Shown here in pieces: positions 1 through 64,000 of a stretch of 64,000 bases of DNA (positions within the stretch are counted from its first letter, which is position 1; each line of letters begins with the position of its first letter). The stretch covers positions 4,409,466 through 4,473,465 of the forward strand of contig NC_036459.1 of NCBI RefSeq assembly GCF_002775205.1. The letters run 5' to 3'. The translations under genes and the position numbers were made by a program. Source of the DNA: Xiphophorus maculatus (Eukaryota; Chordata; Actinopteri; Cyprinodontiformes; Poeciliidae). Under the pieces are notes generated by a model. The model worked only from the letters and a program-made list of their open reading frames with translations. It was not told the origin of the DNA and did no database searches.

Positions 1-2700
1 GCAGTGGGGGCGGTAGTCAACGCAACGTTTGGTTCCATCACAGAGATGACCTTCTACATCACGGCGCTGCTTCGGGGGCATCGCGCCGGCAGTAATTGTT
101 ACGAGGAGATCGTCAAATCTGCACTGGCTGGCACTCTGATTGGGTGCATTCTGTTCATACCTGTAAGTGTCACTGAAGGACATGTGAGCACGCAGCCACC
201 TATCTGCAAGTCTAATTGATTCTAAAACATTTTTGCAGGGTATTTGTATGACTATTGGAGGAATCAAACACAGTGAGCAGAGATTTAACAGTCGCTCGGC
301 CGGAGTGAGCTCAGCTTTGCTCTTCATATCCATTGGAGGTAAGGATTGCGTTTGGTTATTTTAAACGTTTCCCAGAGTTGTCCTAATGAGATTTGCGCTT
401 CACTCTGAAGGTGTGTTTGCACCCACCCTTTTCTCAAAGACCTTTGGTAACCTGGTGTGTGAAAGCTGCTCCAGTACTCCTGGTAATGGCACCGTACCAT
501 TCACCTGCAAGGACTGCCACTATGAAACGGTGGGCAGCTTTTCTCCAGCTTTTGGCAGAACAAGTTCCAAGATTTTTACAAGAATATTTTTATGCTTTTT
601 TTTTTTTTTTTACATATTTAAATGAAACTCGGGCAACACTTTCTTATTTCCCCAACAGACTACAGCTGACCCACATTTAATTCTGTCCCATATTGAGTAA
701 GTAAAATCATTTAAATTCTAAGATGCATTTTTTGCACATTTATTCCACTTGAGTTTGGATTAATTAAGAAATGTTTTTCTAGGCCTCTGGTGTACACCAT
801 TTCCGTCCTGCTGCCTGCTTCCTATCTGATCGGGCTCATCTTCACACTCAAGACCCATGCACACATTTATGATATCCATGTCAGCGACAGTCATGGGGGA
901 CAAGCACACGGTCAGTATGCACAGGAGGGTACCAACACCAACAATCCCACTGGTGAGGTCACAGCTGCCCAGCTGGTTCCTACCAACATGTGTATTAATG
1001 CCAGCACTACTGCACCTAGCCGCATTCCGACAGGTGTGTGGGTTACATGTGGTTATTTGCATGCAATATTAAAACCTTTTGCATGTTGCTTGCCTGAAAA
1101 ACTACATGCATGCGACAATCTTAAGTGCTTGATTTCCATCTTAAGTTAGTCACGCATGCCGAAACAATTTTTTTTTTCATAGAAATTTGTGAATTCCTTG
1201 TACTGCTGCAAAAAGGGCACCTTTTAGTATCAACTGCTGTAAAGGTTTTTGACTTAACATTTTTGTCACAGGCTTTTTTAAATTTTTTTATTTTACTTTC
1301 CAAAAAGGATTAAAAGGCATCATCCACATATATGATAGAGGAAAAACTTTAAACATTTAAAGTATTTGATGGAGCTCAAAGTTTTTGTGAGATTTATTTT
1401 GCAGTATATATTAACTAGCCACTATTAAAATAAATAAAAGTTAGAGGAGGAACTAAAAGCTGACGTTTTAAAACCATGTTGGTATTCTAAGGGGAAAAAA
1501 AGTTAAGGTTCCCTTAACAAAAAGTTGTGCCAAGTCAACATTTAAAGGTGGCACACAAATATTTAAATGCATGTATTTTGAGTGTGTTGGTGGTTAATAA
1601 GAAGTCTGTTGCCATCAGGTCATCCTGTTGTCCACTGGTCCAGATGGAGGGCTCTCGCAGTGCTGATTTTTGCCACAGTGCTCATGGCCAGCTGCGCGGA
1701 TCTTTGCACTGTCAACATCGAGCCCATCCTGAGTCATTCCTCCATCTCCCAGGTAGCTAAAATGCAAAGCATTTGTGGCTACAAATGTTCTCAACAAGAA
1801 CATTTGGTTCAAATGATGAGACTGGAACTTCTCCAGTTGCACTCAGCTGGGTCTTGTTTCCCTGCAGTACTTCATCGGCGTCTCCGTATTGGCAATGGTG
1901 CCGGAGCTTCCTGAGATTGTCAATGGGATCCAGTTTGCACTGCAAAACAATATCAGCTTGAGGTTTTGTGTTTGTTTTTGTTATGGTAACTTATGTCAAA
2001 CTGTAGTATTTTGAGTAATGGGAGTTGTAACAGACACATAATGTAAAACTGTACAGAAATTCTTTTGACAATCTCTCAGTAAAGTCTAAAGATTTGTATA
2101 TTTCTAACTCTTTTGCAGTCTTGAAGTAGGCAATTGCATTGCTGTGCAGGTTTGCATGATACAGATTCCACTTCTTGTCCTGTTTAATGCTTTCTATGTG
2201 AGTATGTTTTACTTCTTTGTCCATTTAGTGCATCCTACTCATTTATTGTCACCTTTTGTAAACGTGTTAAAAGGAATTCATCCTTTATTGCAGTAGCCTA
2301 ACCTCACACAAAAATGAAGTATTTCCTCTGCTGGGTGTAATGTTTTCACACATTGTCTGTGACAAACTGCTCAACTTGACTGGCTTAATATTATTTTTTG
2401 TTTCTTGTGTCCAGGATGTGGGATTTATGCTTGTGTTCAGTGACATTCATCTTTGGGCCAGCATCTTCAGTGTCATCCTGGTGAACTACATCTTCATGGA
2501 TGGGAAGTGTGACTACTTTCAGGGTAAGTTATGTTGAAAACTCCTGCTTCCACTTTGCAAGGCTCAACACGTGTTGTAGAAAAACTAAAAACAAAAAGTC
2601 CTCAGTCGTCTTCTTTGTGTTTGCAGGTACAGCCCTAGTGGTGGTATACTTCATCATTTTGGCCGTTTACTTCTTCGCTCCTTCTCCACGCTCATGTTAA
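1..2700 (+). CDS. cax1: CAX-type cation/H+ (Ca2+/H+) exchanger, 3' part of gene
   Basis: Partial gene; its 5' part lies left of the window. The coding exons I can join in frame are 1-162, 239-338, 411-529, 659-696, 783-1033, 1619-1752, 1868-1962, 2119-2197, 2415-2523 and 2627-2700 (TAA 2698-2700). All internal junctions are GT-AG and all phases agree, giving about 386 residues. The first bases read GCAG, so the first visible exon may start at position 5. The protein is a multi-pass membrane antiporter of the Ca2+:cation antiporter superfamily. The first alpha-repeat motif is visible (VVNATFGSITEMTFYITAL), and so is the second (MVPELPEIVNGIQFALQNN, then EVGNCIAVQVCMIQIPLL). About eight hydrophobic segments are seen, the last just before the C terminus. 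Such proteins exchange Ca2+ or other divalent cations for protons across membranes. Fish keep this family and mammals lack it. Which fish paralogue this is cannot be settled here, so the symbol is tentative. Confidence 0.85.
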
Positions 2701-2917
2701 TCTGCAAAGAAAAGAATGCATCTGTTCAGTTTTATGCCAAAAGATCACCGGTTTTTTATTTTCACTGGATTTGGTTTCAGAGGCACAAAAACTGGGAAAT
2801 GATCAGAGTATTTAAATCGTCTTTTCTGACCTACAATTGATACTGTACAGTTTTCTGAAACATTTTTCTAGTGCTTTTGAATCTTGGCTATTGATGTAAA
2901 CCTTTGGAATGTGATTA

Positions 2918-2933
2918 AATAAAATGTAATAAA
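2918..2933 (+). terminator. polyadenylation signals of the CAX gene
   Basis: Two overlapping-range AATAAA hexamers (2918-2923 and 2928-2933) lie about 220 bases after the stop codon, in an AT-rich 3' UTR. They are the first such signals downstream and are the likely 3' end of the CAX transcript. Confidence 0.6.
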
Positions 2934-3286
2934 TTCCTGAACAAAATGTTAAGACATTTCTATTTTTGCACTGTAACACATTTAGTGAAACTTTTCATTG
3001 ATGAAAAATAATGTGGCTTTAACAAATACTACAAAATATTGCAGTCATCTAGAAGTATTTTCAAATGTGGGAACAAAACAAAAAAAAAAAACCAGTAAGT
3101 TGGTTGTGTCTACATCCAGAGTCTCTAAAACTGAGAGAAACAAAGCTGAACAAGTACCCAAACTTGTCCACCTTCATGTTACTTTTAAATGTATTTTCTT
3201 GCACACATCTTAAGGGGAACGATAAATGTAAAGGGTGCTACTTGTGCTAATTAGTCATGTGGGCAAGACTATATTTGGACAATACT
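2934..3286. other. short convergent intergenic gap
   Basis: About 350 AT-rich bases separate the 3' end of the CAX gene (+) from the probable 3' end of KLHDC10 (-). It contains A-rich runs. I see no gene or clear repeat in it. Confidence 0.5.
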
Positions 3287-4771
3287 TTTATTGACAATGT
3301 TCATAAAATCAGACTGTACAACTTTTTTTTTTTTTTAATAGGAAACCTGTAAAGCATATTTTAAAAGTAAAGATTTTTTTTCTTTTTTGAAAAGCAGGTA
3401 CAGGCATCATGCAATAAAGAATCTGGGAAGGCAGTGCAGAAGTTTCAAATAAGATTAGTCATGTAGGGGTCAAACCAAAGATCTCAAAGTGAAACAATAT
3501 TTGGCGTCTTTTAAACAAACATTAAGTGTCAAGAATTCTTTTAGGGCAACATGCTGCAGTCGATTACGAGTTACTGACCTGTTTATTACAGGGGAAAGAA
3601 CATGCCTTTTAAAATGAGCACTTGTATGCACTGACTGGAATATTTGAAGGGATTAAACATGCATCTTAGAAAAAGGCACTGCAGGATAAACGACTGTGCT
3701 ACTGAAGCAGCTCTCAGTGCAAAGCCATCTTCAACAGAAGGTAAAAAGCATCGAACGAAAAGCTTAAGATTCAAACAGCACCCAATTCACAGTGAGGCGT
3801 AGTTTCACAAATAAAGCTAGGAATCGACACAATCAGGGAAATAACTCAAATATTCTCCTTTTTATGTTTAAGCCATAAAGTAACAGGAAAAAAAGGAACA
3901 GAGACAAAAATCTAGTTGCAAATGTTCTTGTCATGGCAATGAACACCCAAGTGTCTGCACAAGTTTTAGGTAATTTGACCACAAATGATCTAAAACATTT
4001 TATAACGTTTCCGAGGCGAGATAAAAGCTTTGTTCGTCCGTCCGTGCAAATTTGCAAGATAACTAGACTGCTGAAATTTGCACGACTATTACTTCATCTG
4101 ACAACCTAGAGCGGAGAAGATCCCCTCAGGGGAAAGGACAATAAGAACTGTATGGTGTCAGTGTAACTGTGAAAAATTGGCAAACCAATGTGTCACCCTC
4201 TTTAGGCTGAAATAACTAGCCACAGATTAATAAAGGATCTATTAAATAAAAAAATTACCAACAAGAACATCAGAGGAGGGGAAATGTGCAAAGAGCAATA
4301 TCAGTTCATGATGGGGGGAAAAACAATAAAAATTCCAGCAAAAAGTGATCAAGTCCTTGAAATAAATATACATCCATTATTCCCTTCACTCTGAATTTAT
4401 AAAATATCTGGAGGATTTGCAGAAGTGAGAGTAAATAGTATCTGACTTTTCACATGGCAAAATATAGTTTTTGTATTGTTTTTTTTTTTTTTTTACAACT
4501 TGTCAGTTTGTTGGAAGAGGACGTCCAGAATTTAACGCTCTACAGATGCAGTGATGGCACAGGGAATAGAATATAATCCATAAAACGTTCCAAAAATATT
4601 GACGCTCATCCTCGTATCTACAAAAAACAGGCAAAAAACAAAAAAACAAACAAAAAATATGGGAACTTAAAAAAAAACAAAAAGGCATCCCATTGTTTTT
4701 GGCTTTAAGGCGGGGGCTACATCAGGCATCATCTAGAGTGCTGCTGGGAAATTTATCCCGTTCCTGTGCGC
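3287..4771 (-). other. klhdc10: KLHDC10 3' UTR and polyadenylation signal
   Basis: On the minus strand, about 1.5 kb of AT-rich sequence without coding content follows the KLHDC10 stop codon. A minus-strand AATAAA (plus-strand TTTATT at 3287-3292) is a plausible end. No transcript data are available, so the exact cleavage site is inferred. Confidence 0.5.
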
Positions 4772-7700
4772 CTACTTGACACGGTCTACGAGCTCCTCCG
4801 TGAGGCCCAGGTTGTACAAGTGAAAGGTGGGGAGAGAAGTCAGGTGGGGGTAGGCTTTGAGAAGCTTCTCCCAGCACAGCTCCAGCAGGCTGGGAACAGT
4901 CAGCCAGATCTTAAACAGAGAGCCAGTCCTCTTGTTCTCGTGGATGTTCACTACGCCTCCGTGAATGTACATGCAGCCAGCCTGGGAAGGACAGCAGCGT
5001 TAACAGTTGACTGGCTGCACGCCAGACATTAAGTTGTGTATCTTATGAAAACATGCTTTTAATTAAATATATTTCTGTTTTTATTTCACGCATTTACTGA
5101 CTTTTAAAGTATCATGTATATTCTTTGACAGTCTATTTGTTGAATTCTAGGATGGAAGAGTGTTTTCTCTGCAACTTGCTAAAAGAACAAATATCCACAA
5201 GAAAAAGTTCAAATAAAAACTAATGACATTCATTCCCATGATGTGTGTATGTACGTTTCAGTCAAAACTATACAAACTTTCATTGATGAAAAACACCAAA
5301 AATGTTAATGTTGTGTAATAAACCTGTTTTTTCTCTGCATTAGGTGAAAGGTACTAACAGGGGTTACAGCAGCACAGTGAAAGTAGGCTGGCTCAGGCAT
5401 CTCTGCTGGTAGTTTACTCCACTGGAAAGTTTGCAGGTTTAGCTTCCACAGATCGGCTAGTATCAACTCCCCGTTGTAGCCTCCACAAATGAATACATCT
5501 ACAGCACAAAGGGGAAAGTACAGGTTGTGCGTTAGTTTGCCAGCGTGCAAAAAGCAAGCAGAGATTTTTCAGTTCTGTCTGTCTCACCGTTGCGTATCTG
5601 CACACAACTATGGCATCGTCGAGGAGCAGGATATCCTGTCAAAAAGCGGAGAAGTTTTACTTTTTTTTGTGGATATTTTACATGGAGTACTTTCTAAGTA
5701 TCTTGGACGAGATTTGATCATATTTGTTCACAGATGAACCAAGATGACTGAGCGTAAGCTATTTCGAAAGACGCCTCAAAATACCTGTTGTTCTATGAAG
5801 TATTGAGTGAACACAGATGCAGCCCACACTTTTCACATCTTTATTTTAAATATTTACAGGTTTTTTTTCACTTTACAATTCTGCATTCTTTTCTGTTGGT
5901 CTCACCACATAAAATATGAATAAAATGTGACCAAATGTGAAAGAGTTAAAGGAGTAGATTTACCTCCAAAGCACTTAGTAGAAAAAGCAGGCTGAACTCT
6001 GAAAAAAAGTTGTATCATACACACCTATTTTGTCATGTGGTTTTGTTGTGATCTCCTCCCAAGAGTTTGTCTCCAGATTATAAGCATGTATCTACAAAAA
6101 GGAAACCCAAAACATTTTACAATAACTAATATTTTAACATCGACACAGATAAACTGGCGGTGTCGTACCTTATCTAGAGGGTATGACGTCCAGGAAGTCC
6201 CACCTCCCAGAATATAAATCCTCTGTCCATCATGTGCTATTTCATGCCTGTATCTGTGACACACAGAAACAGGAAGTGATGTCAAGGGCATATTGGAGAG
6301 TAGAAAACATATGTATATGGCTTTCAGTAGCAGTTTGATGTCCAGCACTATACCTTTCCTCTGGCAGGTCATCAGGCGGGTTGTTAGGTTTGAGATGAAT
6401 CCATTCCCTGGTGGTCAGATCTAGTCTGTGCAGGTCTGTGCTGTAGATGTAACCCGTCGTTCCACCAAACACATACAGGAAGCCATTTATAATGACCATC
6501 GCCTGGAGAGGGAAAAAAAACATCAGTCAGTGCACTGCAACAGTCATTACCCTGCAGAATCAAAATATAAATATTAAAAGAGAAATTATCCAATATGCAG
6601 ATATGGAACTGATTCCTGCAGCTACCTGTCCGTATATCCGGTTCGGCTTCTTCCCTCGACAGTTGAGCAGCGACCATCGCTTGTACTTCACGTTACAAAC
6701 GTGAACATCATTGCCGTTATTTTCCCCGAAGGGAATCCCGGTGCCACCGAACACCAGAAGGTTGTTACCGTGTAAAACAGCTGGAGAGACACAGAACAAT
6801 AAACTCAGCTTTTAATATGAATAACAAACCTTAGATTCTAAACTACAGGCAAGAAGCCGGACCAGAGTTTCACCTGACATAGACGCCAGCTCTGTGGGCA
6901 TGTAACCCTCAGTTCGAATCTGCTGCCAGCAGCCCGTGGCAAAATGGTACCGCCAAAGCTCCCTGAATAGTGGATAGTCTTCGTTTTCGGAGCCCCCCGA
7001 CTCTTCATAGTCCGGGTTGTAACCCCCAAACACGTACAGGTTAGTGTTGTCAGCGACGCAGCGATGGCCGCTGCGGGCGGGAGGAGTTCGAGGACCTGGA
7101 CAGAGAGGAGTCAAGGTGGAACAAGGGGGACATAAAATACCTTTGAAGCATTTGTCTAGTTTAGTGGTGGTAGTTGGTGGGGAGTTCAGGGCCTGGAGAA
7201 CCAGAAATTCTGCCGTCTACTACAAATTCAATGAAGTAGAATGTTTGGTCATTGACTTGTGACCTTAAGGCCAAGCACACATGCAGAAGGACTAAAGGAA
7301 AAGCAGGTCAACCTCTAACCTAGTCAAAAATATCTTCAAAAGACTTGAATCTGAATAAAACATTCTGACACAATGGTGGTTGTAGTAGTGGTCTCTAGCT
7401 GCTTTACTGATTCAAGTGGACTAGACCACTTTTGAGTGGTCTAGTCAAAGCCTGGATTAAAATTCGCTGTGTAAAATGAGCTTCAATAGGTCATTCATGC
7501 TTGCGAACACAGAAGAGTAGGGGAAATTCTAACATTTTGACACAAAATATTAGTTTCCAGGTATAGCAAAGCTTGATGGTGGTTGTTGCAGTCAAGGATG
7601 GCACACCCAGTTATTAGATTTTAGGGTGATTACTTTCCACAAACAGTCTTGATTGATTTAGATGACTTAACACTTGTTTTATGATCCAAGACATTTAGAA

Positions 7701-8326
7701 AAGCACAAACTGTAAATATGTAAAGAGGAAAACACTTCTGCGTGTATATGTTGGCATGCAGAGGATCCAAGATGAGTATAAATTTGTACAACATCTCAGG
7801 GTGGTGCCAACTCTTTAAGCGAGCCTCCTGAAGCAACAAAAATTTAAAAAAAAATAAAAACACCCGAGCAGGTGTAAAATGTAGAGCTGTAATGCTGTGA
7901 GAGCACACGCGCAGTAAAACTGTAGTGCATGTTCACTGATCTGAATTGAAGAGTCAAACATGTAAAAGGCAGGAGAAGGAAGAGCATCTTCAAGCTAAAC
8001 AGAAAAGCTTTAAGCTACCCGGTAATCAACAAAACAATGCCATTCCAACGCACACCTGAAACATCGCGGTAAAACGTCTAATATGAGTGGCTTTTAGCAT
8101 GAATGTGATGTTTATCAGTGTAATTTACGAGGAGGCACTCTGAGTGGCGAAACTGCGCTGAGCCAATCTTCAATATCTGACATGAAAGCTGGGATTAAAC
8201 ATTATGTCGTGACGTTAATGTTGTTGTTGACCTACCTGCTAACATCGGTTCGGGCGGCGGCCTGCCTGTCAATTTCTCAAATTTATTCAGCTGCTCTGAA
8301 CTGTCAGCGCCTTCAACGTCCGACAT
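4772..8326 (-). CDS. klhdc10: Kelch domain-containing protein 10 (CRL2 substrate receptor)
   Basis: Complete nine-exon gene read on the minus strand: 8326-8236 (ATG at 8326-8324), 7095-6874, 6780-6626, 6502-6354, 6253-6169, 6091-6025, 5635-5588, 5498-5359 and 4981-4772 (TAG). All introns are GT-AG, phases join perfectly, and the product is 388 residues. It is a six-bladed kelch propeller. The blade signatures seen in order are LYVFGGYNPDYEES, LLVFGGTGIPFGE, LYVFGGTTGYIYS, IYILGGGTSW, VFICGGYNGEL and MYIHGGVV. The C-terminal SLLELCWEKLL fits a BC-box for Elongin B/C. In mammals KLHDC10 is a substrate receptor of cullin-2 ubiquitin ligases that recognises C-terminal degrons; it has also been linked to PP5 and ASK1 signalling. 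The first exon (MSDVEGADSSEQLNKFEKL) joins directly to the first blade and is shorter than the mammalian N terminus. Confidence 0.95.
7096..8235 (-). other. klhdc10: KLHDC10 intron 1
   Basis: An 1.1-kb GT-AG intron between the start-codon exon and the first kelch exon. It is AT-rich with no recognised gene. An acceptor-like site near 7830 is not followed by a KLHDC10-like reading frame. Confidence 0.6.
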
Positions 8327-9439
8327 CTTTTGTTCCCTTCTTCTCCCTTTACTGCCCAGTCCCTTTGGATGTCACATAGAAAAAAACGCAGCGTCCGATA
8401 AAGCGTAGATGTCTCATTTCGCATTTCAGCCTATTTTGAAGCCATTCATAGTTTTTCTTTTAGCTCCACCCTTTGATGACATACTTCTTCTTCTGGTGTT
8501 GCTAAGCAGTTGGAAGACAATGCTTTAGGGCAGTTAGCGCCACCAACTGGTCGTGGGTATGAATCAAAAATATGTTTATGAAATTTAAGTACTCTCATTT
8601 GTAAGTAGAAATGTAGTTAAGTAAATGTAGTACTTCTATGCATTTTTACTAAAGTGACTGTCTAATAACTTACTTGTGTAAGAGTAAAAAGGTATTTTGT
8701 AAAAGGGTACTTAGCTGCTGAGTAACTGTCATCAAATGGAGCAAAATTTAGTTTTATAGTCAAAAGTGGGGAAAAAAAATCATAGACATGCATAACATAT
8801 TTACAAAATAACAGATTTAGGCAGAAAAACACGTTTCTAATGCAATAAAATTTCCATATAAAACGTATGAACCTTGGGTAAAGTATCCCCAGTGTCAATC
8901 TAAAGTGCAGTGTTTCTTCCTGATCTCCAAATAGCAAAAAGAGATCAACAGACAGAATTTATTTTATTTACTAATTAGCATTTTCTGCTATGTTTGTTGC
9001 TTACATTCCTCCACCTTTTGTTTTTGACCTTTGTAAACAACAGTGGAATATCTCAAGAACTAAATTAGATGCTATTTTAATGTAGGTGGAAATAATAATT
9101 CTATTTCAGATATAATTTTAATGTATTTTAAAAAATAATTATTTATATTTGTTTGCTTATTCTTTTTTTCAAAGAAATAGCTTTTTGAACTTGCTTTAAA
9201 CCTATAAAGCCAAAAAAATGTGTGAAAAAAAATATGCTAGACACATTTTTATATTATGATACTGATACCAATAATTGAATAAATTCGTGGTTTAATGCCA
9301 CAATCATTCCCCTACTCAAATCACGTTATATCTCTATGAGCAGTCAGCTAAAATGTGTTGGTGTCAGTGGGGGCGGGTTAGCAAAGAGGAACGTCTTTCC
9401 TTAGGTCCTAGTTTCTGGGGAAGCCATTCAGAGTCGACC
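8327..9439. promoter_or_regulatory. divergent promoter interval of KLHDC10 and ZC3HC1
   Basis: The start codons of KLHDC10 (-) and ZC3HC1 (+) lie head to head, 1.1 kb apart. A GC box (GGGGCGGG, 9370-9377) lies 70 bases before the ZC3HC1 ATG. The middle is AT-rich. It includes, around 8565-8740, a diverged tract rich in AAGTAxxxGTACT-like words that resembles a common fish interspersed repeat (weak). The promoter role is inferred from position. Confidence 0.5.
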
Positions 9440-12400
9440 ATGGCGACGGACGGTGGTAGCCGCGGGGAGCGAATTGCCATTTCCAACCAACATAAATCCA
9501 GCCTCGCTTCCCCTGAGAAAGTCCGTGAACTTCTTAATGAAGGGGTATCTGCAGTAGACTGCAACAGGTGATTAATGCCAACCAATACGCGTTTTCCTTG
9601 TATGTTTACGTTAGCTTACGGCTTAGGCTCTTAGCCGAGCAGCTCAATGTAGCCGCGCCTTCGCTTTGCTGAGGTTTATGAGAGCCTGGAAGACAAGGCT
9701 GGGTGCAGTACACGAGCATGCTACAGCTGTGGCGTATTTGGCATATTTGTTTTTGTCCTGTGAAGCATTGCTGCCAAAGCTACGATGCATAATTACAGAA
9801 AAAGAGGTCAATGCTAAACGTTTACAATTTTAAGAGTTGCAGAAAAAGACTAATGTAATAGATATTTTAGCTGTTTCCCCCAATCACACTGTTTTTTAAG
9901 TTGTATCTATTGATCCCTCCACCCATTTATTAGTTTACCTGTTTATTCTTTTATTCGTCAATTTATTCATCGGACCATCCATCTTCATGCCCGCTTATCA
10001 ACTATTTTGTCTATTACTCTATCAGTTGCCTTATCCTCACACAAGGTATCTGTTCATTGTTCTGTTTGTCCATTCATCCATCTTTGCTTTGATTGATCAT
10101 TTGTCCTTCGTCTGTCTGTATGTACAGTACCTCCATCCATCCATCCTTTTGCCTATCCGTCTGTCAGTCCCCTACCCATCCGCCCATTTATCCATCATTG
10201 TCTCGCTTCAATTTGTCCATTCATCCTGCTGTTGCTCTTTTATCTATTCATAATTTTTTGTCATCTGTCCATCCTCTTCTTTAATGTCTTATTTGTTTCT
10301 TCATGATTCTTCTTGATGCTGTTAACACTGGATGAAAGAGGAAATTATCAAATTCTGACAAGAAACTCATGATGAATCTTGAGCAATCCTATTCAATTAA
10401 CTGTTTTTTTTTCCCTTTAATTTCCTCCCTAACAAATTAACTGAAAATTGTAAACAATAATGGGGAGTTTTACACTGTTCTTCAGAAAGAATATATAATA
10501 TTTTGTTACTAATTATGTCAAGATATGTGTGTTTTTTATTTTTTTGTCTTATTCAGCAAACAAGGAGATTTAAACGTTCCGGAAGTAAAAGGCAACAACC
10601 AGGCACCCTGTGAAGCTACGAACAATGAAGCTTTTTTCTCCAGAGTGGAATCATATTCGATATCCTTTTCTCGTTGCCATTCACAATGAGGAATTCTCCT
10701 TTTGCTGCATGTTGTTGGGACTATTTCTTAGCTAATAAATTCATGCATTTTTACTCCTTATTTCATTCTATCAATGCAAGGTAGTTTCTATTAATAGCAC
10801 TGGGGATTTCCTTAGCATTGCACTGTATGAAATGGGCAGCCAAGCCACGCATCCTGTCTCCTCTGATGTGCGCCAGGTATGGTTGGATCAACGTTGGCTG
10901 TGATATGCTTAAGTGCTCCAGCTGCCAGGCTTTCCTTTGTGCATCCCTACAGCCAACGTTAGACATTGAGAAATGTAAGCAAGACTTCAAGCAGATAACT
11001 TTCTCCAGAGCTGGAGCAGTTTTGGCGAGGCTTTGCTGAGGTTATTAAATGAAAGTCAAGTTTTCTCTCTTTGATTTTTTCAAATAGATAAAACTCGAGT
11101 TGCAGAAATATCGAGGCAGCTTCAAACGCAGCATGAAAAGTATTGTCCTTGGCCCGACTTTCCATGTCCAGGTAAGACCAGTTACATAGCTGTATTTAAT
11201 GCAGCCATGGCGTAAGTCTTTGGTATTGTCATAATAAATATTAATTTTTCCCAGAGCGGTTCTGGTTGGTTCCAGCTTCTGAACCATCCAAGCTTCTTAC
11301 TTCCCTTCTGGAGCGCTTCCAGAGCACCTGTGTCTTGGCACAGCAGCTGCCGGCGATGAGGCCAGAGCTGCTCAAGTCCATGGTAAAGTAAAGTGTTTCT
11401 GGGGACGGCATGAAGAGCATAGCCAACATATCCAAATGCATGTTTTGGTTACCCTGACGTAACTGTTGTCCTGTGTGAGTTTTATTTTTTTTTATTTTTT
11501 GCAGTTTCTGACAGAGGATGTGATCAGCACTGTGCTGCAGTTGATTGAGGAAGAACAGAAACGAAAGGGAGAGACTCCCTGCTCAGAGTCTTTGGCCGTG
11601 CAGGTGTCTGCATGCATCGTTTCTCTCTGTGGCTGGGGAGCGAAGTAAGATGAATTTTCTTTTATGTCATAACTAAAAAGAAATTCATAACCAATGCGCT
11701 CTTCTCTCTATCCAGCCCAGCTCTGCATGCAATGAGCCTGCCGACCCTCTCCTGCTCCTACTGTATGCGAAAGGTGGGCTTGTGGAACTTTCTTCAGATA
11801 GAGGGGCTTGGTGGCGACACAGAAGTGCTACCAAACCTCGTGGGATCCTCTGGTCCCACCGCAGGGCCCGCATCAGCAACGTCCGACGGAGACGTTTCCG
11901 AATCAGTCTCACCCACTCCGGCTCCAACAACTCCATGTCGCATGAAGCTTCGGAGTCAGGACTCCACCCGCACTGACCAGGCAAGCTCTCAGGAAGCTAG
12001 AAGAAGTAAACGGTTTGACCTATGTATACATTAGAGATGTTTTTTTTCTATTTCAGGACACAATATAATTTTATCCAGCACAGGTCTTCCTTGTTTCATT
12101 TTTGCACAGTAGACAGTGATGGGAGCGTTCAGTTTTAAGGTGCTAAGATGGTGCCTAGGGAATGCACCATAGAGAAGTGCTTCCTTGTTGCAGTAACAAA
12201 AACATTCTTCAGTGTTACTGAATGAAGACTGCTCATTCTTGTCTTATTTCAGTATCAGTGAGGTGTTTTCAAATATATCAGACAAAATGCAGAATTAAGA
12301 AGCTATTTTAAAAAAAACAACATACTTTTTACAACACATTGAGACATGTCTGTGATATGTTCATCCTGAAGAGAGGGCAAAATTCAAAGCTAATAACAGG

Positions 12401-14055
12401 AAGGCTAAACAGAACACGGAGTTTATCCTTTTAACTGTTCAACTTTCATCTGCTATGGATATAGCTGGATCTGTGAAGGTAGGGAGTCTTTCGGTGTTAA
12501 ATTATTATTTGTATATCTAGTGAGGTTAAATGTTTTTATCAATTCTCTTTGCATAAAATGATCACTTTCTTCTTAGTATATTCATAGAACCATTCATAAG
12601 TAATGAAATCAAAGAAAATATATCAAAACAACTAAACTCTTTTAGACTTCATCTAAAAACAGAAATTAGTTTGTTAAATGCTTAGAAGTGTTGCATAAAA
12701 ATAAAAAAATAACTGTAAAAATGATACGTTTATTTTAAAACCGGAGCTGCTGTCATGTTTCAGGATGGGACAAGCAGTTCACTTTTGGGATTTGTTGATC
12801 AAACACTGCAGTAAACAAAGTTTCAGTCCAAATTTAAAGTCTTCCTGATATATGCCTTTCCTGCAGATATATAACAAGCAGATGCCAGCTTGACTTCTCT
12901 TTGCGTTTGATGCAGGATGATGGTACTGCATCTCCAGTAGCCTCCCGTGCCCGAAGCAGAGACTCACCGAGTCCAAGTGAAGATCTGCCGAGTCCTTTAA
13001 CCAGAGGCAAGAGACCTGCAACCCGGAGTCGGGGACAGGGATTCGGCTCAGGGACTGACGGCGCTGCCAGCCTGCACCCTCCCAAACGCCTGTGTCTCTC
13101 ATTGGCTGGTGGTCCAGTAAGACTTAAAATTACTTCTGTGCACCATGTTTAAGTGATCCTCTGCAGCACTTACTATGCATTTTGTTTTATTTTGCTATTT
13201 TGTTTTAGAGCTAAGACAAAACAAAAGATAACTGGAGCTATAATTTTGAAAGAAAAGCCCATTTTAGGTTGCTTACATTCTTAAATACTTAAAATATTGT
13301 CCTCAATGTTGCAATTTTAACAAGGAAGCATGACATTTCTTTTGGATATTTTCCAGGTCTAAATAAATATGGATAATAAAACATGGAAAATGTGTTTATT
13401 TTCAAACTTCATTGGCTGACCAATAGTATAAAATTGTTGTCCTTCCATCTTTTGCTGCTTCCTCTGTCAGTCTTATCAATCAAGTTTATCATCGCATTTG
13501 TTTTTTGTTTTTTTTCTCCAGGTTCAATATTTTAAGAGTGATGACAGTAAAAATCTCTATCAAATTACTTGTGAATCTTGTCTTGAAAAGCAATGAGCAT
13601 CCTGGAAATTCTTGTAGTTAAATTTAATTAGGGACCCTGGAAACTCACTAATTCATCTTTTAATTTTTACAAATATTTTTGATCAGGATGGCCCTCTGCC
13701 CAAGAAAGCGTTTGACCCCCTTGCTCAACACAGAGACTGGTGTCCCTGGATCTCTGAGGGCAAAGAGAACATGGATCCAGGAGCCTTATCGTCTTTGGCC
13801 AGAACCTCGACCGTTAATCAGCAGGGCTGGAAAGCTGCTCTCGACCTCCTCATGCCCACAAAGAAGAACTCCAACGCACAAGGTGGAACCCAAGCACAGG
13901 CAAGTAGAAAGCTTGAATAATGTCTGGGGAAAAAAAAGAAAACCAAAAACAGTTAAGTTTATTTGTTTTTTCTCTCCCGCTAGGGCCCTCGTGACAAGTC
14001 TAAAAGAGTGTTTGCCATTCTTCGTCAGTGGCAGGTATCCTCCTCATCTCAGTAG
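9440..14055 (+). CDS. zc3hc1: ZC3HC1 / NIPA, C3HC zinc-finger nuclear basket protein
   Basis: Complete ten-exon gene: 9440-9567, 10557-10659, 10824-10974, 11088-11171, 11255-11382, 11505-11644, 11716-11980, 12916-13116, 13687-13899 and 13984-14055 (TAG). Phases join throughout and the product is 494 residues, close to the 502 of human. The first BIR-like zinc domain shows ARYGWINVGCDMLKCSSCQ and later a QHEKYCPW H-x3-C pair. The second shows LPTLSCSYCMRKVGLWNF and QHRDWCPW. A serine-, proline- and arginine-rich low-complexity linker separates them, with basic clusters suited to nuclear import (GKRPATRSRG, PPKRL). The C terminus KSKRVFAILRQW matches the family end. In vertebrates the protein sits at the nuclear basket with TPR; it was first described as an F-box-like partner of ALK. 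Intron 2 is AT-AC U12-type, and introns 7 and 9 use GC donors. Confidence 0.95.
9568..10556 (+). repeat. ZC3HC1 intron 1 with degenerate CATC-type tract
   Basis: The first intron contains an interrupted pyrimidine-rich CATC/CCAT simple repeat from about 9910 to 10290, with many point changes. This tract creates spurious open frames. Nothing else is recognised in the intron. Confidence 0.65.
10660..10823 (+). other. zc3hc1: AT-AC U12-type intron (ZC3HC1 intron 2)
   Basis: The coding exon ends at TCG (10659) with no GT nearby. The intron begins ATATCCTTTT, the U12-type donor consensus. It ends TTTCCTTAGCATTGCAC, a near-consensus U12 branch site (TTCCTTAxC) about ten bases before an AC acceptor. 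Joining TCG to TGT-ATG-AAA-TGG keeps phase 0 and restores the family motif (VES-Y-S then MKWAAKP). Length is 164 bases. Splicing by the minor spliceosome is inferred from these consensus elements. Confidence 0.88.
11981..12915 (+). other. zc3hc1: GC-AG intron (ZC3HC1 intron 7)
   Basis: The exon ends CAG and the intron starts GCAAGC. The only GT alternative nearby (GTAAAC near 12007) would break the frame of the next exon, which begins GAT-GAT after a good acceptor at 12914-12915. The 935-base intron is AT-rich with no other recognised feature. Confidence 0.75.
13117..13686 (+). other. zc3hc1: ZC3HC1 intron 8
   Basis: A 570-base GT-AG intron. It has an acceptor-like site at about 13522 followed by a short open frame that soon stops, and no recognised coding or repeat content. 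Confidence 0.6.
13900..13983 (+). other. zc3hc1: GC-AG intron (ZC3HC1 intron 9)
   Basis: The exon ends CAAGCACAG and the intron starts GCAAGTAG, a textbook GC donor. The acceptor is CCGCTAG at 13983, then GGC-CCT-CGT. Reading through instead gives an early stop (ASRKLE*), while splicing yields the conserved C-terminal KRVFAILRQW. Length is 84 bases. Confidence 0.85.
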
Positions 14056-15251
14056 ACCATTTAGATCCACAGGCTGTTGACCTACCTATTTTTAACTTTA
14101 CAACAAGATCAATCTCAGCATAAAAGGAGTGCTGTGTATCATTCATGCATGTCACTCCCTCTTTTTTATCTTTTGTTACACATAAAGTGTTGCTATTGGG
14201 AATTTAGTGGAAGTTTTCTCTATAAACTGTCAAAAATGTGAAGGATTCCTTTTGGTATTACAAACATTTCACTTATGCTACATGTACAACTAACTCCTTG
14301 CAATGTTTTCATACTTCCTGGACCCTTTTTTTTACTTTTTTTTTTTTTTACATTTGGTTGACATCGCAACCAAACATTTATGTATTATATTGAGACCGAC
14401 AGATAAACACAAAGTAGTGCATAATTGTGAAATGAAGGGAAAATAATTCTCCGTTTTCAAAGCTGCTCATCTCCAATTGTTATTGGCAGAGAGGCAGGGT
14501 ACACTGTGGACAGGTCGCCACAGGGGAACACAGACACACAGGACACTACACACACTCGCGTCTAAGAACAATTTAGAGGATTCAGTTAATGTGACAGTCA
14601 TGTTTTGTTTTTTTTATTCCTGCAAGGTAGCAACTGCAGCCCTCCAGTCTGCTGTACTTGATTTTATTTAGGAGTATCAAAGTAAATGGAGGCTGAAAAC
14701 ACACTCGCATCCTACACCCTTTTAGAATTTTTTATTTTTAGAACACCTTTGGAAGTTATGTGTTTTCCTTGTATTTTACAATTATGCTCTTCATTGTGTT
14801 GTTTTGTCACTTTGAAATCTAGGTAAAATCCATTGAGCTTGTGGTTGTGATGTGCCAAACGTAAAAACGGCAAAAGGGTTTGAACACAAGCGAGATTTGT
14901 GGCTGCTGGGTTCTTGGTCTTAGAAGCAGTCAACAAATAACAGGACTCGCATAAAGGAGCACCTTCAAGGAAGGCTTATCCAAATCATGTTTTTAATGAA
15001 AAAAATAATATGTTTGTGATAAATGGCCATTTGGATCAACACTGGAAAAATAATTCTTTTTTTTAATGTGCTGTATGCATAGTTGTTTGCAGGAGCTATA
15101 AAGATGAACCTCATAAAAACCCAACTGTGAGCAAATTAAGTTTATGTTTCTCATACTTCTGTTTTTAAAGCATGATGTTCTTTTTGAAGCATTTTATTGT
15201 CGGCAGGTAGATGGTTTTCTTCATAGACTTTTGTGAAAGCTACTTAATAAA
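14056..15251 (+). other. zc3hc1: ZC3HC1 3' flank / possible long 3' UTR
   Basis: AT-rich sequence after the stop. The first good AATAAA is at 15246-15251, so the 3' UTR could be 1.2 kb, but the repeats at 14340-14610 lie inside it. No further coding signal is seen. Confidence 0.4.
14340..14610. repeat. fossil teleost interspersed repeats
   Basis: The first half (ACAAAGTAGTGCATAATTG and context) resembles the end of the Tc1-like elements seen elsewhere in the window. The second half (GTACACTGTGGACAGGTCGC, then a CACACAGGACAC run and CTAAGAACAATTTAGAG) resembles a very common fish interspersed repeat whose class I cannot fix from sequence alone. Confidence 0.5.
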
Positions 15252-16400
15252 ATGGTTTTCTGAATATCTGTTTCGCATTTATTGTTTGACATTCTAACAA
15301 TAGGTGAATACAGTTTAAGATATGATGGATTGAATTGTAAACACACTAGGGGAAAAGAAATTGAGTACATTTTTCTTGCTTGCTGTTGAGAATTGTGGTT
15401 CCCAAAGTCTGGGTTACAGCTCCATCTAATGTCACAAATCAAGAAGATAAAAAGAAAAAGGAAATCGAAGCAGAAACGTCTGTGGAATCACTAGTTTATA
15501 ACCTGGTTGTTTATAGATTTTCACTCATTCTGGAGTGAAATGAGTTTGAAATTAATTTCAGATCAACTCATCCGTTTGTAGTGACAAATGGAAAAGCTGT
15601 GCCAACAACCCCGGTTATGAACAAAACTAAAAATTGAATGTATATTAAAATCCTAAATGTTTTTTTTTTTGTTTGTTTTGTTCAAAAAGGCAACGTAAAA
15701 GTGATAACTACCTTAGATATATACAAATGTACTAGCAGTTACAGAATGTGTTTACTGTGTTGAAAATACTAAATTAAAGCTGGAAATAATTAACTGAAAC
15801 TGATATTTACAACTGAATAAATTATATCAGCTTTATTCCATGTCCTGTGTTTTGAAATATTTTCAACCTTTACTCTTATGCCACGCAGATGCAATCATTT
15901 GACTGCTTAACCTCCACAGGAGCACCTCTAGAAAGTTTTTAACTGGTAGTCAGACGGGGGTAACATTAATCTGCAGATAATAAATTATATACAACAGATG
16001 TAACAATTTCAGGAGTTTGATTTAGGTTAGCTGCAATAGCTGAATTTGATGCAGTTTGAAAGAAAAACTCCATGATTTTTCAATACATCCTTATCTCCTT
16101 TAAGTTAATTTGTGCTTCTAAGTACCTATAAAAATAAAAATCTACTGATTTCCTATGCTAGAGTTAATTTTGTGTTAAGTTTTGAAATACTGTATTGCTA
16201 ATTTTTGACCAAATTGTTATTCTTTGGGTTGAGCCATTAAGTCTTGCGTACACTAAAGGGATAGTGTAAAGGGGGGGGGGGGGGGGGGGGGGCGAAACTA
16301 CATGAATAGGTAAATAATATTTTCTTCTTTTCAAATGTGTCTTTTCCTCCATTAAATTCACACATAAAAATATTATGGACCCATTCCCTGGTCTCACACT
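15252..16400. other. intergenic, ZC3HC1 to UBE2H
   Basis: About 1.1 kb of AT-rich DNA with no gene or repeat that I recognise, apart from the long guanine run at 16271-16292, which is listed separately. Confidence 0.5.
16271..16292 (+). repeat. poly-G run of 22
   Basis: Twenty-two consecutive guanines about 650 bases before the UBE2H start codon. It could form a G-quadruplex and is prone to length errors in sequencing. Confidence 0.9.
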
Positions 16401-16944
16401 TATTGGTCAGCAGTCAATCATTTTGCTGACCAATCATGTGGTCTATAATTGTATTAGCCCCGCCCCTTAAATGTGATGAGTAAGGTTCAGGACCTTACTC
16501 CTGTGTATATGTGTGTGTGTGTGTATGCATATTTAAATGGTCAGGTAAACAATTGTTTATTTAACTATGAATTCATAAAACATTAAAACATTTGGGCTGC
16601 TTCTAGCACTTTTGGCCCTGGACAGTAGTTTCTAGTCTAGAAACTACAAACATGGCCATATTTGGTGGCGTTTCTAGGCGCACATATATGGCGTAATTCG
16701 CGGAGGGATCCCTGCTTGTCAGAACCATGGTGAGATCGCAGAGAAGGCAGTGAACAGGAGATCTAACGTATAGCTCAAACCCTCAATAGGACGGAGACAC
16801 TTCACCGTGAGGAGGTTCTGTCGTGAACATCTGGGAAAACAAATGTTAACTTTCGGATAGTATCGACCGCTAGACTGTCTAGCGTTCCTGGGAGCTGGCT
16901 TTCAGCTGACTTACTGGCGTTCTGCGGTGGAAATAGCACAAAAA
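16400..16944 (+). promoter_or_regulatory. ube2h: UBE2H promoter and 5' UTR region
   Basis: Two CCAAT boxes in opposite orientation (ATTGG at 16402-16406, CCAAT at 16430-16434) form the arms of an 11-bp inverted repeat. A GC box (CCCCGCCCC, 16458-16466) follows, then an 8-bp inverted repeat (16479-16499). A perfect 23-bp palindrome lies at 16625-16647. The start site probably lies between about 16500 and 16750; it cannot be set without transcripts. The promoter role is inferred from position and motif mix. Confidence 0.55.
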
Positions 16945-19900
16945 ATGTCGTCTCCGAGTCCGGGTAAAAGGCGAATGGATACCGATGTGGTGAAACTGTA
17001 TCCTTTTTTTTAACAGAACATAAACAACAGTACGTGTTAACATCCGTCATGTATGAATAAGTGCTGTGTGGGCTGTTTAAATGAATGCTGCTCGTTAGTC
17101 TTTGTATGACTAAACATATAGGAATTTCTGTGTGAATTAGTGCTGTTTTGTGTAAACAACATTTTGATAGCGTTAGCCAAGTGTTAGCTATTTCTGTCCT
17201 GCGAACCTTCAGTTGCTTATCGGGACAACTCTATTAGCCAATCACATCGGTCACAGGTTCATGTAGCGTTTATGCACAATATGTGACCAACATTAGCTTA
17301 GTATGCTGTGTATATTAAGAATGTCCCAGAACGAAGCTAGTGCTCTGTTCTGTGAATGTCTTTCATCTTGTTTGACCACTAACAGATCCAGTACTACATG
17401 AATCACCTTGTGGCAGTTTGGTTTCTTTGTCCAGCTTGCTATTTTTTTAGGAGGAAGAGAAGGGGGGGGGAGTTGAGTCAAACTGCCCCCTCAAACGTTT
17501 ACGCAGGAGCTTGTTTACATAACGTAAGGTTAACTGAAGCAGCAGCTTTCTTTTGTTTCACTCCATTACAATAGAAAAACTGTCCTCGCCGTTGAAGCGA
17601 GTACATTTTCTCCCCGTCTTTATGTCGTTGCTTTTGTCCGCCAACACGCAGAGGTTTTGTAATTTTGTTTGTTGAAACGCAGCTGAGCTTTGCTGTGTAG
17701 TCTGTTGGTTAATTTCAACATCAAAATGGCCACCTGATCAGTGTATCTGACTCTGTTTCACTGTCTCATAGCTCACTGGTGTTAATTCAGAGAGCTGGAT
17801 CCTGTAGTTTACGAACAGCATTCGTTCTCATTGGAGTCTGAGCTGCAGAGCAGCATCTAGTTTGTTCCTACTTTTTTTTTGTTACTATTATTATTATTGA
17901 GAGCCTTCATCAGCTGACTTGTTTTTGTAGTGCTGCTGTATTTTGGCTCTGACAAAAGCGAATTGTCCAGCTGAACCAGAGCAGCAACAAAACAGATTTC
18001 CAGCCCCATAAATTGTTCCTGAACGTTATGAACTGGTAGCCCCTCTTTTTGTTGTTTTTTGTTCCAGCACGGTGAAAAAACCTGCTAAGTGATTGGGCAG
18101 CCTGTTACTATCCGGAAACCACAAGGGGGAGGGACTTAGAACAGCTGATGGGATGGCAGTGCAGCTTAGTCAAATAAGGGGTTTGAAGTGGGCTGGTCAA
18201 ATGAAATCAGTAAGGGAAGGTTGCCCAAACAGGTTTAACAGATTTATCAAGAAAGGGGAGAGAATATGATAAAATTTGATTTTAATATATTTCTGTTTTA
18301 ACTTTAAAGCTACCAACCAGGCTTTTCTGTGGGATCAAAGAGACCGTGTTTACATGTAGTTTGTTAGCTCAGTATAACGTAAAAGACTTGATAGTTGTTG
18401 TTTTTTTTGTTGTTTTATTTTTTTATTTTTCCTCTTTTAGTCGATAAAGTTTTCCATTCCCATAGCAAGTTTTGACTAGCATACTCACACTTTTTTATAT
18501 TACAACCATAAATGTGTCAGTGTTTTATGGAGATTTGGCATCCTGATCTATGACGCCATAGACCAGGATGAATTATTGTATAATTAAGAGGAAAGAAAAC
18601 AGTATGTAGTTTTCAAAAAAAAAAATTCTCTCAAGTCTGATGATACGGCATCTGCACATTAAGCTGCTTGTGTTGCAGTTAGTGCTGCAAAGGCTTTTCA
18701 GTACATCTCTGTTACATACCGTCTAGAGATTGAAATATTTGCCAATTCTGCTTCACAACCTCTCAGTCAGATATGAATATTCAAGTTTTGCCAGAGATTC
18801 TCAATTGGATTTGGTTCTGGACTTTGACTCACTTCAGTCTCATGTCTTTTGCAACGTCTTCTTGGTTGTTTTCCAGGACTGCTTTGTATTTCCATCCATC
18901 CATCTTCTTGACTAAGTTAACTGAAGACAGGCATCCCCCCTCAGCATGACGCTGCCGCCACCATTCTTCACCGCATGGACTGTTGTGTTCAGGCTTATGC
19001 GGAGTACTGGTCATCTGCTGTATTGGCCAGAAAGTTCAGTCTTGGTCTCACATTCTTCCCTAAACTGCAGTTGGAACTTCCCATTGCTATTTTTATAGCA
19101 GTGGCTTTTTCTGTTCTTTTTTTTTTTTATCTTGCGACGTTTCCTCAAAGTTGTCTAATTTCTAATATTATCCTTTAAAAAAATTTGAATTCTCTCACCT
19201 TAGCTGTGGATCTTACAGTTTCTCCTAATCGTCCTTGGGACTTGTGGCTTAGAGCTGCACAGTACATCAAACTGTAATAGTTCTTACAATTTCAAAATGT
19301 GCAACATGTAAGAACACTGCTTGGATTTCAGGAACATTTCTTAACAACAAAACACACAGAAGTTTTATATATAGAACAGGGCAGATGGGAATGACCAAGT
19401 AGTTAAAACATCCATATGGTCTAGTTGATGTTTGCTTGATAATTTGTTGAAATCTGCTAGAAGTTACTCATCTGCCAAACTTTTTTTTATGAATGCCAGC
19501 TGATCAGCTTGATGCCGTTGACCAGAATCCCACACAGAGCTACATTTTTCAGGCTTGTTCTTTAAACCAAACAAACGAAAAGAAAAAAACCCATTATAAT
19601 TTGTAAAATCATAGCCGTGTGGAAACCCATACGCTATTACTCAGCTGTGTGTTTCTTCAGTCCAAAAATTCACACATCAAACATGTTCCTTTCAGAATTG
19701 AGTTCTCTAATTTTGTCCTACTCCCTGAGGCATTTTGTTGCATTTGCTTATGAGAAACTGCACTTGTTTGAGCAAGTCTTTTTTTGCTTCCCCTACTTGA
19801 CACCCAATATGGTTATTGCAGCTGTGACAGACGAGTGAAACAGACAGTAAGACTTCTCTGTCTTGTTTTTTTTTTTTCCCCTCAGTGCATAAAATCTTGC

Positions 19901-20455
19901 AGTAGTTGTACAGCCGCTCTCCTCATTCAGCTGCCTGACTGACAGGCTGGAGCAGATTTGCTGTTTGCCACCTGCTCAGCTCTGCACAATGAGCTGTGTT
20001 TATTAGCAGAGCATTCAGCGTTAGCGGTCAGCAGCAAGTGTTCAAGAAGGCGAGCGTGTGTTTAAATGCCAGACTAAAACGTGGGATTCACCGCCTCTAG
20101 GTTTAATTTTTTGTGTGTGTGTCAGAATTAAAGCAGTCTACCTCACTCTGTTTGGATTCTCAGGAAGCAAAAAAAAAAACACTTTGCAGCTGACGCCTTT
20201 CTGTGCCGCCTATCTGCTCCCTCCGTAGGTGTAACTGAAGCCTGAAACTCACACCACTTTTAAGATGGCTTCAGAGAGGTTGCATGAATTAATTTGCGGT
20301 GAACGCCAGAGAGAGTTAAGAATCTGGAGCGGAGGCCATGAGGGAATTTGTCTTCAGAAATCTCAGAAAAACCTCAACGTGTAACATGATTGGTTTAAAG
20401 CTTCTTTTTTTTTTTTCTTTCCTAAGATCGACGACAATTTACATTTTAATTTATT

Positions 20456-20534
<79 letters not shown>

Positions 20535-23500
20535 CTCATAGCTGCTTTGCTCAGTTCCGATTTTTGCCCAAGGTTTCTTTCTGTTCTTTTGCAGCTTTTT
20601 ACAAAGATGTTTAGCCTTGAGCAGCAAAAGGTGTTCAGTCTGAATCTCGACCTGTGTAACTTTTCCCTGTTATGGATTCCATGTTGCTCTTGAACTTCTC
20701 TGGAACACGGTGTTCTTCAGTGAGGATCTGTGCAGACTGTGACAATGCAAAGAGCTTTAGGTTCAGCTTGTTGTGCAGGATTAGCTGTAGCTTTCTCTCT
20801 CATATGTGTGGATGGCCACATTTGTTTCAATGGATGCTAAAGTAGCTGTTTGAATCAGAGGACATTTCTGGTTAAAATCCAGGTCAACAAATGTTGATCC
20901 ATGTTGTAGCTGAAACCTACTCAGTGACTTGTAAAGTTTTCACATTTTGCTTCATTACTGAAGTGTACAACATAAAATATGACATAATTATAATTTGGAA
21001 TGAAAGTTTTGTTTTTGAGCCAATCCTTTTTTTTTTTTTTTATTTAAAAAATGGCTCAACTTTATTAAAACTAGGTGAAGAGTATTCTTGAGCATCGGTT
21101 TTAAATGTTGTACAGACTTCCAGTTGAATTTATGTCAGGACTTTGACTGAGCCTTTCTTCCATAAGAACATGCTTTGATATTAATAATTGTATCGGAGGT
21201 CTGACGGTGTGTTTGGGGTCGTTGCTTTGCTGGAAGGTCAACCTCTTTTTAGCTCCATTCATTTTCCTTCCAGCGCTGACATGCTTCCCTGGCACAGCTG
21301 AAGTACAGCATGCCAGCATGACACTGCCACCACCGTGTTCTACTGTGAGGACGCTGGCTTTTGTTGCAATGTTTTACACTCAGGATAAGACTTTTATATT
21401 TTCAACATAGGCTGACTTGCTGAATGGCTTGAGCAGAGGTTCATGAGATGTTCTTAGCTTGGATATTGTTTCATTACTTACCTGTGTGTGACTTCTGAAG
21501 GCTGAATTATATTTAGGCTCTCAATCTTGTTTTGCTATTTCTCTTTGCAAAAAAAGTTTTAGTTTTTAATTTACCTTCCACTTGATAATTATTAAGTTTT
21601 TGTTTGCTATGCAACATTGTGGAAACTGTGGCAGCACTGATTGGTAAATGAAGTTTGACAAAGGAGGCCTGACAAGCTCAGTCTGACTGCTTTTTTTTTT
21701 TTTTGCTAACATGTATGCATTTCTTTCCATTTCTTAAATCTTCATACCATGAAAGGGTGTGTGAGTGTGTGTTGGCAAGATTCAACTATGATTGCAGTGT
21801 GGAATGGAGAGGAGTTTCATGAAGCATGGCTGGTTATAATTCATATTCAGGACTATTGGGATTTATTAGGGAGGGGACCTGAATATTTATCCTACCCTAG
21901 TATCCATCATATTAACGCTGCATGATATGGCAGCTTTTCTCTCTCTCTCTTCCAAATAAGCTCATTTTCTGCTTTTCTTTTATCAGCAGCCCTCCATCTT
22001 TCCCCGTTTAAGTTGAATCTCACTCCTGAGCTTTATCTGCTCTCTGCTTTTGGCCCCATTGTGCTCTGGTAACGAGACATCCGGACAGCATCAGCGCGCC
22101 GTTCTTTTGTGTTTCCCATTTACAGGAGCCCCTGTGACCTCCACCTCCTGCTGCTGTGTCAGAACGTGTCACCCAGTCACAGGCGGCTAATCGGACCTCC
22201 ACCTCCACACTCGCCCCTCCACCACCCCCCACGTTCCCCCACTCTATTATCGCTGCACTGGACAAACTGAACGCGGTCTGCTGAAGGGAATTACCAGCAG
22301 TTTTCTGCTCTTTCCTGAACGAGCGACTGATTTGAGAGAAGCTGGAGTTGAAGCAGATTTAGTGTTTTAGACGGAGTGGGATAGCTTCACAGCATTTAAG
22401 TGGGTAAAAAAAAAAAATAGAAGAAGTTTGAAGAGTGGGAAAAATTCAGACAACAAAGATGGAATACAGTGCAGAGTGTTATGAGTTTCTTTATTTACCC
22501 TTTAAATCTGATACAAGAAGTAACTACCACGAATGTTTCGAAATTAAGCTTCATTGTATTTCATGCTTTTAACAAAATGTTTATATTTTCTGAGTATCAT
22601 ACCTGATACATTAGGCCTTTATGGTGTTGGATGTTAAAATAGCTGGGAGCTTCATTGTAACAGTAATAGTGGGTCTGAAAGTAGCAGATCTACTTTTAAA
22701 GGCTCTAGGTGTTTTTTTTCTCTCCACTGCCGCCACATACTTGCTCAGAAAGCGGCTAGAAAATTGACAATACTTTGTATTATTTCCTCTCTATTCAAAT
22801 TATTTCATTAAATGTACTTCTCACTGACTTGGCTGTTACCTTTTTTCAGTGATGAAAACCAGCCCCAGGAATAGTTCTACATTTTATTTATTAAGACTTA
22901 AGCTAGTTTTGTTGTAACCATATTAGAAAAGCATGCAGTTTCAACATGACTTCACAATAAATCCACATGATGCTCACTTCCCAAACCCTCTATCCCAAAC
23001 TTACTTCAGGCACCAACTGTATGGCAAACTGTTACCCTATGTTTTACTTCCTAGTATCAAAGGAAAACATAAAATTTTTTTTTGCATGCATAGTAAACAT
23101 CAGCCCTTTATTTATTTGACTGGTTCCATTCCATACCATTTATTTAAAATTGGTAAAACTGTAAATATCTTCAGTCTGTGATATTTTTTATAGAAAATAT
23201 TTATTTATTTTATACTTATTGGTTGTTTAAAAGGTCTAACAGAATAGCCTGTCTGACTTTTGAACAAAGCTATTGTCTTAACAGGTCCCCACTTTGATTG
23301 ACAGTCTTACATTGTGGGTCCAGGAGCCGGTCCCCTTCATTTGGAGGAGACGTGAGCCCCTCGGCGTTAAGTCCACTGTTCTTACAGTGACGCTTCCTGC
23401 ACGTCTGGTTCCCGCAGAAAAACAGATGGACTGAACTTCCTTATTGTTTCGCCTCTTTTTTTTTTTTCTTTTTTTTTTGGCCACTAGGTAGCTTAGCCAG

Positions 23501-23701
23501 TCTTTTCCATGCATGAGTGTAATTATCATGTTTTTTTTTTTGTTATTTTATTATCTTCTAAATGAATTTGTCTGAATGTTGAAAATGTATTTTTGTAAAG
23601 ACCCTTATCAAAGAGCGCACGTCCACAACGTCCACGCCCCATCTTTTTAATCAGCTGCTGTTTGCTTCTTGTCTGGAAGAAATTGATAAAATGAACACTG
23701 C

Positions 23702-23769
<68 letters not shown>

Positions 23770-26700
23770 CATCACTACTTTGAATTTCAGGTTAGCTGTT
23801 CCTTCATTACACAGCTGGAAATCCTCCTTTTGTCGTTCTCATGCCAGACAGCAAACCTTGTCTGAGGCTTCCTCATTAGGCTGTCGCCTCAGATTCGGCC
23901 CGTTGTGTCTCCTGCCCTGGCTCAGTTTTGTGTTCATTAATGATCGTGTCATTTGTTCCTCCGCGCATGCGGCCGAGACACTCGCACACAGACACACGCA
24001 CACATGCACGGATGGGCCCCTGCGTGCTGTAGCTGTAAATAGACTGTTGATTTAGTGAAGGGCTGAGAGGAGGAGCAGCTGAAGGATTCACATTTGATTG
24101 CAGTGGGTGGGCTCTCATCTCTCAGCAGTGAAGACAAAGAACTTGGCCTGTTCATTTCTGTGCTGCTTCAGCTCGCTCTCTGGGAGGTAGTCTTCAATAT
24201 ATTTGGGCTTTCATCTAATGGAAGGCAAATCTGCATTGCAAAAGGAGATTTTTTTATTTATTTTTTTGGTGTTGAGGTATTGTTTCAAGTTATTTCAAGG
24301 CGTCGTAGAGTTTCAGGTGCATTATTCTGCTTTTTACATTTGTATTTTTACTGCTAAAGAATTCCCCTCGTCTTATTTTTAAGTCAGTAGTTAATTTCTT
24401 GTGTAAAAAAAAAAAAGTCTCCATAGGTCTGTATTATTGACCTTTTTCAAAGCAAAACGAAGTAAAGTTATTCCCAGTTCATGTATTTCCCATCCAACCT
24501 TTAAAGTGAGTGCACCACTTCATCTGCCAGACATTTACATGTGGATCTGAGTGAGTCAGGCCTTTGGGGCCATATGTCCATTGATATGTAAAACCTGCTG
24601 CAAGGATTTCTTCTGCGCAGCCCACACATGCTGGCCTCACCATCAGTATTCAGACGCTGAAAGTGTCAGAAGGAGCTGAAAGCTTTGAGAGCAAGTCGGT
24701 TTAAGCTGCAGTTTTGTTCTGAAATGCCAAACTTCTCATTTGAACATTAGTAAAATGCAGTCGGTTTGAGTGGAAGCTTTTGTTATTAATTTGTGGCAAA
24801 CTCTGGAGGCTCTTTAGTGTAGTTTCTGCAGGTCTGGTGTAATAGAGGATGCTACGTATGTATGTGTGGAAGGAGGAATTCTTGCTGCCATGTTCACTCA
24901 ATCAGGCACATTTGTTATGGATTTTAGTGTTTCTATAATTTCAGTGCAAACAAACTGCATCAATGTACAGATTTTATAAATTGGCTCTGAGTTAATATTC
25001 TTATGAATAGGCTGGCAATAAGGATCTATGATTCTTAGTAAAATGTAAATCATTATTTTATAAAGTTCTGTTTGTGCTAACAGTTTTTTGGGATGGGGAC
25101 ATTTTACTTGCTACAAAAAATTCAAATATAAGGTGAGAAAGTTAAATATATTTTGTCACTCATTTCAGAAAGTAAAACTCGTACAGAGAATCGTATTAGG
25201 GAATCGTGCTGCTAATGAGCTAATCAACACAAAACAGCTGCAAAGGTTTCCTGAGCCTTTAAACAAGACCTCAGTCTGGGTCGGTAGGCTGCACAATAAT
25301 GGGTAAGACTGAAGGACAGATGACCAAAGGACGGTCATTGATATCTTCCACAAGAAGCGAAAGCCTCAAAAGCTGGTTGTTCAGAGGGCTGTATCCAAGT
25401 AGAGTCATAGAAAATTGAGCGGAAGGAAAACTTTGCATTCTTTGTCAAGCCACCTCTGAACCGCAGATACCAGAAGTCTCTTTTCAGATGAAAGTTAAGT
25501 TTGCATTTTATTTGGAAATGAAGACTCCAGAGTCTGGAGGAAGAGAATCCATGTTGCTTGTAACATTTCTAGTCATTGATGATGACTGTAGGACGCTGAG
25601 GTTCAGTCAACACAGCCATCTATCAGGATGTCTTAGACCTCTTAATGTTTCTTCCTGCTGACAAGTAGATTCTGGTTTCATTTTCCAGCAGGACTATGCA
25701 CCTGTCCACACTGATAAAGGTACCAAAAGCTGCTTCAGTGACCGTAGTGTTACTGTGCTTGATCGGCCTGCAAAGTCACCTGGCCTGAACCCCAAAGAGA
25801 ATCTATGTGGCATTGTTAAGGGAAAGATGAGACGCATAAGACCCATCAAGGCAGATGACCTGAAAGCTGCTATCAAAGCAACCTGAGCTTCCATTACACC
25901 TCAGCAGAGCAACAGGCTGACTGAGGGCATAGAAATGAACATACTTCTCAGAAACTTGACATTTGTGTCTGAAAGTATTGTATTTTTTCTTTATCTCTTC
26001 TAATGTTCAAATTTTTTGAAAGACACAATTTCAGATTTTCATTATCTATAAACTACATTGATCAAAATTACAATAAATAAAGGCTTTAAATACGATACTG
26101 TGTAACGAATCCAGATATAAGAATTTCACTTTCTGAAATGAGAGACACACTTTTTGTTTTTGATGAATTTCACATTTTTGTACTTGTTGCCTCACAGCAC
26201 TGCCAACTTTCAACAGCAGTTCAGCAACCCTTGTGATGAGAATTTATCAAAGTATTGGGCTTTACGACTGAATCATTTATTTCTGGGTTGATTAATGAAT
26301 AAGTGCAGGATTGTTTCGTATAATAAATGAATGTTTCTGCTGGAGCATCTTGTGATTTCTGAAATTGTTACAGCAAACAGAGCGCAAACTATTAGAGCGC
26401 TACATGCTTAAAGCGCAAACTATAAGCACGTGAACTGCAATATATTAAAGCTAAAATCACATGTAGTAACATGTAGGTACTGATAACTGAGTTTGTATTT
26501 TAATTCTTTAATCATAATACCCACCCAACAGGCACACAAAGCAGTAAGTGGTTATAAAGAAAAACATTTTTTTTCTTTTTTCAAAGCTATAATTTCATAA
26601 CTTGGGATTTTTTTTCCTCAACTAGAAAAATTTACAAATTAATTTCTTTAGTTTTCTAATTTTTTTTTTCCCCCGGTGTGAGTTTCTGCTTCTAACAATC

Positions 26701-29700
26701 ACTCATAATAAAATGTTTTGCACATTTTTCACCGGAGGACCAATATTTGTGGCACTATAAATAAGTACTTAACTTTATGCGCTTAGAGTATTTAAGACCC
26801 CAAGATGCATTAAAAAGTTACAGAGGAATTTCAGTAGTTGCTGATTCAATAGAATTTGGCACTTTTACGGTATTTCTTTTCGACATTAATAGTAAGATTT
26901 GTTAAATAACACTGTTTCTCATGGACTAATGTGATGGATTAAACTGGTTTGTGGCTAATGTTAATATCAGTGATATGAGGTGAAAATGGAGTCATGGGTC
27001 ACTGAAGTTTGTTGTTGATAATTGCAAGGGGGGTGAAACTGTGTGTTGGGGTTTGATCTGGTTTAATCTCGTTCCCACGGCAACGGCCTGGCCCGTCGCC
27101 CTGCCTGCCGCTGCAGGACGGCTGCCGTGCTCGCTCGAGCTCGACCTCGGTTTTTCGGGCGGCGTGCTCAGCGTGTGCTGTCGCACAGTAATCTACTTTG
27201 CTCGGTGACATACAAAGTTGAATGCACAAACAGCCATATTTGAATACAGGATTGGACTTTAAACGGAGCCGCGTGCATGCAAAGCGATTGCAAACCAATA
27301 ATCTCCAAATTAAATATGCAAAATGAAACTTTCGTAGGCTCTCGTTTCTGTAACGCCACTGAAAGTACAGTTTATTTATTACAGACGTTAATGGTTGTTT
27401 GTTTTCAGATGTATATTCTAGTGTTTCTGTTCTTGTTAGGCATTTTAGAATTGATAGATTGGAACGTTTTAAGGACTTTTTTTTTTACTCTGTGTAGTTC
27501 TAGTTTTTGTGGAGGAAGCCTACCTGTCGCTCACACCCCAGTGACAGCAGCTGTGTTTCCTGCCTTTCATCTTCAAGGTTTTTTTTTTTTTCATTGTAGT
27601 CTTGCTTCAAGTTGAGTTTGAGGCAGGGAAAGTGAAACAGAGGTCTCTGGTGCAGAGTTCCTCATCTCTACTGTAAAACTTGCTCTCTGTTTCTCTCTTT
27701 CTGTTGAAGCTATCTTGTTTCTTCTTCCTTTTAAAAAGTTTCACTAACACTCCTTTCTGCAGCCTTTTTAGTCATATGCCATGAAACGTGCTTCTAACTT
27801 TTCTGCTTGTAACTTTTCTTTTACGTTGCTTTGGCTAGATCTGGATTGAGTATAAATAATTTGAGATTTTTAGTCATTTCTTTGTGTAGATCATTTGTGA
27901 AGTTGGAAAATGGTGCTGCTTCTGAGGCAGAATCAACAATATATTGTCTTTTAAATCATCTCATGTAGTTTAAAACAGTCTAGAATTAGATTTTTTTTTT
28001 TCCATCTTCAGAGTTGGGGTAAGTTCAGAAAAATTTTTTAGTTTCAAGATTTTTCTCCTAATTCCATGATCTGAAAGATAATTACATATGTTTCGACAAA
28101 ATATCCATATTTTGCTGCTATTTTTTATTATTACTATTTAATTTGCACTACTCTACTTTTTAATTTGACTCACAGCTTTTGTTGCTGTTAAACTTATTGA
28201 TGGTTTTGGTTTTTAAATTAGCAATAGAACCAATATATCAATGTGCACACACACACACACACAATATAAGAAATTAGTCCCCCTTACACAAGAGTTTTGA
28301 ACTGGACCTGGTTTAGATGCCAGGTCCAATGTATAAACACTGCAGATAACAAACCGCGCTCGACATATTCTGTATTTATAGTGAGCTCGTACACAAATGA
28401 TTTAATTAGGACAAGTATTATAGATTCTACAATAAACTAGATCTAAGTTGGTCTACAAAGTAAAAACGCCTTTTATTATAGAATTGATTCACCAACTTCA
28501 GGATTGTGTTCTCTGATGATTTGTGAAACATGAAGACCCAAACTGGAAAAATGTCTTATGATCTGATTCACTGAATGAATCTAGAATGAATTAGAAATCT
28601 GCAGAAACTCTGCAGACTGTTTGTTGCCAGTGCTTCATTTTATTTTTCAACTTTGATATCTTTTTCTCTCTTTAATGTATGAAGATTACAACACAAAAAA
28701 ATTAACTTTCTAAAACTGCTTTTTTGAAAGCCTCATCTCCTCCTGTAAAAATGGAACAAAACAAGGAAACATAGCTGTGTTTTCCTGCCTCCTGCTGCTC
28801 GTACACAAAGCAGAGAAAGGGTTGTGAAACTTTTAAACACTTTCCTGCTGCAAGTTCAACAAACACCGTCTCTAAGGAGGAGATGTTCGAGTGCATATGA
28901 CACCACATTGTTTGACAGCAAGCTGTTTATAATTCATCGTCATGTTTATTTTCCCTACTTGGAAAGAGGTTGAGCGGGATGTGATATTTTGATTCCGGGG
29001 TCAAACGGGGATAGTGGCCTGGAAGGGCCAGAAGAACAACAAACATGTCTGCACCGCAGCTGAAAATGCCATTTACCGGATATATTTACACCTCAGGCTG
29101 ACGATGTGCTCCGCAAGCAAACCAAAAGTACATTAGGAAACACAATTGGGTTTTATCTATTCATAATTCTTGTTAGAACCACAAAACTGGGCGTATTTTA
29201 TTGGATTTTGATGTGACAGACGGATAGTCATAGTGAAGTGGGGAGAAGGTGATTCATGGTTTTGAAATCCACTCTGAAAAAAACCTGACAGGCCTTTGTG
29301 TTCAGCCTCTTTCACTCCGACACCCCTGAATAAAATTAAGTGCAACTAACTGGCTCCAATCCAACTATATATATTTAAATCTTGAGTTGGTAAGCTTACA
29401 TCCAAAACGCTTCAAACTACTTTATATTCTGGTTTCCATGTGTGAAATAGTCTGGATATGTCTGTGTTTTGTTCATTCATTCTGCTGGTTTGACTGACCC
29501 CTGTGTGTTAGATTATGTGTGTGTATATAAAAAGATATTGACCTGGTACTGTCCTCAGATTATGATGTGTACTAATCCAAGTTGGGGGATGGACAGGTGT
29601 TATGCTAAGATGGAAAACCACGAAAGAGCTTTAATAAAACGTCATAAAATTCAGTTTGTGCAAAGTTGTTGTTATTATTTTCATCTTCAAGCTATTCTTC

Positions 29701-32700
29701 AAGCATTTATGTCTTCGGAGAAACTCCTTTAGCATGCATTCAAACCCAGTTTTTGGTAATACGCCACGCAGCGTATGTCCATCCCCACCTTCTGAATCCG
29801 CTCTACCAGCAGCTGTAGAATCAAGAGGCTTCGGTTTTTCCTTTGACCGATTTCTGTCACATTCCTTTCTGGAGCGTAATGCAGTCGTCTTCATCAGTGA
29901 GGCGTTGTTATTTAGTCTCTATGAGAAGTGATCGCCTCGAGCCTCCCCGTCTGAAATTAAGAGCCAATGACTCAGAGCGCTAGCTCACGTGACGACTCTG
30001 ATCAGATAAAATTCATCACTGTTCGGGTTCAGACTTGCTCGCCACGCCGTCATATTAATTTGCAGTGCTTTGTTGTTGGTGGGATGATGTATAGGAGATG
30101 GAATGTACCCAGTCCAGCTATATTCACTGTCAAAGGGAAGGATGTTCTTAAGAAAGCATGGGCAGGTAGCTGTTTCTCATGATATGACGAGCTCGAGTCA
30201 AAAATACTACGTTGTCATGGTAATAGCTGGAAATTTTTCACAGGAGTGTTAGAAAACAATTTCACAACAGCAGCAATTACTCCTGCTGTTGTTGAGGTAA
30301 TGCAACATGTCTTTCATAGTCATTCCAGCTGACATTTATGTTGATGTCACACAGAGACATCAGCAAATGTATAAATGATCTGTTTAAGTTGTATATTTTT
30401 AGAGGTGTTTTGACCAAAATGACTTAGCCACTTGTAGCTTCCCCTCCAGCATAGTCATGATGCATGACGCTCCTTTAGTTTGAAGGAAACTATTAGTTAT
30501 TTCTGGCAGGAAATTGTTCCTAAGTGCTATTTATTGTATTTCCTTTTAGTCAGCTAAACAGAAGCTTGCAGTGACATATGGAGCAGAACAGCACTGTGAC
30601 CAGAAAATGACTTAATTTACACATCAGGAATGATATAACAGAAAATCTCAGTGGTTTTGATCCCTTAATACCAGTAGGGGAACCCAGGCCTTGTACTACT
30701 TGGGCTCTCTCTTAAAAGAAAAAACATTTTTAAAGATAAAATTCATAAATTTACTTTTTAGTATAGCCTGCAATTATTGGTTTATCTTTATTTATTTATT
30801 TTTACTTTTGGGATGCAGCCTTTTTATTTTCGCCAAACTCAGACTCTGGCTTTTGTGCGTCTCGTCTCAAACACAAGTTCTGGTGACAAAAGCAACAGTT
30901 TTTCTTTTTAAACCTTATCTGAAGTGGCGATCATTTTACCGCCTATGTTTGTGGCTTATGTGGATTTGACGTCCAAAAATAGAACGTTCTGGATTTGCTT
31001 TCAACATCAAAATATTATGGATGCAGACTGTAGCTTACCCAGGTCTGACTTAGAGACTTGGGGAGTTTTTTTGTTTTTTTTTGTATTATTTTTTTAAAAA
31101 CTGGATGACAACATATCTGGCTAACAAATTTTCTCGTATAATATAGTAAAGACCTCTTATGCTTTCATATATTCTGAAGACACAAAGCATTTATGTCAAA
31201 TTTTACACCATGAGGTCGGGTCCGACTTTGAGTCTGAAATGGTTAACCTGCAGCATTATCCGTATGGATTCTTATCCCCCACCTTGTCGCACTGTTATCT
31301 TCCAGTGTAACCGTTGCCGCCCATCCCCCCTCCGCTGTGTTGTATGTGCAGCTTTTCTCTCACTCCAGTGGTTTCACTGTTGGATAAATGCCCCTAAGTG
31401 CTTACATCCAGAACAGAGCTTGGTGAGCTGCAACACGTGAACAGTTTGCTTTTAGTTGGACTTGGGGAGGATGGTTTCTATCAGCTCCTGAAGTTTGTGC
31501 TGCTTTACACGGATGTCTCTGTGTCGGTGATTTATCAGTATTTCTTGGATTTCACTCGACTCGCATCAGAAAGAGACTCCCCGACTCAAGTTCACATCCA
31601 AGCAGAAAGCCTCCTCTTCTGTCTGACAGTGACACATTTCTTTAGTGAAGCCAGGGAATCATTCTGCTCTTAGCGGACTAAACTGGAGCTTAAAATAACC
31701 TCCAGTTCGATTTAACCCATTGATATCTGTGATGCTACTAACGGGGTACGCTCTCAATCAATCGCTGCTGCCTTTAGTGGTTGATTTGTTCACTTATTCT
31801 TTTGTTTTGCTTCTTGTGGTTCTTCTCTCTGCCCACAAGAAAAAGGGGGGAAAAATAAATGGGATTTAAAAGAGTAAAAATTTGAGCAAACCTGAGCTTC
31901 ACAGATGTTTGTTTCATGCAGCTCGAGCCTCGAGGGTTTCTTGTTGTGAATTTTGTGCTTAACTGAAGGACAACTTGGAATTTCTTCTAACAATTTTCTC
32001 CTGTGATGCATATTTTAAGAATCATTTAATGAACAAATTTAAATAATCAGAAGGGCTTTAACCTTGAATGGGGACAAATGAAATAATTGGGGGGGAAAGG
32101 AGGAGAGAGAAAAGGCCAGTGGTTTGTAGTTAATGTCCAAATAAAATCATATTGGGTTTTTTTCCTGCATATTTTTGTTGATATCAGATTATGTTTCCTA
32201 CTGGAGATTTCCTAAACTGTTTGTACACAATCTAAAATGAAAAAAGATGGGCTAAATGTGTGGAAAATAGACTTAAAGCAACTTGTTGTGTTCTTGCAGT
32301 AAAGCCATGGGAAGAGAATAGAAAAGCAAACTTCAGATGTTTTCTGTTTTTCTATACAACCAAATTTTAATGGCTTTTGATTATTTATTTTTGTGGTTTT
32401 GTTTTTGTTTGTCTGATCACAAAGCAGTTTTCCTTAACAGCCTTTCAGCATCGAGAGCAAGCATGAAGTCACCATCCTCAGTGGGCTCAATGAATTTGTA
32501 GTGAAGTTTTATGGCCCACAAGGAAGTAAGTATTCCTGCTTGATTTTTGTTTTCTTGCAATTTTTATATTTTTATTCCATTTTCAGCCACATATTCTCTC
32601 CTTAGTTTAGTCACTTTAATGTTTCTCCAACCAGTCATTTATCATCAACCAGTTTTTAAACGGGCATGACCTGAGATGAAATTCTCATCATACACTCCAA

Positions 32701-35700
32701 GGTTATCTGCTCAAGAAATCTAAATATTTTTAACATGATCTTATGTGTTTACAGCAAGTTGGCAATGACAGAGCTGTTCTTGTATACCTCTGCAGGTCTG
32801 TTGGAGATACTAAGAAGCTTGTTCAGAAGTAGGCATAGAACATCTAAATTACTGTGTCATCAGCATAGATGTAAAAAAGCAGAGTTCAGAATGCCTGTCA
32901 TTGGCTATGTATATTTCCAGAAAACAAAGGACTGAGCGTTACACCTTATGGAACCCCCTTAGTATTTTTCAAGGTCTTACTGTGCAGAATTTTATTTTTT
33001 TGTCCTTTTTGGTTGGAGTAACATACATAATATCTTAGGTTAGCTGCTTGATTAGGTGGAGTGATGTGGTTATTTTTCAGTTATTAACTACAGAACTCCA
33101 GAACACACACACACACGCACACACACCGATAATGAATGTCATCCTAAAGATCAGGGGATTCTGTTGTGTGAAAAACGGAGGTTCCGCACAGTCGGGTAGG
33201 AATGTAAAATGAATTGAAACCAGACCTCAGGCTACGGAGTGTGAAACAAAGTAGAGCCACGGCCTCATCTGCAGGAAATACTTCCTCCTTATTGTGTTCA
33301 CAACATCTGCCACACGCTGCCCCTCATGCATCGGTAAAAAGAGGAAGAGGCTCCTCTTGACTCCAAACTGTGTCAAACCAAGCGTCGCTGCTGCTGCTGG
33401 ACGCCGACGTACATGTGCGTCGTCGTCCAGCCATAACAAGTGTGTGCGCTGGCCACTTTCAGTACGTGGTTCTTGTTACACACGGCTATTCTGTGTGGGA
33501 GAGCAGCACACTCGCTAACGTCGCTCTCGTTCCTCTTTGATGTCTGCGAATAATCCTGAAATGATTCGAAGGTGAAGATTTCTCACGGGCTGAAATGCGC
33601 AACGCTGTAAAAGAGGCATAGAGATGGGAGTGAAAAGCCCGGCTGCAGCGGAGGAAATTGACGCAACTTAAGGGCTGCTGGAGTGTGTGAAGGGTGGAAC
33701 ATCAGGGAAGTAAGACAATTTTGTGTGCTTGGTGGTCTTCCTTTATCATCTCCTTTCCTCTTGTCATGCACAGCGCCGTACGAGGGAGGTGTGTGGAAAG
33801 TGCGAGTAGATCTTCCTGATAAATACCCATTCAAATCGCCATCCATAGGTAGGAGCTCTGCCGTCACGCAGCCGATGTTTAGCTTTAGCTGAGACTGTGC
33901 TGATTTCACTCTGCTCTTTCAGGATTCATGAACAAGATTTTTCATCCCAACATTGATGAAGCGTGAGTCCGTTTAAGTCAAATATTTATGTTAATGGTGT
34001 TCTGAGTGTTTGTCATGTTTTTTTACACTGTAATTATATTACATCTAGACTATTAAAGCTATTAGTTTTTACTACATTTTATTGTACGGCGTTCTATTAT
34101 AGACATACAGTTCCAATTGTAAGGCAATATGTTTTGAGCACACCACACTATCTATAGGATTGGGGTCCAAAGACAGATTGGGTTTGTTTCTGGTTGAGAT
34201 AAACTGATTTTTATTTAACATGTCTTTGCTTTTCAAAGATCTTATGATTCCAATTCACTCTTAATCCAGCCCATAAGGTGGATAACGTATTTATAGGCAA
34301 AATAGACCTACAGTATCTCACACCACACCACTGACAAACTCCTAACTTCATTCTGACGGAATAGTTGACCTGGACTATTGCACCAGAATCTGAAGAACTT
34401 GTTGAAAAGACATTTCTGGATCTAACCTTGCTTTTAGTCATATTTAAGAAGTTTAAAAACGGTTGAGGTTGATATTTTGGGAAGGCCATTCCAAAGGTTT
34501 AATGTTTGGCTACTAGATACATTCTTAATGTGTAATTGGTATCATTGTTTTGTTGGGATACCTAAGTGTGTTAAATGCTTGATTTCCTCTGGGTTTTCAG
34601 GTCAGGAACAGTGTGCTTAGATGTCATCAACCAGACATGGACAGCTCTTTATGGTGAGTGACTTCACAGACGTACATGTTTAAATTAAATTCGCCCACCC
34701 AAACCCGTGTGAATAATTCATTGTGGCACAAACCATGTGAAAAGGGGTGAATAGCTAGCCCCTTGAGCACACCAGACAACCACTGTTGGTCCTAATCTAC
34801 TTACTGGGGGAGAAAAGTAAACACTAATAAGGTAACGCTGTAACCCAGCAAGGTCAGGAAACCTTCACCTCAGACAGATGAGTCTATGTTTGCCGGCTTT
34901 AAGATGGCTTGCTCTCGTTACTCTTCCCGATTAGTTTCTCATGATGTCGCCTCTCTAGAGCTAAAGTAGCAGTTGAACTGAGAAATGGTGCTATCGTGAT
35001 GTAACCAGCTGACGCTTCAGTGTCGATTTCTGTTAATTACAACCAATGCGCTCACATGGGATGATAAGTTTTAGATTCATAGTCTCCTTTTGTTTCTTTG
35101 ACCATTTGTGCTTATGTCAATCTGATAAAGACAGTCAGATTGGAGAACGGTGTTTCAACTAGGCCAATAGTCAGAGAATTGTGAGTAGGGCTTACCTACA
35201 AAGGGGGAGGTTTTGAAAGCATTAAAATGCGCTAATTGCTTTGAAAAGACAAGGGAAGCCGCTTAATTTGACCAAACCCAACAGTGACACTGAGTGGAGA
35301 AGGGAAGAATTGCAGGTTCTCTAAAAAAAGACCAGCTATGAAAAAATTAAGTTTGAGTCAAAAATATTTGAACTCATTACTTTACGGATTTTTAAAACAG
35401 CACCTTATCAAGGTAAAAAAAGAAAAAAAGAGCGCAGAAAGCCATTGGTTACTCTGGAAGAGCTGCAGAGACCTACAGCTCAGCTGGGAGTGTGACAGGA
35501 AAAAAGTAGTCATACTGTGGAACAGCAGCAAGAAAAACATTTATGTTCACACAAAACATAATGCAGGGGGAAAAAAAACCTGTTGGAGGTTTCAAAGACT
35601 TCAGAGCGTTGGGAGGTTCACCTACCAACAGAACATCGATCCAAAACGCCCAGCCAGAGCTGCAGTGGAACGTTTTCTATTAATGGGTTAGAATTGCTCC

Positions 35701-36154
35701 ATTAGGTTTAGCTCTAGTGTCTATGAACTTCTAGTGTCTATGAACCTTTTGCAATGGTCAAATTCAGACCTTTTTTTTGTTGTTTTCATGCTTAGATCTG
35801 ACCAACATCTTTGAATCGTTCCTGCCCCAACTGCTGGCTTACCCAAACCCCATCGACCCCCTTAACGGCGACGCAGCTGCCATGTATCTTCATCGGCCAG
35901 AGGAGTACAAACAAAAAATCAAAGGTTAATCCTAAACGAGTTTAAAACAAAGAATAAAATAAAAAGCTGCTCTTTTTATTTTAATCCTATGAGCCATTGT
36001 GACTCTGTCTTTTGTCTTTTCTTCTCCAGAGTACATTCAGAAATATGCAACAGAGGAAGCCCTGAAGGAGCAGGAGGAAGGAACGGGAGACTCTTCATCT
36101 GAAAGCTCCATGTCTGATTTCTCAGAAGACGAAGCCCAGGACATGGAGTTGTAG
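16945..36154 (+). CDS. ube2h: Ubiquitin-conjugating enzyme E2 H
   Basis: Complete seven-exon gene: 16945-16997, 32449-32525, 33774-33848, 33923-33962, 34601-34653, 35796-35924 and 36030-36154 (TAG 36152-36154). The phases close exactly and give 183 residues, the same length as human UBE2H. The N terminus [18 protein letters not shown] is diagnostic. The E2 fold follows, with [20 protein letters not shown] and the catalytic cysteine in [13 protein letters not shown]. The C terminus is an acidic, serine-rich tail ([18 protein letters not shown]). The enzyme takes ubiquitin from E1 and passes it on with the CTLH (MAEA/RMND5A, GID-like) ligase; it acts in cytosol and nucleus and is strongly used in erythroid maturation. 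The first intron is 15.4 kb and U12-type; the others are GT-AG. Confidence 0.97.
18485..19260 (-). mobile_element. decayed Tc1-like DNA transposon
   Basis: Minus-strand remnant of a DNA transposon common in fish. The tell-tale stretches are TCAATTGGATTTGGTTCTGG, GACTTTGACTCACTTCAG, CAGCATGACGCTGCCGCC and TCTCACCTTAGCTGTGGATC, which correspond to transposase codons read in reverse. Stops and indels are abundant and no intact frame remains. Confidence 0.65.
20461..20532. repeat. (TA)36 microsatellite
   Basis: Seventy-two bases of uninterrupted TA dinucleotides in UBE2H intron 1. Length is probably polymorphic. Confidence 0.97.
20905..21480 (-). mobile_element. decayed Tc1-like DNA transposon
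   Basis: A second minus-strand remnant of the same broad kind as the one at 18.5 kb. The recognisable stretches are GTCAGGACTTTGACTGAGCC, GTTTGGGGTCGTTGCTTTGC, TGGAAGGTCAACC and CAGCATGACACTGCCACCAC. The minus frame reads [10 protein letters not shown], the DDE-transposase block. It is not intact. Confidence 0.65.
23704..23769. repeat. (TA)n microsatellite followed by poly-T
   Basis: About 25 uninterrupted TA units (23704-23754) run straight into a T tract. Confidence 0.95.
25157..26145 (+). mobile_element. Tc1/mariner-type DNA transposon, defective, with terminal inverted repeats
   Basis: A roughly 1-kb element bounded by inverted copies of CTCATTTCAGAAAGTxAAA (about 25159-25180 and 26124-26143). 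The plus strand carries transposase blocks [12 protein letters not shown] (about 25688) and [20 protein letters not shown] (about 25755), which are the D and (D/E) catalytic neighbourhoods of Tc1 transposases. The first canonical D-N is D-Y and the frame is interrupted by stops upstream, so it is not autonomous. It sits in UBE2H intron 1. Confidence 0.8.
29150..29350. repeat. short Tc1-like transposon end fragment
   Basis: The words ATTTTATTGGATTTTGATGTG, AGTGAAGTGGGGAGAAGGTG and CAGCCTCTTTCACTCCGACA match the subterminal part of the fish transposon family whose internal parts occur at 18.5 and 20.9 kb. Only an end fragment is seen. Confidence 0.5.
32526..33773 (+). other. ube2h: UBE2H intron 2
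   Basis: Contains a weak interspersed-repeat remnant at about 32730-32960 (GTGTCATCAGCATAGATG and a later GGAACCCCCTTA, phrases common in fish repeats). It also has a CA microsatellite at 33103-33126 and a strong hairpin at 33396-33431. No gene is seen. Confidence 0.5.
33963..34600 (+). other. ube2h: UBE2H intron 4
   Basis: AT-rich intron. The part from about 34280 to 34560 carries phrases such as GGGAAGGCCATTCCAAAGG and TATCATTGTTTTGTTGGGAT, typical of decayed minus-strand Tc1-like elements in fish. No coding content is intact. Confidence 0.5.
35090..35770 (+). mobile_element. decayed Tc1-like DNA transposon (plus strand)
   Basis: In UBE2H intron 5. Plus-strand codons still read [20 protein letters not shown], the FxxQQDNDPKHTA block of this transposase family, with the key D-N changed to I-D. 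Upstream phrases (GAAGAGCTGCAGAGACCTAC, CTCAGCTGGGAG) also fit. A 135-codon open frame (35284-35691) spans it by chance. Confidence 0.65.
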
Positions 36155-39100
36155 TAATAAAGGGTTCCCTCCCAATCACTCCCCTTCCTTTAACCCCCCC
36201 ACAGAGACTATATTTGATTTCCTAACCACGAGAAAGCAGACTTATAATATTCATATTTAAACAAGTTGATTTTTTTATTTTTATTATTACGACTAAACAA
36301 GGATTTTTATGGATATATAGCCTTTGGTGTGTTTTGACAGACGCCCCTTCTCCTCTGTAGTCGTTCTCCCCGATAGCGTTCACAATCTCTGCTGCATTTG
36401 TTCAATGTTGTAAAATTCCTCCACCCGAAGCGTCCCGTTCCTTTGCTTAGACTTTTTTTTTTTCTTTCTTTCTCCATTTGACACAGCCAGCCACGTCCCT
36501 CCATGCTAATTGGTAACATGTCGGTTGCTCTTTGAAGGCGAAAAGTGCTCCCATCTCCTCCAAGACAGTATTTGTAAAAACTTGATAACTTTTGAGACAA
36601 AAGTTGGCTTTCCTTGCAAATTTGAAGCGAAACACGTTCTGCATGTCCCTCCCCTGTCCCTCTCTGCTGTGCTGGCTGCGATGCGCACAACTGTTGCAAA
36701 CTAGAGCAAGTATGGGGGGGGGGGAGGAAATGCTTCTGTTTTATTCAGGTTACAAAACTCTTATTTTAAGGCACACAGCCCCAGTAGATACTCATCGATG
36801 AATGCAGAATACTTGCTAAGCATATCTCTGGTAACATACTAATGAAGAAAAGTCTGGAATAATAAGGTCTGTTTCGGTTTAAGTGCTGTGTTGGATGTTA
36901 CATATTTTTGTTTTAGTCTGTTGACCGTCTTGGTGTTTAAAAGAAGAAAAAAAAAAAACAGGCCGATATTGCAGAACAGATGAATGCCTGTCTGACTACA
37001 GGGTGACATGGATTGCTCTGGGTATCTGATTTAAGCGCATTTCATTAAAAAAAAGTCTGTAATATAAACCATATTTCTGGCCTGTTTTTTTTTTTTTTTT
37101 TAAGAATAAAATTATTCTTAGTCAGGAAGCAGATTGTCCTTGTTGCTAAAAACCAGCATGAAAGGGAGTTTTAAACTTGTGAAGCATCCCACACTCAATG
37201 ATCTTTGAGTTTTTGGGTTGATCGGGCTGAAAATGAAGAGCACTTTTTGTTCTGTTTCTTAGGTTTTTATTTTTTTTATTTATTTTTTTGGTCGCTACAT
37301 ACAGGTTAGTCCTTCTCACATTCCGCTGCTCTATCCCCTTTGCAATTGGTCCAACCTGTGCTGTGTTACCTGACAAGTGGCAGTCTGCTTTTACTAAGAA
37401 GAAAAAGACATTTGGGGGGAAAAAAAATGTAGGTAGAAATTGGTCTCCTTAACCTAAAACAAACCTTTGTGTGGTAAGTAATGATGCTGAAAGAACAACA
37501 TTACAAGTGCAAACATAAGTTGGTTCTATTACCCAAAAACTTTTATTACATGTACTCTTTAAAAAAAAAAAAAAGTTCACTTTGTGATAAAAATATTGAG
37601 TTTTTTTGTTTTTTTAAAAAAAACAATAAAGTGTCTGTCTACTGCATATGGCTCTGGCCTCCTAAAAAAACAAAAAAAAAAACAGTTTGAGCCAAAACGT
37701 TAACTTTTTGATGCCAATCAGGGTGAAAATTGGTGCAAATCCAGAAAACTGACATATTTTGTAGCTCTGGTTCCCAAGATGAATAGTGCATGCTTCTGGG
37801 AAGTTATCACATCACCTTCAGTTTAACCCTCCCCCCTCTCTTCTGTGCCTCATCATTGCATCAAGAAACTCAGCAAAAAACATGTATTTAAGAAGCCATG
37901 GAGACGACTTGTAATATTCTAGAGAAGCACATCGTTTTAACTCTCTTCCTTCTTTTTCTTTTCTTGGTGCGAGTCCATTCTGTTGTCTTTGTGCGCCGAC
38001 ACAAGATTCATCTGAAACGCCCCAGGTTTTATTATAGCGAATGTTTGAAGTACTCTTTGCTTCTGTTCTGCATTGTGGTTAACCATGTTTCACCTAGAAG
38101 GTATTAAAAAAAAAAAACAGGCAGAAAATCATGCAGGAATTGTTGAGCTGTTTTTTTTTGTGTGTGTTTGTTTTGTTTTTTTACTGCGTCAGGATAGATA
38201 GATTTGTAGTTTGGTAAACCTATTAATGAGGTTCTTTAGTAAGGGGGAATTTTCACTCTCATCTAACCGTATAGATGCACCCGCTCGAGCTTGTACAGCG
38301 ATTTTATTTTGAGGCGCAGCGGTTGTGACGGATCTGACTTGTACAGAAAGCAGAAATTGTGGCTCGGATCTTTCTACTGTCAGACTGTTTTTGTGCTCTT
38401 GAACATCCACTCGTTCAAATGCAGAGGCATCCCTTTTGTTTTCAGTTTGTAACAGAACAATTTGATTTATTTATTTTTTTTAAAAGATGTGTTAATTTCT
38501 CTCACCTGCAGCTGTGTGGCTTTTGGTGAAAGCTTTCCTTTTCAAGATGTTCCACGTGTTCCCTACTAGTTTACCTGCTGCTTGTGACACTTGCCTTGGC
38601 CATCCTAGGAAAATATATTTTTAATATACGAGCTGATTTATCATGCAAACGTTTTTTGTTTTTTTTTTAAAAAAAAAAGATACTATTGAAACCATCTAGA
38701 GTGGAAGTGCACCAGTCAGTCAGTCAGCCAGAAATTGGAATCTGCAAGTTTCCTTTTGGTCATCTCTCATTGGTCATAAGTGAGTCAAATGCTGAAATCC
38801 CCTCCCCCCCCTAATTAAATTAATAAAATTAAGACTAAACATTTTTGTCATAAAAATGCATCAGGGCATTTATTTACGTTTAACTGAAATCAGATCAAAT
38901 TTGAGGTCACATTCATTGACGCATCTATAAGAATAATCTTGTAATTCTTTCATTTTTTGTTGGATTCAAAACTGACATGTCTACCAAACAATTTGCAACA
39001 CTTTTTTGTCCTGGCAGGTATTTTTTGTGGCTGGGAAAAGCCTGATAGATGCATCTCTACTTCAGAGATATTGCTATACCGGAGCGCTGAGGTTGGTGCG

Positions 39101-39806
39101 TTTCCAGAAAAGAATCATGAAAATAAGGTCGACTCACCCAAATATGAGAAATTACTTAAACTTTTCTGGCACTTTGTATCCACTCAGCATTAAAATGTCT
39201 AGTTTAGACCTGATGTTGGTTCCCATCTTGGAGCTTCTTGGCTGTTAAGGACCGTAATCTGTGCTCGCCTGCGCACCTTGTCGGATAGAACGACGAGGAG
39301 CTTAAGCCAAACTTTAAAAGCCCCACTCTTTGTTAGCACAACCGAAGAGTCGTCTGCACAAAAGATCCCGCCTCTCTCTCTCCCTCCGCTTTGTTGACTG
39401 TCTCCTTTTAGCAGTTGCATGCTTTTCAGTGCACACCTTCACTCAGTTTCTGGTGCTTGTGTGGATTTTCTAACCCCTTCCAGGCACTCCTACCATCATC
39501 AGCCCCTTTTTATCAAGCACACACTGCTTTGAACATGTAAGTTTGAAAAAAAAAAAAAAACTATGTATTTGGTACCTATTGTGTGATACTTGCAGCATTT
39601 AAAAAGACAGAAGGTTTTATGTTTTGATTTGTTAAAAGAAGTTCATTCTGGTCTTAATTTGTTCATCTTATTTTCCCTTTTTTCCCCCCTCCCCCATTGT
39701 GAAGTGGGCATGCTTGTCAAAAAGACAAATGCTCTCTGTTAACAGGCTTATAATCTCATAAATAGTTGTGTATAAAATAAACTGTTATAACTTCTTTTTT
39801 AATAAA
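36155..39806 (+). other. ube2h: UBE2H 3' UTR
   Basis: Long AT-rich 3' region. A proximal AATAAA lies at 37625-37630 and distal ones at 39776-39781 and 39801-39806. Mammalian UBE2H also has a long 3' UTR, so use of the distal sites is plausible. However, a MITE-like repeat at 38.7-39.25 kb lies before them. Ends are not proven. Confidence 0.5.
38700..39250. repeat. MITE-like repeat, copy 1
   Basis: Shares several words with 48390-48990: CACCAGTCAG...CCAGAAAT at the left, then TTGTTGGATTCAAAA, then TTTTTCTGTC/TTTTTTGTC. The left edge resembles hAT-type elements whose copies start with a GATGCACC-like word. The family is not certain. Confidence 0.35.
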
Positions 39807-41400
39807 ACATTGAATATGTATATGCGCTTCTGTGTGATGCTGATTTCTTTTGTATGCTTGGTAAGTCCTATATTTAAAAGTGCCATAAAAGATGCATTTG
39901 TTTTGTTCTTTTATAAGTCAGAAAGTGTTGTACCGATCCAGCAAAATAAAAATTATTTTTAAGACTGATTATCTTCAGTGGTAGCTAAAACATCCGTTTA
40001 ATGCAACTTGTAGTTTACTCTGGGTGTTTCTATCTCTACATGTAGAAGTGAGAACTTGATTAATAACATTTATATTTATTAGCTTTCAGTTTCATGGATT
40101 AAAATGTATTTTGTTGTTGATGATGTTTTAACCTATTCAAAATGATAACTGTTTCAAAACGACATTTTAATTGGTTATTTTAGTAGATAATTTAGTAAAA
40201 CATTTCAAGTTCAAGTGGAAGTTTTTGCTTTCCACATTATTCCACTAGGTGTCAGTGTGGTCTCGCTCAGCGGTTGGTGCAGAAATGTCCAGAGTGAGGC
40301 CTGCTTCCTGTCGGTGCTGTGAAGCTGATGGAGGACATCAGGTGCCTTTGCTGTTATCTGAAATGGAGATGGTTCATGTCCATCTCCTGAGGTTTAGCTT
40401 CTTTTTTTTTATTCTATGGTAAATGAACAACTTCGACTGGAGTTGATAATTTCCTAGTTTGTTGCGGTCACTGGGTGCTGTTTTGCCAGCGGACCAGACG
40501 AGGGCGCTAGCTCATCTTCTGTTCCTGTGTCCATCAGCTGAAACTCCCCACCGGCCCTCTGTATAATCACAGCAGGGGGGATAAATGTTCTGACATAAGG
40601 CTGTTTAATCCGCTCTCCTCTGAAAAAATGTATTCTGTCACGCAGCAATCTGTCCTCTCTTCCTGTTTTGTCTTCAAAACGTGGAATTTCTCTCCCATCT
40701 CTGACATGAAAACCGCCAAATAATTAAAGAGCAACTGAAGCTGAAAACTGATTAAAATGTGAAAATGGCTTTTGAAATTCAAACTCGTTGACACGTCGGA
40801 CGCTGTACAGAATTTGAGGTGAGGTTTTTAAATAACGGAACCCTAACAGAATTAAAATGGGCTTAAAGAAAAAAAAAAGATGCTTGGTTTAAAAGATATG
40901 AGCAGCTTCCCTGTCGTTGTCACTACCAAGCATCTCCGTGGAAATGTGTTCAGTGTCGGATGTTTCAGAAGCTATAACTCTGTTTTAAACTTCTCCATAA
41001 CCTTAACCTGCATGTCTGCTGCGGGGTTCTTCGGTTTTAATGAAGTTTTCCCCCCCCCAACTAATGCCTTGAAGAGCTGGAATCGTACTGACATCAAATT
41101 AACATAGGGGGGCTCTATACATTTTTTACATTCTGATTTATAAAGTTTTGTTTTGTTCAGTTGTTAAGAAATAAAGAGGGATAAATACTTCTGTACGACT
41201 GGTTCCCAATTCCCTTCCTCTTCACATTTATGCACCACTTTGTGTTGGTCTATCACAGTCAATTTCAACGAAACTTCCCTTTTATTCCTCATTAGAAGGT
41301 TATTGGAGGGGAAGGAGAGGAGACTGGGGGCCGTCTCTCCCCCCACGCCCTGACCTCCAGAAGTCCAGCAACCTGAGAACCTCAATGAAATATTTAAAGC
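39807..41400. other. intergenic, downstream of UBE2H
   Basis: AT-rich DNA with no gene. Near 41170-41290 there is a short fragment (CACCACTTTGTGTTGGTCTATC) matching the end of the fish Tc1-like family. A poly-C/poly-A context at 40.87 and 41.05 kb is the only other feature. Confidence 0.45.
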
Positions 41401-41409
41401 TTCTGTTTT

Positions 41410-41660
41410 ATCCGCAGTGCGTTGCTCGAGACCCGCTGACGTAATCCCAAAAGCCTATGCAGCAGCCATCCGATTGGCCCGCGCAGAGACGGGGCGGTCA
41501 GGTGTCCTGCGCCACTGTGGCCTTTTAAGGCATTACGAAGCCCGCAGGCTCCACATTAGAGCTCACGAGCCGTCTGCTGCGAGCCGTGATCAATCGCTGT
41601 TGTCTCGAGCATTTTCCAGAACAAAGCTTTTAGCAGGAAGTGAACCTCGAGTCTCTGCGC
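41410..41660 (+). promoter_or_regulatory. candidate promoter or enhancer
   Basis: A GC-rich island with a CRE-like TGACGTAA (41437-41444), an inverted CCAAT box (ATTGG, 41473-41477), a GC box (GGGGCGG, 41491-41497) and a perfect CArG/SRF box CCTTTTAAGG (41521-41530) within 95 bases. It lies 7.7 kb upstream of the miR-183 hairpin on the same strand. Function is inferred only from motif clustering. A 175-codon open frame (41417-41944) covers it, but nothing in that frame resembles a known protein. Confidence 0.4.
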
Positions 41661-42029
41661 TGAAAGGTGAAGGTTGTATCCCACTCATAAAAAATAGACC
41701 CCCTGTTGATTCCACATGTCTCTTTCTCGACATTGTCAGTAACTCCTACAATGTACATACAGTACAATACAACGTAGACGTACAATGTTGTAGAATGGGA
41801 TCATACTGGGAAGCCGGGAGCTCATCAACCAATCAGAGGAAACTCTCATCAGTGTGTTCTAGGTGTTGGGTTCCTCAGAATGGAGTTTGGTGGCAGACGA
41901 TTGGTTCTCTCGAGTTACAAGCTCCGTTTCAGGCCCATAACTGATGTCTGGGGTTGCAACAGCGGCAAGTAGTACAATGATCGCTGGGTCTTTACTAATA
42001 CATAAGCTACTGATTAACATGGCCTCTAT

Positions 42030-42126
<97 letters not shown>

Positions 42127-42151
42127 ACGCACGCACACACAACAACAACAA
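42030..42151. repeat. (CA)n microsatellite with short (AAC)n tail
   Basis: About 110 bases of CA with a few CG substitutions (CGCACA units at the right end), followed by AACAACAAC. Confidence 0.95.
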
Positions 42152-42929
42152 CTCAAAGCAGCTGAAAGGAGAAACCAAGACAAACCTGGCACAACTGTTT
42201 CCCAAACGAAAATAAAAAATAAATGTAAATTTAATAGCTTTACAGCGAATTGGTCTGAGAAATACTAATCAAATAAATATGCTGCGAAATATTGATATGT
42301 TGAATTTAACAGCACAATCCATATAAAAGGTATGATACCCATTTTAGAAAATGTTTTTTTTTAAATATTTTTTATTAATGAATGAATATATTTTTGTTGT
42401 TGTTACTTTCGGTTGTGTTTTACTGTATTTGTTTGAAAATGTTCTCCAGCTCACGTTTATCACAGCTTTACTTATTTACGTTCTTTTTTCTATATAAAAT
42501 TTATATATATATATAAATTTCTGATTCGAATGTATTTATCATCACTGTTATCGTATTATTTATTTGAATTACATTTATACATCTGGTGCTTCTTTTTCAT
42601 TCAATCAGGTAGGTGATCGTTACTTTAACTTTTTTTTTTTTTTTGAGATGGTGTCACTCCCTGGCCTCATCAATTCCCGGGTTATTGAAATATTCCCTTT
42701 CAGCGAACCAACTGACTAATTCTCGTAGCATCATTGTTTCATCCAGCCTCCCTCCTGCCTCCATCATCCGATCTCATCGGGTTCTGTCACGAAAAGGAAC
42801 CGAATCAGGGTTTTTTTTTATTATTATTATTTTTAAATATTCATAGAAAGCTCCTCGTCTCCTTTACACACGGCCGTCCCTCACACGGATCCACGGTTCG
42901 GGTTTCAGCAGGTGGAAACCACGTCAAGG

Positions 42930-43640
42930 CTTTTTTTTTTTTTTTTTTTTTTTGAAGGGGCTCCTGCTGAGCCGCGGCGGTCAGGATGGATTTCACCGTC
43001 GCTATTCGCTCTGAATGGAGCGAAACCGAATCCGGGCTGCATCACCTCTAAATATTAGACGGGGTTTTGTGCGCCCGGTTATCTGATTATCAACAGCAGG
43101 TAAATGGACTCTCGCTGCCCATCGGAGAGGAGCGTGGCCAGCGCTCCGACGCATATATTAAGCATCCAAAAGCAACGCGGGCGCACCGTGCGAGCGCACT
43201 GCGGCGTAAAACCGAGGAGGAGGCTGAGGAGGATGAGGAGCAGAGGCCGTGTGAAGGCCCAGGGATGCAGCTCTGGCCCTCCATCACCAGGTCGTATGAA
43301 CTTTACCTGAAGGGTTTGGCGACATTCAATCGGCTTGTAAAGCAAAAACGAACGAAAAAGAAATACGTTGTTTTGGTGTCTCAGCAAAGGCATTTTTTTT
43401 CCCGCCCCTTGCTGTTCCCGGACAAGGAAGTGTTACGCAATCTGCAGTGGAGTGCGAGCTTTAAATGCAATGCTTGATAATCATTAGCCATCTGGACGTG
43501 GTCATTTGATCTCGCAGCATCTCGAAGCGAGAACTGCGGGCTCAACTGCAGCAGCAGCAGCAGCAGCAGCAGCAGCCGACTAAAACTAATCCTGTGTGGA
43601 TGAAGGGGTGTGTGTGTGTGGGGGGGGGGGGGGGGATGCG
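42930..43640. promoter_or_regulatory. GC-rich island with CAG9 and poly-G tract
   Basis: A locally GC- and CpG-rich stretch in an AT-rich interval. Nine perfect CAG units lie at 43549-43575, then a GT/poly-G tract at 43608-43635. Overlapping open frames on both strands (up to 136 codons) reflect base composition. It could be a CpG-island promoter or unmethylated enhancer; no gene is identified. Confidence 0.35.
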
Positions 43641-43899
43641 GTGGTCAGTCCATCAGATGTGAGCATTGCTTTGGTTATGTGAAAATTCATGTCAGTGCAA
43701 ACTGGGCTTTATAGTTTGTTTGTTTTTAATTCAGAAATAACTCAATAACGTCTTTTTTTTTTTTTAAACTTCTATTTTAGTAATTAATTGCTGTGTGTTT
43801 AATTGAAAACGGGGGCAAATTGTATCATTAACTTATACTACAAACAGAATTATTGTCGATTTGGCTAAAACATGTAAGTCTTGGGTGTTTTATTCTTAT

Positions 43900-44955
43900 G
43901 AATTGACCACAGACTATTGTAGAAATTATTTATCTGACAGAACTTCAGATGGTTACCATAGAAAACAACACAGACGCTCCACTTAAAATACCTACTGGTG
44001 TTCCTCAGGGATCTGTTCTCGGTGCCACTCTATTCTTCTTCTTTTTTTTTGTTTACAAACAAATGGGGATATGAACTCATAATGTGTTCTGCGTACACTC
44101 TGAAGTGGAGTTTGAAGTTCCCAGATGGTAATACGGAATTACGGTGCATATAAAACCTTGTAATAAAGCTTCTGTTAGCCTAACATGAGCTGTAATCTAG
44201 AAAGGACCAGAATATTTTTATATGCTGATGACATGATCATTTGCAGCACCTTTACGTAGCTGTTGAGATTTATGTTCTTTTATCACTCTGGTTGATGTAA
44301 AGTCTATTCTGAGGAGATGGGAAATTATCCTCAGGTATTCGAAAAGCTTATAGCTAAACTTTATTGTTATTATTTGAAAAGGTGTTCCCTTTTTTCGTAA
44401 AACATGTCCAAATATCCTTTCTCTAAGGATATTGTTTATATCCATGTCACATTTTCTCAATAAAAACAGCCTGAACTCAGCATATTATGCTGCATTACAC
44501 TTTTCAGGAGAACCAGGTTCCTCTCTGTAGGATGGATCTCTTCCTATTTATAGGAAGTCAAATCTTCCAACATCACACTACTGTACTTATTGAACTAGAC
44601 CCAATTCAGAAATAAGGTCAAATATTTCCATAGTGAAACAGACACTATTCTCAATATTTATACTGTTAAATGTGTTCCTCAGACTGCCTTGATGGAAAGG
44701 GTTAGCCTTTTATTGATAATAAATGGTGTTTTGGTTTAAGTATATGGCTTTAAATCTTTAACATCTATCTAATGTTTTTCTTGTGTTGCCTTCTGTGATT
44801 AAAGTTCCTGTCTTTCTTGAACAGCTCTTCTTATGTTTTAGTGTATTTTGTATGGTTCCACTTTGCATCTCCACTTCCAATTCATGAAAGGAAAGATGCT
44901 GTATGGGACCTGTAATGGGACCTCGAATAAAAATTATTATTATTATTTAAAAAAA
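43900..44955 (+). mobile_element. LINE retrotransposon 3' fragment, defective
   Basis: The plus strand retains reverse-transcriptase motifs: PTGVPQGSVLGATLF (43991-44035) and LYADDMIIC (44218-44244). An unrelated stretch and frame breaks lie between them. The fragment ends near 44950 with an (ATT)n tail (AAAAATTATTATTATTATT), as in several fish LINE clades. The 5' part is missing, as expected of 5'-truncated insertions. Clade is not assigned. Confidence 0.7.
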
Positions 44956-45599
44956 CTGCTGTGAAGGTATAATGCACTAGTAATCTATAGACTGCATAAA
45001 GCACATGCCTTTAGGCCTCTCCATGCTTTTGGCCTGTTAGTGGTTTGTTTTTTATGATAAAAGCATCCAGTGCTGCTGTTTTTAAAAAATGTGCAATTTG
45101 AATAAAATTGCGCTGAAATCCTCGGACGGCATATCGCAGGTCTAAATTACTAAACTACTGCAGCAGAACGGACGGGTTCCTGCTGTCTGTTTTAAAAAAT
45201 GGAAGAAACAGTTGGAATATATTCCTGTCCTGTCCAGATTTAAAAAAAAACCCCAAAAAACTAAAAGGTTTAAATCAAAATGGATCGTAATGCATCATTG
45301 AAAATAATATCTGTCCATTAAAACAATATATATATATCCAAAATACGGCCCAGGACAGGTGGAGGTGGGGAGTTGAGTTTGGAGGGGGTTGCTTCAAAAC
45401 ATTTAGCTGCAAAAGCGTTTAATCCGCAGAGACTAAACCAATCCTCATCCGCTCAGCCTGTTTGAAGTCCAGCAGGCGGAGGGAGACTCAATGGAAGCTG
45501 CTCCGGCCGTGTTTTTAACAAAAAGCCACAGTAATAATTGTCATGCTCTTTGTTTTCAAAGTCTGCTTGTTTTGATTTTGTTTTTTTCCACTCAGTGCA

Positions 45600-46063
45600 G
45601 GCCAGCGCTCATCCGCATCCACTTTGACCAAAAAACCACCGAAGAAGACGGGATCTAAAAGCTTGTTAAGTTTTCGTTCTACCTGGAGCTTGAGTCACTC
45701 CTGCGTGTGCCTGCGCCTTTAAATAGGTGCACCTTTCTCCTTCTTCCTGCGCAAGCGAGCAGCTCTGGACGCGCAGGTAAAAAAAAAAAAAAAAAAAGGG
45801 AGGAGGAGGAGGAGAGAGAGGAGGAGAGGAGTCCAGAGGGCTGAAATTGACATTTGATACTCAGGAAGTTCAGGACTGCGTTGGGATTTCTTTTGTCTCA
45901 TTGTGATCCTGCAGAGCTGCGGCGCGGAGCGGAGGCTTGTGTCACCATCAGCAAGCACCTTGAAACCCGGAGCAAAAAGCTTTGAGGCGTAATGACAGGT
46001 TTGCGATGAAAATGAGCGACTTTAGTGTGTGAGATGTGCCGATCAGCTGCAAGAGATTCAAAG
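45600..46063 (+). promoter_or_regulatory. candidate promoter and first exon of the miR-183 cluster primary transcript
   Basis: A GC-richer stretch carries an AP-1 site (TGAGTCA, 45691-45697) and a TATA-like TTTAAATA (45718-45725). Next come a palindrome AGGTGCACCT (45725-45734) and a CAGGTA E-box-like site (about 45774). A possible noncoding exon then ends at AAAG before a GT donor (46064, GTATGA). It lies 3.1 kb upstream of miR-183 on the same strand. This is inference: no transcript evidence is available. Confidence 0.35.
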
Positions 46064-48380
46064 GTATGACGCGAATTTATACTCTAGCAACGGATAAATG
46101 TGAAATCAAGGCTTTTTATATATATAAAGAGAGAGAGCTTGAACTCATTTAGGAAAAGCTTCTGAGTGATTAACCTAAAAGAAAAGATTACATATTATAA
46201 AATATATTGTATGGGGCTTTAAATAGCTTAAAAATACAACTAAATTTACAGCAATATATTTAATTGATTGCAGACCCAATAAGAGATGGGACTATTTTTA
46301 AAATAATAAAAAATAAAATAGTCATGGTCGAGTCAAGCGCGAAAACGAGCTCAGCATTCAGAAATGCGGTTCTCCATCGTATTTCTCCTCTGAGAACTAA
46401 ACAGTCCTTTTCTCTAATGTGTTGGTTTTTGGCGCTGTTTGTGTGGCTCTCCGGGCTGCTGCTGCTTGGCTGTCGTCACCATGTTGCACCTGCTTTTATA
46501 TGCGCTTAAATGGAGAATACAGGTCCAGGATTTACTTTGTGACTGCACAATTTTAAGCTCTTCGCAGTTTATTCCCGCTTTAGAAAAACAATAATAATTA
46601 TTACTATTATTATTGGAATGTTGTCAAAAATATAAACCATAAAAACACCCTGGTTATGTTTGAAAATGTAAGCAGCAGCGTCAACTCGGTTTGTGACAAA
46701 ACGATCCAAGTTTTCAGTTGTTCCTGTTTTCGAGACTCTTGGCTGATGGTGAACTGGGATCTCACTGCAGGTCTTAGAGAAGCGCTAAATCCTCCTGAAA
46801 TAACCGTGAAGTTGAGGACTTGTAGGTTCCTACTGAGACAAATGCGATTAACTGCGGGGGGGTTGCAGCTCTCATGTTGTTGATTTAAGGCCGGCAGACA
46901 AAAGGACATAATGTGTTGCACATAGTGTCGAATTATAATTTTAACAGCCTTCGAATATTTCACACAAGTCATGAGGTTTTTTTTTTCATGACTCAACAAA
47001 GCTGATTTTTACTTTTGTTCAGCTTAATTAGTTGAAAGGGCTTTCTTTTATAATTATTACAGCTTCACAATTAGAAGAAACGAGCAATGTCTTGCATGAA
47101 ATTCCCGATTACATTTCAGTTCTTATTTGTATTTAAAAATGATCAAGTTGAAAATGCAGGCCTGTTAAATACTTAAAACCACCTCAGTCTACCAAAGTGG
47201 TTTTGCTATTTGATGTGTTATTTATCTGCTGGCCTCGATAAGGATTTACATTTTAAAGTCCAGGTGTATTTTCTCATTGAGGGAATTAAAAAAATTAAAA
47301 GCTGCAATTTTCTGTCAGAAATGACATAGCATTTTCTCTACTTCACATTCCTGCGTTTTAAAGTCTTCCAGTAAAAAAAAGAAGCATAACTAGAAAAAAA
47401 TATATCATAGAATGAGTATGAAAAAGGAGACAGTGTTTCTTCTGTTTTATTTATTTATTTTTCCCCCGACTTGGCTTTTTAGTGGTATTGATTTCTCCAG
47501 GAAATGGTATTGAGAGTCTTGCTCAGGAAGCCATTTGGGCGTCTGAGGAATCACTTAGTACATGGTTTGATCGCTGAGAATCAATGGGAGCTCCGTTGCA
47601 CTGCAGGGCCCCACAGTGCAGGGAAGCTAATGGCCGAACCAAGGGTGGGGCGTCTTCTGCACGGGCCCTGGCATGACAGGACGGGGGCCGAGGACTGAGA
47701 AAGCTCGTTCCTCTCGGATTATCTGTAGCAGCGGGATGCTGTACACAACAGAGTCAAGGTCAGTCATTTGCTGTTAGGTTGTTGTTGCATCCTGGATGGA
47801 TTCATTCCTGATTTTTGGCCTTAATGCTGAAGAGAAGCTTCACGAATCGCATTTTCCATAACAAAATTTGTATGGGTTCTTGTAAGATATTTGCTTTATT
47901 ATGATTTGTGGGCTCATTTGAGATGGCGAGGGAGCTAACTTGTGTATGCCAGTTAATTGAAAAGCTAATCTACACAACTGAGTTTAAGGCTGGTGTTAAT
48001 TTTCTCCCAAAATATATAAAGATATCCTTTAATCTCTTATAAAGTCATCCCCAGAAGAGCATTGGCTGGAGAGTAAAACGACCCTAATCAACAGAGGTCA
48101 TGTTAAAGGTGACTATCTCTGGAAATGCTGTGGTTGTGATCAGGATGTTAAGAGATTAACTTCTGAGCTAAACCTTATGTCTAACATGGCTGTGTGCATA
48201 TGTACCTTTGTAGTACTCTATTTGCTCTGATTTTTAATGTTTTCACAGCTGCATTTGATATTTGTTTGCTGGGCCTTGTAGTTTTAATGAAATGATGATG
48301 TGTTTACATTTTTACTTGTCAAAATATTTTTCATTTTGCAAGATCAGCCTTTTTTTTCCCCCTTTATGATGCACTGGTTA
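46064..48380. other. upstream flank of the miR-183 cluster
   Basis: AT-rich DNA without a supported gene. At 47490-47760 a GC-richer island contains the imperfect palindrome at 47597-47620. It might be a conserved noncoding element, but conservation cannot be tested here. Confidence 0.4.
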
Positions 48381-48389
48381 GATTTTAGT

Positions 48390-48990
48390 AGAGATGCACC
48401 AATCAGCCAGCCAGAAATCAGATCCTCTGGTCTAACATTGAAAAATTGAAAATGTACAAATGTATTTGCAATAACCGTGTCAACCAAGAGCAGGTATTTT
48501 GTTGCATTTTTTTAGGTTAATAAAAATTGGATAAATACTTTGAAAATACGCATAAATGTGGCTAGTTCCCTTTTTTTGTTGTTGGATTCAAAATTACTAT
48601 CCCCATCAACTCACCTGCCACACATTTTTCTGTCTCGAACCTTAAAGAAGGTCTCACCAATGAAGTCCAATAGGTACAACTCTAAATTTGAGTTTCTTGT
48701 GGTTACATTGCACAATAACCCATTCAGATGTGCCTTGTTTACATTTGTTTTAAGAATAGTTAATTATAACCCCCAATTTCCTCGAAATCTAAAGATGGCA
48801 ACGCAGGTGATTAGCCGTAAACGGCTAGTCGAGGGTGTTTGCGCACCCTCAGGATTGGCTGAACTTATATTTAGTCCAGACACAGTAGTCTTTGACCTGT
48901 TACTCAATGGCTGGGTCAGTCCACCGCACTGCAGCACATCCGAGTTAAAGCTGCGTCAGTGCTACAACCACTGCGTATCCCCTCCACCTT
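48390..48990. repeat. MITE-like repeat, copy 2
   Basis: Starts with AGAGATGCACCAATCAGCCA and shares TTGTTGGATTCAAAA and other words with 38.7-39.25 kb. It covers a fortuitous 151-codon frame (48540-48995). It ends just upstream of the miR-183 hairpin. Confidence 0.35.
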
Positions 48991-49166
48991 CGTGACATAA
49001 CATCTTTCCTGGCACTTTCTCTCTCTGGGCTGCTGTTTCTCCTCTGCTCACCGGAGGCCTGTCTGTGGTGGTCTATGTGGTGCGCAGCTTTGCTCCGCTG
49101 GTCTGACTGACCTCTCCCAGACTCACTAACTGGCCAATCCGTAGGTGTTTTGGGTATTGATAACGA

Positions 49167-49251
49167 CTCCTGTTCTGTGTATGGCACTGGTAGAATTCAC
49201 TGTGAGAGCTCGCTATCAGTGAATTACCATAGGGCCATAAACAGAGCAGAG
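49167..49251 (+). ncRNA. mir183: miR-183 precursor hairpin
   Basis: The 5p arm (49180-49201) begins TATGGCACTGGTAGAATTC, the known miR-183 sequence, seed AUGGCAC. The 3p arm (49219-49240) begins GTGAATTACCATAGGGCC and pairs with it around a GTGAGAGCTCGCTATCA loop. Flanking CTGTTCTGTG and CAGAGCAG extend the stem. miR-183 is expressed in photoreceptors, hair cells and other sensory neurons across vertebrates. First member of a three-hairpin cluster, in the same orientation as UBE2H, as in human. Confidence 0.97.
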
Positions 49252-49435
49252 AAAGAACCACTTGCTTCTCAGCTTACTTTCTGCTGCTGTGCTCTTCTGT
49301 TGCTCATGGGTGGGATGCGGAAAGTGATGTAACTTTCTGGTGCATGGGCTGTATTGCGACATGTTGTTCATCTTTTCCTCCATGTGTCTCTGTGACAACA
49401 GCTGCTTGCCTTTGGATACCCAAGCCACTCTTCTT

Positions 49436-49516
49436 CTTTGCCCATTTTGGCACTAGCACATTTTTGCTTCTGTATATATACTTTGAGCAATTATGTGTAG
49501 TGCCAATATAGGACAA
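49436..49516 (+). ncRNA. mir96: miR-96 precursor hairpin
   Basis: The 5p arm (49446-49468) begins TTTGGCACTAGCACATTTT, the known miR-96 sequence, seed UUGGCAC. The 3p arm (49488-49509) is CAATTATGTGTAGTGCCAAT with two more bases. The loop is TCTGTATATATACTTTGAG. It starts 266 bases after the miR-183 5p arm. Seed mutations in mammalian miR-96 cause progressive hearing loss; the seed here is intact. Confidence 0.97.
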
Positions 49517-49792
49517 GATAGATTTCCAACAAATTCGCTCGGCTGTGGATTGGAATGCTTTCGCCATCCAGTTTGATTTGTTTGGTTGCTTAACTCTCGT
49601 TTATATTCTTCGGGGAAAATGCACCCATTTTATGAGAATGTTATAATGGAAGCCAACACCCAAGAGGACTCTCCCCAAATCAAAGAAAAAATCAGACCTT
49701 TTTTTCCCACCCATGTGCATTTATGGCTCCATTGCAAACTGTTTGTCTTCACTTTCTTCATGTTTTTGGCTTCTGTGGGTTCAGAGAGTCCC

Positions 49793-49890
49793 GGCAGCTC
49801 TCAGGTGGTGTTTGGCAATGGTAGAACTCACACTGGTGAGGTAGATGGATCCGGTGGTTCTAGACTTGCCAACTACTGTCTGGGAGCGTC
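49793..49890 (+). ncRNA. mir182: miR-182 precursor hairpin
   Basis: The 5p arm (49811-49834) begins TTTGGCAATGGTAGAACTCA, the known miR-182 sequence, seed UUGGCAA. The 3p arm (49855-49875) is TGGTTCTAGACTTGCCAACT plus A, with the loop GGTGAGGTAGATGGATCCGG. It starts 365 bases after miR-96, so all three hairpins lie in about 0.72 kb and very probably share one primary transcript. Confidence 0.97.
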
Positions 49891-51500
49891 CGCCAGCTAA
49901 AAGCGACAACAACATGGCAGGTCCTGTGCTGATAAAAGTCTGAGGAACATTTTTACATTTTTAGTGAGTGAGTGAGTGGCTGAAGGTGATGAAGGGTGGG
50001 GTGAGCCTCTGTTCCTCCCCTGCACACCCTGGCCTCAGAGCTCCAGTAACTCCGTGAAGGTCATTTTAGGCTTTTGGTATGTGGTCTTGAAGGTCGTCCA
50101 TCCATTTGTATTTTACACCCTGCTGCTGGAACATATCTACGATGGGTTACACATCTGGACAATTGTAATGGTTGGATTCACACAAAAGCCTCACATTTTT
50201 TGCTGATATGTAAGTAAAAAAAGACAACTACAATGTCATAAATGTTCTAAAAAATCATGGCGAATTTGATGCTCACTGCATTTGTTTGTGGGCACTTTGG
50301 AGTCTGCCATACAAATTGATTGCATCGTATGCACAGTAGAAGACAAAACATACCTTGAAGTTTCAAGTCCATCCATTCATCCATTATCTTCCACTTATGT
50401 GATATGGAGTTTTTAGTCAAAGGTCAATAAAAGTTTTGTTTTTTTTAACAGAATGCAGTCAGAGCTGAAATGTGTTGAAACACTCCAAAAAAAAAAAAAC
50501 CCAACTTGTACATATCTTTCAATAAAACTACCTCTCTGCTATTAGTGGGGTGTATACAGTATGTTCAGGTAAAAAATGAGAAGTTAATTCATCAAAATAT
50601 TCTACCCAATAATGTATTGTCTCTGTTTTAGATCATTAACTCCCAACAAAGTTCCTCAATCACACCTGTCCTGAATGTCTTAAGTGTCTCCTTGCTGTCA
50701 CACACCTGACTTAAATAACTGGGTGACTAACAGACTTCAGCAGCACTAGATGTCATGCAGAGAAGGTCATGCAATCATTTGAATCAGATATTATATGTAA
50801 CATATATGCTGGAACAAAGACACATCTTAAACATGTTGGACGGGGCCTGAGAACCAGGGTTGGAAACCTCTGTTTTACATGACTATATGCCCATGAAAAG
50901 CACACTAACCATCAGGTACCCATAGACTACTAGCCTCATGTCCACTGACTGCTGAAGAAAAGCACCTGCTTTCAGGTCACTTACCAATTTTTAACAAATA
51001 TCAAGATTTTGAAAAGTTCCAAAACACACACACACAAAACATCAGTGTTCTTATAGCTTAAAATACTATTAAATATGATGCTAAAGAAAGTGCTGTAATG
51101 ACTGGAGTGTTTTTCAATTAAAGTTGCTCTGCTCCTACCCCACATATTGCCATCCTGACTATCTACCACTCTTATAAGGGGGACACTGCTTTGAAACTAA
51201 CAATGTTAAGCTAACCCTGAATGCCTGTTAAGCAATTAACTATACGCGGATTGCCTCAGCAAATAGCCTGACTAGCCAACTTATAGCTGCTTGTTATGTT
51301 AATTGCAATGCAAATATTATTAAACCATGTTTTTTAACGCTATTGTGAGATTCTCATACTGTCCCATTTCTTTTGGGAGTGTGACATTATCAAAATTTTT
51401 ACTGAGAGCTCCTGTGAAGACTGATGAGCAGATCCATTGGTGGCTTGTGTCAGGCTAAGTAACACTTTTCTTTGACTCCTCTGGAATTCGACGTCAATCT
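49891..51500. other. downstream flank of the miR-183 cluster
   Basis: No gene seen. Contains the MITE-like repeat at 50640-50880, listed separately, and a short CA run at 51025-51037. Confidence 0.45.
50640..50880. mobile_element. hAT-type MITE-like repeat common in fish
   Basis: Recognised by CACACCTGACTTAAATAACT, CTTCAGCAGCACTAGATGTC, AGAAGGTCATGCAATCATTT and GAACCAGGGTTGGAAACCTC. These match a very abundant teleost repeat that ends in ...GAGGACCAGGGTTGAGAACC-like words. It is non-coding and diverged. Confidence 0.65.
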
Positions 51501-51507
51501 TTGGCTA

Positions 51508-51580
51508 GCATCTTCTGCAGGCAGTTCAGAAGATGCCTGCACCAGTTTTGACTGGTAGTCATCGACTACCAGTCAAAACT
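51508..51580. repeat. two adjacent hairpins
   Basis: The first hairpin has a perfect 10-bp stem (51508-51517 with 51527-51536, arm GCATCTTCTG). The second has a perfect 17-bp stem with a 3-base loop (51544-51560 with 51564-51580, arm AGTTTTGACTGGTAGTC). Role unknown. Confidence 0.85.
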
Positions 51581-54440
51581 AGTCAAATTTTGTCTAGATA
51601 ACTGGAAGAAGCTTTGAATGGGTGTTTTAATTCAGCCGTCAGCTCATTTTTGCACATCAGTTAGCTAGCAGACCCATCACATTTTCCATGACCGGAGGTG
51701 AGTCATCATTTTTACCACTTAAAAGTAATATTTATTACCATATAGAAGTGATATAGATCAAATTTGTTCATCATGTGCAAAAGTGATAACTTTTAAGGAA
51801 GCTTTAAGGAATAGCTTGATTGAAAATAATAGCTTGATTGAATTTACCACTATCACTCTTTTTTTGACATGCACTAAAATAGCCAACGTATTCTTAGGAA
51901 AAAAAGATAAGCAAAGCTCTCAATAGCAGTAAGTTCTTTCAGACCATTCATGTGTTTAATGGATGATACAAATTGCTTGTAGTTTGTGCTGGTAACGCAA
52001 CAACAATAATGAATTTCTCTGCCCATCAGTCAGTTTTTCCTGATAGGTTTTGACTTTGATGGCGCAGAGATATGAGATGTGCTGCAGTGGACTTTATGCA
52101 CAGATGTCCAGCCATTCCTGCTTGCAGCCAGCGGCGATCAGAGGACTCCTGTCTTAGCTCCTGTGGCATAATTGCCAACCCATGCGGTGTCGTCTTACCC
52201 TCCTCTTTCAATGCAGCCTTGTTGACGACGAATGGTTGCGAGCGAGGGACTCTCCCTCAGATGTTACCTTGCACTAACAGTGAATTGACAGTTTGGCTCT
52301 AATCAAGAAGAATAAAACTGCTCTACTCTGAGCTTTCTATATCTGGGTCAGGGTCTGCTAATGTAGGTGACAGGGGGATATGTTGGGATTTAAAACCCTT
52401 TATCTGCCTTTGCATTAATCCTGCTTTATGGCCCACACTTGAGCTTTAGCTAATATGATTTGTATTGTCAACGGTTTGCCTGAAGGCCTGGTGCATTTGA
52501 TCTACCAGGATGTCATCACTAGACTTCAGCAAAAGGCTCTTACGCTTTTGCACAGTTGAGGCACTAAGAGAGTCGGTAAGTGCGAAGGTTGTTCAGATAC
52601 ATATTTGGGATGATCTAAATGAAAACCTGTGTTCAGCGGGCAAAAGGCCTTAGCCAAAACCATCCAGTCTGTAAGTTCCAGTGTGCTGGCACCTGCTGAC
52701 TCATCTCTCAAGTTACTTGTTTTTCTTTTTTTAGCACACCCCAAAAAAAGTCCGTAATAAATTCTTCCAAAAAGACTGCGTCCATTGTGTCAGCTTCCCT
52801 CTAACGATCTTCTCTGCAGCAAAGTGCATTGTGGGATCACCCCTGTCAATGCGAGGCCTTCTCCAGATGGGCCGAACAGATCAGGTTACACTGCATTTTT
52901 GAGTGCACCCTCTCCCCACAGACCACCCCGCCTCCCAACCACCACCTTCAGCAACTCTCTGGCCCCTTTCTCTCTCAGTCTGACTCACTCGCAGTTTCCT
53001 GGGTGGGTAGAGTCGAGCTGAGACAGTGCTTCTCCTGTGTTCTAATGCAGGCTGCAGAGCATTAGTGAAATAAGATTATCTTCGTCCTTACGCAGTGTCT
53101 GGACCGGAGTTGGACGAAGGTGTGAGTCGGCCGCTATTAGGCTGCATTTAAGGCGGAAGATGCTTCATCAGCAAGCATGTCTGCATTTTAGCCCATTATT
53201 TTCATTGCCTTTCCACAGATCGTTGAACATTTTCCATCTTATGGAGATGTGGTTTGAAAGACAGGATCTCCAAGCATGTATTTCCACTTTGTAGTGTGAT
53301 TATGCTGTCTTAGCTTGAGGTTCACGGATCAATCAGGTCCGTCTGTCAGTCGATCTCAAAAGCAAACTTTTTCCACTTATGCTGTACAATTGCAATTCAA
53401 CCTTATTCCTTAGCTCGCACGCTGATGCACAGTGCATGTAAAACTATTCACTCCCTTGGATGCTTTACCCTTCTGTTGCATTTACAAATCAGTCATAATC
53501 AATAAAATGTAGCTTTTCTGATTAAAGGTTTAAAACAAGGGAGGTTTTAATGTCAAAGTGACAACTGATTTCTACAAAATAATGACAATTAATTGCTGGT
53601 CATTAATTATAGCAATGATTTGGTCAGGCAAACCCTCTTGGTGGGTTTTGTAGTTCTTTCTTACTGAATCCAGGTCTAAGCACTGTTTTTTACCAGCGCA
53701 TGCTTCTGGAAGAAGAGTCATCATGAAGAGCTTGATTAGAGCTTGAAAGGTTCAACCAGTCAAAGGTGGATTGGGGGAAATGTGAAAAAACTATATCACA
53801 ATATAAACCGAATATGCTTTTCTTAATTCTTCTAAGACATTTCTTTAATCTGAGAAAGTCCATAAACATTTATACATAGTTTTCTAGATATTATACTATT
53901 TCAAGAGCTCTAAAGTGTTTCCAGTTTAGGTTGCAAAAACTTCCAATTAAAGACTTAGTACATACAGTTATTCAGTCATGTTAAAATTCACCAAAGGTCA
54001 AATCTTAGGAAGTTCGCAGGCAATTTGATAAGGGACAACTAGAAATATGCGTTCATCTGGTCCCAAAGCAGTGATTTTTTATTTTTAAGAGATTAAGTCT
54101 TGTTTGAGCAAGTAGGGGCTCAGGCCAGAAGCATGTCATCCATATGTGTGGAATATGTGTGCATGCGTGCAGAGGTGGAGAGCCTGGGATGCACACGTAT
54201 TAAGAAACGATTAGTGGAGATTAAAGCCCGGCTACAGAGTCTGCTTGCAGAACTCTGGACAAAAAGAATGACCCAGCCCCTCCCTGCAGCGCACCCCCTG
54301 TGGTGCAGTGCCACTGAAGTCATGGCTGAAGCTTCATCCAACTGTTAAGAAGGATCAATGGCAGTGGCTCCCCTCTTCGGATGGATCTTTCACTGCTAAA
54401 TATATTGCTTTCATGATGGAGAACCAAAGCTTTTCTGTGT
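51581..54440. other. intergenic with a decayed repeat
   Basis: No gene is supported. From about 53415 to 53790 phrases such as GTGCATGTAAAACTATTCAC, TTACTGAATCCAGGTCTAAG and AGTCAAAGGTGGATTGGGG fit a decayed Tc1-like element end. A GC-richer patch at 52.8-53.0 kb shows no coding signature. Confidence 0.4.
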
Positions 54441-54444
54441 AGGT

Positions 54445-55320
54445 CAGGGGTCACCAACAGAGTGTCTGTGGGCGCCCCAGGTTTGACCTAGGAGTTGCCC
54501 AATGAGCTGTTGACCTAAAAAAGATATTTCATTGATCATTACATTTCATAATTTAAAATAAACTGGTAGTTGTTTGTAGTACCGGACAAGGGCGGCACTT
54601 TAGGGGGGGCGGCGAGCCCCCGGCCAGGGCCTAGAGGAGGCCCGGATGGAAAACAGGAAATTACGTCAAGGATCCAGGTCTTTATCACGTCTGATGAGAG
54701 CTGGAGAAAGAAAGCCCTCTCCTGTCGAGTATGGTGTATGTAGGATTTTTTAATATTGTGCCCCAGTAGATTATATAGTAGACTGCCCCAGTCATTGTTG
54801 ACTCATGGTTGCTAAAAACTTTACCAGACCGACTGGTTTTAGTGACATAGTGGGTGTAAAATATTGAATAAAATTTTGTGCTACATGACTGGCTTTATTT
54901 ACATTTTACTTTATGACACAAGTGGATCGTCCTTATTGTCTCCAAGTGTATTCTGGGTAAGGCTTGTCACCAGCCGTCCACCAACGTCATCATCAGTCAC
55001 TTGGCAACAGATAGCAAACTAGCTAGAGCATTTTTACGGACTACGTTAACATGAGAGGAGCTCCATGGAGCGGCAACGTGAAAAGGATGAAAAAAAGAGA
55101 GCAAGGACAAGGCAAACATTGGACGCATATTTTGTTTCTCGTCTTGGGAGATGAACCGGACTTTTTTGTTGGCAGCGATTCAGACCCGCCAAAACTGCCA
55201 GCCCAGCGAAGGAGCCGGACTAGTTACAGGTAGCAACTCTGACATTATTCACAATGTGTGAGTTAACTGATACAATTTACTGATTGTGAAGTGTACCAGC
55301 CCAGCCGCCTAGCTTACATC
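54445..55320. mobile_element. hAT-type repeat fragments
   Basis: Begins CAGGGGTCACCAACAGAGTG, the typical left end of a fish hAT family, with GGGCGCCCCAGGT following. From about 54585 a second GC-rich repeat start (GGGCGGCACTTTAGG...GCGAGCCCCCGGCC) is seen. A short frame near 55065-55145 has a basic stretch then TLDAYFVSRLG, which looks like a transposase N terminus, but no intact gene. Boundaries are uncertain. Confidence 0.45.
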
Positions 55321-55525
55321 CCCTTTTCTCTCCGTCATTGGTACAGCGGTGATGTCAGGGGCTGAAGGCTGAGTTATAGTCGCTTCGGGTTGAGCGCGTG
55401 TTTGAGCCAAGCCAGCAGTATGGCGTTTATAGTTACGGTTTACATTGGAGCTGCCCGGAGCTGGACGCCGTCCGTGAAGCTGACACCCCACCCACCTCAA
55501 AAAATTCAGCAAATAGTCTGAGTGG

Positions 55526-56290
55526 TTAGTGCTCCGTTAGTGCAGGTTTGTGCCGTTAAAATTTTCGTTTGTGCAGCTTTCGTTTTCGAGATATTAAAAA
55601 TTATATTTTAGGTCATCCAGAGTTCACCATCCCCCCATGTTGCTCCAAAACAAACCAAACTAGGCTACTTCGTTAGTGCTCCGTTTGTGCAGGTTTGTGC
55701 AGTTAAAATTTTCGTTTGTGCAGCTTTCGTTTTCGAGATATTAAAAGTTATAATTTTGGCCGATGACGTCACCATCCCCCCATGTTGCGCCAAAACGAAC
55801 CAAACTAGGCTACTTCGTTAGTGCTTCGTTAGTGCAGGTTTGTGCAGTTAAAACGGACGTTTGTGCAGCTTTGGTTTCTGAAATATTAAAGATTATTTTT
55901 TAGGTCATCCGAGTTCACCATCCCCCCATGTTGCTCCGAAACACACCAAACTGGGCTACTTCGTTAGTGCTTCGTTTGTGCAGGTTTGTGCCGTTAAAAT
56001 TTTCGTTTGTGCAGCTTTCGTTTTCGAGATATTAAAAGTTATAATTTTGGCCGATGACGTCACCATCCCCCCATGTTGCGCCAAAACGAACCAAACTAGG
56101 CTACTTCGTTAGTGCTCCGTTAGTGCAGGTTTGTGCAGTTAAAACGGACGTTTGTGCAGCTTTGGTTTCTGAAATATTAAAAGTTATAATTTTGGCCGAT
56201 GACGTCACCATCCCCCCATGTTGCGCCAAAACAAAACAAACTGGGCTACTTCGTTAGTGCTCCGTTAGTGCAGGTTTGTGCCGTAAGCTA
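55526..56290 (+). repeat. left arm tandem array, 145-146-bp unit, about 5.2 copies
   Basis: Each unit reads through CGTTAGTGCTxCGTTxGTGC, then a TTCGTTTGTGCAGCTTTCG-type stretch, an AT-rich middle, then CACCATCCCCCCATGTTGC and a CCAAACTxGGCTACTT end. Two sub-types alternate: one carries GATGACGTCACC, the other GGTCATCCGAGTTCACC. The alternation suggests a 291-bp higher-order unit that was amplified. Confidence 0.9.
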
Positions 56291-57225
56291 TCCATGCATA
56301 CATCCTCTCTGCTTTGCATCGAGTCAACATTTTATATGAAACCTGAACATTAATTTACTTACCTTGTTCAAAAATCAAAATCAGGGTTGGAAAAATTCCA
56401 AAGATGACTCTTTCAAAACGATTTCTTTCAAACTGCTAGAATAATTTCAACGAGAGGCTGAAATTACACTTGCTCTTCCGCAAAAACAACACTCGCTACA
56501 GTGTGGGTGGAGCCAATCACAGTTGACGTTGTGTGAGAACTTTGTCAAAGTTGGCAAAACATTTTACGTGCTTTTAAAAATCCTTGAAGATCACGCATAT
56601 ACATTTAATGTCAGAAATTGGATGAAATGAAACTCGTTGCATTTAAAATATATTTACTAAATATTAAGTACATTACTTGGATGAACTTTGTTGAACCAAT
56701 GACCCTGCCATGCACTTCCGGTTTAACTCTGCAAAAACTTTATTTGCTCAAGAAACTAGCATGTTAGCTATGGATTTTTTGTTGTTGTCGTTTTTTACCC
56801 TTTTGCTGCATAATCAGCAGAAAGTAAGTCAACAATGTGAATATAATTGTTGAAACCACCTCCGAAACCAAAGCACAGTTGAACAGTCGTACAAATACAC
56901 ACATTATGTTACGGTCACGGCCGCATGTCCTGTCTTGACAGGATTCATTTATTGTGGAGAAAGTTATATTGGTGAGAAAACATTACTATCTAAAAACATT
57001 TCTTGAAATGAGACAAATTTCTTCTTGTTCGAAATCTTTATTGAAGTTCAAAACAAAAGAAGGTACACATTGTACAACAGCTGAAAATCTGCAGAATTTA
57101 ACTTACACAATAACATACAAAATTAATAACTGCTTGCTTTGTGGTTATGTCCAGAGCAGGCCACAGTCATCAATTTAGGTGAAGTCAGTTGGCGTATGAA
57201 AAAAAATTATGTAATATCTCATGAT

Positions 57226-57816
57226 GAGCAGTAGCCCAGTTTGTTTTGTTTTGGCGCAACATGGGGGGATGGTGAACTCGGATGACCTAAAAAATAATCT
57301 TTAATATTTCAGAAACCAAAGCTGCACAAACGTCCGTTTTAACTGCACAAACCTGCACTAACGAAGCACTAACGAAGTAGCCTAGTTTGGTTCGTTTTGG
57401 CGCAACATGGGGGGATGGTGACGTCATCGGCCAAAATTATAACTTTTAATATCTCGAAAACGAAAGCTGCACAAACGAAAATTTTAACGGCACAAACCTG
57501 CACAAACGAAGCACTAACGAAGTAGCCCAGTTTGGTGTGTTTCGGAGCAACATGGGGGGATGGTGAACTCGGATGACCTAAAAAATAATCTTTAATATTT
57601 CAGAAACGAAAGCTGCACAAACGTCCGTTTTAACTGCACAAACCTGCACAAACGGAGCACTAACGAAGTAGCCTAGTTTGGTTTGTTTTGGAGCAACATG
57701 GGGGGATGGTGAACTCTGGATGACCTAAAATATAATTTTTAATATCTCGAAAACGAAAGCTGCACAAACGAAAATTTTAACGGCACAAACCTGCACTAAC
57801 GGAGCACTAACCACTC
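57226..57816 (-). repeat. right arm tandem array, inverted, about 4 copies
   Basis: The same 145-146-bp units in reverse complement, with the same two sub-types. They can pair with the left arm over about 590 bp. Confidence 0.9.
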
Positions 57817-57844
57817 AGACTATTTGCTGAATTTTTTGAGGTGG

Positions 57845-60800
57845 CCCGGACGAGCGTGAACCGCGGCGCGCGCGATCCGCGCCGACTTACAAACATCCAG
57901 AGGTGCACGAGGTGCTGCGACACACTGCGCATGCGGAGCGTGCCTCTGCGTGGCTTCTTCAACGCGCGCTGCTGCGTGCTCGGTTCAACGGGTCAACCAG
58001 GCTTCAGGCTCTGAGTTGAAATTAACAAAGTGTCAAAATGATCCGAACCCATCCGCGGTTCTGAACTGATTTGAATTTGTGTCGTTTCATCGTTAGTGAC
58101 CAGCAGCCTGATGTTTCTGTTGTTCTCTTGGTTTGTTGTACTTCATGTCAGATTCATTCCAGAATGACATATTCGCTCTAAGTGGTGGTGAAACTTGTAA
58201 GCTCCACTGTTGCGGGCATGTCTATGTTGTAAAGTTAAATTATCATGAGCTTCATTATTTGGGTACAAAGGGCCTGGTCATTAGCCCCGCCCCCCGGCCC
58301 GACTCTGACTTGTTCCGCTCGTGGTACCCAGGAAGTAGCTCTCAGTTGCAAAACCTAATGACCCCTAGATATCAATCATTTATTAATTGAATTTTCTCCT
58401 TAAAAATGGTTTATTTCTAACATGGACTTACAAAACACAAAGCTGTTGCATCACCTACTGTAAGATTTGATTGCACTTTGTGGTGGTGTCGCTGACTGAA
58501 AGAGAGGGAGGTAGGCTTTTCCAGGAAAACATGCTAATAAGTCCTTTAATCTACAGAGTTAGTTTGCATATCAAACTTAAAATGACTCAAATGCTATGTG
58601 GAGACATGCACTTAGTCTTGTGCGAATCACACTTTTAAGGTTCCAATCCAAAATACCAGGGGAGAGTTTAGAACAATAAGCAATAAAGGATGTTTTCATC
58701 TGTCTGAAAACAATCTTGTTCGGCTTTAATCTGGAGGAAGAGTGGGATGCACACTATGACGCCTGATAGATTAGGGCCTGTATGCTTCTCTCTGTCTCTC
58801 TCTCTCTGTTCTGCTCCGCAACAGAAGGGCCCTGCTAGCAAATCCCAGGCTTTAAAGCAGAGGAGGTTCAGGCAGCTTATGATGTAATCAAGGCCCTGTC
58901 TGTCACTGCGGGAAAGGTGGGGGGTGGAGTGGAAAGGAGCATTGAGGTTATTGGGTTTTGTGGCATAATTAGAAAAAAAAGAGGCAATAAGAGTAAGATA
59001 CAAAAAAGTGGGCAGCGAAACCTCAGAACATGAACAAAATTTTATCAGAAAGAAAACACAGGGGTTAAAAAGCTTTTAGATTTTTGCCTTATTTTAAATT
59101 AGCATCATGAATCTAAATAAATGTAAAATATTTTTTCCACTTACAAAGAAAAATATATTTATATATATACTTCAGACATGTTAAAGGCTGTACTAGAATA
59201 AAATTTAGAACATTGAAGACAAAAAAAACAGTTGTTCCACATGGATCAGTTGCAAATAAATTAGATTTGAACAGACAAATCACTTAAAAGTCTACATCAT
59301 GCCACAAAGCAGTAAAAATCCCCCATGTCTGAGGAGACAAAAATGAATTAATCTTAGTAGCAAACACTAAAAAGCTTGTAAGTAAAGATTTTTGTTTTCT
59401 TGTTGATCCGGAGGTCTGAGAATGTGTCTTTCCTCGTGTCCTAGCATGAAGAAAGACACGAGTAAGTTGGTTTTGGCCATGTAGGAAGTGATGTCAGAAG
59501 TGAAGAGACAAATGTTTGGGTCAGTGTGGTGAAAATCTGGTGGGATTTCTTTGAATTTGAGTAGGCATCGCCAGATTGAACTTGACAAGTGGATTGCAGG
59601 CACTAGACATTTTCCAGAGGCTGTACTGTTAAACTCTATAAAGACCAAGGTTTAAAGTATACACATTGCTTCACTTCTTATCCATAGTAGTTTTAAACAG
59701 AATATAAAACATGACCTTTGGTTTCCTTTTCTTCCATGTGTCCTGTCGTTTCCTTTCAGGAATTTCATATACGTAGAGAAGCTGGTTGCCTACAAGACCG
59801 AATCCTAATTGCATGATTGACTTTAAAAAAAAAAATCTGAACTTTAAAGAAAAGGACAGCTCTAAAGTAGGCAGGCTGTAATGCTCCAAACGTGATCTGT
59901 ATTTGTATGACCTTCAACAATGTGGATTATTATTGATGCCCTCAGGACCCTACTGATGTGTGGGTGTTTGGTTGAGCCTCCTGACTGATGTGAAGAAAAC
60001 GTTTCATTAATTGGGTGGTGAAGCTGCTCATCAGCCTGCCAGCCTCAGCCTTAGTGTCTTTTACCAAAGCTTGTATTTAAAATTTATTGTGTTCATTACT
60101 CTAACGGCTGTGGCTACGCCATTTCTATTGTTTTCAATTAGAGACTCTGTAATTGAGGCTACATATTTGAGGGCTTTTGTTGGGATAATTATGGAGAAGA
60201 GCCCTGGAAATGGTAAAAGATCACTCGTCATCGCCATCTTTGCCAACAGATTCCCTAGGGAGAGCTGCACAGCGTGTTGCATCCTCTAAAGATTGGGAGC
60301 AGATGCCCTGGAATCTGGTTAAGAGTAACTCCCGAACTGCTTTGTGAATGTGGATCTCTTTTGCTTCCTGTTCCCAAGCCTGATTTCGCCATCTGGGAGA
60401 GCGCGGATGCTGTCTTTAGGAGGGTCGTAAGCCACACCTGTGGATTTGATGTGCGTGTGTGTGTCATGCATAAACAAGATCACAGACTTGAGGAAACACT
60501 GTGCTGTTGAAAGAAAACCACTTCAGCGAAATACAAAAAAGGAAAAAGATTTTTCACCTTTGTAATAGAACAAAATTAGGAACCTCAGACTGGGTCTATT
60601 GTCCAGTGGGGCTCTGAATGGAGCTGTTGAACAGACCAGATGAGAAGCTGCTTCCAGAAGGTCTCATTCAAAGCAAGGCCAGGTTAGCCAATCGTATCCG
60701 TATTCTCTTCCGCCTGCCAAAGACATTCCCAGGAGCCCTGCCCTTGATTTCAGTCTTACTTTCCCTTTAAACAAAAAAAACTTCAATGTCCAGCTTAAAA

Positions 60801-61334
60801 GCTCCTTTACTTAGTGATTCAAAGTGCTTCCTGTTATTTTGGGTGTAAATTTAATTGCTCTTTAGAGAAAGGATATCATACAAAAATGGTGGTGGGAGAA
60901 TGTTTGTCTGCGTCTGCTTCACGGTCTACCACCTTTCTTTAATGAAAAAGAAAACATTTGGAAGCTTTGAAGTGGTCTAGCCAAAGTCTGGATTTGGTGT
61001 TCAGGCTGAAAACCCTCCAATGTCTCTAAATTAAAACAAATGTACAAAGATGAGACAAACATATTCCACTGATTCGAAACACTTCGACTAGTTTCTGCCA
61101 ACACAGATCATCAACAGAGAGACAGCCAAAAATACTAAGTAATCCCCAAATATTTCAAATTGTGAAGCATTGTCACTTTAGTTATTTAATATTAATAAAT
61201 TAACACACAACCTATGTTAGGAAGGTTTACCATCAGCAGAGGAACCGTTTGACTGAGAAACATCTCACTGGAGTCTCTTAATACACAAGCATGGTGGAGT
61301 TTAAAGTAGAAGTTACAGCTGTTTCAGACGTCCA
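57845..61334. other. intergenic, foldback element to NRF1
   Basis: The first 130 bases are CpG-rich (GCGCGCGATCCGCGCC and a near NRF1-type motif at 57926-57936). After that it is AT-rich with no gene. At about 60860-61150 phrases such as TGGTGGTGGGAGAATGTTTG and GTGGTCTAGCCAAAGTCTGG fit a decayed plus-strand Tc1-like element. Confidence 0.45.
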
Positions 61335-62165
61335 CTCTGGAGACACATTTTATTTATTTCACGGCTCAAAATGTTCATCTGCATTACAAATGTGACATTT
61401 AATCCAAATTTGACTTCCAGCAATGAGCGAAGAGGCGTTGATCAAGAAGATTCAAGTGATCCATGTTAAAAATAACATACTAAAGGGTGCGCCTCCAAGT
61501 TCATGCACTATAAATAATAATAATAATAAAAAAAATAAAAAAAAACCAAGACGGGTTTAATAACGCAGCAGTAAACAACAGCGTAATGTATATCCTGAGA
61601 CTGCCAGTCTTGGCATGTTTGGGTGTGATAAAAGAAAAACGGAAACAAGCACATGACAAGACAATGTAATTTAATTTAGTTTTCCCCTCTAATGTGAGAA
61701 AATGATATGGGAGTGTGCAGAGCAGCGATGGGGAACGAGAGGAACCAAAGGGAGTGACTGCTGATTGTGGCACCACATTTTAAACAAATAAAAATAATCG
61801 ACTAGCATTACATAGTACGTACACATCAAGCCCAAAATTGATCGCAATGATATTGTGGCTTTCCTTCCGTGTTTTTATTTTATTTTTTTGGTTTAAAGTG
61901 AGGGTTAATTTTACAGAAATAAATACTAGACACTCAACATCACAGAGCTTAAAAAATATGAAGATAAATGAAATTCAACAACAAAAGTCTTATCTTTACA
62001 TAGTAAACACAATGCATTGATAATCATTTTTACTTTCCCCTGCAGTGGTACATTTAAAAATATATTCAACATCGTACACAATGTGTTGTCTTGAAAAAAA
62101 CAGAAGAGAAACAAGTCTCCAAGATGGCTGTTCAGTGCCTTCTACTCCGTTCGAGGTCCATAGTG
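61335..62165 (-). other. nrf1: NRF1 3' UTR and polyadenylation signals
   Basis: Minus-strand AT-rich sequence after the NRF1 stop codon. Two minus-strand AATAAA signals overlap near 61349-61358, and the sequence around them looks like a typical 3' end. The boundary is inferred. Confidence 0.5.
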
Positions 62166-62326
62166 TCACTGCTCCAAGGTCACGACCTCCACTGCCTGGC
62201 CGTCCAGTGTGACAGTGTTGTCTATGCGTGTGGCGACGGGCGCCATCGCCACCTGAACTGGCCGGTTGCCCTGGGCGAGGCTGGTCACTACAGTCTGGTA
62301 CATGCTGACCGGGATCTGGACCAATC
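62166..62326 (-). CDS. nrf1: Nuclear respiratory factor 1, last coding exon
   Basis: Partial gene. The exon runs on the minus strand from 62326 (after a GTTAG acceptor at 62328-62327) to the TGA at 62168-62166, starting in phase for (G)LVQIPVSMYQTVVTSLAQGN. It ends DNTVTLDGQAVEVVTLEQ, the exact C terminus of vertebrate NRF1. It encodes 52 residues of the C-terminal transactivation region; the DNA-binding domain and all earlier exons lie beyond 64000. NRF1 is a homodimeric activator of nuclear genes for mitochondrial respiration and of many CpG-island promoters. It converges on UBE2H with the microRNA cluster between, as in human. Confidence 0.96.
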
Positions 62327-64000
62327 CTAACGGGAACAAAGGAGAGCGGAATCGGCGTCAACACCAAGCAAAGGAAATATCATTTTACCTCTCAGAGACG
62401 ATGACGTTTTTGTTAGAATATCAACAACACATGTCAGAGTTCCTACTCAGTTTTTATGCTAAAATTTCCTGGTTCTAGATGGATGTACAGATGAAGAAAA
62501 CTCTTTAGATGAATACAAGAACATATGGGTGATGGACAAACGAATGACTGAATTAAATGGATCTATGTGTTGATGAATGAATAGAAGGACGGAAAGAAGG
62601 ACATATCAGTTGAATAAAAGGAAGTATAGACGATTGGAAGATAAATTTAGATGTACAGAATGGGTCAGTGGATGGATGGAGACGTGTATTGATATAAACC
62701 TCTCTTTTTTCCATATTCATCCAGCCCTGGAAACTAATAAAAATGAAATTCCATACTCCTTCAGATTGTGTAGGAACCTTGTATGTTACTTCATAGAGCA
62801 TTGTACCAATCAGACATCCTCGGCTCGCTTCCCCCATTCCCAGCTGTTTTAGTGTTTTGAGTCTCTGCCTGTAGGGATTATTGCTGCGGACATGTGGGCC
62901 TTTTGCTCCTCCCTGCAAGCTGCCACTGTGTCACAAGAAGGCCTGAATATCAGCGCAGGAGATGGCAGTGGCTTGCGATCGCTCCTGTAACTCATGCTAG
63001 GACTGGTAATAGCTCTGGATATCAGAGGAGGGATTAGCTGGAGAAACGCTGGCCTGAAAAGGTGGCCACAGAAACCACAGTAACTGACTGAAGGCTTCCA
63101 AAAGACCGCTCAGATATTTCCACTTTGACATTACAGAGGCCTGGCTGCGTTTATGTCAGTTTGTGAACGACATGAGCCAGTCAGCCAGCGGTATGAGTCA
63201 GCGCACTTCACTTCTGTATAGCTCCTGATTAGCTGACCTCAACAGAAGATACTGCATTATTTTTAAATGATAAAAATGAATACCCTTAATTTTAAGGCGT
63301 ACAATGTTGATGTACATTTTCACCGATATCTTAATTTGACAAATTTTTCAATAATATAGAAAGATTATTATTTATTTTTTTTACACTCCTTGTGTAGTAG
63401 AAACTGAAAACCGTTGGCCAATAGGTTATTGGATGAATATATTCTGTATTCTTTAATTAAATAATTCAGCTTCACTGATGTGATCAGATTTTTCTGTCTG
63501 TTCTTTCCTGGGCTTCGTTATATAGTTTTTCACCAACTGGTATTGTTCCTTTTAATATCTAGGGTTGAATTAGAATGCATGTAATTGGATGTGAATCTGG
63601 CAATATGACTGAATTGCAGGAAAATTGATCAGATTGTTTTGAACTGATATTTGATCAAATTGAATTCTGTCTGACTGTATATAAAATTGACCTTCTTGTC
63701 TTGTAAAGTATCTCAAGATGACATTTATTTCAAACGGGCAGTACATAAAAAAACGTAAAAAATGAAAAAAGAAAAAGTAAAAAAAGTTTCTTTCGGCTTA
63801 TCTTCAATTGCCCCATTTATCTTTGTTGTAAATTTTGTAATTTCTTGCACTGTGCTTGTTAGGTGTGCGCTCTGGTCCTGGCTTCACTCATGGGCTTTCT
63901 TAACCTCTGCAGGGTACAAACAGTAAGCTGAGACAAGAATGCGAACCGATTGATTTTCTATAAGTGCTCTATCCCATTCAACACTGAAAGCGATGCTGGC
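62327..64000 (-). other. nrf1: NRF1 intron (partial)
   Basis: No further exon is recognised up to the window end. A degenerate GGATG/GAATGA-type simple repeat lies at about 62480-62690. The GC-richer part at 62.9-63.2 kb has no coding signature; it could be a regulatory element, which cannot be tested here. Confidence 0.6.

Follow-up and report, generated by a model that had tools for sequence, protein, structure and literature searches.

A probable foldback DNA transposon with inverted arrays of tandem 146-bp units in a vertebrate genome

What is the inverted structure at 55492-57844 of this stretch of vertebrate DNA, and is it a mobile insertion or a product of local duplication? We propose that it is a foldback DNA transposon of class II (TIR), non-autonomous, with arms that would serve as docking arrays for a transposase supplied in trans. 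We give this explanation a probability of roughly two in three. The element is probably a mobile insertion, a status that rests on its architecture and is read from the single copy in the window (the whole stretch of DNA that was analysed, 64 kb).

The inverted repeat, taken to its maximal extent, starts at 55492 and ends at 57844, exactly where the initial annotation had placed its ends. The element is thus about 2.35 kb long, and it is apparently non-coding. Its inverted arms measure 793 bp (left) and 615 bp (right) and enclose a core that had been put at 930 bp, which is close to the 945 bp that we measured. Both arms follow one plan, in which an identical 33-bp end piece is followed by tandem units of 145-147 bp. 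The left arm has five units and part of a sixth, a stub of 32 bp; the right arm has four. The foldback architecture reported earlier, with five and four opposed tandem copies, was borne out by the inverted-repeat, TRF and unit alignments. The features are as follows.

55492 to 55524, plus strand: left terminal piece, 33 bp, starting CCACCTCAAAAAATTCAGC; identical to the right terminal piece at 33 of 33 positions
55525 to 56284, plus strand: left arm array, units L1 to L5 and the 32-bp stub (tandem-repeat and unit alignment)
55525, 55672, 55817, 55963 and 56108, plus strand: starts of units L1 to L5, each also the start of a four-motif block; the stub occupies 56253-56284
55525 to 55574, plus strand: the four-motif block as found in L1, with GTTWGTGC at offsets 0, 11, 21 and 42
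56108 to 56252, plus strand: unit L5, a b/y chimera that holds a conversion-like tract relative to R4 (unit and arm alignment)
56285 to 57229, no strand assigned: core, 945 bp, 34.7% G+C (six-frame Pfam scan and composition)
57230 to 57811, minus strand: right arm array, from R1 (outermost) to R4 (innermost) (tandem-repeat and unit alignment)
57811, 57664, 57518 and 57373, minus-strand reading: starts of units R1 to R4, each also the start of a four-motif block
57812 to 57844, minus strand: right terminal piece, 33 bp, identical to the left terminal piece

Unit lengths are 147, 145, 146, 145 and 145 bp for L1 to L5 and 147, 146 and 145 bp for R1 to R3; R4 ends 2 bp before the unit end. The inverted tandem-unit structure is real and not the work of chance. 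When up to two mismatches were allowed, a 17-letter pattern representing the unit had ten matches in the window, nine of them inside the element, where shuffled sequences lead one to expect 0.12. Similarly, the 19-bp terminus (up to three mismatches, 0.06 matches expected) was found in the window only at the two ends of the element. The structure may be an assembly artefact, though its arms differ in their number of units. Folding of the outermost 180 bp of a single arm as DNA gave z = 0.25. Thus, an arm has no structure of its own, and the foldback is between the arms.

Each unit carries a block of short motifs. There are 48 copies of the motif GTTWGTGC in the window, 39 of them in the element (23 in the left arm, 16 in the right arm and none in the core) and nine elsewhere. 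All nine units carry the motif four times (offsets 0, 11, 21 and 42), and the stub carries it three times; the spaced block of four is absent from the rest of the window. Because the offsets lie near multiples of 10.5, the sites would fall on one face of the helix. GTTWGTGC was picked after inspection of the sequence. A lag test that uses no motif was run on the initial 75 bases of each left unit. Of 2457 window stretches, 36 equalled or exceeded the scores of L1 and L2, 54 that of L4 and 218 those of L3 and L5; the periodicity of the left units is only moderately unusual. We regard the unit arrays as putative transposase-docking arrays.

The units fall into subtypes. In the nine-unit alignment, the first half takes one of two forms at columns 38-41 (a, TTTT; b, CGGA), and the second half is either x or y at columns 75-99, with x' being x plus one extra base. 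Read from outer to inner, the right arm is ax', bx, ay, bx and the left arm is ax', ay, bx, ay, by. The two subtypes had been said to alternate. This is strictly so in the right arm, but in the left arm, where the first halves read a-a-b-a-b, the order is interrupted by an additional unit and by L5, a chimera that joins a b first half to a y second half. The suggestion that a dimer was amplified is supported by TRF, which on the left arm favours a period of 291 (score 1306) over a period of 145 (score 1140); on the right arm it reports a period of 146. The y-type units L2, L4, L5 and R3 also contain the palindrome TGACGTCA, which we take to be a CREB/ATF-type site; its four occurrences in the window, at 55764, 56055, 56200 and 57419, all lie in these units.

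The arms proved to be as similar as had been claimed. Their outermost 217 bp are identical, and the matched arms also agree fully over their innermost 46 bp. If one 145-bp block is removed from the left arm (starting anywhere from 55687 to 55709), only 13 edits separate it from the 615-bp right arm, and the two arms then match in which variants they carry and in how these are ordered. Two of the 13 edits are isolated. The other 11 are clustered within roughly 26 bp, a single tract in which R4 is of the x form and L5 of the y form. At both isolated positions, columns 10 and 57, the bases are ones that other units have as well. The truncated end of R4 apart, none of the variable columns in the nine-unit alignment sets one unit off from all the others. 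The arms were thus homogenised recently, and what separates them is the number of units and the exchange of existing variants rather than independent mutation.

Whether the insertion itself is young, as the initial annotation held, is a separate matter. The two arms have observed-to-expected CpG ratios of 1.10 and 1.04, compared with 0.63 for the core and 0.51 for the window, and such values in the arms agree with a recent origin. The absence of private variants and the CpG values both fit a young insertion; homogenisation alone would yield the first of these. The mosaic pattern shows sequence exchange between the arms. What their similarity dates is therefore the latest homogenisation, which need not coincide with an insertion. 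Thus, youth agrees with the data, but the likeness of the arms need not date the event.

The ends of the element were less informative. No exact target-site duplication of 2-12 bp was found at boundary offsets from -3 to +11, and none of 5-12 bp with one mismatch was found at the element ends. As a duplication can be lost by recombination, its absence does not exclude a transposon. Six comparisons of flank with flank gave shuffle values from 0.067 to 0.99, none of them convincing. The 7-bp word GCCCGGA is present on both sides, but this was not counted: one occurrence (57844-57850) takes in the final base of the right end, and the other (55453-55459) lies 32 bp beyond the left end. A word shared in the same manner occurred in 9 of 1003 random control pairs, and we discount it because the controls were admitted at a lower G+C than the real flanks and because many placements and lengths were scanned. 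The end pieces were also compared with the units for kinship; the best of ten comparisons (L3, antisense) had a shuffle value of 0.09, which is not significant.

These results bear on a different origin, in which a minisatellite and 33 bp of its flank were duplicated locally in inverted orientation, for example by replication-fork template switching, and gene conversion kept the arms alike. Such a structure would not be mobile. In a self-comparison of the 64-kb window at E 0.01, no second copy of the element and no further single unit was found. With neither a target-site duplication nor another copy found in the window, inverted duplication at the locus is a live rival. It is also in line with a core that has no transposase or family match above cut-off. 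The 33-bp end pieces could be flank that was carried along, so they are not proof of mobility. Conversely, an end piece, tandem units and an unrelated middle make up the anatomy of described foldback transposons, as far as the cited part of PMC4079207 describes them, and a lone unit left elsewhere in the window was not seen; neither point is decisive. On balance we consider a local duplication unlikely, and we prefer a non-autonomous foldback transposon.

If the element is a transposon, it might also lie at a rearrangement junction, formed when two copies recombined ectopically and a flank of one was joined to a flank of the other. This would be a special case of the preferred explanation and is not exclusive of it. 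It would account for the missing target-site duplication, and it has precedents, as Galileo has generated inversions and DAIBAM, a Tetris-related element, is found at Drosophila inversion breakpoints, according to the cited sections of PMC4079207 and PMC3688188. However, both flanks are alike in being G+C-rich (65% and 71% over 51 bp), as if they had once been continuous, and we think a junction improbable. A Pfam scan of both flanks (50500-55491 and 57845-62800) gave no match at E 0.01.

Several other features of the window were recorded. A short open frame at 55050-55154, just left of the element, includes MERQREKDEKKRARTRQ and resembled the start of a transposon-encoded protein; Pfam finds nothing in it at E 0.01. 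About 5.6 kb from the element lies a cluster of mir-183, mir-96 and mir-182 (49173-49880, plus strand), all three above the Rfam gathering scores. This cluster marks the DNA as vertebrate, and the host is probably a fish. TRF also reported long TA and CA microsatellites at 20461-20532 and 42030-42141, respectively.

The core offers no coding sequence for a transposase that we could recognise. A six-frame Pfam scan of it gave no transposase match and only three weak matches, all under the curated cut-offs (best E = 0.0065), which we took for chance. Additionally, no duplication of at least 4 bp was found at the core edges. One possibility is that the core is a captured fragment of a host gene (Pack-type) with a promoter and first exons, which would add to the preferred explanation rather than replace it. 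A strong splice-donor-like site on the minus strand at 56362, AAGGTAAGT, points this way. Its score is 12.6; when the best site was taken from each 945-nt control stretch, the 95th percentile was 10.7. The site may mark a first exon directed into the left arm. CCAAT- and ETS-like boxes, spotted by eye, point the same way.

Most gene signals of the core, however, were no better than those of controls, this donor site being the one exception, and none of its six frames has a Pfam family match above cut-off. The best acceptors of the core fell below the control median on both strands. The plus strand has a possible signal-peptide exon, but signal-peptide-like ATGs were present in 45% of 254 control stretches. 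A hypothetical spliced peptide of 31 residues had one match in PDB, to a designed helical protein (E = 0.12). We therefore regard gene capture as doubtful. The core may equally be the leftover interior of an autonomous element.

Based on these results, we propose a model for how a foldback transposon of this kind could work and how its arms could have formed. The 33-bp ends may hold the cleavage sites, and the unit arrays would multiply a helically phased block of four motifs, such that each unit could dock the DNA-binding domain of a transposase. The transposase would come in trans from an autonomous relative. We hypothesize that a module of two units (about 291 bp) was amplified in tandem to build up the arms and that one arm served as template for the other. 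Later, unequal exchange, by which one unit was gained or lost, and short conversion tracts could keep the arms alike. We infer mobility, transposase binding, mobilisation in trans and the order of these events.

A bolder version of this model is that the element represents a vertebrate foldback family that moves without a target-site duplication, with satellite-like ends whose recognition sites form an amplifying phased array, homogenised by continual conversion between the arms. We give this version little credence. Most likely, the element is a new example of a known design and not a new kind of element, and its family may already be listed in Repbase or Dfam. Searches with the unit and end patterns found no copy among viral contigs and prokaryotic genome contigs, which says little because these collections hold no vertebrate genomes. 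Six words of the element sequence were looked for in the full text of papers, and none were found.

The element was also compared with families that could have explained its ends. Spy elements insert between AAA and TTT without a target-site duplication. That context was not found here, as the flanks read ...CACCCCAC on the left and CCCGGACG... on the right; moreover, Spy is said to occur only in invertebrates in the cited part of PMC9179366. The 8-10 bp target-site duplication of the Mutator type was not found at the element ends. EnSpmN6_DR, a non-autonomous zebrafish element, was set aside on its size of 346 bases, as given in the part of its description that we used.

Sleeping Beauty is of fish origin and has two sites per arm and a TA target-site duplication, whereas the present element has 23 motif copies on the left and 16 on the right and no duplication was found. 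Nevertheless, putative transposase sites are repeated within the inverted repeats here as in Tc1/mariner elements such as Sleeping Beauty (PMC3688188, cited section). The likeness to Galileo, a Drosophila element of the P superfamily, is one of description: both have foldback-like long TIRs in which the number of internal tandem repeats is unequal between the arms. As the cited parts of the Galileo papers relate, its tandem repeats expanded independently in the two arms (PMC3573991), and those in its TIRs contain binding sites for the THAP domain of the transposase (PMC3688188). Binding of transposase to the repeats has been shown for Galileo, whereas it is predicted here. Nearly complete Galileo copies, in the same accounts, retain transposase-coding sequence, and none was recognised in the core of this copy; non-autonomous copies lack a transposase anyway.

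Among the described elements that we compared, Tetris, a foldback element of Drosophila virilis, appears to be the closest in architecture. We rely for Tetris on the cited sections of PMC4079207, which describe an element without apparent coding capacity whose TIRs contain a terminal piece and tandem units of about 220 bp. The present element is likewise apparently non-coding, with a terminal piece and tandem units in long TIRs and a variable middle. Two Tetris alleles differ by one unit, which was attributed to unequal crossing-over (PMC4079207); here the one-unit difference is between the arms. The two elements differ in unit length (146 bp here, about 220 bp in Tetris), in sequence and in host phylum. 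In those sections, the terminal piece of Tetris reaches up to 866 bp, compared with 33 bp here, and it shares 37 bp with the units, whereas nothing significant is shared here. The Tetris authors suggest membership of the Mutator superfamily, with target-site duplications of 8-10 bp, and no duplication was found at the present element.

None of the literature matches listed, judged by titles and abstract beginnings, was a vertebrate foldback element with tandem-repeat arms. The same part of PMC4079207 gives the hosts of the foldback design as Drosophila and also rye, Arabidopsis, sea urchin and Chironomus. If the element is confirmed as a family, it would be a clear natural instance of a foldback element whose arms exchange sequence, and it would offer a short motif that can be tested for transposase binding. 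It would also be a vertebrate example of an architecture known from Drosophila and these further hosts.
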